In this document: positions 1 through 46,073 of the stretch, piece by piece
How the letters are laid out: every line of letters starts with the position of its first letter
Position numbering within the stretch: position 1 is the first letter of the stretch
Origin: an uncultured Bacteroidota bacterium
Lineage (GTDB): Bacteria > Bacteroidota > Bacteroidia > UKL13-3
DNA length: 46,073 nucleotides
Direction of reading: 5' to 3'
Assembly (NCBI GenBank): GCA_903910445.1
Contig: CAIVZR010000078.1
Span: forward strand, 1 to 46,073
Program-made: the position numbers and the translations under genes
The notes under the pieces: generated by a model
Seen by the model: only the letters and a program-made list of their open reading frames with translations
The model's database searches: none
What the model was told of the DNA's origin: nothing

Positions 1-360
1 CCGAAGGTTCTTGAAAACCGACTCATTAATCCTGGTGAGGCTCGCCCATGTTTTATTGTATAGGTTCACGATAAAGCCAGCCAATACTTCATCACCAAAA
101 ACTGTGGTAAGTTCAATATTGCTATTTTTAATATTATTGCACAGTGTGCTGAACGGCAACCAGATAAGGCTATTATGGTACCCTTCCAACGCCACTTCTG
201 CTTCAACACTTTCATTTAAAACTGTTGCGAGCTTTGGATTTTGGTTCAGTATGTTTTCATTTTCCGGAATGAATTTTTGAATCATATAAGCTCCTAAAGT
301 ATTCTCATCCCAATTAGGTTCAGGTAGATTTAGTTTTTTTGTTTTTGTCATGTTCTTCAT
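1..360 (-). CDS. Hypothetical protein, partial (C-terminus beyond the left edge)
   Basis: An open frame on the minus strand starts at an ATG at 358-360 and stays open to base 1, giving about 120 residues with no stop. A stop lies in frame two codons upstream, so the start is close to this ATG; a second Met at residue 4 is an alternative. The protein begins MKNMTKTKKLNLPEPNWDEN and is soluble-looking, with no signal peptide or membrane segment. I do not recognise the family. It starts only 11 bases after the stop of the integrase gene and reads in the same direction, so the two probably share a transcript. It is best read as cargo of the element inserted at ssrA. Confidence 0.6.
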   Translation of the reverse strand, partial: MKNMTKTKKLNLPEPNWDENTLGAYMIQKFIPENENILNQNPKLATVLNESVEAEVALEGYHNSLIWLPFSTLCNNIKNSNIELTTVFGDEVLAGFIVNLYNKTWASLTRINESVFKNLR

Positions 361-371
361 TTTACTCTAAG

Positions 372-1592
372 TTACTTTATTATTTCGTTTAGTCTCTTTG
401 CGTGTTCCATCATATATTTATTGGTGATTTTGCCATAGACCTGCGTTGACTTAATGCTATTATGTCCGAGCCATTTGCTTACCACCTCAAGTGGCACATT
501 CTGACTTAACAACACCGTTGTCGCACAAGTATGTCGGGCCATATGGTGTGTGAGTCTTTTTTTAATTCCAACAGCGTCAGCAATCATTTTTAAAAATGCA
601 TTCACTTTCTGATTACTTATTTGTGGTAAAACCTTACCGGTAATTTTACGGTACTCTCCATCATACCTGTCGATTATGGCTTGTGTTTGCTTCAAGACGG
701 GCATTTCAACGTATTCATCTGTCTTCTCCTGTTTTATCCTGATGCTGTTTCCATTTGCTTTAGAGAACACTATTTTATTCATATCTAAGCTCAATGCATC
801 CTTGAAACGTAAACCCGTATAACAGCTGAACAAGAAAATATCTCTCGATTTTTGAAGGCTTTCATTCCCGCTTAAATCATGCGCTTCAAGCATATCTAAT
901 TCCTCCTGAGTCAAATAGGTGATTGTTGTAGGGGTATATTTCACCCGAATATTCGTGAATGGATTTTTTTTAATAATCCCCTCATTGAAAGCTTTCAGGA
1001 TCACCGTTTTAAATCGCGTAATATGCTTATTGGCAGTATTTCTATGTAGAGTGCTTGTTAGGGTTTTGCCTGATGGCTGATTTAAAAGAAACAGATCAAA
1101 GTCACTGATGAATTTATAGTCTACACTTTCAATCGAAACATCACTTCGTTTTTTCACGCTCTTAATAAACTTGATCAAATGCTTCTGGGTATCAAGATAC
1201 CTGTTCTTGGTGTTTTTTGCCAGTTGTGGATTGCTCTGGACATATTTTAAATGTTCGTTGTAATACTCCAATAATTTTTTATCAAACTTACTCTTCCCTT
1301 TCAATTCGTCTTTTATAGCAGAAAGGTCGATAAAAGCCCCCGCATCTTCGAGTTTTCTTACCGAACTATGGATTTTCGCCTCCATTTTGGTCAGACCCTC
1401 ATTGATAGCATGGTTCCTTATTGTTCTTTGCTGCTTAATATTAAAGTCTTTCTCCTCGCAATCATAATCGGTTGCAATCTCGATCTTTTTGCTTTTATAA
1501 ACGAGACGTAAATAGATGGGATGTTTCCCGTCGCCCCTGCTCTTATTGAGTTGTAGGTAGAATTTAAAACTGAGTCCTGTAGTTATATCCAT
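372..1592 (-). CDS. Tyrosine recombinase / phage-type integrase
   Basis: This is a site-specific tyrosine recombinase of about 406 residues. The N-terminus (MDITTGLSFKFYLQLNKS) looks like the Arm-DNA-binding domain of Bacteroidota integrases, followed by a SAM-like core-binding domain (about residues 105-200) and the catalytic domain. Catalytic residues are visible: Arg in CYTGLRFKDAL, the HxxR motif in HHMARHT, His in WLGHNS and the Tyr nucleophile in STQVYGKI. The frame is open a further 68 codons upstream, but that part runs through the terminator and the 3' end of ssrA, so the Met at 1590-1592 is the likely start. The gene lies just downstream of ssrA in the same orientation, the usual position of an integrase at the attachment end of its element. 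An inverted repeat sits just upstream of the start. Confidence 0.9.
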   Translation of the reverse strand: MDITTGLSFKFYLQLNKSRGDGKHPIYLRLVYKSKKIEIATDYDCEEKDFNIKQQRTIRNHAINEGLTKMEAKIHSSVRKLEDAGAFIDLSAIKDELKGKSKFDKKLLEYYNEHLKYVQSNPQLAKNTKNRYLDTQKHLIKFIKSVKKRSDVSIESVDYKFISDFDLFLLNQPSGKTLTSTLHRNTANKHITRFKTVILKAFNEGIIKKNPFTNIRVKYTPTTITYLTQEELDMLEAHDLSGNESLQKSRDIFLFSCYTGLRFKDALSLDMNKIVFSKANGNSIRIKQEKTDEYVEMPVLKQTQAIIDRYDGEYRKITGKVLPQISNQKVNAFLKMIADAVGIKKRLTHHMARHTCATTVLLSQNVPLEVVSKWLGHNSIKSTQVYGKITNKYMMEHAKRLNEIIK

Positions 1593-1602
1593 AATATTTT
1601 CC

Positions 1603-1641
1603 ACTTCACCTTTTGGCGGGATTGAGGTTTTTAGGTGAAGT
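1603..1641. promoter_or_regulatory. 9-bp inverted repeat in front of the integrase start
   Basis: Arms ACTTCACCT (1603-1611) and AGGTGAAGT (1633-1641) are perfect inverted repeats separated by 21 bases, 10 bases upstream of the integrase start at 1592. Two turns of spacing fits an operator or an arm-type recombinase/excisionase site. No protein partner can be named. Confidence 0.4.
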
Positions 1642-1689
1642 ATAGAGAGCGAAAATAGTGTTTTATTATGAACTCGAGCGAACTGGTGA

Positions 1690-1720
1690 AAAACAAAAAC
1701 CCGCTGTGGTGGCGGGTTTT
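1690..1720 (-). terminator. Rho-independent terminator of ssrA
   Basis: A perfect 9-bp stem (AAAACCCGC at 1696-1704 with GCGGGTTTT at 1712-1720) encloses a 7-base loop. Read on the minus strand it is followed by a T-rich run (TTTTGTTTTT). It lies about 33 bases beyond the 3' end of the tmRNA gene, between ssrA and the integrase, so it should stop read-through into the integrase. Confidence 0.75.
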
Positions 1721-1752
1721 GAAGTTTCGTGAACGTTAAAAACGTGAAAAAG

Positions 1753-2116
1753 TGGAGCTGTCGGGAGTCGAACCCGAGTCCGAAATAGGAACTCAAATGT
1801 TTTCTACATGCTTAGCTGTGCTTAGTTGTCGGAAGATATCTGGCGCGCCGCGTACCGAATATCAACGTAGGTTTTATATAATTACGCAGCTATTAAAACC
1901 CACTTCGCTGATAATACCATGCTGAGTGAACCCACTATACAAGCCTCCGCATGACAGAAAGACTTAGTGAGTGCGGGCGGGTTAATCTATCCAGATTAAG
2001 CGGCCAATGCGTAGTTGTTGCCAACTAAAAGTTGAATGTATTGATTAAAGAGAACGCAAACAAATCTCTGCATGCTTACACCTGCGCTGCACTACCCGTC
2101 AAAACCGGTCAGCCCC
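1753..2116 (-). ncRNA. ssrA: Transfer-messenger RNA (tmRNA, 10Sa RNA)
   Basis: tmRNA rescues stalled ribosomes by trans-translation with SmpB. The mature ends pair as a tRNA-like acceptor stem: 5' GGGGCTG (2110-2116) with 3' CAGCTCC (1754-1760), followed by discriminator A at 1753; CCA is not encoded. The T arm reads GGGTTCGACTCCC. The mRNA-like part contains TAGTT followed by GGC AAC AAC TAC GCA TTG GCC GCT TAA (1996-2022), coding for the tag GNNYALAA and stop. The length is 364 bases, as expected for a one-piece tmRNA. Its partner gene smpB lies at 15301-15735. The 3' end is the likely attachment site of the adjacent integrative element. Confidence 0.96.
1996..2022 (-). other. tmRNA tag-peptide reading frame (GNNYALAA)
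   Basis: There are eight codons plus stop, with GGC as resume codon directly after a TAGTT motif that matches the position of TAGTC in E. coli. With the alanine loaded on tmRNA, the added tail would be A-GNNYALAA. The YALAA end is the protease degron. It appears one codon shorter than the GENNYALAA type I associate with this phylum. Confidence 0.8.
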
Positions 2117-2130
2117 AAGTAATAAGGTTG

Positions 2131-2138
2131 CAAAGATA
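2131..2138 (-). promoter_or_regulatory. Candidate -7 box of the ssrA promoter
   Basis: On the minus strand the sequence is TATCTTTG, matching the Bacteroidota -7 consensus TAnnTTTG. It ends 14 bases before the mature tmRNA 5' end, consistent with a short leader removed by RNase P. I see no convincing -33 box at the usual spacing. Confidence 0.45.
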
Positions 2139-2210
2139 AACAAAAAGCAAAGGATGAAAAATGAGGACTTCATTCGAAGCTCGTCCCATACGTTATCATC
2201 TCCAGTAAAA

Positions 2211-5200
2211 TTAGTATTCCAGGAATTTCAGGAACAAGGTCTTGTCGCGCAAATTCGCAATCTGTAACTTATACGTCTCATCGCTAATCTTCGCAATATT
2301 ATCCTTGATGGCTTTGTTGAACGATTCATCACTACTCAATACACTCAAGGTCTTACCCTTGAAATTGAAATAGTACCAGGTATCGGCATTGGTCTCGAAA
2401 TAAATTCCAATGATATCTCCACTGCGCTTCTTGGTAATTTGAACTTTACCAAATAATCGCTTGGCAATCTCTTTCTTTCCTATCGAGTTGATTCCCAATC
2501 CTCCAATGGCTACAAACGCACGGTTCTGAGGCTTCCACAACATCTTCAAATCGGTAAACATCAAGGTCTTTTGAAACTCGTCCAGCAAGGTTACGGTATT
2601 GTCGTTCTCCAATTTCTTAATCACTTCTCCATAATTTTTCTCTTCCGCCAGTTCTCCCAATCCTACTTTCAACACATATCTATCGTTGGCCAAATCAGGT
2701 AAATCACGGGAAGTATTATAAATCGAATCGGCCATCATCTCTAAAGCTTCCTTCGGTAATAAGAAATCGAAGAGGGCAATGACATCCAAATTATAAGTGC
2801 TATCGGCCAGCTTGTTGGTGATGATTCCCGCAGCATTAATCTTGAACTTATCACCGTTAGCATTGAAATTTATTTTTCCTTCACCGGTAATCTTCTGCTG
2901 GGGCTCATTAAAGGTAACCACACTTCCCTGGTACGATTTTCCTCTCAACTTCTTCGCATCACCTACTTTGAATTCACCCAGACGCTCATCATAAAACATC
3001 TTGCCACTGCGCGCAATCAATATCATATCATCGCTATAAGCATGTCGGCGACTGAAGAAAGAGGTATACATACCAGTACTATCATTCGCTACATTGAATC
3101 CAATACTCAACGGATTTTTATCTGCATCAATAGGATCGTCGATTACCAGTGTCACCGAATCCTGATTGATTCCATCATTGAAACGAAACCATACACTTCG
3201 AGGTGGTGCTTCATGCAATGGCAAGACAAACCCATTGAAATTTAATTCTTTCTTCACCCCGGTAAGTAAGATCTCGCCTTTGAAATCGAAATGCCTGTTT
3301 ATCACAAACGCACTGGTATCGGCTATCACCGCCTTGGCAGTAGTTTGCTTATCATTATTCACCCGGATATCTCCAAAATAAACTACCTGCTTGTTCTTCA
3401 ACTTATCGGTGAAATTATAATAGCCACTTCCGGTCATGCTTCTGCGCCCTAAAATATTGATAGAACAATTATATAACTCATGATAATTGTTCACCGTATC
3501 GGTCTTCAACAAACACTTATACAAGGTATTCATCACTGCATTTTGGTTGATGACTACCTTATTACTATCTGGAATTATTTTTGAATCGGCTACATAAATA
3601 TATGGCACCTTGCTACATGTAAGTACATAGGTTTTTAAATCGAAGAGGGCGGTGGCCGACATGAAATTCAATGAATCCTGCTCATACAAAGTAGAGATGA
3701 ACACTGCATTGGCAGGCTTTTGGGTCTTGCCTGTATTGAGAATAATTTTCTTCTCATCAATTTTCCAGGTCATATCACTCAATGTAGAACGATACATATT
3801 GTATGGCAATTCCACATTCGCTGGCTCCTTATTGGCTTTGAAGTCGGCATACCGTTTCTCCATATCCACAAAGGCTTTGACGTTGGTGGCATTGAATGCA
3901 AACTTATTTGGTTCCACCGATTTAATTTTGAAAGTGGCCACATTCGAACTGAAGGTATGATTGGCAAATGCAAAATTCTTTGAAGAGATTTCTGCGTCGT
4001 CAAATGAAGTGGTTCCAGCTCCTCCCATTCCTTTGGGTGTGATGATGAGATTTCCAATCATGCTCACCTTGTTCTCATACATCGCAAAGGGTTCTTTTTG
4101 CTGGAAGATATTCATGGTGTCCTTATACGGTCTCCACTCAACATAGGCACTGTGTGTTGTTGCCGATGGGAACAAAGCCGACTTGGTTACTACCACATCA
4201 TCGGCAACAGTATTCATTGAATCGAGCAATAATAAAAATTTGCTGGAGGTAAGATGGGTCGTTAAATAATCAATCGATCCTGCTCCAAAAAATCCTGCAT
4301 TGCTCAAACTCATCTCAAAATCGCCCGTTCCTTTTCCTTTGTATAATGGATATCCTCCCGGTGGGGTATGCTTCTTGAATCCGAGTGAGTAGTCGTCTTG
4401 TAAAGTAAGCTGGTAGCGGAAATCAGGCACAATGCCTCCCGATACAAACTCGCCTTCAAAGTTCAATCCTTCACGGGTAAAATTGTCCAAACTATCAATC
4501 GTAAATGGATCCACCTTGAAATAAAATCGTTCGCGCTTATACGATCCACCTTGCGTAGTTGGATAATCATAGAACACATTCGATCCTTTATCACTCTTAA
4601 AAATGGGGTATTCGGGATAGTTAATCCGACTCGATTTATTATTGGCCTGATCGATATACAAGGTCCCATAAATATTTTGAAGTACGGTATTGATACGCAC
4701 CAAATATTCGCGACCCAATTCATCTTTTTCTTTGGCAGGGAAGGAGAATTTCAAGGAGTCGACATTGGTGAGTTTGATTAAAAAATTTTGATAATCGAAA
4801 TCGAAACCTGCTCCATAAAAATCGAAACGCCCTGCATGCACCCTGCCCGAAAACTCCATTCCTCGGTTCTTTTTGATATTGAGTTTCTGGTCATCTAAAA
4901 TAACATATACATTTTGTGAATCGCTAAACTGTAAGCGAGGCACGCCTTCTACGGTGAGGTTGTAGTTGATGAAGTTCATCGTTGCATTGGGATGCGCAGC
5001 AATAATCGATTCCATCTTTAAGATATCATAATCGGCAACCCCATTATGCGCATTTACATAGTCGTACACTTTATTGTAAATATGTACTTGCTTCTTATCG
5101 ATATCATAATTACAAAATCCTTTATCGGCCATCAATAAAACAAATGGCAAAACGTATTCCTCTTTCACACCCATGAATGCACCAAATTCCTCCAGTGTGA

Positions 5201-6584
5201 AATCGGGCGATTTACGCATGCGACAAAACTGCGCCACCTTCGCAAGTGGGTTATAATCGAGTGCTCCTTGCATTTGCTCATAACGCTGATCCTTATAAAA
5301 ATTCAATGATTCAATTCGTGCAGCCTGGTCTTTGGTGCTCATCACCAAATCCATTTTCGGTCCATCAATTTTCCAATTCACCTCATCCACATACATCTCA
5401 ACACGGTGGTAAGAGTCGAACAGCGGGCTCGATTGCACGCCTTCTGTACCGCGGTAAAGGGAGAGTTTGCGCTCTGTTCTCAAGAAGCTAAACTTCATCT
5501 TCGGATGGTACAAAGAGTCTTTGTCGATGATTACTTTTAATCGAGAATCTTCGGCAGCAATTTTATCTTTTGAAATATAAAATTCCACTGCTTTCACTTG
5601 GCATCGCATCGTGTCATTATAAAAGAAGGAGAAGGTAGCTCGCTCATCAATGGTGCCCGTACCCGCAACTTGTTTGCCGTACATCCCAAAGCCACCTTTG
5701 TATTTGATGCCTTTTCCAAAATCTTCAATGAAGATATCATTACTATATGATTTAAATTTAGGATAACTTAAATTGGTGGGCTCGTTGGTAGAAATTAATT
5801 TTTCTGTCATCCTACCCGGCACCTTATTTATTTTATAATCTTTGTTGGTGAGGTAAACCGAGTCGATAGTAAACTCGTACTTCTCTGTACTTAAATTATA
5901 ATTTACAATATCAATCCATGCGCTATTGGTATCGACGCCTACTCTCAAAAATCCCATCTTGCCCCCTTTGCCAATCCATTGCTTGCGGTTGGGATAATAC
6001 ACCCCCGAAGTATGATAGATGGTGGTATTGTTACCATTGGCAAAACATTTCAAATCGGTATTGTCAAAAACGATGAAGGGTTCTCCTTCAAATTTAAGTT
6101 CGTAGTTCGGGCTCGTGCATTGCCAGCTCTTCGAGTTGCTTGAGTAAATGGTATTATCGTTGAAGAGGTTATAAGAAAAGTCAAGAAAATCTTTGAATGA
6201 TTTTTTATTATCGTTCAGCGTCTTCTCCGAAATTTTTTGCCAGTTCATGAAAATCGTCTCCCCCTTGTTTTGTTTGGAGTAGGCGGTGAGTGTTTTTAGC
6301 AAGAGCACGAACTCAGGATTCGCTTTCAATTTATTCACGAGCATCTTATTGCTGATGCGTACAATGAATCGTTTCTGATCTTCGGTGAATACCGTATTTT
6401 TCCATTCAACCAAAAAATCTTTGTAAGCATTTATCGCCTCCTCATTCTTTTCTTCTTTCATAAATTCTCCCAGCTCTTTGATATATACTCCTGTATCCTG
6501 GGAAAAACTTTTAAAGGTTTGCGAGAAGGAAGATACACTTGCAAAAAGCAGAAAAATAAATATTATACGTACTCTCATGATCAT
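2211..6584 (-). CDS. Very large secreted protein of unknown function (1457 aa)
   Basis: This is a 1457-residue protein with a clear signal peptide (RIIFIFLLFASVSSFSQ, cut near residue 22). After that there is no membrane segment, lipobox or visible T9SS sorting domain. The first 150 residues are charged and helical-looking. The rest is mostly beta-type sequence with recurring short blocks such as GxGxF, GAGSIDYL and GSGYYNF, as in repetitive beta-sheet surface or periplasmic proteins. I do not recognise a named family. It starts 3 bases after the prmA stop and is surely in the same operon. An alternative start at Met3 (6578) gives a more normal signal peptide. The gene is intact, with no frameshift. 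Confidence 0.85.
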   Translation of the reverse strand: MIMRVRIIFIFLLFASVSSFSQTFKSFSQDTGVYIKELGEFMKEEKNEEAINAYKDFLVEWKNTVFTEDQKRFIVRISNKMLVNKLKANPEFVLLLKTLTAYSKQNKGETIFMNWQKISEKTLNDNKKSFKDFLDFSYNLFNDNTIYSSNSKSWQCTSPNYELKFEGEPFIVFDNTDLKCFANGNNTTIYHTSGVYYPNRKQWIGKGGKMGFLRVGVDTNSAWIDIVNYNLSTEKYEFTIDSVYLTNKDYKINKVPGRMTEKLISTNEPTNLSYPKFKSYSNDIFIEDFGKGIKYKGGFGMYGKQVAGTGTIDERATFSFFYNDTMRCQVKAVEFYISKDKIAAEDSRLKVIIDKDSLYHPKMKFSFLRTERKLSLYRGTEGVQSSPLFDSYHRVEMYVDEVNWKIDGPKMDLVMSTKDQAARIESLNFYKDQRYEQMQGALDYNPLAKVAQFCRMRKSPDFTLEEFGAFMGVKEEYVLPFVLLMADKGFCNYDIDKKQVHIYNKVYDYVNAHNGVADYDILKMESIIAAHPNATMNFINYNLTVEGVPRLQFSDSQNVYVILDDQKLNIKKNRGMEFSGRVHAGRFDFYGAGFDFDYQNFLIKLTNVDSLKFSFPAKEKDELGREYLVRINTVLQNIYGTLYIDQANNKSSRINYPEYPIFKSDKGSNVFYDYPTTQGGSYKRERFYFKVDPFTIDSLDNFTREGLNFEGEFVSGGIVPDFRYQLTLQDDYSLGFKKHTPPGGYPLYKGKGTGDFEMSLSNAGFFGAGSIDYLTTHLTSSKFLLLLDSMNTVADDVVVTKSALFPSATTHSAYVEWRPYKDTMNIFQQKEPFAMYENKVSMIGNLIITPKGMGGAGTTSFDDAEISSKNFAFANHTFSSNVATFKIKSVEPNKFAFNATNVKAFVDMEKRYADFKANKEPANVELPYNMYRSTLSDMTWKIDEKKIILNTGKTQKPANAVFISTLYEQDSLNFMSATALFDLKTYVLTCSKVPYIYVADSKIIPDSNKVVINQNAVMNTLYKCLLKTDTVNNYHELYNCSINILGRRSMTGSGYYNFTDKLKNKQVVYFGDIRVNNDKQTTAKAVIADTSAFVINRHFDFKGEILLTGVKKELNFNGFVLPLHEAPPRSVWFRFNDGINQDSVTLVIDDPIDADKNPLSIGFNVANDSTGMYTSFFSRRHAYSDDMILIARSGKMFYDERLGEFKVGDAKKLRGKSYQGSVVTFNEPQQKITGEGKINFNANGDKFKINAAGIITNKLADSTYNLDVIALFDFLLPKEALEMMADSIYNTSRDLPDLANDRYVLKVGLGELAEEKNYGEVIKKLENDNTVTLLDEFQKTLMFTDLKMLWKPQNRAFVAIGGLGINSIGKKEIAKRLFGKVQITKKRSGDIIGIYFETNADTWYYFNFKGKTLSVLSSDESFNKAIKDNIAKISDETYKLQIANLRDKTLFLKFLEY

Positions 6585-6587
6585 TTT

Positions 6588-7445
6588 TTACTGTTGAATA
6601 AATACGGCAGCACACCAGTTATTTTTAGTCTTCGATTTTACGAATTTCATTCCATACTTCTCCGCCTCATTTCGTAAATCTTGTAAATCGGTTTCGTAAA
6701 AACCACTGATTTGGATAACGGTTCCAGACTGAGATATATTGTGGTACATGCCCAGATTTTCGAGGTTATAATTTTTGGTGATATTACTCAAGATGATGCG
6801 ATGCTGATAAGGCAACCATTCTTGAAGAAATTCTTCTTCTGCCAATACTTTCACATCACCATACACCACCGAGGCATGCGACATATTATTGAGTTCAAAA
6901 TTTTCCTGCGTATTTTCATAACACCATTCATCGTAGTCGATGGCCATGGTATACGCAGCGCCCAGCTGTTCGCCCAGGATGGCCAATACGCCAGTGCCAC
7001 AGCCCATATCCAAGCAAGCAGCGCCATTGAAATCGTGTTCCAGCATCAGTTCCATCATAAGCTGGGTGGTTTCATGGTGCCCAGTACCAAAACTCATTTT
7101 GGGTTGTATAATGATTTGATGTTTGAATCCTTCGCGGGGTGCATGAAAGGCAGCGCGTACAAATATTTCCTCCCCAATGATGATGGGCTCGAAGCTATCT
7201 TCCCATTGCTGATTCCAGTTGATATTATTTTCAATATCCTTCACGCCCAATAATTTCGCGCTGTAGCAGGTGATGAGTTCATGAATCTCTTCTTTGGCTT
7301 GCTCATAGTGGCTTGTAAGTGCATAGGCCATGAGGGAATCTTCTTCTTGGGTGAAATTATCGAAATGCAATTCACTCAGTTCAGCCACGAGCAGTTCTTG
7401 TATTTCTTGAGATGCTTCAATGCTTAGTTCGGTATAATGATCCAT
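6588..7445 (-). CDS. prmA: Ribosomal protein L11 methyltransferase
   Basis: PrmA trimethylates ribosomal protein L11 using S-adenosylmethionine in the cytoplasm. At 285 residues the length is normal. Family signs: the SFGTGHHETT motif (residues 118-127), the SAM-binding glycine motif DMGCGTG (146-152) with an acidic Asp at the end of the next strand (AIDYDE, about 170), and the post-motif SNITKN (220-225), equivalent to the NIxxN substrate/SAM loop. The N-terminal 100 residues correspond to the L11-recognition domain and are less conserved. It follows a small membrane-protein gene by 16 bases and precedes the 1457-aa gene by 3 bases, so the three look like one transcript. Confidence 0.93.
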   Translation of the reverse strand: MDHYTELSIEASQEIQELLVAELSELHFDNFTQEEDSLMAYALTSHYEQAKEEIHELITCYSAKLLGVKDIENNINWNQQWEDSFEPIIIGEEIFVRAAFHAPREGFKHQIIIQPKMSFGTGHHETTQLMMELMLEHDFNGAACLDMGCGTGVLAILGEQLGAAYTMAIDYDEWCYENTQENFELNNMSHASVVYGDVKVLAEEEFLQEWLPYQHRIILSNITKNYNLENLGMYHNISQSGTVIQISGFYETDLQDLRNEAEKYGMKFVKSKTKNNWCAAVFIQQ

Positions 7446-7461
7446 GGTGTTTTTTTAATGA

Positions 7462-7812
7462 TTAATTTGTTTCTAAAGTTTTGGGTTTGATAAAATAGTC
7501 GGAAACATAAAACCAGATGATGGCTGTTAATCCGGCAAAAAACAGGTATTTGGCATCGCCACGAAGGGAATCCTGCCCGATAAATTCACCAAGCATCCAG
7601 AGACTATTGGCCGAAATCCAGAAGCAAACAGCAATATTATGATACATTTCCTTTCGGTGTTGCCTGGTAATGAAGGTGATAAAGATGGCTAGGCTAATTG
7701 TGGGGATGATCATGGCCATCCCAAGTACCTTCCATTCCAGGCACCAGCTGATGTCTTTCCCAAGCCAGAAGAGGATATGGAGGTTTTCCATTTTACGTGC
7801 GCGTTCAAACAT
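7462..7812 (-). CDS. Small integral membrane protein, unknown function
   Basis: A 116-residue protein with three to four hydrophobic segments (around GMAMIIPTISLAIFITFIT, NIAVCFWISANSLWML and YLFFAGLTAIIWFYV) and a charged tail. I do not recognise the family. The Met at residue 8 (7791, MENLHILFW) is an equally plausible start, because the first seven residues are charged and add nothing to a membrane topology. It is the first gene of the leftward run with prmA and is divergent from the DUF1573 gene at 7878. Confidence 0.7.
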   Translation of the reverse strand: MFERARKMENLHILFWLGKDISWCLEWKVLGMAMIIPTISLAIFITFITRQHRKEMYHNIAVCFWISANSLWMLGEFIGQDSLRGDAKYLFFAGLTAIIWFYVSDYFIKPKTLETN

Positions 7813-7877
7813 AATATTCTGAATTTTTGCTTTTTTTTTGGCAAAGATGTGTGTAAATTTACGGCCTGAAAAATTAA

Positions 7878-8264
7878 ATGCTTCGAATTATCATTTTCTT
7901 CTGTTTTTGTGTTGCAGGCGTATCGCGTTTGCAAGCCCAGGCGCATATGGCCATGGACAGCACCACCCATACTTTTGGGGAGGTGAAGCAGGGAGAGAAT
8001 CCAATTTACACTTTCATGGTAAAAAATACTGGCAACAGCCCGCTCATCATCAATAGTGTAGAGCCTTCGTGTGGCTGCGTAACGGCAAGCTATACTGGTG
8101 AGCCCATTCCTCCCGGAGGAAGTGGAGCCATTCAGTTGGTATTTGTAACCGAAACACATTTGGGGTTTCAGTTGCGTTCCACTACCATTAGCACCAATGC
8201 CGACAATGCCGAAACCGTGCTCTATATGAAAGGCACCGTGATTAAACGCAAAGGGCTTTTATAA
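7878..8264 (+). CDS. DUF1573 domain protein, exported
   Basis: 128 residues: a signal peptide (LRIIIFFCFCVAGVSRLQAQA) followed by one Ig-like DUF1573 domain. Family hallmarks are the opening HTFGEVKQGE, the FMVKNTGNSPLIIN strand, the motif EPSCGC (Cys65 and Cys67) and the later PGGSGAIQL. DUF1573 proteins are common in Bacteroidota, act outside the inner membrane and have no agreed function; they resemble ASH-type Ig modules. The gene stands alone, divergent from the 7812 gene, with a 313-base repeat-bearing gap behind it. Confidence 0.88.
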   Translation: MLRIIIFFCFCVAGVSRLQAQAHMAMDSTTHTFGEVKQGENPIYTFMVKNTGNSPLIINSVEPSCGCVTASYTGEPIPPGGSGAIQLVFVTETHLGFQLRSTTISTNADNAETVLYMKGTVIKRKGLL

Positions 8265-8578
8265 ATTCAATTTATTTTTTTGGGGTATTATTAATGGGTC
8301 GCTCCTATGGAGCTAAAAATATTATTGTTATAGAATCAATTTTCGCCCTGGATCTTTTCAAGAACCATTACGCTCCACCGCCGTTGTTGTGTGTTGTGCG
8401 CTGGGTGATGTGGCAGGACCACCAACAACTGGGCGTAAATGTTGCTTCGACCTAAAATGTTTTTTATCGATAGGTGATGAGGGTAAAGTCAAACGCATCT
8501 ATAAACTTATATTCACAAATACCAACAATTGCAAAGAAGCACATCTGCTTCGAATTGATTAAATTTGCATAACTAACG
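8265..8578. repeat. Intergenic region with dispersed-repeat fragments
   Basis: There is no gene here. 8291-8316 holds a short palindromic unit (GCTCC-TAT-GGAGC preceded by taatgggtc) of the family described at 14055-14990. About 8374-8441 is homologous, in inverted orientation, to 14337-14402 (shared words include cgccgttgttg and caccaacaactgggcgta). Confidence 0.65.
8560..8567 (+). promoter_or_regulatory. Candidate -7 box before the transglycosylase gene
   Basis: TAAATTTG matches the Bacteroidota TAnnTTTG box and lies 11 bases before the start codon at 8579. No matching -33 box was seen, so the call is tentative. Confidence 0.35.
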
Positions 8579-9799
8579 ATGTATAAAAGATATTTCCTAA
8601 TTTCCATTGCCTTTGTTGCCGTCATTATTGGTTTCTTATTTCTCAATGGCCGTTTAACTGAGAAAGATAAGTACCAGCAAGAGTTTGCCGACCGCTATCG
8701 GGTTTATGCAGTAACAGTGCCTACCCATCTCAACTTCTGCAATGAAAAGGTTCCCACCCACGATTTTGAAATCTTCGAACGCTTCGATCGGGAGCTTACC
8801 ATCAATACGTATTTTCAATCGCAAACAATACTCAATATTAAAAGAGGAAGCCGCTATTTCCCAATCATTGAACCCATTTTAAAGCGCAACGGAATCCCCG
8901 ACGATTTCAAGTATTTATGTATGGTTGAAAGTGGATTGAGCAATGTAACCTCACCAAGTAATGCGGTAGGTTTTTGGCAATTCATTGAAGAAACGGGTCG
9001 CCGATATGGTTTGCGCATCAATGAGGAGGTAGATGAGCGCTATGATATAGCAAAGAGCACCCAGGCTGCTTGTTTGTATTTCAAAGATGCTTATGCCGAA
9101 TTCAATAACTGGACTTTGGCTGCAGCGTCATATAATATGGGCATCAATGGAATCAAGGGCGCGTTGAACAAACAAGATGTGAATAGCTTCTACGATTTAT
9201 ATGTCAACTCCGAAACATCGCGTTATATCATGCGACTTTTGGCCATCAAAGAAATCTACGAACATCCTCGCGTGTATGGATATTATATTCCGCAGTTCCT
9301 GCGCTATCCTCCGGTGCCAGTGTATTCGGAGCAAATCACGGGGCCCATTGCCGACCTCATCGAATATGCCAAAGCACATAAGATTACGTATAAAACTTTC
9401 AAGACTTTGAACCCATGGCTTCGCAAAAATGAGTTGAAGAATAAGGACACCGATACCTATGTAATTTATTTCCCGCAGGAAGGAGCGGAGCATTTGGTAA
9501 GCGATTTTTATGGATATGACGAACCCAGCGATAGCACCGATATGTCTGTCGATGCAACAGAGCCCATCATTGTGAGAAGCGACTCCGCCTTGGCAAAGGT
9601 CAAGGCCCAGGATTCGATGGTTTATGTAGAAATTAATCATACCGTAGAACGCAAAGAAGACCTGAATAGCATTGCGATGAAGTATCATACCACCGTTCCT
9701 AAAATCATGATTTGGAACAACCTCGAATTCACCACCGTGAAAAAAGATCAAGTCCTCCGCATTTTAGTTCGCAAGGATGTGCTGCCTTTGGTGAAGTAA
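8579..9799 (+). CDS. MltD-like lytic murein transglycosylase with SLT and LysM-like domains
   Basis: This enzyme cleaves peptidoglycan glycan strands to 1,6-anhydro ends in the periplasm. 406 residues: an N-terminal membrane anchor/signal (residues 4-24), a goose-type/SLT catalytic domain (about 85-240) with catalytic Glu117 in CMVESGLSN, then SNAVGFWQF and AAASYNMG motifs typical of the MltD branch, and a C-terminal LysM-like segment (about 350-400: HTVERKEDLNSIAMKYHTT, then KIMIWNNL) for glycan binding. Length and order fit the single-LysM MltD proteins of Bacteroidota. It is transcribed alone. A decayed copy of its last 16 or so codons lies about 380 bases downstream, beyond a MITE-like repeat. 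Confidence 0.88.
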   Translation: MYKRYFLISIAFVAVIIGFLFLNGRLTEKDKYQQEFADRYRVYAVTVPTHLNFCNEKVPTHDFEIFERFDRELTINTYFQSQTILNIKRGSRYFPIIEPILKRNGIPDDFKYLCMVESGLSNVTSPSNAVGFWQFIEETGRRYGLRINEEVDERYDIAKSTQAACLYFKDAYAEFNNWTLAAASYNMGINGIKGALNKQDVNSFYDLYVNSETSRYIMRLLAIKEIYEHPRVYGYYIPQFLRYPPVPVYSEQITGPIADLIEYAKAHKITYKTFKTLNPWLRKNELKNKDTDTYVIYFPQEGAEHLVSDFYGYDEPSDSTDMSVDATEPIIVRSDSALAKVKAQDSMVYVEINHTVERKEDLNSIAMKYHTTVPKIMIWNNLEFTTVKKDQVLRILVRKDVLPLVK

Positions 9800-9846
9800 T
9801 TTCATTACGCTTCGGCATGCATTGTATTCCAGATTGAAGTCTTCAA

Positions 9847-10045
9847 CACCGCGGCCACTAGCACCTCTTCGACCTAATAACCCGGCGTCCGTCGTTGCGT
9901 CTCCGACCAACGACCTCATTAATCTTCGACCAACAATGTATTCTTAGCGGAAGTCAATTAAGGAAAGGAATATTCAAACAATAATACATTACAGTTCGAG
10001 AAGCTCGGAGCCGTTGGTCGGAGACGCAACGGCGGACAGAGCGTG
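9847..10045. repeat. MITE-like repeat with 28-bp inverted arms (copy 1)
   Basis: Arms at 9887-9914 and 10010-10037 are inverted repeats with 26 of 28 positions matching, enclosing about 95 AT-rich bases. Arm core: TTGCGTCTCCGACCAACG. The block is homologous, in the opposite orientation, to 27163-27335. It has no coding capacity, so it is a non-autonomous element or structural repeat. No transposase for it is seen in the window. Confidence 0.75.
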
Positions 10046-10106
10046 GGCAGGTCGAGAATTCTAGAGTGAGAAGCTATGATGGAAAAGGATGTTTTTGCCT
10101 TCTTAG

Positions 10107-10173
10107 ATTTTGAAAGATTAAGTGCTCCGTGTATTGGTTCGCAAGGATGCGTTGCTATTGGTGAAATACTCTG
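10107..10173 (+). pseudogene. Decayed duplicate of the 3' end of the transglycosylase gene
   Basis: 10130-10177 matches 9750-9797 at about four bases in five, and translates as VLRVLVRKDALLLVK against VLRILVRKDVLPLVK at the end of the intact enzyme. The weak match begins near 10107. Nothing else of the enzyme is present, so this is a tail fragment separated from the gene by the MITE-like repeat. The remaining parts of 9800-10275 hold no gene. Confidence 0.6.
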
Positions 10174-10240
10174 ATGCTATTCATATTTAACCTCCATTAT
10201 CTGCACTTTTCCCCGTTCCCTAATTACAGTTCATTTTCCT

Positions 10241-10248
10241 TACATTTG
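10241..10248 (+). promoter_or_regulatory. Candidate -7 box before the aminotransferase gene
   Basis: TACATTTG matches TAnnTTTG and lies 27 bases before the ATG at 10276. It falls inside the longer open frame that begins at 10174, which supports the shorter start. No clear -33 box. Confidence 0.4.
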
Positions 10249-10275
10249 CTGCGTTTCAATAGCCAAATTATATTA

Positions 10276-11469
10276 ATGGACAAACCAGCCAAACGAATTG
10301 AGGTACTTGAAGAATCACAAACCATTGCTATGGCTAAGGCCTCCAGGCAATTAAAAGCTCAAGGCTTCGATGTGGTTAACCTCAGTTTCGGTGAACCCGA
10401 CTTTAAAACTCCCGAACATATACGCGACGCCGCCAAGAAATTCCTCGATGGAGGCTACGTATATTATACTCCTGTAGCCGGTATCCCGGAATTACGAAAA
10501 GCCATCAGCGAAAAGTTCCAGCGCGAGAATAATCTCAACATCCTTCCCGAACAAATTGTAGTCTCCACAGGTGCCAAGCACTCTCTCATGAACCTCATTT
10601 TGGTTTTGGTAGAAAAAGGAGATGAGGTGATTATCCCAACACCATACTGGGTAAGCTATAGCGAAATGGTGAAACTGGCAGAGGGCACTTCTGTTTATGT
10701 TACAGGTGTTGAAGCCAACGACTTTAAAATCACTCCCGAACAACTCGAAAATTCCATCACAGATAAATCAAGGGTCTTCCTTTTTTCTTCTCCATGCAAT
10801 CCAACGGGTAGTGTTTACTCCAAAGAAGAATTACATGCACTCGCGAAGGTGCTTGCCAAATACCCTCGAATATATGTTGTTGCCGATGAAATTTATGAGC
10901 ATATCAATTTCAATGGCCCACACCAATCTATCGCACAGTTCGAAGAACTGAAAGATCGTGTGGTCGTGGTGAATGGTGTTTCTAAAGCATTTGCGATGAC
11001 AGGCTGGCGCCTCGGCTATATCGGAGCCCCCGCCTGGATTGCCGCGGCTTGCGATAAATTACAAAGTCAGTTTACCAGTGGCACCAACGCCATCTCACAG
11101 CATGCTGCCATTGCCGCCCTCAATAGCCCGATGGAATCGACCAAGGAAATGTGTGAAATATTCCGCGGCCGCCGTGATGTCGTATTCGAAAGAATCAAAA
11201 AAATTAAGGGATTTGAAACAAGAGAACCCCATGGTGCCTTCTATTTCTTCCCCAACGTATCCTATTATTTTGGGAAAAAGGCTGGCGATAAAATCATCAG
11301 CAACGGGGAGGAGCTCTGTAATTATTTGCTTCACGAAGCCCATGTAGCCATCGTTCCAGGCAGTGCCTTTGGTGCCGAAGGGTATGTGCGTATCAGCTAC
11401 GCCGCCAGCGAAGCCGATTTGCTAAAGGCAATGGATAGAATTGAAATGGCACTCAACAAACTACAATAA
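10276..11469 (+). CDS. Class I PLP-dependent aminotransferase (aspartate aminotransferase type)
   Basis: A cytoplasmic enzyme that moves amino groups between aspartate or a similar amino acid and 2-oxoglutarate. 397 residues. Key residues: Asn175 in SSPCNPTGS, Asp204 and Tyr207 in ADEIYEH, PLP Lys237 in NGVSKAFAMTGWR, Arg245, and a C-terminal Arg in YVRISYAAS that binds the substrate carboxylate. The pattern fits subgroup I-beta, the Thermus/Bacillus AspC-like type, but substrate choice cannot be read from sequence and a prephenate or kynurenine role is possible. The frame is open to 10174, but the ATG at 10276 gives the normal family start (MDKPAKRIEVLEES) and follows a TACATTTG box. A sugar-kinase gene follows 19 bases later, probably co-transcribed. 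Confidence 0.9.
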   Translation: MDKPAKRIEVLEESQTIAMAKASRQLKAQGFDVVNLSFGEPDFKTPEHIRDAAKKFLDGGYVYYTPVAGIPELRKAISEKFQRENNLNILPEQIVVSTGAKHSLMNLILVLVEKGDEVIIPTPYWVSYSEMVKLAEGTSVYVTGVEANDFKITPEQLENSITDKSRVFLFSSPCNPTGSVYSKEELHALAKVLAKYPRIYVVADEIYEHINFNGPHQSIAQFEELKDRVVVVNGVSKAFAMTGWRLGYIGAPAWIAAACDKLQSQFTSGTNAISQHAAIAALNSPMESTKEMCEIFRGRRDVVFERIKKIKGFETREPHGAFYFFPNVSYYFGKKAGDKIISNGEELCNYLLHEAHVAIVPGSAFGAEGYVRISYAASEADLLKAMDRIEMALNKLQ

Positions 11470-11488
11470 TTTCATCGCGCGATTGGCA

Positions 11489-12460
11489 ATGTTTGATATC
11501 GAAAAAATAAAAAATCAGAAAATCATCATCGTGGGCGATGTCATGCTCGATGCGTATATCTTCGGAAACGTCGATCGCATATCGCCCGAAGCCCCCGTGC
11601 CTGTGGTGGCGCAGCGCTCCCAGGAATTCCGACTTGGTGGAGCCGCCAATGTAGCACTCAATCTCAAAGCCATGGGAGCAACACCGCTTTTGTTTGGGGT
11701 GTCAGGCAACGACGATGATGCCATAATATTAAAAGCCGAACTCGAAAAAAATAAAATCGCTTCGAACTTTATCATCGAAGAACCACAACGTCCTACCACC
11801 GTTAAAACGCGAATCATTGGCAATAATCATCAGTTGCTGCGCGTAGATAAGGAGGTGACATCGAGTATACTTTCATCTACAGAAAATGAATTGCTGGTGC
11901 TTTTGAAATTGCATATCAAAGATGCGAAGGCACTCATCTTCGAAGATTACGAAAAGGGTTTATTGCAGGAGTCATTCATACAAGCCATCACACAATTATG
12001 TATCGCACACGAAGTGCCGGTGATTGTCGACCCAAAGAAAAATAATTTCATGGCATACTCCCATGCCACCCTCTTCAAACCCAATTTGAAAGAGATACGC
12101 GAAGGTCTCAAACTCAACCGTCTCGATACTTTGGAGGAGATTGAATCTGCGGCTCGTCAGCTCATTCAGCAAATGAATTTGAAATATGTGATGGTCACGC
12201 TAAGCGATCGTGGCGTGATGATTTGTGATGCACAGCATACCCATCATATCCCTGCACATATTCGCAAGATCGCCGATGTATCGGGCGCTGGTGATACCGT
12301 GGTAAGTATCGCAGCACTCTGTATGGCGCAGCAGTTAGCACCCGCAAGCATCGCAGCACTCAGCAACCTGGCTGGAGGATTGGTATGCGAAGAAGTAGGC
12401 GTCGTGCCATTGAATAAAGAGCACTTCTTTGCCGAAATAAAACGACTGGGATTGGAATAG
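11489..12460 (+). CDS. PfkB-family kinase, D-glycero-beta-D-manno-heptose-7-phosphate kinase (HldA/RfaE domain I) type
   Basis: Probably phosphorylates heptose 7-phosphate at C1 for ADP-heptose and LPS inner-core synthesis. 323 residues. RfaE-type start: IIIVGDVMLDAYIFGNVDRI followed by SPEAPVPVV; LGGAANVALNLKAMG is the PfkB glycine motif; DVSGAGDTV holds catalytic Asp269; DPKKNN is also typical. The nucleotidyltransferase domain found in bifunctional HldE is absent, so the adenylyltransferase must be encoded elsewhere. The frame overlaps the previous gene if started at 11441, but the Met at 11489 gives the family N-terminus. It follows the aminotransferase in the same direction and faces the UMF1 gene. 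Confidence 0.87.
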   Translation: MFDIEKIKNQKIIIVGDVMLDAYIFGNVDRISPEAPVPVVAQRSQEFRLGGAANVALNLKAMGATPLLFGVSGNDDDAIILKAELEKNKIASNFIIEEPQRPTTVKTRIIGNNHQLLRVDKEVTSSILSSTENELLVLLKLHIKDAKALIFEDYEKGLLQESFIQAITQLCIAHEVPVIVDPKKNNFMAYSHATLFKPNLKEIREGLKLNRLDTLEEIESAARQLIQQMNLKYVMVTLSDRGVMICDAQHTHHIPAHIRKIADVSGAGDTVVSIAALCMAQQLAPASIAALSNLAGGLVCEEVGVVPLNKEHFFAEIKRLGLE

Positions 12461-12509
12461 GAATTGGTGAATCTTTTGGTAAAGATTACATCAATTCATC
12501 TTAGAATAT

Positions 12510-13841
12510 TTACGCTTCTATCTTCTCAATTTTTACTCTTGCATAATAATACAAGGCAATTAAAAAGCATGCACTGTAACCTAAAATCGCATTTCGTAAA
12601 CTACCCGTCATCGTGATGATGAGTCCGGTACTCAAAGTGCCAATCGTGATGGCTGCTTTTTCGGTAACATCTAAGAAACTATAAAACGAAGAGAGCTCAT
12701 CTTCCTGAATAGGAATGAGCTTGCTAAAGGTAGAGCGATTCAACGATTGCAAGGCTCCCATTACGAGTCCTACAAAAGAGGCAACAATGAAAAACGGAAG
12801 CTTCTCAGTCACCATATAGGCTGCAATACATACAAAAATCCAAATGATAACCGCAATGCAAATAGCTTTGATATTTCCAATTTTCATACTAATGCGAGAA
12901 AATAAAATGGCGCCAATCGTACCTACAAATTGTAATAATAATACCATCATAATGGTTTCACTATCTTCCAAATGAATAACATCTTTGGCAAATAAAACCG
13001 CGATATACATGATGGTTTGTAAAGCCATTGCACAAAAGAAAAATCCAATCAAGAACCTACGGGTATTGGGCAAATGACGAACACTATTATAAGCAATTTT
13101 CAATTTCTCCATGCCCGCTTTAAAATAATTAATTCCTTTATCGGTGCCAACAGGCTCTATGGGCAAGGCATTGAAGGTAAGTTGTGCAAAGCCTACCCAC
13201 CAAACAGCAACCATGGCAAAGGAAAGTTGACAAGCTACAGTAGTTGGATGTTCGAAGCCACCCAGTCCAAACCAGGCAGGGTTTTTAATCATCAATAAAT
13301 TAACGATCAATAAAATCACACTTCCTAAATAACCATAGGCATAACCACGTGCACTCACTTTATCATAATTCTCTTCAGTGGTTACCAAGGGAAGAAAAGA
13401 GTTATAGTAGATGATACTTCCATTGTATCCAATCATTCCTAAAATAATTCCAACAACACCAATCCAATAGTTATCCGCATCAAAAAACATCAATCCAAAA
13501 CTCGCGAAGGAGCCCAGGTAACAGAAAATTTTCATCATGCGTTTCTTCAAACCTTCAGCATCGGCAATACCTGATAATAAAGGGCTAAGTACCATGAGAA
13601 TACAAAAGGCTAGTGCTAAGGCATAGCTGTATAAGGCATTGCTTTCAATATCCAATCCCATAATATTCACATATACTTCTTTGGCATCGGCGGTGGCGCC
13701 CGCGAGTTTGCGCGATACATTTGCAAAAAAAGTAGGAAAGATGGCAGCAGTAATTACGAGGGCAAAGGCAGAGTTGGCCCAATCGTACATGGCCCATCGG
13801 TTAATGAGTTTCTTACTATTGAAAGGTACTTTATATTCCAT
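12510..13841 (-). CDS. MFS transporter, UMF1 (Atg22-like) family
   Basis: A 443-residue inner-membrane protein with about twelve hydrophobic segments. The N-terminal signature NRWAMYDWANSAFALV plus ITAAIFPTFF is diagnostic for the UMF1/Atg22-like branch of the major facilitator superfamily. Other family features are LSPLLSGIADAEGLKKR (the loop 2-3 motif) and a second-half repeat around GALQSLNRSTFSKLIP. In yeast Atg22 exports amino acids from the vacuole; the bacterial substrate is unknown. It is a single gene convergent with the heptose kinase, with a 49-base gap. Upstream lies the 1.46-kb repeat region. Confidence 0.88.
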   Translation of the reverse strand: MEYKVPFNSKKLINRWAMYDWANSAFALVITAAIFPTFFANVSRKLAGATADAKEVYVNIMGLDIESNALYSYALALAFCILMVLSPLLSGIADAEGLKKRMMKIFCYLGSFASFGLMFFDADNYWIGVVGIILGMIGYNGSIIYYNSFLPLVTTEENYDKVSARGYAYGYLGSVILLIVNLLMIKNPAWFGLGGFEHPTTVACQLSFAMVAVWWVGFAQLTFNALPIEPVGTDKGINYFKAGMEKLKIAYNSVRHLPNTRRFLIGFFFCAMALQTIMYIAVLFAKDVIHLEDSETIMMVLLLQFVGTIGAILFSRISMKIGNIKAICIAVIIWIFVCIAAYMVTEKLPFFIVASFVGLVMGALQSLNRSTFSKLIPIQEDELSSFYSFLDVTEKAAITIGTLSTGLIITMTGSLRNAILGYSACFLIALYYYARVKIEKIEA

Positions 13842-13960
13842 GATGGTGGTGAGAGACTAATAAAGCAAAGAAAGGGAAAATTATGAGAATAGGAAATTTT
13901 CAAGGGAATGAGCTTTGGTTAGCGTGAGCATTGGTTTGAATGGTGGGCACGAGAAATAAT

Positions 13961-14370
13961 TTTCATTCTATGTTCGCCGCAGTTGGTGTTGTGTTTGAGC
14001 CTTTGCGGATGCCTCACCAACGGCCTAAAAAAAATAATTTCAATGTTTTGTCTTTTAACGGGTCGCACCTACGGTGCTTAATACAAGGTGCGGTGTAATT
14101 GTTGCTACTAACAGGTCGCCCTTCTAGGGCTTAATACAAGAACAAATTCTAATTCTAATTTTTTCTAAATGTGTGGGATATAAAATTCATAAGAGTAAAA
14201 ACTCCTATAAAATCCGAATACAATCTATCTGTTTCATTGTATTAAGACCCAGCGGGTCGTCCCGTTAATAGCAAAAATTCAATATCCATAATTTAGCCCC
14301 AGCGGGGCGTCCCGTTAATAAATTTTATTTCAGAACATAATCTACGCCCAGTTGTTGGTGACCTTCCACA
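13961..14370. repeat. Long direct repeat, copy 1
   Basis: About 400 bases that recur as 14679-15037. Long identical stretches include the segment from ttttctaaatgtgtggga to ccgaatacaatctat. It contains four short palindromic units (14055-14086, 14110-14139, 14236-14269, 14291-14320) and a CTAATT microsatellite (two units here, three in copy 2). No open frame of note; no transposase. Confidence 0.85.
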
Positions 14371-14678
14371 CAGCCATACACACAACACGCAACAACGGCG
14401 GCGAGGGGATTTGTACAGGAAGAAATGCATTCAAACGTTCTTATGGAACGTCGGTCGGGGGGCATTGTTTTCTACCCACCAGATGTTCCGAAGGAACATA
14501 ATACAGCATCCTCCATAAATCAATTTTCAAATAATAATTTCCTCTTGTATTATGTCCCAATAGGGACATTTGGTGGGTAGCACATTATTGCCCCCTGTAT
14601 TGACGTGCCGTAGGTACGTTTGAATGTATTGCTTTTGATGAATATGAAATCATAATTTAATCTTGTATTCAAAAAAAA
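14371..14678. repeat. Inverted-repeat core between the two long repeats
   Basis: The left half (14425-14500) and right half (14551-14635) are imperfect inverted repeats sharing cattcaaacg, gggggca and ctacccacca words. Four palindromes are placed symmetrically: 14435-14451, 14484-14498, 14552-14569 and 14603-14619. No coding potential seen. Confidence 0.7.
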
Positions 14679-15037
14679 TTCATTCTATGTTCGCCGCAGT
14701 TGGTGTTGCGTTTGAGCCTTTGCACCTGCCTCACCAACGGCAAAAAAATTATTTCAATATATTGTCTTTTAACGGGTCGCACCTACGGCGCTTAATACAA
14801 GATGCGGTGTAATGCATGCTACTAAAAGTTCGCCCTTCTAGGGCTTAATACAAATACAAATTCTAATTCTAATTCTAATTTTTTCTAAATGTGTGGGATA
14901 TAAAATTCATAAGAGTAAAAACTCCTATAAAATCCGAATACAATCTATATGTTTCATTGTATTAAGACCCAGCGGGCCGTCCCGTTAATAATTTTTATTC
15001 AGAAAATAATATACGCTCAGTTGTTGGTGACCTTTCA
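14679..15037. repeat. Long direct repeat, copy 2
   Basis: Second copy of 13961-14370, lacking about 50 bases that hold one complete palindromic unit (14291-14320 in copy 1). The missing segment ends at a repeated gtcccgttaata word, as expected from recombination between unit ends. Palindromes in this copy: 14769-14800, 14825-14852, 14956-14990. The rest of the gap, 15038-15300, shows no gene or clear signal. Confidence 0.85.
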
Positions 15038-15300
15038 CTCAACCTGGAAGCGATAAGCAAGGTGGCGATGGTGGACAGCCAGAATAGTTTTCTTTTTATG
15101 TACATGTTATTTTAATTTAGAGGGTGATAAAAATATCAGTGTACAAAGGACTTATACTATTCAACCGAAAGCATTACATAAAGAATAGAATTGATTACAT
15201 GATTCATACCTGAAGTCATGCAACACGATGATAAGTAAGCAGAAGGAATGAAGATATTTTGCTAACGAATAGATTTGTAGGAGCGTGAAGCATTTAATTC

Positions 15301-15735
15301 TTATTCTCCTCTTCTGTCAATCTCGCGCTTGGCATCTTTTAGTTTCAAGTCGTCGCGCTTATCATAAAGCTTTTTTCCCTTCGCTAAGGCTATTTCTAAT
15401 TTTGCTAAGCCTTTTTCACTAAAAAATATTTTAATGGGAACAATAGTATACCCTTTCTCTTGGGTTTTGTTAAGTAGTTTTTTTAGTTCCGTTTTTTTGA
15501 GAAGCAATTTGCGATCATGTACGGGCTCATGATTATTGATGCTTGCAAATTTCCATTCACTGATATGCACATTGCGCAAGAATAACTCTTCATTATGAAA
15601 AGAGCAGTAACCATCGGTGATATTGGCTTTGCCTGCACGAATTGATTTTATCTCACTTCCAGTCAATACAATCCCCGCCGAAAATCGATCGGTAATAAAA
15701 TACTCGTAACCTGCTCTTCTGTTTTCTATAATCAC
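15301..15735 (-). CDS. smpB: SsrA-binding protein SmpB
   Basis: SmpB binds tmRNA and places it in the empty A site of stalled ribosomes. 144 residues, normal length. Family features: N-terminal NRRAGYEYFITDRFSAGIVL followed by TGSEIKSIRAGKANI, the RNA-binding barrel core ELFLRNVHI, then HDRKLLLKK, and the basic C-terminal tail GKKLYDKRDDLKLKDAKREI, which enters the mRNA channel. It is a single gene between two repeat-rich or empty gaps, about 13 kb from its RNA partner ssrA. Confidence 0.95.
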   Translation of the reverse strand: MIIENRRAGYEYFITDRFSAGIVLTGSEIKSIRAGKANITDGYCSFHNEELFLRNVHISEWKFASINNHEPVHDRKLLLKKTELKKLLNKTQEKGYTIVPIKIFFSEKGLAKLEIALAKGKKLYDKRDDLKLKDAKREIDRRGE

Positions 15736-16255
15736 TATTTAAAATTTAAAATTATTTAGGAGAGCGTCTTTTCTATTAGGTTTTTCTACCCCATCTGACC
15801 ACTATTTATTTTTTTGAAAATAAAAAACCCTATAAAGCACGAACTCCACCAGTTCACAATCACCCCAAATGTAGGATGAAATAAAGGACAAAAATAGTGA
15901 AACTCAACGACAATTTCTTATGTTAACGGTTCTTGCAATTCGCCAAATTATGATATGTCAACACATTCAAACTACCATTCTAAAATATTACTAAGACTCC
16001 TTTTATAAAAAATCAATTGCCTGACTTTTAGTACTTTCAGGGCGCTAGCTCATTTTTTATTCCCCAACTGATTATTAATTGACTATAATGCCATTTATCA
16101 GGAGTTGTATAATCATTTTTAAGTACGGCAACTAATACATAAAAGCAATCAAATGCTTTTATGTAAGCGTGAAGTTGGATATTTTTTTAATTCATTTGTA
16201 ATACATAAAAATAAATACCTAATATATTAATAAACTTTTTGAATTATAAAAACAC
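15736..16255. other. Gene-free stretch upstream of the T9SS protein
   Basis: 520 AT-rich bases with no open frame. The only clear structure is the 12-bp inverted repeat at 16136-16165, described separately. A small palindrome (GAACT-ccacc-AGTTC, near 15840-15855) is also present. It probably carries the promoters of smpB (leftward) and the 16256 gene (rightward), but I cannot fix them. Confidence 0.5.
16136..16165. promoter_or_regulatory. Perfect 12-bp inverted repeat (hairpin or operator)
   Basis: TACATAAAAGCA (16136-16147) and TGCTTTTATGTA (16154-16165) flank a 6-base loop. It lies 90 bases before the start at 16256. It could be a leader hairpin, an operator or a terminator for distant transcription; no T tract follows directly. 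Confidence 0.5.
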
Positions 16256-17260
16256 ATGAAACACCTGTTTACTCTTCTTGCTTTTTTATTTCACGGCTTC
16301 ACCCCTTCATTGTTAAATGCACAGGGCATTTATGTAGCTTCGGGCACTACCTTCGAAGTTGCCACAGGTACTACATTTCATGTAGATGGATTAACTTTAA
16401 TTAATTCTGCTCCTTTTGATTTTAATGGTTTGACCGTTACAAAAAATGCAACACGTACCAATAATGCGGGAGCTTCTCCTCCTCCAGCGGCCGACAGGTA
16501 TTATTTATTTAACACCAATACCCCTTCCTTTAGTGGTACAGTGCAGGTAAATTATGAAGATGTTGAAGTAATAGGCCTGGTCGAAAGTTCATTGCAAGTT
16601 AATAACTATTCGGGAACAGGTACTGTATGGAATAATTATACCAGCACTACCAATGACGTGACCAATAATTATGTTTTAAGCACAACGCTGAGTGGGGTTA
16701 CCCTTCGCGAAATAGCCCTAGCCTCTTCGTCGGCACCCTTACCTGTGACATGGTTGAATTTCACAGCCACCAAACAAGGAGATAACGTGCTGCTTCATTG
16801 GAGCACTGCACAAGAAAAAAATAGCCTCGACTTCGTGATACAGCATAGCTTTGATGGGAGAAATTTTACTGATCTAAATACGCAGTCAGCAGCCGGAACC
16901 AGTAGTACTATTTTACACTATAATTATATGCACAACACCCCGATTTCGGGTTTCAATTTTTATCGCATACTCCAACGCGATTTCAATGGTTTAAGTTCCT
17001 ATAGTGTAGTGCGACAAATTAATTTTAGCAAAGAAAAAATGGCCCCAAAAGTGCAAATTGTTGAAAACCCGATACAAGGTAACGATTTGCAAATTGTGAT
17101 CCAAGGCGAGGAGGATATTTCAATATATAATATGGTAGGTCAATTATTTTTTGAGAAGCATTTTGATAAAGGAATACATTCTATTGACATGAGCCATTTT
17201 GAAATAGGCACTTACCTCTTACGAACCAATACTAACACCATTAAACTATTAAAATTATAA
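16256..17260 (+). CDS. Secreted protein with T9SS C-terminal sorting domain
   Basis: 334 residues. Signal peptide MKHLFTLLAFLFHGFTPSLL up to NAQG; then a short beta-rich region with repeated GTTFEVATGTTFHV words; a middle beta-sandwich segment starting PLPVTWLNFTATKQGDNVLL (about 162-250), common in Bacteroidota surface proteins; and a C-terminal type A T9SS sorting domain (about 265-334, with NPIQGN, SIYNMVGQ and the end GTYLLRTNTNTIKLLKL). It should be exported by Sec, then moved through the outer membrane by T9SS. The passenger function is unknown. The next gene starts 27 bases later in the same direction. Confidence 0.85.
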   Translation: MKHLFTLLAFLFHGFTPSLLNAQGIYVASGTTFEVATGTTFHVDGLTLINSAPFDFNGLTVTKNATRTNNAGASPPPAADRYYLFNTNTPSFSGTVQVNYEDVEVIGLVESSLQVNNYSGTGTVWNNYTSTTNDVTNNYVLSTTLSGVTLREIALASSSAPLPVTWLNFTATKQGDNVLLHWSTAQEKNSLDFVIQHSFDGRNFTDLNTQSAAGTSSTILHYNYMHNTPISGFNFYRILQRDFNGLSSYSVVRQINFSKEKMAPKVQIVENPIQGNDLQIVIQGEEDISIYNMVGQLFFEKHFDKGIHSIDMSHFEIGTYLLRTNTNTIKLLKL

Positions 17261-17287
17261 ACCACCCTAAATTTCTATTTCCACCTT

Positions 17288-18913
17288 ATGAAAAAAATTA
17301 TTTTAAGTATTGGCCTACTGCTCTCAGTATATCTAATCCAAGCCCAAGTAGGTATTGGTACGGCCTCGCCCGCTACCTCCTCACAATTAGATGTAACCTC
17401 TACCACCAAAGGGTTTTTGCCCCCGAGAATGACCACTGCACAGAGAGATGCCATCTCAACGCCAGCCACGGGCTTGCAAATTTACAATACCGATAATAAA
17501 GCCATAGAAACATTTACCGGCACCACTGGCGAATGGCTTACTGTAGGTCAAGGGAAAGGTGCTATTGCTACCAATATATCAATAGGAGTGAATGCACTTT
17601 ATGCGAACACTACTGGGTTTGAGAATTCGGCTTTCGGTATTGAATCCCTTAAAAACAATACTAATGGATCTGTGAATACGGCTTTTGGCGCATATTCTCT
17701 TAATACAAACGTAAATGGAGCCAGAAACACAGCATTCGGTAGAAAGGCTTTGTATACTGCAAATGGGGCCTATGACAATACCGCTTTGGGCTATATAGCG
17801 TTACTAAGTAACAGCACCGGAAGCCATAATGTTGCAGTAGGTTCTGAAGCACTAGTTGCAAATACAACAGCAGAATATAATACAGCTGTTGGATCATTTT
17901 CATTGTGGACCAATACAACCGGAGGTGATAATACAGCAATTGGGTATTCTTCTTTAATTTTCAATCAAACGGGCTATCGCAATATCGCAGCTGGATTTGG
18001 CGCATTATACGCTAATACCACGGCTTCCTATAATGCTGCTTTTGGCGCACAATCGCTCTCAGCGAATACTACCGGCGAAAGAAATACTGCCATTGGTGCT
18101 GGAGCAATAGATTTTAATACAACCGGCAGTTATAATGCCGTATTAGGATTTTTAGCTGGCAGATATATTGGTGACGCTACCACATATAATACAGAAATTA
18201 ATAATGCTGTTTTAATCGGAGCCAATGCAATGCCATTAGCAGACCACGGTACCAATGAAATTGTAATCGGATACAATGCTGTTGGTAATGGAAGCAATAC
18301 CGTTCAGCTCGGTAACACCGCTATAACGAATGTGAAAACTAGTGGCACTGTCACTGTGGGAGCTGTTACTTATCCAAAAACCGATGGAACTGCGGGCCAG
18401 GTATTAACCACCAATGGCAGTGGAACACCTTCCTGGACCACCCCTAGCAGCACTGGCAACCACTACCTTGGCGAAGAATACCTTGGAGGTATTATTTTTA
18501 ATCTATTTACAACCAGCGATGGAATGCAACATGGTTTACTAGTTTCAAAAACGGAAACAACTGCTACATGGAGTGGCGCATCTTTAGTAGGTGCCGACAG
18601 AACAGAAGGTGGCGCCTATAATACGAATTTAATGCCCACAGGTGCAGGTACAGCAAGCACTTGGGTAGCAACACTTGGTGCAGGTTGGTACCTTCCATCT
18701 GTTGACGAATTAGTATTACTTTGGCATAATAGATATTATGTAAATAAAACAGCTAGAGCGATTAGTTCCACTTTGTTATCCTCTACGGCGGGCTATTGGA
18801 GTAGCACCGAGACTAGTGCGTCAAACGCTTTCTATTTATACTTCTACAACGGCGCCACAGACGCCAACGGCAAGACGACTACTTTTAGCGTGCGTGCCTT
18901 AAGGACTTTTTAA
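17288..18913 (+). CDS. Secreted repeat protein with DUF1566-like C-terminus (possible diversified surface ligand-binder)
   Basis: 541 residues. Signal peptide (1-20); an N-terminal segment (VGIGTASPATSSQLDVTSTT, then KGFLPPRMTTAQRDAI) common in Bacteroidota; about nine repeats of 23-24 residues (about 95-310) built on NTAxGxxSLxxNTTGxx, resembling the beta-roll head repeats of trimeric adhesins and tail fibres; a linker (GQVLTTNGSGTPSW); and a C-terminal DUF1566/Lcl-like domain (about 395-541) with WYLPSVDEL, GYWSSTETS and the ending VRALRTF. That fold is used in C-type-lectin-like and DGR-diversified proteins. Its last 40 codons have unusual codon use (see the variable-region entry). No T9SS sorting domain is seen. 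Confidence 0.82.
   Translation: MKKIILSIGLLLSVYLIQAQVGIGTASPATSSQLDVTSTTKGFLPPRMTTAQRDAISTPATGLQIYNTDNKAIETFTGTTGEWLTVGQGKGAIATNISIGVNALYANTTGFENSAFGIESLKNNTNGSVNTAFGAYSLNTNVNGARNTAFGRKALYTANGAYDNTALGYIALLSNSTGSHNVAVGSEALVANTTAEYNTAVGSFSLWTNTTGGDNTAIGYSSLIFNQTGYRNIAAGFGALYANTTASYNAAFGAQSLSANTTGERNTAIGAGAIDFNTTGSYNAVLGFLAGRYIGDATTYNTEINNAVLIGANAMPLADHGTNEIVIGYNAVGNGSNTVQLGNTAITNVKTSGTVTVGAVTYPKTDGTAGQVLTTNGSGTPSWTTPSSTGNHYLGEEYLGGIIFNLFTTSDGMQHGLLVSKTETTATWSGASLVGADRTEGGAYNTNLMPTGAGTASTWVATLGAGWYLPSVDELVLLWHNRYYVNKTARAISSTLLSSTAGYWSSTETSASNAFYLYFYNGATDANGKTTTFSVRALRTF
18790..18913 (+). other. Candidate variable region (DGR-like) at the 3' end of the repeat-protein gene
   Basis: From 18824 to 18871, 12 of 16 codons have the form NNC (aac, ttc, tac, ggc, gcc, gac), against 2 of the 16 codons at 18737-18784. 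The residues are mostly Asn, Tyr, Phe, Ala, Gly and Asp. This is what adenine-directed mutation of AAC-rich template codons would leave, and it sits exactly at the end of a DUF1566-like domain, the usual place. No template repeat or reverse transcriptase is visible in this window, so this is inference. Confidence 0.4.
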
Positions 18914-18980
18914 TAATTTTCTATTTAGTAATTACAAGGAAGCAATCAGTTTTTTTGGAGTGCATTGTTATGTACTAGGA

Positions 18981-20819
18981 CTACTCTACCGTAACACTCT
19001 TTGCTAAGTTTCTTGGCTGGTCTACATTACAGCCACGCATGATGGCAATATGGTAACTCAATAATTGCAATGGAATGGTAGCAACCAACGGGATCAAACA
19101 ATCTTCTGTATGAGGAATCTCAATTACATATTCAGCCATCTCACGTATCTTGGTATCACCTTCCGATACAATGGCGATGATACGTCCTTTACGAGCTTTC
19201 ACTTCCTGGATATTGCTCACCACCTTTTCGTAATTTGCACCTTCGGTAGCGATAACTACCACAGGCATATTTTCATCAATCAAGGCAATCGGGCCATGTT
19301 TCATTTCTGCAGCCGGATATCCTTCTGCATGGATGTATGAAATTTCTTTCAATTTCAAGGCGCCTTCTAAGGCAACTGGAAAGCAATAGCCTCTTCCTAA
19401 ATATAAAAAGTTTTGAGCGTCCTTAAATTTCTCGGCAATTTTTACAATCAACGAGTCCGACAATAATGCCTTTTCCACCTTTGCTGGAATGGCTTCTAGC
19501 TCACTAAATAAACGACGTAAATCTTTATCAGCAATTTTACCTCGCAATTGTGCAATATGCAATGCAATCAAAGTAAGTACTGTTACTTGTGCAGTAAATG
19601 CTTTGGTGGAGGCTACCCCAATTTCTGGCCCGGCATGGGTATAAGCACCCGCATGCGTCATGCGTGGGATACTGCTTCCTACTACATTACAGATGCCAAA
19701 AATCATAGCTCCTTTGCTTTTTGCCAGTTCAATGGCGGCTAATGTATCCGCGGTTTCCCCACTTTGAGAAATAGCAATCACAATATCATCTTCGGTTACA
19801 ACAGGGTTGCGGTATCTAAATTCCGAAGCATATTCAACCTCAACTGGGATGCGGGCAAAATCTTCAAATAAATATTCGGCTACCAGGCCTGCATGCCAGC
19901 TGGTGCCACAAGCAACAATGATAATTCGTTTGGCATTGATGAATTTATGTTCGTACTCACGCAATCCACTCATCTGAAAAGTTCCATTCTTTGCATTGAT
20001 ACGACCACGCATACTATCCAAAATACTACGAGGTTGCTCATAGATTTCTTTCAACATGAAATTTTCGTATCCACCTTTTTCAATGCTCTCCAAACTCAAA
20101 TTTAATTCTTTGATATATGGATTTTCAATCACACGATTCTCAATGGTTTTGATGGTGAGTTTATTATCACGGATAATCGCAATTTCGCGGTCTTCCAAAT
20201 AAATCACATTACGAGTATATTCAATGATTGGCGTGGCATCGCTGGCAACAAAATATTCACCAACTCCTACACCTACCACTAACGGACTACCTTTACGAGC
20301 CGCGATTAATAAGTCGGGATGATTTTTACTGATGATGGCGATGGCATATGCACCAACTACTTCATTGAGTGCTAAACGTACCGCTTCATCTAATTCTACT
20401 TTAGCATTATCACGAATATCTTCTATGAAATGAATCAATACTTCTGTATCTGTATCGCTATTGAAAGTATGACCTTTCTTCACTAAGGCTTCTTTAATTG
20501 AAGCATAGTTTTCAATGATACCATTATGTATGATGGCCAAGGTACCATCCTGGCTCAAATGAGGATGTGCATTGCGGTCGTTGGGTTCGCCATGGGTAGC
20601 CCAGCGGGTATGTCCGATGCCTACATGGCCCTGAACATTTTTATTGGATGCAAACTCTTCCAGTTCCGATACCTTACCCGCTTTTTTATAAACGTTGAGT
20701 GAGTTATTCAAGAGTGCAACTCCCGCACTATCATAACCGCGGTATTCCAGCCTTTTCAAACCGTTGATTAAAATGGGATAAGCTTCTTTGCTACCAATGT
20801 ATCCTACAATGCCACACAT
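18981..20819 (-). CDS. glmS: Glutamine--fructose-6-phosphate aminotransferase (isomerizing)
   Basis: Makes glucosamine 6-phosphate from fructose 6-phosphate and glutamine, the first step to UDP-GlcNAc for peptidoglycan and LPS. 612 residues, full length. The N-terminal glutaminase domain starts MCGIVGYIGSKEAY, with Cys2 as nucleophile, and has GLKRLEYRGYDSAGVA and HTRWATHGEPND. Two SIS sugar-isomerase domains follow (ACGTSWHAG, SQSGETADT, ASTKAFTAQ; then GRGYCFPVALEGALKLKE), and the C-terminus ends LAKSVTVE with the conserved Lys. It is a single gene, convergent with the repeat protein (67-base gap). A TATTTTCG sequence 28 bases upstream (20847-20854) is a possible -7 box. No glmS ribozyme is seen in the short leader. 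Confidence 0.97.
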   Translation of the reverse strand: MCGIVGYIGSKEAYPILINGLKRLEYRGYDSAGVALLNNSLNVYKKAGKVSELEEFASNKNVQGHVGIGHTRWATHGEPNDRNAHPHLSQDGTLAIIHNGIIENYASIKEALVKKGHTFNSDTDTEVLIHFIEDIRDNAKVELDEAVRLALNEVVGAYAIAIISKNHPDLLIAARKGSPLVVGVGVGEYFVASDATPIIEYTRNVIYLEDREIAIIRDNKLTIKTIENRVIENPYIKELNLSLESIEKGGYENFMLKEIYEQPRSILDSMRGRINAKNGTFQMSGLREYEHKFINAKRIIIVACGTSWHAGLVAEYLFEDFARIPVEVEYASEFRYRNPVVTEDDIVIAISQSGETADTLAAIELAKSKGAMIFGICNVVGSSIPRMTHAGAYTHAGPEIGVASTKAFTAQVTVLTLIALHIAQLRGKIADKDLRRLFSELEAIPAKVEKALLSDSLIVKIAEKFKDAQNFLYLGRGYCFPVALEGALKLKEISYIHAEGYPAAEMKHGPIALIDENMPVVVIATEGANYEKVVSNIQEVKARKGRIIAIVSEGDTKIREMAEYVIEIPHTEDCLIPLVATIPLQLLSYHIAIMRGCNVDQPRNLAKSVTVE

Positions 20820-21356
20820 AGATTTTCTGAGATGTAATTTTACCTGCGAAAATACGGTTTTTTGGGTGGATAATTAAATGACATATGACGGGAAGACATA
20901 CGACGGGAATCATGGCGAGAGTATTATCTCTAATTGAATTAATTAAATATGTGATTCGTCGAAAATAATTCCAAGAGCAATGTATTAACTACAACTTAGT
21001 TCAACAAATTTAGTTCAACCCCGTTGGGGTTGAGAATACAATCCATCATTTAACCATAGGTTTCACCTATGGCTATTATTATTCAACTGCTTCGCAGTTG
21101 GGAAGTATTGATGAGGATATAAGTAGGACATAAGACATGTGACGGGAAGACATATGACTTGAAGACTTACGACGGGAACCAGGGATGTGTTTCTGAGATG
21201 TGAGTTTAAAAATTTCTTTTTGATCTATTCTTACTGCTGTATTGAAAAACGATTTACGTCTTACGGTTTACGATTCACCATTCACCATTCCGCCCCCCCT
21301 CCAAGCAACCAATCCACAAAACATCTCGATTACTTATTCAATAAGCCTCTTTAATG
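20820..21356. repeat. Intergenic region with 15-bp tandem repeats and three palindromes
   Basis: No gene is present. A 15-bp unit GACATAYGACGGGAA occurs twice in tandem at 20880-20909 and, slightly degenerate, three times at 21134-21178 (a partial unit precedes at 21127). Between them lie three perfect palindromes: 21015-21033 (TCAACCCC-GTT-GGGGTTGA), 21054-21072 (CCATAGGT-TTC-ACCTATGG) and 21084-21100 (CAACTGC-TTC-GCAGTTG). Word-like low-complexity sequence continues at 21250-21291. Confidence 0.7.
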
Positions 21357-22274
21357 ATGAAAAGAAAAGAACTACAGCTCACCATCGAGAAACCCTGCTT
21401 GGCTTCCTGGGATGCCATGAAACCCAATACACTCGGGCGCCATTGCGATCATTGCGCAAAGCAGGTATACGACGCCACGAATCTCACTCCAGAAGAAATT
21501 TTTGAAATCTTCATCGAGCAAAAAGGAAATGCTTGTATGCGCGTTCCCTCAAATTTGCTCGAGGAGCCATTCGTGATTTCATTACCTGAGAAAAATTTTT
21601 CGGTTAAGAATATTTACAGGAAAGTAGCACTTTTTATTGGTATGCAAATGCTCTTCTTCCAGCAAATAAAAGCACAAATCAACCAACTTGCGAATAATGA
21701 TAAGTTGAGTGATGGCACCGTCAAACGAAATACGAAAAGTATTTGTATTACTGGAACAGTAGCGTTTCGTAAAGACACCTTCCCATTGGAAAACATGAAG
21801 ATTGAACTGAAAAGAAATAATATAGTTCTCGCCTGTACGCAAGCATTTAAAGATGGTTCATTTATCTTAGAATTACCCAACTATGAACAGGAGGAAGGAA
21901 GATTAAGCATCTTGTTCAGCCATCCTAATTATTCCGATGTTTTATCAAAACCATTTTTAATAAATAAGCCGCGTATTGTAATGGATACAGTGTATTATGA
22001 TCTGGAATTAAAGACAAGAAAACCAAATATACAAGGTATGCTAACCTCAACCGAAAAAAGAGTGCATGTAAATCAAATTGATATGTCATCACTTGTTTCT
22101 AGAACTGGATCTATTAATATAACCAAAAAAGTTAATAATAGGGCAGACGATCGAACTGATCAACTAGAACGTAATTACCAGCTAATCAAAGAGGCAAATG
22201 TTATCCTAAGAAAAAATGAAATTCCAGCGATTGATGTGAATCGTTTGAGAAATATCAAAGACAACGAATTATAA
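21357..22274 (+). CDS. Four-Cys / TM / CarboxypepD_reg-like protein, paralog A
   Basis: 305 residues from the second of two adjacent Met codons, chosen by comparison with the paralog (MKRKELQ against MKKKELQ). The N-terminal module has Cys14, Cys30, Cys33 and Cys60 in the pattern KPC...GRHCDHCAKQVYDAT...ACMR, a likely metal-binding module seen in many Bacteroidota membrane proteins. A single membrane segment follows (about 87-107, VALFIGMQMLFFQQIKAQ), then a beta-sandwich like the carboxypeptidase regulatory domain (about 127-215) and a polar tail. The N-terminus should be cytoplasmic and the rest periplasmic. Function unknown. Tandem with paralog B, 17 bases apart. Confidence 0.75.
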   Translation: MKRKELQLTIEKPCLASWDAMKPNTLGRHCDHCAKQVYDATNLTPEEIFEIFIEQKGNACMRVPSNLLEEPFVISLPEKNFSVKNIYRKVALFIGMQMLFFQQIKAQINQLANNDKLSDGTVKRNTKSICITGTVAFRKDTFPLENMKIELKRNNIVLACTQAFKDGSFILELPNYEQEEGRLSILFSHPNYSDVLSKPFLINKPRIVMDTVYYDLELKTRKPNIQGMLTSTEKRVHVNQIDMSSLVSRTGSINITKKVNNRADDRTDQLERNYQLIKEANVILRKNEIPAIDVNRLRNIKDNEL

Positions 22275-22291
22275 ATTTAAAACCGATTATT

Positions 22292-23182
22292 ATGAAAAAG
22301 AAAGAACTGCAACTCCAAATCGAGAAACCCTGCCTTGCCAATTGGGATGCCATGAAACCCAATACGCTTGGGCGACATTGCGATCATTGCGCAAAGCAGG
22401 TTTACGATGCTACCAATTTATCTCCAGAAGAAATTCTCGCCTTCTACGCCCGTAATAACGGACAAGCATGCATGCGCATTCGCACCGATCTCATCAATAA
22501 ACCGTTTATCATGCAAGAACCCGTATGGTATCAAAATCTTATTCAATTTCCTAAACGTGTGGCTTTTATTCTCGGTTTGCAGTTCTTGTTTTTTCAACAA
22601 ATCAAAGCACAAGTAAAAGGAATCGTGAGCTCCGATAAAAACCGAGATGGTGTTTTGAAAAGATATTTTAAATCGGTGAGTATTTCTGGTACTGTAGCCG
22701 ATAGCGCTACCCAGGAACCGATTCCTTACGTTCAGGTGCGCGTGCTTCAAGGCAATAAAGTAATAGGCACCACCACCTGCAAATTCGATGGCACTTACAA
22801 AATTGATCTCCGCGATTCTGTCGAACCCAATGCACCTGCTTCCATAGAGTTTATGCAAACAGCCTTCGATACCGCCATCATCAAATCATTTCAATTCAAT
22901 AAAAACAAAATTGTAATTGATACAGTTTTTCTTGATCAATCGTTTTCGATGCTGAAGGAAATTGATATTGACGCTCCAAAGATTGAAGAACGAGATTATA
23001 ATGCATATATGACTCGCAGAATCGGTAATAGCAGTTATTCTGTGGGGCTAATGAGTATTACACAAATGGAATATAAATTAAGTCCTGCCGAACTCTCCAA
23101 ACTCATCCCTCCAATCATCGACCCTTCTCCACGTAATACACAGAATGATTTGAAGCCAGGTGCCACGCCTTTCTTGCAATAA
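22292..23182 (+). CDS. Four-Cys / TM / CarboxypepD_reg-like protein, paralog B
   Basis: 296 residues with the same plan as the preceding gene: four-Cys N-terminus (KPCLANWDAMKPNTLGRHC then DHCAKQVYDATNL, later ACMR), a membrane segment near residues 88-107 (VAFILGLQFLFFQQIKAQ), and a CarboxypepD_reg-like domain (SISGTVADSATQEPIPYVQV, then FDGTYKIDL). The first 60 codons are very close to paralog A even at third positions, while the rest has diverged strongly. The stop codon directly abuts the stop of the convergent gene at 23183. Function unknown; a surface-sensing or envelope role is a guess. Confidence 0.75.
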   Translation: MKKKELQLQIEKPCLANWDAMKPNTLGRHCDHCAKQVYDATNLSPEEILAFYARNNGQACMRIRTDLINKPFIMQEPVWYQNLIQFPKRVAFILGLQFLFFQQIKAQVKGIVSSDKNRDGVLKRYFKSVSISGTVADSATQEPIPYVQVRVLQGNKVIGTTTCKFDGTYKIDLRDSVEPNAPASIEFMQTAFDTAIIKSFQFNKNKIVIDTVFLDQSFSMLKEIDIDAPKIEERDYNAYMTRRIGNSSYSVGLMSITQMEYKLSPAELSKLIPPIIDPSPRNTQNDLKPGATPFLQ

Positions 23183-24013
23183 TTATTCAAGCAAGATTTG
23201 TTCGCGCTTCATCTCCTTGTTTCCTGCCAGCATCACAATATAATAAGTGCCGGCTTTGTAATCGGTATTCTTCACGCTATAATTAATTCTTAAGATGCCA
23301 GCTTCCTTGCTCTCTTTCACAAATACTTTCACCACACGGTTTTGAGCGTCAACCATCTGTACCACCACGGGGGCTTTGTTTACTAATACAATATCGAAAG
23401 TGCCTTCTACCATGGCTTCCTTGCGTACCTTGGGTTTGGCTTTGGTATAATTGGTAATATGTTTTTCGGTGGCCACAAAGCCTCTCAAGGCATTGGTCAT
23501 CTCATAATCATCGCCTTCATCGCTTCCAATAGTTGCCAGCGAATTATTATCGGTGATGGTCCAAACGGCACTCTGAGCATGTGCATTCTGATATTTCTTT
23601 TGTTCGATAAATTTCGTCAACCGCAATAAAGCACCCTGTGCCATCTGCCCCAGTTTGAAGGGTATTTTTCCTGGCGACGACTTATGGGCATTGATACACA
23701 TGGCATATACCGCCGTGGTCACAATGCGCTTGGGAGTTAGGCGTACATGCTCACTTTGAGTAATCACTAAGTTTTGTGAGCTGCTATCGCTACAAGTGAT
23801 TTTTTGTCCGCAGTCAATATCCACATCCAAAGTTTGCGCCGTAGTATTTTCGGTAATCACCGTCGCACAACGCCCAGTATGGCCATCGTTGCCCATGATC
23901 TTCAGTTTTACAAATCCTTTGGCTACAGCATCGCTGAGTTTGAGTCGGGTTTGGGCCTGCACCGAGAGGCAGAACACCAATAATAGGAGGGAGGTGAGGA
24001 TGGATATTTTCAT
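23183..24013 (-). CDS. Secreted protein of unknown function (276 aa)
   Basis: A Sec signal peptide (ISILTSLLLLVFCLSVQAQT) precedes about 255 residues. The first part carries CATVITENTTAQTLDVDIDC, then GQKITCSD, TPKRIVTTAVYAMCINAHKS and SPGKIPFKLGQMA, suggesting a compact disulfide- or metal-bearing domain with Cys residues at about 49, 67, 73 and 105. The last 70 residues (TFDIVLVNKAPVVVQMVDAQ then NRVVKVFVKESKEAGI) look like a small beta-sandwich, similar to the core of a T9SS sorting domain, but the usual PNP motif is missing. I do not recognise a family. It converges on paralog B with no intervening base. Confidence 0.7.
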   Translation of the reverse strand: MKISILTSLLLLVFCLSVQAQTRLKLSDAVAKGFVKLKIMGNDGHTGRCATVITENTTAQTLDVDIDCGQKITCSDSSSQNLVITQSEHVRLTPKRIVTTAVYAMCINAHKSSPGKIPFKLGQMAQGALLRLTKFIEQKKYQNAHAQSAVWTITDNNSLATIGSDEGDDYEMTNALRGFVATEKHITNYTKAKPKVRKEAMVEGTFDIVLVNKAPVVVQMVDAQNRVVKVFVKESKEAGILRINYSVKNTDYKAGTYYIVMLAGNKEMKREQILLE

Positions 24014-24135
24014 GATGTAAGTGAATTGGTATAACCCTTAATGAGGTATTCTTTGATAAAGTAAATGCGTTTAGGGATTTTTTAGCTTAAGTAATGCTCA
24101 GAACGATTAATATTGCAACCTTATTTTATTTTATC

Positions 24136-26169
24136 ATGAGAAAATATTTTGTCCTCATTACGGTTTTGGCCTTGGGTGTGTTTTCATTTACGATGAATAA
24201 CCTCCGCTCCATTTCCGGTAGCCGCAAGTTTATTGATTCGGCTAACTTTGATTTCAGCGTGAAGCCCGCCGATAATTTTTACCAATATGCCAATGGCATG
24301 TGGTTAAAAAACAATCCCATCCCACCAAGCGAAAGCCGCTGGGGTAGCTTTAGCGAAATTCAAGAATTTAACTACCAGGCATTGCACGGTTTACTCGATG
24401 AGTATGCCGCCAAACAAAACAAAGCAGGTAGTATTGAGCAAAAGGTTGCCGACTTCTACAAAAGTGGAATGGATAGCGCTACCCTTGAAGCGAGAGGCTT
24501 TCAAGATATCGTTCCAGATATCGAACGCATCAACAAAATCACCAACATCAATGAATTGCTTAACGAGCTTTGCCAGCAACAAATTGAAGGGGGCAATCCA
24601 GTAATTGGATTCTATGCCGATCAGGATGCTAAAAATAGCACCAAGATTGTTGCTCAACTTTGGCAAGCTGGTATTGGAATGCCTAACAAAGATTATTATT
24701 TCAAAGATGATGATCGTACCCGCAAAATTCGTGATGCATACAAAACATTATTCGTAACGCTATTCCACCTCACTGGCGATGGTGATAGCGAACGTAAATA
24801 TGAAGCGGTATTTGCTTTAGAGAAAAGATTGGCATCTGCATGTAAAGCGCCTGTTGAATTGCGCGACCCTGAAGCGAACTACAACAAATATTCAATCGAT
24901 GGATTAACCATGCTTACTCCCAATTTGAATTGGAGTATGTTGCTTACCAAGTTCAATGTATCGAAGCAAGATTCAATCATTGTAGGTCAGCCAAAATACT
25001 ACGAAGAAGTAAATCGTCAGTTGGTAGAAACAAGTATCGAAGATTGGAAAACATATTTAATCTGGCATACTATCAAAGGTTCAGCACCGTATTTAAGTTC
25101 GGCATTTGTGGAAGCTAATTTCGAGTACAGTGGCAAAGCTTTGAGCGGACAAAAAGCTATGAAACCTCGTTGGAAACGCGTTTTGCAAACTGTTGATGGC
25201 GGATTGGGTGAGGCATTAGGACAATTGTATGTAAACAAATATTTCAATGCAGAAGCCAAAACTCGTATGATGGGATTGGTAAAAAATCTTCAGGAAACTT
25301 TTGCTGAGCATATCAAAGCATTGGAGTGGATGAGCAAACCAACCAAAGAAAAAGCATTGGGTAAATTGAATTCATTCATGTTGAAAATTGGGTATCCTGA
25401 TAAATGGAGAGATTATAGCAGCGTGAAAATTGTTCCAAATTCATACAGCTTAAACCTACGTGCCATTGGTAAATTCGAATACCAGCGGATGATTGCCAAA
25501 ATTGGTAAGCCTATCGATAAAACCGAATGGGGCATGAGTCCTCCAACAGTAAACGCTTACTATAACCCAGGATTCAATGAAATCGTATTCCCTGCAGGTA
25601 TCTTGCATTTCCCTTTCTTCGAATTCAATGCCGATGATGCCATTAACTATGGTGGTATTGGAGCGGTTATCGGACATGAGATGACCCATGGTTTCGACGA
25701 CCAGGGAAGTCAGTACGATGCTTTAGGTAATCTTAAAACATGGTGGACTGATGAAGACCGCGCGAAGTTTGAAACACTTACACAAAAAGTAGTGAAACAA
25801 TTTGATGCATACACGGTGCTCGATTCAGTTCACGTGAATGGAAGTCTTACTCAAGGCGAGAATATTGCCGATTTAGGAGGAGTAAGTATTTCGTATGCAG
25901 CCTTCCAAAAAACCAAGCAAGCCAAAGGTTCCGTATTGATTAACGGGTTCACTCCGAATCAACGCTTCTTCTTATCATGGGCTCAGGTATGGCGCAGCAA
26001 TATCACCGATGAGGCAGCAGCATTGCGTATCAATACCGATCCACATTCACCAGGGTTGTATCGCTGCAATGGTCCATTAACCAATTTCACACCATTCTAT
26101 GAAGCCTTTGGTGTGAAGCAAGGTGATGCCATGTGGAAGCCGGAAGCCGATCGTATCAAAATCTGGTAA
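24136..26169 (+). CDS. M13 family zinc metallopeptidase (neprilysin/PepO type)
   Basis: Cleaves oligopeptides, probably in the periplasm or at the cell surface. 677 residues, normal for the family. The Met at 24136 starts a good signal/anchor (MRKYFVLITVLALGVFSFTM); the frame is open to 24094, but those residues do not help. Zinc site: GHEMTHGFDDQG with His514, Glu515 and His518, third ligand Glu575 and Asp579 in GENIADLGG. Substrate-binding motif NAYYNPGFNEIVFPAGIL. The N-terminal M13 lid domain starts with NFYQYANGMWL. A strong terminator follows at 26192. No lipobox Cys is seen, so a soluble or anchored periplasmic form is inferred. Confidence 0.93.
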   Translation: MRKYFVLITVLALGVFSFTMNNLRSISGSRKFIDSANFDFSVKPADNFYQYANGMWLKNNPIPPSESRWGSFSEIQEFNYQALHGLLDEYAAKQNKAGSIEQKVADFYKSGMDSATLEARGFQDIVPDIERINKITNINELLNELCQQQIEGGNPVIGFYADQDAKNSTKIVAQLWQAGIGMPNKDYYFKDDDRTRKIRDAYKTLFVTLFHLTGDGDSERKYEAVFALEKRLASACKAPVELRDPEANYNKYSIDGLTMLTPNLNWSMLLTKFNVSKQDSIIVGQPKYYEEVNRQLVETSIEDWKTYLIWHTIKGSAPYLSSAFVEANFEYSGKALSGQKAMKPRWKRVLQTVDGGLGEALGQLYVNKYFNAEAKTRMMGLVKNLQETFAEHIKALEWMSKPTKEKALGKLNSFMLKIGYPDKWRDYSSVKIVPNSYSLNLRAIGKFEYQRMIAKIGKPIDKTEWGMSPPTVNAYYNPGFNEIVFPAGILHFPFFEFNADDAINYGGIGAVIGHEMTHGFDDQGSQYDALGNLKTWWTDEDRAKFETLTQKVVKQFDAYTVLDSVHVNGSLTQGENIADLGGVSISYAAFQKTKQAKGSVLINGFTPNQRFFLSWAQVWRSNITDEAAALRINTDPHSPGLYRCNGPLTNFTPFYEAFGVKQGDAMWKPEADRIKIW

Positions 26170-26191
26170 TCCAGTACAACAATAATTTATC

Positions 26192-26225
26192 AAAACCCGT
26201 GGCCTTCAAGCCGCGGGTTTTTTAT
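26192..26225 (+). terminator. Rho-independent terminator after the M13 peptidase gene
   Basis: A 12-bp stem, AAAACCCGTGGC with GCCGCGGGTTTT (one G-T wobble), encloses a 6-base loop and ends in a T run. It separates the peptidase from the lipid-kinase gene that starts at 26242. Confidence 0.8.
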
Positions 26226-26241
26226 TTACTTTTGAAAACGA

Positions 26242-27129
26242 ATGCAAACCGGGCGTAAGAAAATTTTATTTGTAGTCAACCCTATTTCCGGGGGATTGAA
26301 TAAGAAGAAGCTGCCCGAATTAATTGCACGCAACCTCGACCCCAAAGTTTTTATCCCTGAGCTCTTTTATACCTCCCTTACCCTCAATGCACGGGAGATT
26401 ACCCTCAAAGCCATTGAGGAGAAGTTTGATATTGTGATTGCTGCGGGAGGCGATGGCACCATGAATGCGGTGGCCCAGTGCCTGGTGAATACCGATATCA
26501 TCATGGGCATTTTGCCTTTAGGCTCAGGCAATGGACTGGCGAGGCATTTACATATTCCATTGAAAGTAAAAGATGCCATTGCCTTCATTAATAAATTATC
26601 ACATCGTCGTATCGATACCATTCGAATCAATGGGCAGTACAGTGTGAATTGTATTGGCATGGGCTTCGATGCCTTTGTAGCGTACCATTTCAGCAAGTTA
26701 CCCAAGCGGGGTTTAAAAACGTATGTAACTACCACGATGAAGCATTTCAAAAACTACCATCGTCAATTGTATACGTTAGATATTGATGGGGTAGAATTTA
26801 AGGGCAAGGCTGCCATTGTAACTTTTGCCAACTCTTCACAGTGGGGAAATAATTTTTATATCGCCAGCATGGCCGATATCGCAGATGGTAAGATTGATGT
26901 CACCATCATCCAGCATCTCAACTATCGTAATATTTTGCAATTAGCATATCGTCTCATTTCAAAAACCATTCATCGCTCTTCCCAGGCCATCACCTTCAAA
27001 GCCGAAAAAATAAATATCCATCTCGAAGAAAACACCCCGCTCCATATCGACGGAGAACCCATGCTTGTCAAAGGCAACAATACCATCGAAATCGTACCAA
27101 GCTCCTTGAATATTTTGTGTGATTTGTAA
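26242..27129 (+). CDS. Diacylglycerol/lipid kinase (DAGK catalytic domain, YegS/DgkB type)
   Basis: 295 residues. ATP-dependent kinase of a lipid alcohol such as diacylglycerol or a related lipid, peripheral on the inner membrane. Motifs: KILFVVNPISGG at the start, AAGGDGTMNAVAQCL (the nucleotide-binding GGDGT), LPLGSGNGLARHL, then NCIGMGFDAFVA and, near the C-terminus, PLHIDGEPM, which closes the second domain. This order matches YegS/DgkB proteins. It is a single gene behind a terminator; a repeat-bearing gap follows. The exact lipid substrate cannot be told from sequence. Confidence 0.88.
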   Translation: MQTGRKKILFVVNPISGGLNKKKLPELIARNLDPKVFIPELFYTSLTLNAREITLKAIEEKFDIVIAAGGDGTMNAVAQCLVNTDIIMGILPLGSGNGLARHLHIPLKVKDAIAFINKLSHRRIDTIRINGQYSVNCIGMGFDAFVAYHFSKLPKRGLKTYVTTTMKHFKNYHRQLYTLDIDGVEFKGKAAIVTFANSSQWGNNFYIASMADIADGKIDVTIIQHLNYRNILQLAYRLISKTIHRSSQAITFKAEKINIHLEENTPLHIDGEPMLVKGNNTIEIVPSSLNILCDL

Positions 27130-27162
27130 GCGGGGAATGTGAGAAGAACTAGTATTGAACTA

Positions 27163-27405
27163 TCCGCCGTTGCGTCTCCGACCAACGGCCCCGAGTATTT
27201 CGAACTGAAATGTATTATTAGTTAAATTCACCTAGGAATACCATCTAGCTCGAAGAGCAATGAGGTCGTTGGTCGGAGACGCAACGACGGACGCTGGGTT
27301 ATAAGGTCGAGGAGGTGCTAGTGGTTAGAGTGTTGGTAATTTCAACCAAGAATACATTGTAGGTAGAAGGTTAATGAGGCAGTTGCTTCTCCGACCAACG
27401 GCAAT
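27163..27405. repeat. MITE-like repeat (copy 2) plus a partial third copy
   Basis: Arms 27163-27189 and 27265-27292 form an inverted repeat like that of copy 1, and the flank to 27335 also matches copy 1 (9847-10045) in the opposite orientation. 27344-27403 holds a rearranged partial copy: agaatacattgtaggtagaa matches the inside of copy 1, followed by one arm in reverse orientation. The whole 27130-27446 gap is otherwise empty of genes. Confidence 0.75.
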
Positions 27406-27446
27406 TCGAACCGATGAACTAACTTGTTATCATTTTAAATGCCCTC

Positions 27447-27794
27447 TCACTTCCTCTCTCCATTCTCATCAAACAGATTTTTCATATGCATTTCGGTGAG
27501 GAAATAAATGCCTGTGCAGGAGATGATGAGCACAAAAGCATAAAGGGATAATTCTAAAATACTGAAATGAATGAAGTTGGTGCTGATTAATGCTGCGGCT
27601 AAAAATATAATACTCAAAAGCAAGAGCAATCGAGAGGCATACGTATTGGCTTCCTTCCAGGTAGCCTCATTGCGCATCGACGATCGCATATGATACCCAT
27701 ACCAGGTATTGATTTTTTTTGGTGGAAAGAATTTGTAAATGAGCGCTAATACATTTAGCGCAATGGCGATAAGTACTGCTGCATTCGAATACAT
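27447..27794 (-). CDS. SdpI family small membrane protein
   Basis: 115 residues with three membrane segments: residues 3-23, about 54-72 (LLLLLSIIFLAAALISTNFI) and about 78-98. Between the first two is the motif WYGYHMRSSMRNEATWKEAN then TYASRLL, the conserved piece of the SdpI/YhfL C-terminal domain (Y-G-x-R-x-x-x-S-x-x-x-x-x-x-W-x-x-A-N). In Bacillus SdpI gives immunity to the SdpC toxin, but most homologs, including short ones like this, have no known role. It is followed 17 bases upstream by the PKD/T9SS gene in the same direction, so the two may share a transcript. Confidence 0.75.
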   Translation of the reverse strand: MYSNAAVLIAIALNVLALIYKFFPPKKINTWYGYHMRSSMRNEATWKEANTYASRLLLLLSIIFLAAALISTNFIHFSILELSLYAFVLIISCTGIYFLTEMHMKNLFDENGERK

Positions 27795-27811
27795 AATATT
27801 TGATATTTAGG

Positions 27812-29404
27812 TTATTCTTTTATAAAACGTGCCATGGCATGCTGGCCATTATTTTCTAAATCGATAATATAAACTCCTGCACTCAAAGCACTCACATCAA
27901 TTGCCTCTCCCGATTTTGCATCGCCTTCCATCACCAGCTTTCCAAAACTATCATACACTCGAAGCTTGGATGTTACGAATTCGGGCGTCTCAAATTGTAA
28001 TTGTTTTGTTACTGGATTGGGATATACCGCCATGCCAGAAGTATTGCTTGCATTGATTCCTGCAGGGAAATTAATCCATATATAATTGGTCTTGGTGGTC
28101 TGGTCGCTTCCCCATGGGTTGGTTACTTTTAAATCAACCGTATAAAATCCAGCTTTTGAAAATGATACTACCACATTTTTCAAAGTATCTACACTGCCTG
28201 TATTATAAGTATACGAAGAAGGAAGAATAGTCCACTTCCATCGCGTTGGGGTATTGCTCGAACTATCGTTGATATTAATTAAATCGGCAATATTCGCATT
28301 GAGCTTACTCGCCCCAAATTTAATTACAGGCACATCGCCCACCTTGATATAGGCGTTCTTGGTTGATGTAGTATTTCCTATGGCATTGGTAGCTCTCAAG
28401 CTCACATTATAATTTCCATTGGCAGTAAATTTCACTTGTATATTTTGTAAGGTATCGTTGGTGCCATTGGCAAAGGTATAGGTGGCAGGAGTAATCGTCC
28501 ATTTCCAGCGTGTAGGCAAATTGGCAGATTGATCAGTGAGTGTTACGGTATTGCCAATCTTTGGAAATAAAATATCGGCTGTGAAATTGGCTGCTGGTGC
28601 TTGTGGTATATAATGATACTGATCGCGGTACTTGATCTCAGTGATATTAGTGCCCCCAAGTCCATTGGAAACGGTGACCTCCAAAATTGGAATATGTATT
28701 CCTTTGGCCAACCAGCGATACTCAATACGATTGTTGGTGAATGGAATGGTGAATGCAAACGGGGTGGTGATTCTAATGGTATCGGTTTCAGTGATTACCG
28801 ACTTCACACGCAATACACTGAAGGTTCCAAAAGGTGTAGTAATTTGTCCCCAGCCATCTACTGTGTTTTTGCGGTTACCCGCTTGTATATAACCTCCAAT
28901 GGCAGGAATGGTAGTAGATACACTGAATGTGCCCGAATCTTGATCGCTAAAGTTTAAGGGGAAATAATATAATTCATCTGGGTCGCTATAATCGCTGGCC
29001 AGCGGAATTCCAGAGGTAGTAAAGCCCGTGCCTTCAATGGTGTACTTGGCTGTTGTTGTTTTATAAAAATCCCATACATTCTTTTGTACCAATGGGCCTA
29101 AGCTAATGGAGTCGGCCCGCTTATAGCCCACCATGCCCGCAAAATATAATAAGTAGGGCGTGCTCGTCGACGACTTAAACGATTCTAATAACTGACTCGT
29201 TGGTGTTAAAAAGCCATAGTTCCATGTATAATTCGCTCCGGTGCTGGTAGCCAAATTCGCAGGGGTAAAGCTGGTGGTGGCTGCAGTACTGTATCTCAGC
29301 GTATCATTCACTACCGGCATATCTGTACTTGTTATAGTGATTTGTGCATGCGTTGGAATTAGCAACACAATTTGTAATAGGCAAAGCAGGAGGAATTGTT
29401 TCAT
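27812..29404 (-). CDS. Secreted protein with two PKD-like domains and a T9SS sorting domain
   Basis: 530 residues. Signal peptide MKQFLLLCLLQIVLLIPTHA; a beta-rich N-terminal passenger of about 250 residues with no recognisable motif; two PKD-type modules (about 275-355 and 360-440; the second half of each reads GNYNVSLRATNAIG and GFYTVDLKVTNPWG, with SxxxPTRWKWTI before it); and a typical type A T9SS domain (about 448-530, AVYPNPVTKQLQFE, LRVYDSFGKLV, SALSAGVYIIDL). Probably surface-attached or released; the function of the passenger is unknown. Its start is divergent from the GH13 gene, 60 bases apart. Confidence 0.85.
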   Translation of the reverse strand: MKQFLLLCLLQIVLLIPTHAQITITSTDMPVVNDTLRYSTAATTSFTPANLATSTGANYTWNYGFLTPTSQLLESFKSSTSTPYLLYFAGMVGYKRADSISLGPLVQKNVWDFYKTTTAKYTIEGTGFTTSGIPLASDYSDPDELYYFPLNFSDQDSGTFSVSTTIPAIGGYIQAGNRKNTVDGWGQITTPFGTFSVLRVKSVITETDTIRITTPFAFTIPFTNNRIEYRWLAKGIHIPILEVTVSNGLGGTNITEIKYRDQYHYIPQAPAANFTADILFPKIGNTVTLTDQSANLPTRWKWTITPATYTFANGTNDTLQNIQVKFTANGNYNVSLRATNAIGNTTSTKNAYIKVGDVPVIKFGASKLNANIADLININDSSSNTPTRWKWTILPSSYTYNTGSVDTLKNVVVSFSKAGFYTVDLKVTNPWGSDQTTKTNYIWINFPAGINASNTSGMAVYPNPVTKQLQFETPEFVTSKLRVYDSFGKLVMEGDAKSGEAIDVSALSAGVYIIDLENNGQHAMARFIKE

Positions 29405-29464
29405 GATAAAACAAAATTATTAGTTAGATGAATAGCAAATATACTGTTAATTTGTATCCAAAAT

Positions 29465-31291
29465 ATGCGTTTACTTTTTTTTCTCTCGGCCTTCATTTGG
29501 GGCATTCAGGCACAAAGTCAGGTGGTAAATCCCGAATGGGCAACCTCGGCGGTTTGGTATCAAATTTTTCCTGAACGATTTTGCAATGGAGATACCACCA
29601 ACGACCCTATCGTGGCAACGCTCAAAGGCTCCTACCCACATGATGAGCAATCGGCATGGCAGGTGCACCCATGGACCAGCGACTGGTATGCCTTGCAGCC
29701 CTATGAGCAAGAGAACAAAAAAAATATTGGATTCAATATTCAGCGTCGTCGCTATGGTGGCGACCTTCAAGGAATCATCAATAAACTCGATTACCTGAAA
29801 AATTTAGGGGTGAACTCCTTGTATCTAACTCCCATATTCTACGCACCTTCTTCTCATAAATATGATGCGATTTGCTACCATCATGTAGATCCTTATATGG
29901 GTCCGAACCCCACCAAAGACATAGCCACCATCGCTACCGAAACACCCGATGATCCAGCCACCTGGCACTGGACGGAAGCAGATAAACTGGCGTTGCAACT
30001 TATCTCAGAAGTTCACAAACGAGGCATGCGTATCATTTTTGATGGGGTATGGAATCATATGGGTATCGAAAATTTATTCATGAAAGATATGGTTGCGAAA
30101 GGTGAAAAAAGTAAGTATGCGAACTGGTTTTATATTAAAGAATGGAATACCAAAGGCGATATGAATATGCCTTTCAAATACCAAAGCTGGTTTGGTGTGA
30201 AAGAGTTGCCCGAGTTAAGAGAAGACGAGAACGGTATTGTAAGTGGTCCTCGCGAATATATTTTCAATTGCACCAAACGATGGATGCAACCCGATGGCAA
30301 TGTGAGTGCCGGAATCGATGGATGGCGCTTGGATGTAGCGTATTGCATCAGCCTTAAATTTTGGTCGGTATGGAATGCTTACGTGCATCAACTCAACCCG
30401 CAAGCTTATACCACCGCCGAAATTGTTGACCCACCACTGGAAGTAAAAAAATATCTCGATGCAGGTTTCAACGCGGTGATGAATTATAATTTTGGATTTG
30501 CTGCACACGATTATTTTATCAATCAAACCCTCGCCAGCAATGCCGCGCAGCTTGATGCCAAAAACAAAGAGATGCTCAAAATATATGGCAAGAGCATGTA
30601 TGTGATGCAAAACCTATATGATAGTCACGATGCACAACGACTCGCGAGTGCGACAGCAAATCCAGATATCGGGCACTTTGCCGAATGGGGCATTTTCTTT
30701 GGCATGACCCAAGCCGAACATAATGGCAATTATAATTCGTCGAAGCCTACACCCGAACAACGACGCACGCAAAAACTCATGGTAGGTTATCAAATATGTA
30801 TGCCCGGTGCTCCGATGTTTTTGTATGGAGATGAGGCAGGCATGTGGGGTGCCAACGACCCCGATTGCAGGAAGCCTATGGTTTGGGCCGACAAGCAATT
30901 CGATGCCGAACGTACCGACCCCAAAGGAAAAATATCGCGCAACGATGGAGTGAAATTTGATACCGCACTTTTTAGTTATTACAAAACATGGATCGATTTG
31001 CGCAATCAAAATCCTGTGTTGAGTCAGGGCACCTACAAGCTTTACGCAGCCATCGATACCGCGGGTATTTTAATCATCGAAAGAACCTGGAAAAAGGAAA
31101 CGGTGTATATTTTAATCAATCGCAGTGAGAAGGATTACGATTTAGATTTGAAGCGAGGTTCAAAAGGAAATGCATTGACGAAATTAAAATACGATATGAT
31201 GCTTGGCACTAATCCATTATTGAGCGACAATAAGATGGGGACTACCTATAAAGTGCCCGCAAAAAGTATTTCAGTACTTAAAAAAAGATAA
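29465..31291 (+). CDS. GH13 alpha-amylase family glycosidase (cyclomaltodextrinase/neopullulanase-like)
   Basis: Hydrolyses alpha-glucans or maltodextrins, probably in the periplasm. 608 residues: signal peptide (1-18), (beta/alpha)8 barrel with all four GH13 regions: FDGVWNH (192-198, Asp193 and His198), GWRLDVAY with nucleophile Asp290, TAEIVD with acid/base Glu319, and LYDSHDAQR with Asp389. Calcium or substrate loop residues GGDLQGIINKLDYLKNLGV are also typical. A C-terminal beta domain follows from about residue 510. The start WATSAVWYQIFPERFCNGD resembles neopullulanase/SusA-like enzymes. It is a single gene whose stop is 8 bases from the convergent crotonase gene. No susCD partners are in the window. 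Confidence 0.93.
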   Translation: MRLLFFLSAFIWGIQAQSQVVNPEWATSAVWYQIFPERFCNGDTTNDPIVATLKGSYPHDEQSAWQVHPWTSDWYALQPYEQENKKNIGFNIQRRRYGGDLQGIINKLDYLKNLGVNSLYLTPIFYAPSSHKYDAICYHHVDPYMGPNPTKDIATIATETPDDPATWHWTEADKLALQLISEVHKRGMRIIFDGVWNHMGIENLFMKDMVAKGEKSKYANWFYIKEWNTKGDMNMPFKYQSWFGVKELPELREDENGIVSGPREYIFNCTKRWMQPDGNVSAGIDGWRLDVAYCISLKFWSVWNAYVHQLNPQAYTTAEIVDPPLEVKKYLDAGFNAVMNYNFGFAAHDYFINQTLASNAAQLDAKNKEMLKIYGKSMYVMQNLYDSHDAQRLASATANPDIGHFAEWGIFFGMTQAEHNGNYNSSKPTPEQRRTQKLMVGYQICMPGAPMFLYGDEAGMWGANDPDCRKPMVWADKQFDAERTDPKGKISRNDGVKFDTALFSYYKTWIDLRNQNPVLSQGTYKLYAAIDTAGILIIERTWKKETVYILINRSEKDYDLDLKRGSKGNALTKLKYDMMLGTNPLLSDNKMGTTYKVPAKSISVLKKR

Positions 31292-31299
31292 GCACGTAC

Positions 31300-32073
31300 C
31301 TACCAAGTTAATTTTTCTTTATTGAGGAAAGCAGCAATCCCTCTCTTGCAATCATTGGTAGCACGCGCTCCGGCATTCTTCTGAGAAGCCAATAACATCG
31401 CGGCATCCAGGCCAAGGGGTTGTATTTCGTTGATGAGATTTTTTGTAAGAGCAATGGATGCTGGTGAGGTTTCCACACAAAGTTTTTCAGCAATATTTGT
31501 TACATGCGCTTTGATGGCATCGGCTGCAACGACCTCATTAATCAATCCCATATTCGCGGCAGTTTGTGCATCAATAATTTTTCCTGTAAGTAATAATGCC
31601 TTGGTATGTGCTTCCCCAATTTTACGCAACAAGAAAAAAGATACGATGGCAGGAATGAATCCAATCTTCACTTCGGTATATCCAAATTTGCTTGTGGGAG
31701 TAGCATAACTCAAATCGCATACACTGGCTAGGCCGCATCCACCGGCAAGTGCGGCGCCCTCCACCATTGATATAATTAATTTGGTATGCGTATAGATGAG
31801 CTGGAATAGCTCGGCCAAATTTTGTGAGTCGGCCAAATTCTCTTCGTAAGTATTGTTTTGTAATTGTTGTAAGTACTCCAGGTCGGCACCCGCACAAAAG
31901 GCTTCCCCATTGGCTTGTAGCATAATCACACGCACGCTGTCATCATCTTGCAAGGCCCTGAAATAATCTTTGAGTTTATTCACCATGGCCACACTTAAAG
32001 CGTTGCGTTTTTCTGCACGGTTTAGTGTGAGGGTGACTACTTTACCAACCTGGGTTTTTAAAACAATTTCCAT
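31300..32073 (-). CDS. Enoyl-CoA hydratase/isomerase (crotonase) family protein
   Basis: 257 residues, the usual size of a single-domain crotonase. Motifs: LNRAEKRNALSVAMVNKL, GEAFCAGADLEYLQQL (first oxyanion-hole NH), VEGAALAGGCGLASVCDL (second), and YTEVKIGFIPAIVSFFLLRK, with a Glu in the position used by methylglutaconyl-CoA hydratases. It therefore probably hydrates an enoyl-CoA in fatty-acid or leucine breakdown; the substrate cannot be fixed. It runs just before comEC in the same direction of transcription (comEC stop at 32106, 32 bases upstream of this start), so it may be the second gene of that unit. Confidence 0.88.
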   Translation of the reverse strand: MEIVLKTQVGKVVTLTLNRAEKRNALSVAMVNKLKDYFRALQDDDSVRVIMLQANGEAFCAGADLEYLQQLQNNTYEENLADSQNLAELFQLIYTHTKLIISMVEGAALAGGCGLASVCDLSYATPTSKFGYTEVKIGFIPAIVSFFLLRKIGEAHTKALLLTGKIIDAQTAANMGLINEVVAADAIKAHVTNIAEKLCVETSPASIALTKNLINEIQPLGLDAAMLLASQKNAGARATNDCKRGIAAFLNKEKLTW

Positions 32074-32105
32074 GGTTGCGAAATTACAAATGTTTGTTTA
32101 AAGCA

Positions 32106-34202
32106 TTACCGACTTATTTCAATGGCCCCCGAGCTTTGTAAATCGATGGTATGGCAATGCAGGGAATCGGCTTGCTGCTGGTATTTTTTTCTGCGAGATG
32201 CACTCAGCGAACCATCCAATACGAGCGTTTTAAACTGGAAAGTATGTTGCAAAATATCAAGGGGCTTTTTACAACGATGCCTCAATACCAAATAGTCGAT
32301 GGCGATAGGCATGGTATCAAATTTCATTTTCTCATCTACAAAATAAAAGGAAGCATAGGGTGTGATTAGATAATTCTTATTTAAGATATAATTATCAGTT
32401 GATATAAATTGGGGTTCATGCATGATGCTTGGAATGCCTACCCACTGCCGGTTCCAGTATCCTTTGAAATGCATCTTCATTCCTTGAGGCGAGGCACTCA
32501 CCATCGTATCGCAATACAAAATATTGCTGGTGCCCGAAATAATATTCGTCGAAAATCCACCACGAATACTGTTTAATACAATAGCCTCTTGGTGTAGATG
32601 CTGATACTTTAAATAGCTCAACTGAATCATGAAAATGAAACAAAGCCACAACATCATTTTTAAATAAAATTTATAGGCATTCTCCCAAAATACTGCTCCC
32701 AATAAAATAATTAAATACAGTTCGAAGGCTTGAAACTTATCAATATACAACCCTTCAGAAACGGCCATGGGCAAGGCTTGTATGCGCAGTATGATGAGGT
32801 CGGCAAAATGAATGAGATAGCCCAAAACCCAGCCAATCCAGCCAGCAATTAATGAAATTGGGTTGACCACAAGTAATAAAATTCCCAAATACATTAAAAA
32901 AGTAGTGATGGGAATGATGATTAAATTGGAGAAGATGAAATAATTTGGAAACTGATTGAAATAGTAAAGACTAATAGGAAAGGTGGCTATTTGTGCAGCA
33001 ACCGATACACTGATTAATCCCCATACTTGTTTTCCAAACCACGATTTTACAATGAAGAGGGGCGCAATTTTAGGCTGGAAAAACACGATGCCAAACACCG
33101 CCAGGTAGGAGAGTTGAAACCCTGCATCGAACAAGTAGTAAGGGTCGTAGCATAGTAGCATACAAGCAGAAGTAAATAAATTATTGTAGATACTAATATC
33201 ATCACGAAGTGTTTTGCCTAAAATAATAATACTAAACATCACCGATGCCCTGCTAATGGAAGGGGCCATGCCACTCAATAAAGAGTAAAACCAAATGAGT
33301 ACTAAAGTAAAGATGGCAGTAAGCCAGGCACCTGCTTTCTTCTTTTGAAATGGCCGAAATAAAAAGCTAACTACAAAATATAAGATGGCCACATGCATGC
33401 CCGAAACTGCCAGTACATGCAGGGTTCCAGTACGTGCATACGCATCAACAATATCCGAATCGAGTTCATCCTTATAGCCAAAAAGTAAAGCCCCAGCCAC
33501 GCCTCGTTCTGTTTTAGTATCAATATATTTGGCCAAAATGCCGAGCAGCAAATCACGGATGCGATATACATTGCGGAGAATTTCATAATTACAACCTTCT
33601 TTCCAAAGCACATACTCATGACTTTTCAAATACACTTGCGTATGTATTTTTTGATTCGCTAAGAAATTTCGATAGTCAAATTCTCCAGGGTTTTTCGGAC
33701 CTTCAATTGCATTAGCGTTGCTTGGAATTAAGAGTTCATCACCACAATAAATTTGTTGTGCCTCTATGGAGTCGATGGAAAAATAGAGTATAATTTTTCC
33801 ATGGGTATTTTTTAATTCCTCGCCCTGATAAACGCCCACCACCTCTCCCAATGCTTTCCAGGCGCGCTTTTTGTGCGATAATGGTTCTTGTAATTTTACA
33901 AGTAAATATTCTTTTTGTGGCTGTTTCTCAAAATAATCATCAGCAATCAATGGGTTATTAAAAGCAGTAAGCGTTATTCCAAAACTCAGCCAAAACAATT
34001 GCAAGAAGGCGGCATATACAAACCGATATTTATACCTCGATCGCAACCATTTCGAATAAGCAAAAAGTTTAATCGGAACGAGAAAGAAAAGCAGTAAAGG
34101 AAGACAAAATCGAATGGGAATTTGAAAGCTTGCTTCCAGCACAATGCCAATAACAAACGGCAAAACATAGCGCAAGAAGGGAAACCGTGCGAATGGATTC
34201 AT
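32106..34202 (-). CDS. ComEC/Rec2-type DNA-uptake channel protein
   Basis: A 698-residue inner-membrane protein of the ComEC/Rec2 family, the channel that brings single-stranded DNA across the inner membrane in transformation. The start at 34202 (MNPFARFPFLRYVLPFVIG) is preferred over the upstream Met at 34244. An N-terminal DUF4131 part (1-210) has TM segments and an OB-like domain; the Competence domain (about 225-500) contains GYKDELDSDIVDAYARTGTL, VSGMHVAILYFV and LLSGMAPSISRASVMF. The C-terminal 200 residues lack a recognisable metallo-beta-lactamase motif (no HxHxDH), as in shorter Bacteroidota forms. Competence itself cannot be inferred from this gene alone. Confidence 0.9.
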   Translation of the reverse strand: MNPFARFPFLRYVLPFVIGIVLEASFQIPIRFCLPLLLFFLVPIKLFAYSKWLRSRYKYRFVYAAFLQLFWLSFGITLTAFNNPLIADDYFEKQPQKEYLLVKLQEPLSHKKRAWKALGEVVGVYQGEELKNTHGKIILYFSIDSIEAQQIYCGDELLIPSNANAIEGPKNPGEFDYRNFLANQKIHTQVYLKSHEYVLWKEGCNYEILRNVYRIRDLLLGILAKYIDTKTERGVAGALLFGYKDELDSDIVDAYARTGTLHVLAVSGMHVAILYFVVSFLFRPFQKKKAGAWLTAIFTLVLIWFYSLLSGMAPSISRASVMFSIIILGKTLRDDISIYNNLFTSACMLLCYDPYYLFDAGFQLSYLAVFGIVFFQPKIAPLFIVKSWFGKQVWGLISVSVAAQIATFPISLYYFNQFPNYFIFSNLIIIPITTFLMYLGILLLVVNPISLIAGWIGWVLGYLIHFADLIILRIQALPMAVSEGLYIDKFQAFELYLIILLGAVFWENAYKFYLKMMLWLCFIFMIQLSYLKYQHLHQEAIVLNSIRGGFSTNIISGTSNILYCDTMVSASPQGMKMHFKGYWNRQWVGIPSIMHEPQFISTDNYILNKNYLITPYASFYFVDEKMKFDTMPIAIDYLVLRHRCKKPLDILQHTFQFKTLVLDGSLSASRRKKYQQQADSLHCHTIDLQSSGAIEISR

Positions 34203-34265
34203 AACTGTTTTTATTAATAAATTTTTATTTAACGAACGATTCAAATGTAAAAAACTTTACGCAAT

Positions 34266-34298
34266 AAAAAAGGCAACTAGTAATTAGTTGCCTTTTTT
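34266..34298. terminator. Bidirectional rho-independent terminator
   Basis: Stem AGGCAACTA (34271-34279) with TAGTTGCCT (34285-34293), 5-base loop, flanked by A and T runs (34266-34270, 34294-34298). It lies after the PorE-like gene (stop at 34319) and before comEC, so the two are separate transcripts. Confidence 0.85.
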
Positions 34299-34318
34299 AT
34301 TATTTGAATGGTATGCGA

Positions 34319-36592
34319 TTAACGCGGCTTACGTTTGGTGGTGTCTGCAGGCAATGCACTTGGAGTGGCTCCAGTACGAGGAGTTCCTGGAGCAGGCACG
34401 GTGCGATTGGTATTTGGCGTAGTTCCAGGTGTTGTTGTTCTGTTGGTTCCTGGAGCAGGTGTAGGTGCAGGTGCTGGAGTAGGAGCAGGTGCTGGAGCCG
34501 GTGCATCGGTCTTGGTTGAGTCGCTTCCCAATGGAGCATCTTGCATCTTCTCTTTTCCTTTTCTAAATTCTTCTAGGAGTTTCTTACAAGGCTCGCATGA
34601 ATCGGTATTGATACAATCGAAATCAAGCTTCATACCTTTCTTCCATTCCATAGTAATGATACGTGTAGTAGTTCTACGATTGGCTTGGTGCATGGCATCA
34701 TCGCAACCAGGAGCAATATTCGTAGGCTCGCAACCGCAATTGTTTGTTAAGCGGAACTCACCATAACCTCTTGCAATTAAACGCTCACGATCGATACCAT
34801 GACGTACCATATAATCAACGGCACTGTCGGCACGACGTTGACTCAAGTCGCAGTTATAATCGAAACGAGCACGACAGTCGGTATGTGATCCCAATTCTAA
34901 AGCGATATCAGGGAAGTTTTTCAATACCAATACAACGGAGTCAAGTTTCTCAGCCGCATCCGGACGAATATTGGCTTTATCCAAGTCGTAAAGGATATCG
35001 AGTACACGAGGGATATCTTGTTTTTCTAAGAATAAATCTACCACAAAATCTTTTGATTCTTCTAACCCTTTGGTTGAAATCGATTCGTTACGGCTATCGA
35101 AATAGTATTTCTTTTTACCGTAGAAGAAATAGTCGGTATTCCCTTTAATAATTTGTTTTACGGTACCGGTATTATCGGTGGTAAGCTTCATCATGATGGT
35201 ATCGTATCCATTGGTTAACGGAACGGTTACCATTGGTAAAAGTTCACGAGTATTTTTATCGAAGGTGCGCACAGTTAAAGTATACACCAATGGAGTCATA
35301 CTAAACGAGTAGATATCATCATCTTTTAAAGTAGCACGGTTACTAGTGAAGAAACCATTCTCTTTGCTTTGATCGCAGATGAAAGCAAAATCATCACCAG
35401 CACTATTTACTGGTTGACGCATGTTTTGTGCTTCACTCCAGCTGGTACCATCGCCTTTGGTCATGAAGATATCAAAACCACCAATACCGCAATGTCCTTT
35501 AGATGAAAAGTATAATGTTCCATCAGGGTGAATGAACGGATACATTTCATCCTTCTCAGTATTTACTGTAGGACCTAAGTTGATTGGGGTACTCCAAGTT
35601 TTTCCTTTCTTCACGTAATTACATACCCAAATATCTTGTCCACCTAAGGTACCTTCCATATCCGATACAAAATACAATTTGCTTCCATCAGCACTTAAGC
35701 TAGGTTGGCCCCAAACGTGGATGGTGTCATTACAAAATGGTAATGGGTTGGTATAATCGATTTCCGACCAGCCAGCCGATTTTTTATCGAGTTTATAAAT
35801 TTGACAGTTAATTGCTTTTCCATCTTTTCCTCCGCATTGGGTAATATACATTACATTTCCTTTGGCGTCGAAGGTGATGGTTCCTTCATTGTATTGGGTA
35901 TAGGTTTCAGCTACTGCTTGTGGTTTCCCCAAGTTATCGCTGGCAAATGGATTGGGGGTTCCTTTGAATTTTTTCTTGTCAACTTTAGAGATATATAAAT
36001 CATAATATCCTCCGTGTCCACTCCAGTCGTAACCGCTTTTCCCTTTTGGATTTGGACGATCGGAAGTGAAATACAATCCATCTTTTCCATATACCGGAGC
36101 GAAATCATTATCGCGGCTATTTAATTTTTTCTCGTTTTGAACGATATAACGAGTTTTCAAATCTTTCCATTTCAAGGCATTCTCACAACCACTAATTTCA
36201 CAATCAGCCATGGCAGTCATTTTATCAGGGAAACGCTTTTTGAAATCTTGCAAAGCAACGATGGCTTCTGCCCATTGCTGATTGGCTTTAAGCATTTTAC
36301 AATACATCATCACCACTTCTGGCTCCTTAGTTTTGGCAGATGCTTTTTTGTACCATACCACTGCTTTCTTATACTGAGAAGCATTTTTATAACACTCACC
36401 TACAAGTTCGGCATACTTTAATTTTTCCTTACTGTTATCGGTATGAGCGTATAGATAAGCGTACTCCTCTGCAGCTGAGTGAAATTGCTTTTTCTCGATA
36501 CTTGTTTTGGCTTTACCTGGGGTAGGCTTACAAGCGTTATTAAACATTAAAAACGGGACAAGGGCTAAAATCCAGAGTATTCTTTTTGTCAT
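34319..36592 (-). CDS. PorE-like lipoprotein: TPR, PD40 propeller, CarboxypepD_reg-like and OmpA domains
   Basis: 757 residues. Lipobox MFNNAC (signal cut before Cys21); TPR-like helices (about 30-140); a PD40 beta-propeller (about 160-430) with repeats DGLYFTSDRPN, KLYFVSDMEGTLGGQDIWV, TLYFSSKGHCGIGGFDIFM; a small regulatory-type beta domain (about 440-520); an OmpA peptidoglycan-binding domain (about 535-665, LYDLDKANIRPDAAEKLD, GSHTDCR, LSQRRADSAVDYMV, GYGE); and a low-complexity Pro/Ala tail. This order matches PorE, the component tying the T9SS to peptidoglycan; many Bacteroidota have several such paralogs, so the T9SS role is probable, not proven. It stands alone, closed by a terminator. 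The Pro-rich tail is unusual. Confidence 0.82.
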   Translation of the reverse strand: MTKRILWILALVPFLMFNNACKPTPGKAKTSIEKKQFHSAAEEYAYLYAHTDNSKEKLKYAELVGECYKNASQYKKAVVWYKKASAKTKEPEVVMMYCKMLKANQQWAEAIVALQDFKKRFPDKMTAMADCEISGCENALKWKDLKTRYIVQNEKKLNSRDNDFAPVYGKDGLYFTSDRPNPKGKSGYDWSGHGGYYDLYISKVDKKKFKGTPNPFASDNLGKPQAVAETYTQYNEGTITFDAKGNVMYITQCGGKDGKAINCQIYKLDKKSAGWSEIDYTNPLPFCNDTIHVWGQPSLSADGSKLYFVSDMEGTLGGQDIWVCNYVKKGKTWSTPINLGPTVNTEKDEMYPFIHPDGTLYFSSKGHCGIGGFDIFMTKGDGTSWSEAQNMRQPVNSAGDDFAFICDQSKENGFFTSNRATLKDDDIYSFSMTPLVYTLTVRTFDKNTRELLPMVTVPLTNGYDTIMMKLTTDNTGTVKQIIKGNTDYFFYGKKKYYFDSRNESISTKGLEESKDFVVDLFLEKQDIPRVLDILYDLDKANIRPDAAEKLDSVVLVLKNFPDIALELGSHTDCRARFDYNCDLSQRRADSAVDYMVRHGIDRERLIARGYGEFRLTNNCGCEPTNIAPGCDDAMHQANRRTTTRIITMEWKKGMKLDFDCINTDSCEPCKKLLEEFRKGKEKMQDAPLGSDSTKTDAPAPAPAPTPAPAPTPAPGTNRTTTPGTTPNTNRTVPAPGTPRTGATPSALPADTTKRKPR

Positions 36593-36879
36593 GTGTGCTG
36601 AGTAATTAAGTACTAAATATCTCTATAATGCTTCTTCGTTATAAAAGGTACAAAAGAAAGTTCCAAATAAAGCAAAATTTACCCGAAAAGAAAAATTATA
36701 GTTGAAGTAATTGAGGTATTTCGCCCATCGAATGAAGATTTTTACGGAAAAGGAGTATGGAATCTAGACAAAATACTCATTTTGGAGTGCCATAATCCAC
36801 CATCATTAAATCCCTATCTAGCTTAGCTTATATCGATATATCATGATGTTGAAGATGGCTTATTTCGAATCAATCTTTT

Positions 36880-37566
36880 TTACTTTTTTTTCGCCTCTTT
36901 TTTCTGCTTATCGAAGAAACTCTTTAGGAAAAAATTATGCTTGGCAGCCTCCATATTCTCGTTTAAACCCTGACTGCTATTACGAAGGTTGATGATGGCT
37001 TGTTCTAAATTTCTTGCGAAAGTGCTATCCTGAATCAATTGCCCTAGGGCACCATCTCCATGATTCACCTTTATTAAAATCTCTGCCAATTGCTCACTTA
37101 CAATGGCTGCATTGAAGGAGGCAATATTTAGGCTGCTCATGATGGCATCAGTTTCTACAGGTTCATTGGATGCGAGCTCATCACCATTTTCAACTTTAGG
37201 AGTGGTGGTTCCGCCTTGGCTAATAATTACCAATCGGTCGCCTATAATACCCGAGGAGCCAATGCCCACTTCACTATCCTTTTTTATGAAGGCTTGCACT
37301 TCCTTCTTTATAAGCAATTCAACCTGCACGGTGGAGTCGTTGATGATGGCGATATTATCAACAGTACCAATGGTGATGCCCGAGAATCGAACATTATTCC
37401 CCACTTCGAGTCCACTCACATTTTGAAACTTTGCCTTGATTGTGATTACAGGATTAAAAAGGTTTTTTTGATTGCCAATGATAAATATCGCCAGCAAAAA
37501 AATAGCAAGGCCCGACGCGATAAAAATTCCCAATCGAATTTTATAAGAAGATGATGGTGTTTCCAT
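36880..37566 (-). CDS. MlaD-type MCE-domain protein of a lipid ABC transporter
   Basis: 228 residues. One N-terminal membrane segment (LGIFIASGLAIFLLAIFIIGN) and an MCE domain (about 40-115: FQNVSGLEVGNNVRFSGITI, DSTVQVELLIKK, GSSGIIGDRLVII), then a helical region (about 140-228) ending in a Lys-rich tail. MCE proteins form rings in the periplasm that pass phospholipids between the membranes. It is the third gene of a mlaE-mlaF-mlaD operon, 18 bases after the ATPase gene. No mlaB or mlaC is next to it. The 287-base gap downstream (36593-36879) shows no gene. Confidence 0.88.
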   Translation of the reverse strand: METPSSSYKIRLGIFIASGLAIFLLAIFIIGNQKNLFNPVITIKAKFQNVSGLEVGNNVRFSGITIGTVDNIAIINDSTVQVELLIKKEVQAFIKKDSEVGIGSSGIIGDRLVIISQGGTTTPKVENGDELASNEPVETDAIMSSLNIASFNAAIVSEQLAEILIKVNHGDGALGQLIQDSTFARNLEQAIINLRNSSQGLNENMEAAKHNFFLKSFFDKQKKEAKKK

Positions 37567-37584
37567 ATGGTAATTTATGCGTAA

Positions 37585-38376
37585 TTATATTTTTCCGAAA
37601 AATGATTGAATGAATGGATCGTCCGAGGTTTCAAAATCGGTTAAACTTCCTTCCTTATATATCTTCCCCTGATGCATCAGCAAGATACGATGGGCCGTAG
37701 CTCTTACACAGGCAATATCGTGCGTGATGATGATGGAAGAAGTTTTATATTGTTCTTGAATTTGATTGATGAGTTGGCTTATTTCGTTGGATGTTACCGG
37801 GTCGAGTCCCGTGGTGGGTTCATCATACAACATAATTTGTGGATCAATGATGAGGGTTCGCGCCAGGCTAATTCTCTTGCGCATTCCGCCCGAGAGTTGC
37901 GCCGGCATTTTATCGATAGCACTTGCTAGGCCCACACGTTCGAGTACAATGGCAACATGCTCTTCAATTTCTTGTTCTGTATATTTTAATTTATTTCTAC
38001 GCAATGGAAATTCTAAATTCTCTCTTACATTCATCGAATCGTATAAGGCGCCACTCTGAAACAGAAACCCAATTTTTTTTCTGAGCACCTCCATATTCGC
38101 CCCCATAATATTATCAATATTTTCTCCCAATACTTCGATGTGACCAGCTTGTGATTTTAATAGTTTTACAATGCACTTGATGAGCACCGATTTGCCAGAG
38201 CCTGACTTTCCAAGTATTACCAAATTTTCGCCCTGATACAAATTAAAGGAGATGCCTTGTAATACAGCTTGGGAGCCAAACGCAAGAAATAAATCTGATA
38301 CGCTGATCACAATTTCACGTTGGGTTGATGAACTTGAATTCGCCGTTGATGCTGTATTATTGGTTACTTCTTTCAT
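37585..38376 (-). CDS. MlaF-type ABC transporter ATP-binding protein
   Basis: 263 residues. Walker A LGKSGSGKSVLI, signature LSGGMRKRISLARTLI, Walker B IMLYDEPTTGLDP, and the H-loop IITHDI, all intact. The LSGGMRKR form and the early VSDLFLAFGSQAVLQGISF are typical of the MCE-associated ATPases (MlaF/Mkl). It powers the lipid transporter formed with the MlaE permease and MlaD. The first 25 residues are a low-complexity Ser/Thr/Asn stretch not found in most homologs; Met at 38376 overlaps the permease stop by 4 bases (ATGA), which argues for translational coupling and for this start. Confidence 0.92.
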   Translation of the reverse strand: MKEVTNNTASTANSSSSTQREIVISVSDLFLAFGSQAVLQGISFNLYQGENLVILGKSGSGKSVLIKCIVKLLKSQAGHIEVLGENIDNIMGANMEVLRKKIGFLFQSGALYDSMNVRENLEFPLRRNKLKYTEQEIEEHVAIVLERVGLASAIDKMPAQLSGGMRKRISLARTLIIDPQIMLYDEPTTGLDPVTSNEISQLINQIQEQYKTSSIIITHDIACVRATAHRILLMHQGKIYKEGSLTDFETSDDPFIQSFFGKI

Positions 38377-39209
38377 ATCATATCAGTTATTTGAACGGCC
38401 ACCAAATCAACAATAATAACCAGCAATGAAGATACCACCACCGATGCATTGGCAGCAATTCCTACACTCTCTGTTCCTCTACCTGCATGATAACCTTTAT
38501 AGCATCCTACCAAACCGATAACTGCACCGAAGAAAAAAGTCTTGATTAATGCAGGTATAAAATCACCAAAATCAACTTTGGAAAAGGCCTGATGATAATA
38601 TAATGTGAAACTAACATCGCCTTTCAAATTAGCACCAATCCAACTCCCTAAAATACCCATCGCATCGGCAAACAATACCAATAATGGTATCATTAAAGTA
38701 GCGGCGATTACTCGGGTTACAATTAAGTATCTGAATGGATTGGTAGCCGAAACTTCCATTGCATCTATCTGTTCGGTAACACGCATGGAGCCAAGCTCTG
38801 CGCCGATACCTGAACCGATTTTTCCGGCGCAAATTAGCGCAGTGATTACTGGTCCCATTTCGCGAATAATGGATACGGCTACCATTCCGGGCAACATCGT
38901 GATGGCTCCAAAATCGATAAGCATCGGTCGCGATTGAATGGTTAACACCAAGCCTAAAATAAATCCTGTTAGGGCAATCAAGGGTAGCGATTTATTGCCC
39001 ATATGAAAACACTGACGAAGAAATTCTTTTACTTCAAATTCGCGTGAAAATGTTTCTCTAAAGGTACGGTTAACGAATAGTGTGAAATTAGCCAGGTTGG
39101 TAAAAATGCCACCCATAATTTCTTTCTTCTCCAAGGTCTTGTCGGCCAATCGCATCGATTGTTTCGTGGCAAATTCAACCGCCTTGTGAATAGGGATAAT
39201 TTTTTTCAT
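38373..39209 (-). CDS. MlaE-type ABC transporter permease
   Basis: A 278-residue inner-membrane permease of the MlaE family, with about five hydrophobic segments in the second half. Family motifs are FLRQCFHMGNKSLPLIALTG, REMGPVITALICAGKIGSGI then GAELGSMRVTEQIDAMEVSA, and LIVTRVIAATLMIPLLVLFA. It moves phospholipids or other lipids between the inner membrane and the MCE protein. First gene of the operon, followed by mlaF with a 4-base overlap. The promoter must lie in the 113-base gap upstream of it, but I see no clear box. Confidence 0.93.
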   Translation of the reverse strand: MKKIIPIHKAVEFATKQSMRLADKTLEKKEIMGGIFTNLANFTLFVNRTFRETFSREFEVKEFLRQCFHMGNKSLPLIALTGFILGLVLTIQSRPMLIDFGAITMLPGMVAVSIIREMGPVITALICAGKIGSGIGAELGSMRVTEQIDAMEVSATNPFRYLIVTRVIAATLMIPLLVLFADAMGILGSWIGANLKGDVSFTLYYHQAFSKVDFGDFIPALIKTFFFGAVIGLVGCYKGYHAGRGTESVGIAANASVVVSSLLVIIVDLVAVQITDMI

Positions 39210-39322
39210 TTGAGAATTGAAAATCTAATTTTCCAAAAGAGATAAACACCATAATAAGTAAACATAAAAGTAAGTTTCATGAAGCAAATAATTATATCCT
39301 TATATTAATCCAAGTTAGCAAT

Positions 39323-39733
39323 TTAGCTCGCTTGGTCATCTTCACTCACTTCGGGAGTCTTCTTACTGAAAAGTTTTTTCAATAATACCAATCCGATGGT
39401 TTTTATTTTTTCAGGGTTTTTTGTTACGGCCCCCGCAATCCCAAGCTCTATCAATGTCCCCGCTAATTTAGTAATTGGGTTATTAGAACCACCAACCAAT
39501 ATCTTTTTTGAAATAAAGCCAGTGGTAAATCCAATGGCGGCATTCAGAATAGTTCCTGTTATATCAGGATCTGTAGCGAAATTTTTGAGGGTGGTCTTGA
39601 TCGAATTAAGAGGATTTAATTGCTCAATGGATAAATGAAATTCATGCTTCAAGGCTATTTCTAGCTCTTGTTGTTTGTTTTCAAGGTCGCGAATCGCTTG
39701 TTTTAACGAGGCGCTGTTTGTAATATTTTCCAT
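39323..39733 (-). CDS. Hypothetical protein, fourth member of a small-protein cluster
   Basis: 136 residues. An N-terminal helix of coiled-coil type (LKQAIRDLENKQQELEIALKH), then a hydrophobic, Gly/Ala-rich segment (ILNAAIGFTTGFISKKILV, and KLAGTLIELGIAGAVTKNPE) and a charged end (KKTPEVSEDDQAS). I do not recognise the family. It follows the holin-like gene by 3 bases (39737), so it is translated in the same transcript and probably works with that membrane protein. Confidence 0.65.
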   Translation of the reverse strand: MENITNSASLKQAIRDLENKQQELEIALKHEFHLSIEQLNPLNSIKTTLKNFATDPDITGTILNAAIGFTTGFISKKILVGGSNNPITKLAGTLIELGIAGAVTKNPEKIKTIGLVLLKKLFSKKTPEVSEDDQAS

Positions 39734-39736
39734 GGC

Positions 39737-40078
39737 TTATGATTTTAAAGATTGCTCAATAATAGTATCTGCCAAGTTTCTTTTCAATGATTTGAAAAGT
39801 AGAATTCCAAATAAGGAAAGTAATAGATAGAACCCGCTGACTATGAAAAAACCAATATATATTTTCCCACTTAATTCACCAATCCAATAAGCCAATCCAA
39901 TATTTATGAAAAGGAAAAAGAAAGACAATAAAAATACAATACCTATTTGAACAACCAAAGCAGAAATAATACCCGAAGCCTTATCAATGGTTTTCAGTTT
40001 TGTCAATTCCAGTGTGGTATTGATATACTCTTTTACTTTTTCAAAGAGGGGTTCGAATGGAACTTTTTTGTCTTCCAT
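39737..40078 (-). CDS. Holin-X / DUF1469-like small membrane protein
   Basis: 113 residues. An amphipathic N-terminus (PLFEKVKEYINTTLELTKLK TIDKASG as two blocks) and two membrane segments (about 35-60 and 70-96), with a conserved helix-loop between. This plan matches the putative Actinobacterial Holin-X (DUF1469) family often called phage holin-like, which in most genomes has no phage link. Its position beside the YtxH-like gene (34 bases) and the 39323 gene (3 bases) suggests a membrane stress unit. Confidence 0.65.
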   Translation of the reverse strand: MEDKKVPFEPLFEKVKEYINTTLELTKLKTIDKASGIISALVVQIGIVFLLSFFFLFINIGLAYWIGELSGKIYIGFFIVSGFYLLLSLFGILLFKSLKRNLADTIIEQSLKS

Positions 40079-40112
40079 ATTTTTTTGATAATTAATTTAA
40101 ATCAATCAAATT

Positions 40113-40391
40113 CTATTTCATTGTGGTTTTGGCTTCTTCCATCATTTCTTCAAAATCGGATTTTTCCTTCTGTACAAAATCCTTTCCTTCCTTTTTCAAC
40201 TTCTCAAATTCTTCGGTCACCGACGACATAAAGTCATCGAATTTACCTTCCAAGTCATCTGCGAAATCAGTACCCTTTTTTGTGAATTTTTTGCGGGTTT
40301 CCGACCCCTTGTCAGGTGCCATCAAAATACCCAATAATGCTCCTGCTGCAAAGCCAGCCAGCACGCCTAATAATAATTTTCCTTTGCTCAT
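40113..40391 (-). CDS. YtxH-like small protein
   Basis: 92 residues. A glycine-rich hydrophobic N-terminal segment (LLLGVLAGFAAGALLGILMA, then PDKGSETRKK) is the core of the YtxH domain; a long amphipathic, highly charged helix follows (EGKFDDFMSSVTEEFEKLKK and onward). YtxH proteins are general-stress proteins in Bacillus; the molecular role is unknown. It lies between the lmo0937-like gene and the holin-X-like gene, all in one direction with small gaps. Confidence 0.75.
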   Translation of the reverse strand: MSKGKLLLGVLAGFAAGALLGILMAPDKGSETRKKFTKKGTDFADDLEGKFDDFMSSVTEEFEKLKKEGKDFVQKEKSDFEEMMEEAKTTMK

Positions 40392-40404
40392 AGTAATAAG
40401 AAAT

Positions 40405-40575
40405 TTAAAATGTTTTACCGCTCTGAATTATTCTTAATAGCACCACAAAAATAGCGATAACTAATAAGATATGTATGATTCCTTTAGTATTATAGAAAAG
40501 AAAGCCAAAAGGCCAGCCAAGAACTAAAATAACTGCGATAAAACGGGGTAGATTTCCCATGTTTTTCTTGATCAT
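40405..40575 (-). CDS. Lmo0937-type small membrane protein
   Basis: About 56 residues from the Met at 40575 (or 51 from the Met at 40560), with a frame open up to 40656. The core MGNLPRFIAVILVLGWPFGF then LFYNTKGIIHILLVIAIFVV, two membrane helices joined by a short loop, fits the lmo0937 family. The 27 extra upstream residues look unlike the family, so the shorter start is chosen. First gene of the small-membrane-protein cluster, 13 bases before the YtxH-like gene. Confidence 0.65.
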   Translation of the reverse strand: MIKKNMGNLPRFIAVILVLGWPFGFLFYNTKGIIHILLVIAIFVVLLRIIQSGKTF

Positions 40576-40752
40576 TTGCTGTCCTTGTATGAACATTATC
40601 AAAGATGATAAATAAGAAAAATGATCAACGAGCGTTCTATTTGTAAAGGTTCTCAAAGGTCGATTCCCATAGCCAATAGCTTAGTACACAGCGCATTCAA
40701 AGAATTATGGTTATAAAAAAAGCAAAAACTAAAGGTGCATTCGAATGAACAA

Positions 40753-41166
40753 CTAAAAAATATTATTGATGCGAGAGGAGAGGATCTCCATCCATGCTAC
40801 CGACAATGGTTTCGAGATGAATTCTTTCACCGTTGGATAAGACTTGGCACGCTCAATATCATTGGAGTCAATGGATGATGTGAGCATATATACTGTACAT
40901 TTCGCTAAAACGGTATCTGGAAATTTTCCAAAAGCGTCAAGAAATTCCCATCCATCCATATCAGGCATATTAATATCAAGAAAAATGATTTCAGGAAATT
41001 TATCAGGATCGGTATCCAAAAAATTGGTCAAGTCGTTCAACGCTTTTCTTGCGCCGAGGTAAGTGATAATATTGGGTGTGAAATTAGAAATGCTGATAAT
41101 TTTTTTATTGATCATGTTCACAATTGGATCGTCATCAATTAAAAAAACACTTTTTATTGGGGTCAT
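40753..41166 (-). CDS. Stand-alone response regulator (receiver domain only)
   Basis: 137 residues, a single CheY-like receiver domain. Residues: acidic pocket Asp11-Asp13 (LIDDDPIV), phosphoacceptor Asp64 in FLDINMPDMDGW, Thr96 in MLTSS, and Lys119 in ISKPLS. There is no output domain. Such lone receivers in Bacteroidota often take part in phosphorelays with hybrid histidine kinases; no kinase is adjacent. The neighbouring small-protein cluster runs in the same direction, but a gap of about 177 bases separates them. Confidence 0.9.
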   Translation of the reverse strand: MTPIKSVFLIDDDPIVNMINKKIISISNFTPNIITYLGARKALNDLTNFLDTDPDKFPEIIFLDINMPDMDGWEFLDAFGKFPDTVLAKCTVYMLTSSIDSNDIERAKSYPTVKEFISKPLSVAWMEILSSRINNIF

Positions 41167-41406
41167 GCAATTTATTTATTTTGAAAATGAATAATCTTTT
41201 TCAAATTCTGGCAGGTGTAAGAATTCAAGGGTTGAAATAATGCTTTTTTGAACGAACTTTTAATTGAAATTACAAACACCACTAAGTGCTAAATCCAAAT
41301 AAAGAACCACTCACTGAAGCCTTCAAATTGGGTTTATTATCACCTTCATTGAGGGTTGCAAAGATATAAAATCTATCTATTATCTTGCAAAAAAATACCG
41401 AGCAAA

Positions 41407-42018
41407 ATGATTTTACCTAAGATTAAATCTCATCTTAAAAAAGATAAGAAGCTGAAGAAAATAATCGACCGTATTGCCATTGAACCACCAAAACCACGGA
41501 CCGATCTTTACCTCAGTTTATTGAGAGCCATCGCGGGTCAGCAACTCTCTGTTAAGGCAGCAGCCACTATTTGGGGGAGGGTTTTAAACTTGTTCCCCAA
41601 TAATTATCCGAGTCCCGAAGCCGTTTTGCTTATGGATACTGAAAAGCTCCGAGGTGCAGGGTTGAGTTATCAAAAAGCAGGGTATTTGAAGAATATTGCT
41701 CAATTTAGTTTGGATGAAACGCTCGATTACAAGAAACTGAAAAGGAAATCGGATAATGAATTAATCGATTACCTTACCCAGATAAAAGGGGTGGGGCGCT
41801 GGACTGTTGAAATGATTCTGATGTTTAGTTTGGTTAGAGAAAATATACTGCCACTCGACGACCTGGGCATACAGAATGCTATCAAAAAAATTTATGCGTT
41901 GAACACTACTGGCAAACAACTTAAATTAGAGATGGAGCAAATAGCTCACCCATGGCAACCCTACCGCACCTTTGCCAGTATGTTCCTCTGGCGTTCCCTC
42001 GATAATATTCCTAAATAA
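41407..42018 (+). CDS. AlkA-like DNA-3-methyladenine glycosylase (HhH-GPD family)
   Basis: Removes alkylated bases from DNA. 203 residues from the Met at 41407 (MILPKIKSHL), since the 17 extra residues upstream do not fit the family. The N-terminal helices contain LLRAIAGQQLSVKAAATIW. The helix-hairpin-helix is LTQIKGVGRWTVEMILMF (123-140), followed by ILPLDDLGI with the catalytic Asp at 151/152. It lacks the N-terminal beta domain of E. coli AlkA, like other short HhH-GPD glycosylases. Single gene; the S8 protease gene follows 148 bases later. Confidence 0.88.
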   Translation: MILPKIKSHLKKDKKLKKIIDRIAIEPPKPRTDLYLSLLRAIAGQQLSVKAAATIWGRVLNLFPNNYPSPEAVLLMDTEKLRGAGLSYQKAGYLKNIAQFSLDETLDYKKLKRKSDNELIDYLTQIKGVGRWTVEMILMFSLVRENILPLDDLGIQNAIKKIYALNTTGKQLKLEMEQIAHPWQPYRTFASMFLWRSLDNIPK

Positions 42019-42119
42019 TAATACGCGGAAACGGAATCTGGCGAATTGCTTTTAGCATAAGCAACATGCTTCTGTTGGAATGCCCTTTTTATAAGGCTTT
42101 AAAGAAGTGTAAAATTAAC

Positions 42120-42132
42120 GTCCCAATGGGAT
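42120..42132. repeat. Short palindrome of the dispersed family
   Basis: The sequence ttaacgTCCCaatGGGAtg matches the pattern of the palindromic units at 14055-14990 (preceded by ttaacg). It lies about 34 bases upstream of the S8 protease start. Confidence 0.4.
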
Positions 42133-42151
42133 GAATTTCCTTTTTTTTTAG

Positions 42152-42159
42152 TAGGTTTG
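42152..42159 (+). promoter_or_regulatory. Candidate -7 box before the S8 protease gene
   Basis: TAGGTTTG matches TAnnTTTG, 7 bases before the ATG at 42167. The resulting leader would be only a few bases long, so this may be chance. Confidence 0.3.
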
Positions 42160-42166
42160 AAAACAC

Positions 42167-45100
42167 ATGAAACATCTATTCGTAGCCATTATTTGTATTT
42201 TGGGATTTGCCTTTCCTTCGCAAGCGCAGTCACCTGTGTTTACTACTCGTAACTATTCGGAAAACAATTTAATTAGCGCTAGCTTTAACAAGGTTTTTAA
42301 TGCCAATACCGTGGCAGGAAGTAGCTATGCATACTATCACTTCAATTCGATACCTACCGAACTCGATTGGAAAATTGCCCAGGAAAAAGGGGTGAAATTT
42401 TTAGATTATATCCCCGAAAATATTTATTTGCTTTCGGTGCCTGCCACAGCTTCAGGATTAAGCTTCATTATCAACAATCCATTAATCGTAAGTCAGGTTA
42501 GTTTTGAGAATGAAAAATATTCCGATAACCTTTTAAAACGTTTTGCTCCCTTAACAAATAAGTCATTACAATGGATTGATGTTTATGTCTATACCTACGA
42601 CGATTTAGATATCACCGAAATTAGCAAATCGCTTGCTGATCAAGGTCGTATCATTAGCAATAGTGATATCTTCCACCGTGTTTCTATGTCGGTGCCATGC
42701 AATAATTTAGTATCGATTGCTGCCAATGCGGGTGTGAAAATTATTGATATAGCACCTTTCACACCTGTTACTTATAATTTACCCGGTAAAACAAATCATC
42801 GCAGTGCCGTTATAGGAAGCAGCTTTGGGCGCAACTTACAAGGCGACTCGGTAGTGCTGGGCGAATGGGATGGTGAAGGCGCAGGATCTCATGTAGATAT
42901 AGATACCCCACGTGTTACTCGCATGAGCCCTTATGTGAATAACTCCAATGGAGCCCATGCAACTCACGTATGCGGAACCATGGCTGGCGCCGGAATCATC
43001 GACCCCTATGCTACCGGTATGGCACCTCGTGCTAAAGTATATAGCTGGAATTTTTATGGCGATATCACCGGACAAATGGATAGCAGTGTTCGTTTCCAAA
43101 ATGTAATGATTACGCAAAATAGTTATGGTTATGGTGATGCCGATGATACCTGCGCTTACCGCGGTCGCTACGATGATATTAGCCATGAGTTAGATATCTT
43201 AGTTCGTAACCACCCCAATTTAGTACATGTATTTGCTGCCGGAAATTCGCAGTCGGTATGTGGCTTGGGTGGCTATCGCACGGTGTTTAGTGGATTCCAA
43301 TCGGCCAAGAATGTAATCACGGTGGGTGCCTTAACCGATCAGGATGCGATGAGCTCCTTCAGCAGTTGGGGGCCAGTACGCGATGGTCGTATCAAGCCCG
43401 AAGTATGTGCTGTGGGCGTTAATGTGTACTCTACGCAAAATTTAAATACGTATGCAGGTGGCTGGAATGGAACCTCCATGGCTTGCCCCGGAACCAGTGG
43501 TACAGTGGCTCAGCTCGTACAACGCTACCACCAACTCAATGCTGGCAAAAATCCAGAGGCTTCCTTGATGCGTGTCATCCTTGCCAATTCGGCCGACGAT
43601 GTATTCAATGCTGGTCCCGATTTTAAATCAGGATTTGGTCGTATCAATGCGCTCAATGCCGCTAAGGCCATCGAACAAAACAGATACAAATTAGATAGTA
43701 TCACCAATGGAAATTATAAAGTGGATAGCTTCTTCATTAGCACTGGACTTCAACAAATAAAAGTAGCCCTAGCCTGGAGCGATAAGGAAGCCGCCATCCT
43801 GGCAAGCAAAGCATTGGTAAATAATTTGGATTTGTATATCATCACCCCAGCTAACGATACCATACGCCCTTGGGTACTCGATACCCAGTTTCGCACCAGT
43901 CCGGCAATACACGGCATCGACTCCATTAACAATATCGAACAGATAACTATCGATGCTCCAGGGCAAGGGTATTATAAAATTTATGTCAAAGGAACCAGCG
44001 TGCCATTTGGTCCTCAAATTTATGCATATACCTACGAACGTGTTGCCAAAGCCGTAACCGTGATTTTTCCTAATGGTGGCGAACAACTACTGCCTTCAAA
44101 ATCATATACTATCAAGTGGGATGCAGTAGGTGTTGGTAGTACTTGTAATATTGAATTCACCTTGAACAACGGTGCCACCTGGTCGACGATGGTTTCAGGT
44201 ATTTCTGTTGCACTCAAAAATTATAATTGGGGTGTTCCAAATGTCAATACCAGTCAGGCACGCATTCGTATCACCGCCGGTGCCTATACAGATATTTCCG
44301 ATTCAACATTTTCTATTCTTACTACAATCGATACCATAAAAGGAGTAACATGCGATAAGCAAGTTACCTTGAAATGGAAAAAAATTACAGGGGTTACCGG
44401 TTACGATGTGATGCAATTGAAGAATGGTTTTATGCAATCGGTAGCCATCGTTACCGATACTTTTTATACTATTCAAGGCTTAACCAATGGGGTTAAATAT
44501 TGGTTTACCATTAGAGGCAAATACAATAATGTTTTTGGAGAAAGAGCTTATGGCGTTTCATTCACACCAGGTTCAGCGCCTATTCCACCTCAAATTTCAT
44601 TGCAACCATTCACCCCTTCAGTATGTAGTGGTACACTCATTTCTTTGAAAGCGAAAGCATCGGGTACAGCCACCATTCAACAACAATGGCAAGTGAGTAT
44701 CGATAGTGGCAAAACCTTTGTCAATGTGCCTTTAGCAACTGATACAGTATTTGGTTTTATTTCAAATACCACGATTAATTATTATAAGATACGTGCGTAT
44801 TTTTATAATAGTTGTCAGAATTTCCAATACACCGATACCGTTACCATTATTGTTGATACAACACTTACCTACACGCTTCAACCGCAAAATACTAGTGTAT
44901 GTATTGGAGCCGATGCTGTATTCACAGCCAACGCACCTTCCTTCTCAACCACTGCCTATCAATGGCAATACAATGATGGGGTAAACGGATGGCTTTCGAT
45001 AAGTGGAGCGAATGCAGCCTCTCTTACTTTAACCAATGTGCCCTTCTCGAAAAATGGATGGCAATACCGTGTGGTTGCATCTAATAAATGTACCTCGAAC

Positions 45101-46073
45101 TTGGTGAGTAGTGTCGCTACACTTAAAGTGAAAGCACCGCTGCAAGTAAGTGCCCAAGGCGGTACAACACTTTGCTACGGACAAACTACTTCATTAAGCG
45201 CAAATGCAACAGGAGGCGATTCCACAAAATATGTTTTCGAATGGAGCTTGAATGGCACCGTGATTCAGCGTTCTCATTCATCACTTTTAAATGTAAATCC
45301 AACAGCAACTCAAACATACACCGTGATGCTTTGGGATAGCTGTTCAACATTGGCGGTTGCCGATAGTGATACCGTTACCGTCAATATATTATCACCCCTC
45401 GGTGTGGTATCTAATGCAGGCATCACCATCTGTAAAGGCAATAGCACTTCCATGCTCGCCATAGGATACGGAGGAAATAGTAATTATACTTTCGGTTGGC
45501 TTCAAGGAAATACTACACTGCAATATTCATCGAATAATACATTAACAGTATCACCCGCGGCTACCACCACCTATCGCGTATTTGTCACTGATAGTTGTAG
45601 CCCTCGAAAAGATACTGCAACCATCACAGTGTATGTTCGTCAGCCTTTAAAAGTTACACAGCTGTGTAATCCGGATACCGTATGTATTGGAGCGCAAACA
45701 CAAATAACTGCAACGGCTATCGGTGGCGACTCCACATATAACTATACTTTCATTGATGCGAATACAAATTTTGTTTTGCAAAACGGATTGAATAATAAAC
45801 TCACCGCCACGGTGAATCCAAACAATAATTATATTTTAGTGCTCAGCGATAATTGCACCAACCTCAATGATACCTTACGTTTTAAGATCCCTGTTCGGAA
45901 TAAATTATCATTGAGCATCACTAAAAATCCATCGAACGATGTATGTAGTAATAACCCGGTAACGCTTACCGCAACGCCATTAGGAGGTGCGCTCAAAAAT
46001 TATACTTACCAATGGCGACGTGCTGGAAGTACTGCGATTCTCGGCACCAATGCATCGCTCAATATTGCCGATA
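42167..46073 (+). CDS. Very large S8 (subtilisin-like) protease with FnIII and Ig-like domains, partial (3' end outside window)
   Basis: The open frame runs from the ATG at 42167 to the window edge (about 1302 codons, no stop). Signal peptide MKHLFVAIICILGFAFPSQA; a propeptide-like region (20-205); S8 catalytic domain (about 210-510) with Asp235 (GEWDGEG), His267 (HATHVCGT), oxyanion Asn360 (AAGNS) and Ser437 (NGTSMACPG). After it come a jelly-roll-like region (about 515-620), a Ser/Thr-rich beta module (about 625-720), an FnIII domain (about 725-800) and several Ig-like repeats each of about 90-100 residues with VCIGA/YQWQY motifs. A T9SS sorting domain is expected beyond the edge but is not visible here. 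Confidence 0.9.
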   Translation, partial: MKHLFVAIICILGFAFPSQAQSPVFTTRNYSENNLISASFNKVFNANTVAGSSYAYYHFNSIPTELDWKIAQEKGVKFLDYIPENIYLLSVPATASGLSFIINNPLIVSQVSFENEKYSDNLLKRFAPLTNKSLQWIDVYVYTYDDLDITEISKSLADQGRIISNSDIFHRVSMSVPCNNLVSIAANAGVKIIDIAPFTPVTYNLPGKTNHRSAVIGSSFGRNLQGDSVVLGEWDGEGAGSHVDIDTPRVTRMSPYVNNSNGAHATHVCGTMAGAGIIDPYATGMAPRAKVYSWNFYGDITGQMDSSVRFQNVMITQNSYGYGDADDTCAYRGRYDDISHELDILVRNHPNLVHVFAAGNSQSVCGLGGYRTVFSGFQSAKNVITVGALTDQDAMSSFSSWGPVRDGRIKPEVCAVGVNVYSTQNLNTYAGGWNGTSMACPGTSGTVAQLVQRYHQLNAGKNPEASLMRVILANSADDVFNAGPDFKSGFGRINALNAAKAIEQNRYKLDSITNGNYKVDSFFISTGLQQIKVALAWSDKEAAILASKALVNNLDLYIITPANDTIRPWVLDTQFRTSPAIHGIDSINNIEQITIDAPGQGYYKIYVKGTSVPFGPQIYAYTYERVAKAVTVIFPNGGEQLLPSKSYTIKWDAVGVGSTCNIEFTLNNGATWSTMVSGISVALKNYNWGVPNVNTSQARIRITAGAYTDISDSTFSILTTIDTIKGVTCDKQVTLKWKKITGVTGYDVMQLKNGFMQSVAIVTDTFYTIQGLTNGVKYWFTIRGKYNNVFGERAYGVSFTPGSAPIPPQISLQPFTPSVCSGTLISLKAKASGTATIQQQWQVSIDSGKTFVNVPLATDTVFGFISNTTINYYKIRAYFYNSCQNFQYTDTVTIIVDTTLTYTLQPQNTSVCIGADAVFTANAPSFSTTAYQWQYNDGVNGWLSISGANAASLTLTNVPFSKNGWQYRVVASNKCTSNLVSSVATLKVKAPLQVSAQGGTTLCYGQTTSLSANATGGDSTKYVFEWSLNGTVIQRSHSSLLNVNPTATQTYTVMLWDSCSTLAVADSDTVTVNILSPLGVVSNAGITICKGNSTSMLAIGYGGNSNYTFGWLQGNTTLQYSSNNTLTVSPAATTTYRVFVTDSCSPRKDTATITVYVRQPLKVTQLCNPDTVCIGAQTQITATAIGGDSTYNYTFIDANTNFVLQNGLNNKLTATVNPNNNYILVLSDNCTNLNDTLRFKIPVRNKLSLSITKNPSNDVCSNNPVTLTATPLGGALKNYTYQWRRAGSTAILGTNASLNIAD

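Follow-up and report, generated by a model that had tools for sequence, protein, structure and literature searches.

The gene at 17,288-18,913 on the forward strand of the window, i.e. the whole stretch of 46,073 nucleotides that was analyzed, encodes a variable protein of 541 AA and is, with a probability of roughly 85 %, an orphaned and frozen target gene of a diversity-generating retroelement (DGR) with template-pattern ancestry and absent machinery. Its variable region (VR) was very probably made by a DGR. This machinery is gone from the assembly, and the gene is therefore classified here as a former DGR target and not as a DGR. The gene was delimited by its open reading frame (ORF) and by a syntenic ortholog in the sister species G002.

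Codon composition and comparison with foreign templates

A run of codons ending in C near the 3' end of the gene had been reported in a first-pass annotation made from the sequence alone, and its counts were reproduced. At 18,824-18,871, 12 of 16 codons are NNC, which is the maximum of the ORF, compared to 2 of 16 at 18,737-18,784. This is an excess over codon usage, as confirmed by synonymous resampling in which the amino acids were kept and the codon usage was taken from the first 495 codons of the ORF. The expected number of NNC codons at 18,824-18,871 was 3.7, and 12 were reached in 0 of 20,000 resamples. Resampling of the whole ORF gave 12 NNC codons anywhere in 2 of 3,000 resamples.

Relatives were collected by scanning genome contigs with an alignment of the C-terminal domain, and the best 80 loci among the matches listed were used. 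Five of these best 80 loci (L064, L066, L082, L092 and L114) contain complete DGRs on the Lcl_C domain, with the gene order variable protein, Avd, template repeat (TR) and reverse transcriptase (RT), and with RTs of the IGNLTSQ type. In the order given, 15/15, 21/21, 21/21, 23/24 and 9/12 of the mismatches between VR and TR are located at TR adenines, and 13, 13, 10, 12 and 8 of 16 codons in the VRs are NNC. The L064 RT has a 100 % match in G064, a genome from the window's own family, and the L064 TR has one extra codon. The complete DGR of L114 (6,008-8,830) is located on a contig labelled Myxococcales, which may be a transfer or misbinned, judging from its likeness to the DGRs of Bacteroidota. 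Several DGR-type RT matches, three of them with reported stops, were seen in G163, the genome of L092. Among the 80 viral loci taken, L317 combines the domain with matches to an RT (327 bits) and to Avd.

The relic variable region in the window spans 18,791-18,883 (forward strand) and is defined by 13 codons that are AAC or AAT in at least three of the five foreign TRs, starting at 18,791, 18,815, 18,824, 18,833, 18,839, 18,845, 18,848, 18,854, 18,860, 18,863, 18,866, 18,869 and 18,878. In the window, each of the 13 codons is NNY; 10 are NNC and 3 are still AAY. Compared to the best foreign template, the L066 TR, the identity is 0.81 at non-adenine sites and 0.53 at adenine sites, and 24 of 33 non-adenine third bases match, as in the complete DGRs. 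Divergence at adenines together with identity at the remaining sites of a cognate-type template, by which a former target can be recognized, is thus present in the window. The DGR origin proposed in the first-pass annotation is supported by the complete DGRs of the relatives and by the coincidence of their TR adenine codons with the NNY codons of the window.

Aligned identity to a foreign TR was determined for the window and 69 of the 80 loci, and 79 of the 80 loci were scored for a grouping by non-adenine identity, with L113 left out for its truncated domain. An identity of at least 0.70 was found for 33 loci, including all five complete DGRs, whereas 39 were below 0.65 and 7 in between. In the group below 0.65, no locus has an RT match above 100 bits or Avd within 3 kb, and two have a hairpin. 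Farther away, an Avd match is located about 8 kb from L065, and G148, the genome of L095, contains a DGR-type RT. The window, with a non-adenine identity of 0.81, falls into the DGR-like group of at least 0.70. Mismatches enriched at TR adenines are by themselves unspecific, since the gapless test was also significant in homologs that are not DGR-like, e.g. L121, L074, L095 and L106. DGR-like and other loci are told apart by the third bases and the non-adenine identity, not by the adenine excess.

Predicted fold of the variable protein

Residues 462-539 of the variable protein (18,671-18,904, forward strand) match the Pfam family Lcl_C (PF07603), which we take to be the former DUF1566, with an E-value of 6.8e-8 and 33.2 bits, 1.7 bits short of the gathering cutoff of 34.9. 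An AlphaFold2 model of the domain (18,428-18,910), built with 35 aligned domains as input, has a mean pLDDT of 91.4. Its best matches among solved structures are the C-terminal domain of Legionella Lcl (8q4e; Foldseek E-value 1.0e-8, VIA-align Z 15.5, rmsd 2.0 over 119 residues) and BACOVA_04982 from Bacteroides ovatus (4eps; VIA-align Z 14.5, rmsd 2.8 over 154 residues), which have their fold in common with the model. For the window domain, a C-type-lectin-like fold as in the C-terminal domain of Lcl is predicted. The DUF1566-like C-terminal domain named in the first-pass annotation agrees with both the match just under the cutoff and this prediction. The full Legionella Lcl adhesin differs from the window protein, which is not matched by the NCBIfam model adhesin_Lcl (12 bits, cutoff 500). 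According to PMC4159848, the 4eps structure was earlier compared with a DUF1566 DGR protein.

The middle of the protein had also been described as head-repeat-like. Such repeats are visible by eye in the translation, but in the DNA Tandem Repeats Finder did not report any array, nor did the protein match a head-repeat family. The ortholog in G002 has 346 AA, and much of the difference to the 541 AA in the window, seen over 17,288-18,343, is located in this middle part. The stalk length of the variable protein therefore seems to vary between the window and G002.

Gene neighborhood

The partner gene directly upstream (16,256-17,260, forward strand) encodes a protein of 334 AA whose C terminus is a T9SS sorting domain (Por_Secre_tail, PF18962, E-value 4.2e-6, 27.4 bits, cutoff 27). 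The order in the window is a gene that we presume to be smpB-like, the T9SS-tailed gene, the variable protein and glmS, and the T9SS gene and glmS flank the variable protein in both the window and G002. In G004, the smpB-like gene adjoins glmS with less than 30 bp between them, and both the T9SS gene and the variable protein are absent there. The smpB-like gene adjoins the T9SS gene in G001, where the contig ends; contigs of G001 break inside glmS and inside the T9SS gene, and the G003 contig breaks inside glmS. A tmRNA gene is encoded elsewhere in the window (1,750-2,116, reverse strand, Rfam RF00023, 132 bits).

Translations read by eye show a T9SS-tailed-looking gene upstream of the variable protein also in L064, in L082 and four times in L088. 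In the latter locus (6,170-16,352), from the isolate Flavobacteria bacterium BAL38, a T9SS-tailed-looking gene is paired with a variable-protein-like gene with WSS.E ends four times in tandem, and the pair ending at 10,492 has an identity of 0.99 to the L082 template at non-adenine sites. A search of the BAL38 genome for a DGR-type RT found none.

Comparison with the sister species

The domain is 88 % identical between the window and G002. Only 2 of 48 bases differ at 18,824-18,871, both at third positions, which is the opposite of hypervariation. At the 13 target codons, 26 of 26 first and second positions and 13 of 13 third positions are identical (39 bases), and 1 of the 40 consensus TR-adenine sites differs. 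The computations on 4-fold sites and on re-mutagenesis used a set of 14 codons including 18,791, which also shows 0 differences. Such identity would be very unlikely after independent re-mutagenesis in both lineages, with a chance of about 4e-14 for 28 sites under a simple model.

The fractions of 4-fold sites that differ from G002 are 25/126 in the T9SS gene, 57/165 in the variable protein and 137/217 in the flanking glmS. The lower divergence of the T9SS and variable protein pair compared to glmS suggests exchange or a later arrival. Silent change is also low at 18,734-18,883, unlike in the rest of the gene, with 4 of 49 third positions differing compared to 87 of 297 (p 0.0007), so that either constraint or a shared tract is needed to explain it. 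A recently shared tract may, besides long fixation, account for part of the identity between the window and G002. The sister comparison first suggested a simply conserved region unrelated to DGRs, and this reading was overturned by the comparison with the templates.

Region downstream of the variable region

Judging from its position in a codon comparison and flank listing, 18,890-18,910 (forward strand) is a putative, altered IMH-like 3' end of the VR, which reads VRALRTF in the window and VRGVRAF in G002, whereas several DGR loci have VRAVRAF. It is followed at 18,914-18,946 (forward strand) by a possible remnant of an AT-rich post-VR flank, which is only weakly similar to the flank of L066 (p 0.054 in the window and 0.028 in G002, from shuffling). 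In complete DGRs, the VR is followed by an AT-rich repeat and a hairpin, typically ACCGC-GAA-GCGGT. Within 90 nt past the stop codon, a hairpin is absent in the window and in G002 and, by the same criterion, present in five of five complete DGRs. By this criterion, a hairpin was found in 19 of the 33 DGR-like loci versus 13.5 % of random 90-mers, and CCGCGAAGCGG in 10 of the 33 flanks versus 0.15 % of 2,000 random 90-mers. For BPP-1, PMC3240598 reports that the post-VR hairpin is needed for efficient homing.

Search for the DGR machinery

The window's genome (G000) is a draft assembly of 3.43 Mb in 107 contigs with a completeness of 99.96 %. The absence of a retroelement noticed in the window by the first-pass annotation holds for the whole assembly, as neither an RVT_1 match nor a second DNA copy of 18,700-18,960 was found there; the best non-self match of this segment has 20 bases and an E-value of 0.12. 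As a positive control, the VRs of all five cis-acting DGRs retrieved their own TR at E-values of at most 2.8e-24, rescaled to the size of the window's genome. The L064 TR as query also found nothing in the window's genome; this is a weak test, since it likewise missed the VR of the window. The DGR RT of L064 gave no match in G000 to G004, and the Avd HMM, searched against the window and the fetched loci, gave none in the window. None of the four parts of an intact DGR, i.e. an RT, a TR, an Avd gene beside the target and a post-VR hairpin, is thus found for the window gene. A genome search for a template and a DGR RT had been proposed as a check; both negative results count against activity of the system, but not against its origin. 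The proposed RT motif QxxxSP has to be corrected, as the motif in the relatives' DGR RTs is IGxxxSQ.

Other RTs in the genomes examined have xGxxTSP-like motifs and are presumably retron-like or group-II-like. RTs of nearby genomes were considered as DGRs and rejected, since among 12 RT stretches scanned IGxxxSQ occurs only in L055 (G026). From its ORFs, this RT looks prophage-borne. Its target is of another kind, and a template for Lcl_C was not found at L055.

DGR-like loci without a reverse transcriptase

Of the 33 DGR-like loci among the best 80, five have a complete DGR, and the sequence fetched for the other 28 contains no RT. L063, counted among the 33, is the copy of the window gene in G002. 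Among the 28 RT-less loci, 24 have at least 3 kb of downstream sequence, 7 keep Avd within 3 kb and 14 keep the hairpin. A protein search for DGR RTs in 22 genomes, representing 24 of the 28 loci, gave two weak matches, in G132 and G134, whereas strong matches were found in four of four genomes with complete DGRs as positive control. The match in G132 is a piece of 143 AA that also fits the DGR RT model with 59 bits and, on this similarity, may be a DGR fragment. RVT_1 matches were found in 6 of the 22 genomes, and the readable motifs are of the xGxxxSP kind; the exceptions are a partial ORF in G134 that does not allow a judgement and, in G118, an RT-like ORF that has neither of the two motifs.

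Orphaning of DGR targets may therefore be common, although most of these loci stem from MAGs of unstated completeness, which makes the numbers a lead and not a census. Among the papers listed by literature searches, none dealt with relics in Bacteroidota that consist of a VR only, which is no proof of absence.

Discussion

The observations fit a history in which mutagenic retrohoming would have written the ancestral gene from a template rich in AAC, similar to those in the complete DGRs of the relatives. The gene and its T9SS-tailed partner are now located beside glmS, and Avd, TR and RT would have been lost in place or never co-transferred. The hairpin would have been lost as well, and change in the VR would have ended before the split of the window's and the sister's copies. 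The C-type-lectin domain was probably retained as a fixed binder, which would be displayed on the stalk.

The first-pass annotation had left two options, a relic or diversification in trans by a remote template and RT, and the relic is the one that is supported. Ongoing diversification by a DGR elsewhere in the genome is improbable. Remote VRs are known according to PMC8144416, and with a draft of 107 contigs, and with the assemblies of two of four congeners breaking at the locus, a DGR element may be unassembled or unbinned. On the other hand, no RVT_1 match was found at 99.96 % completeness, the DGR RT search was negative in all of G000 to G004, no TR was found in G000, the window has no Avd match and no hairpin, the IMH-like end is altered, and the target codons are identical in two species. 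Even less probable, and difficult to square with the NNY state of the 13 target codons, is that the gene was never a DGR target. It would then encode an Lcl_C domain of the usual kind, and the codons ending in C would have accumulated locally through codon bias or a foreign source. The extreme conservation between the window and G002, silent sites included, would fit such a domain. So would the four of 79 scored loci in the middle and low groups that have 10 or 11 NNC codons of 16 with other tested DGR marks negative, among them L075, L103 and L115; others have 8-9. However, the C-ending codons coincide with AAC or AAT codons of the foreign TRs, 24 of 33 non-adenine third bases match the L066 TR, and 12 NNC codons were reached in only 2 of 3,000 whole-ORF resamples.

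For the orphaned target, the route is a separate question. At a little under even odds, the variable protein and its T9SS partner were acquired jointly and already diversified, with Avd, TR and RT left behind, instead of the system decaying in place. The pair is missing between the adjoining smpB-like gene and glmS of G004, its 4-fold divergence from G002 is below that of glmS, and four such pairs occur in tandem in the isolate BAL38. However, a donor was not found, Avd is retained without an RT at seven other DGR-like loci, which implies that decay in place also occurs, and the low divergence can also be explained by exchange between lineages after a single arrival.

Compared to known systems, the window resembles the DUF1566 (Lcl_C) DGRs of PMC4159848, where this is the commonest annotated domain with 47 variable proteins, and the five complete DGRs described here in its C-terminal domain, the placing of NNY codons and the adenine pattern relative to a template. 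Unlike these, it lacks an RT, a TR, an Avd gene and the hairpin, and two species share its fixed VR. The partial DGRs of the DUSEL4 Nanoarchaeota are described in PMC4372165 as target genes with VR and cis elements but without an RT, and are termed fossils or remote targets. Both they and the window gene show signs of adenine mutagenesis without an adjacent RT. According to the same source, however, DUSEL4 hosts other DGRs and keeps the cis elements, whereas no RT was found in the window's genome, the hairpin after the VR is absent, and a second species shows the frozen VR.

These results have implications beyond a single gene. A DGR target can be recognized without its retroelement by an overlay on the templates of relatives, and it can be locked after diversification. 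As a tentative and rather doubtful generalization, orphaned modules consisting of a T9SS partner and a lectin-type variable protein, often with Avd or the hairpin and without an RT, could be a common and horizontally moving class in Bacteroidota, comprising pre-diversified binders that are inherited and then fixed, or that are rewritten only when the RT of a mobile element passes. If this were true, RT-first surveys would be blind to such modules; a large survey of this kind, with repeats sought within 20 kb, itself states that remote targets would escape detection (PMC8144416). Should closed genomes show the same ratio of 28 RT-less to 5 complete loci, it would become directly testable what happens to diversified binders once their retroelement is lost.
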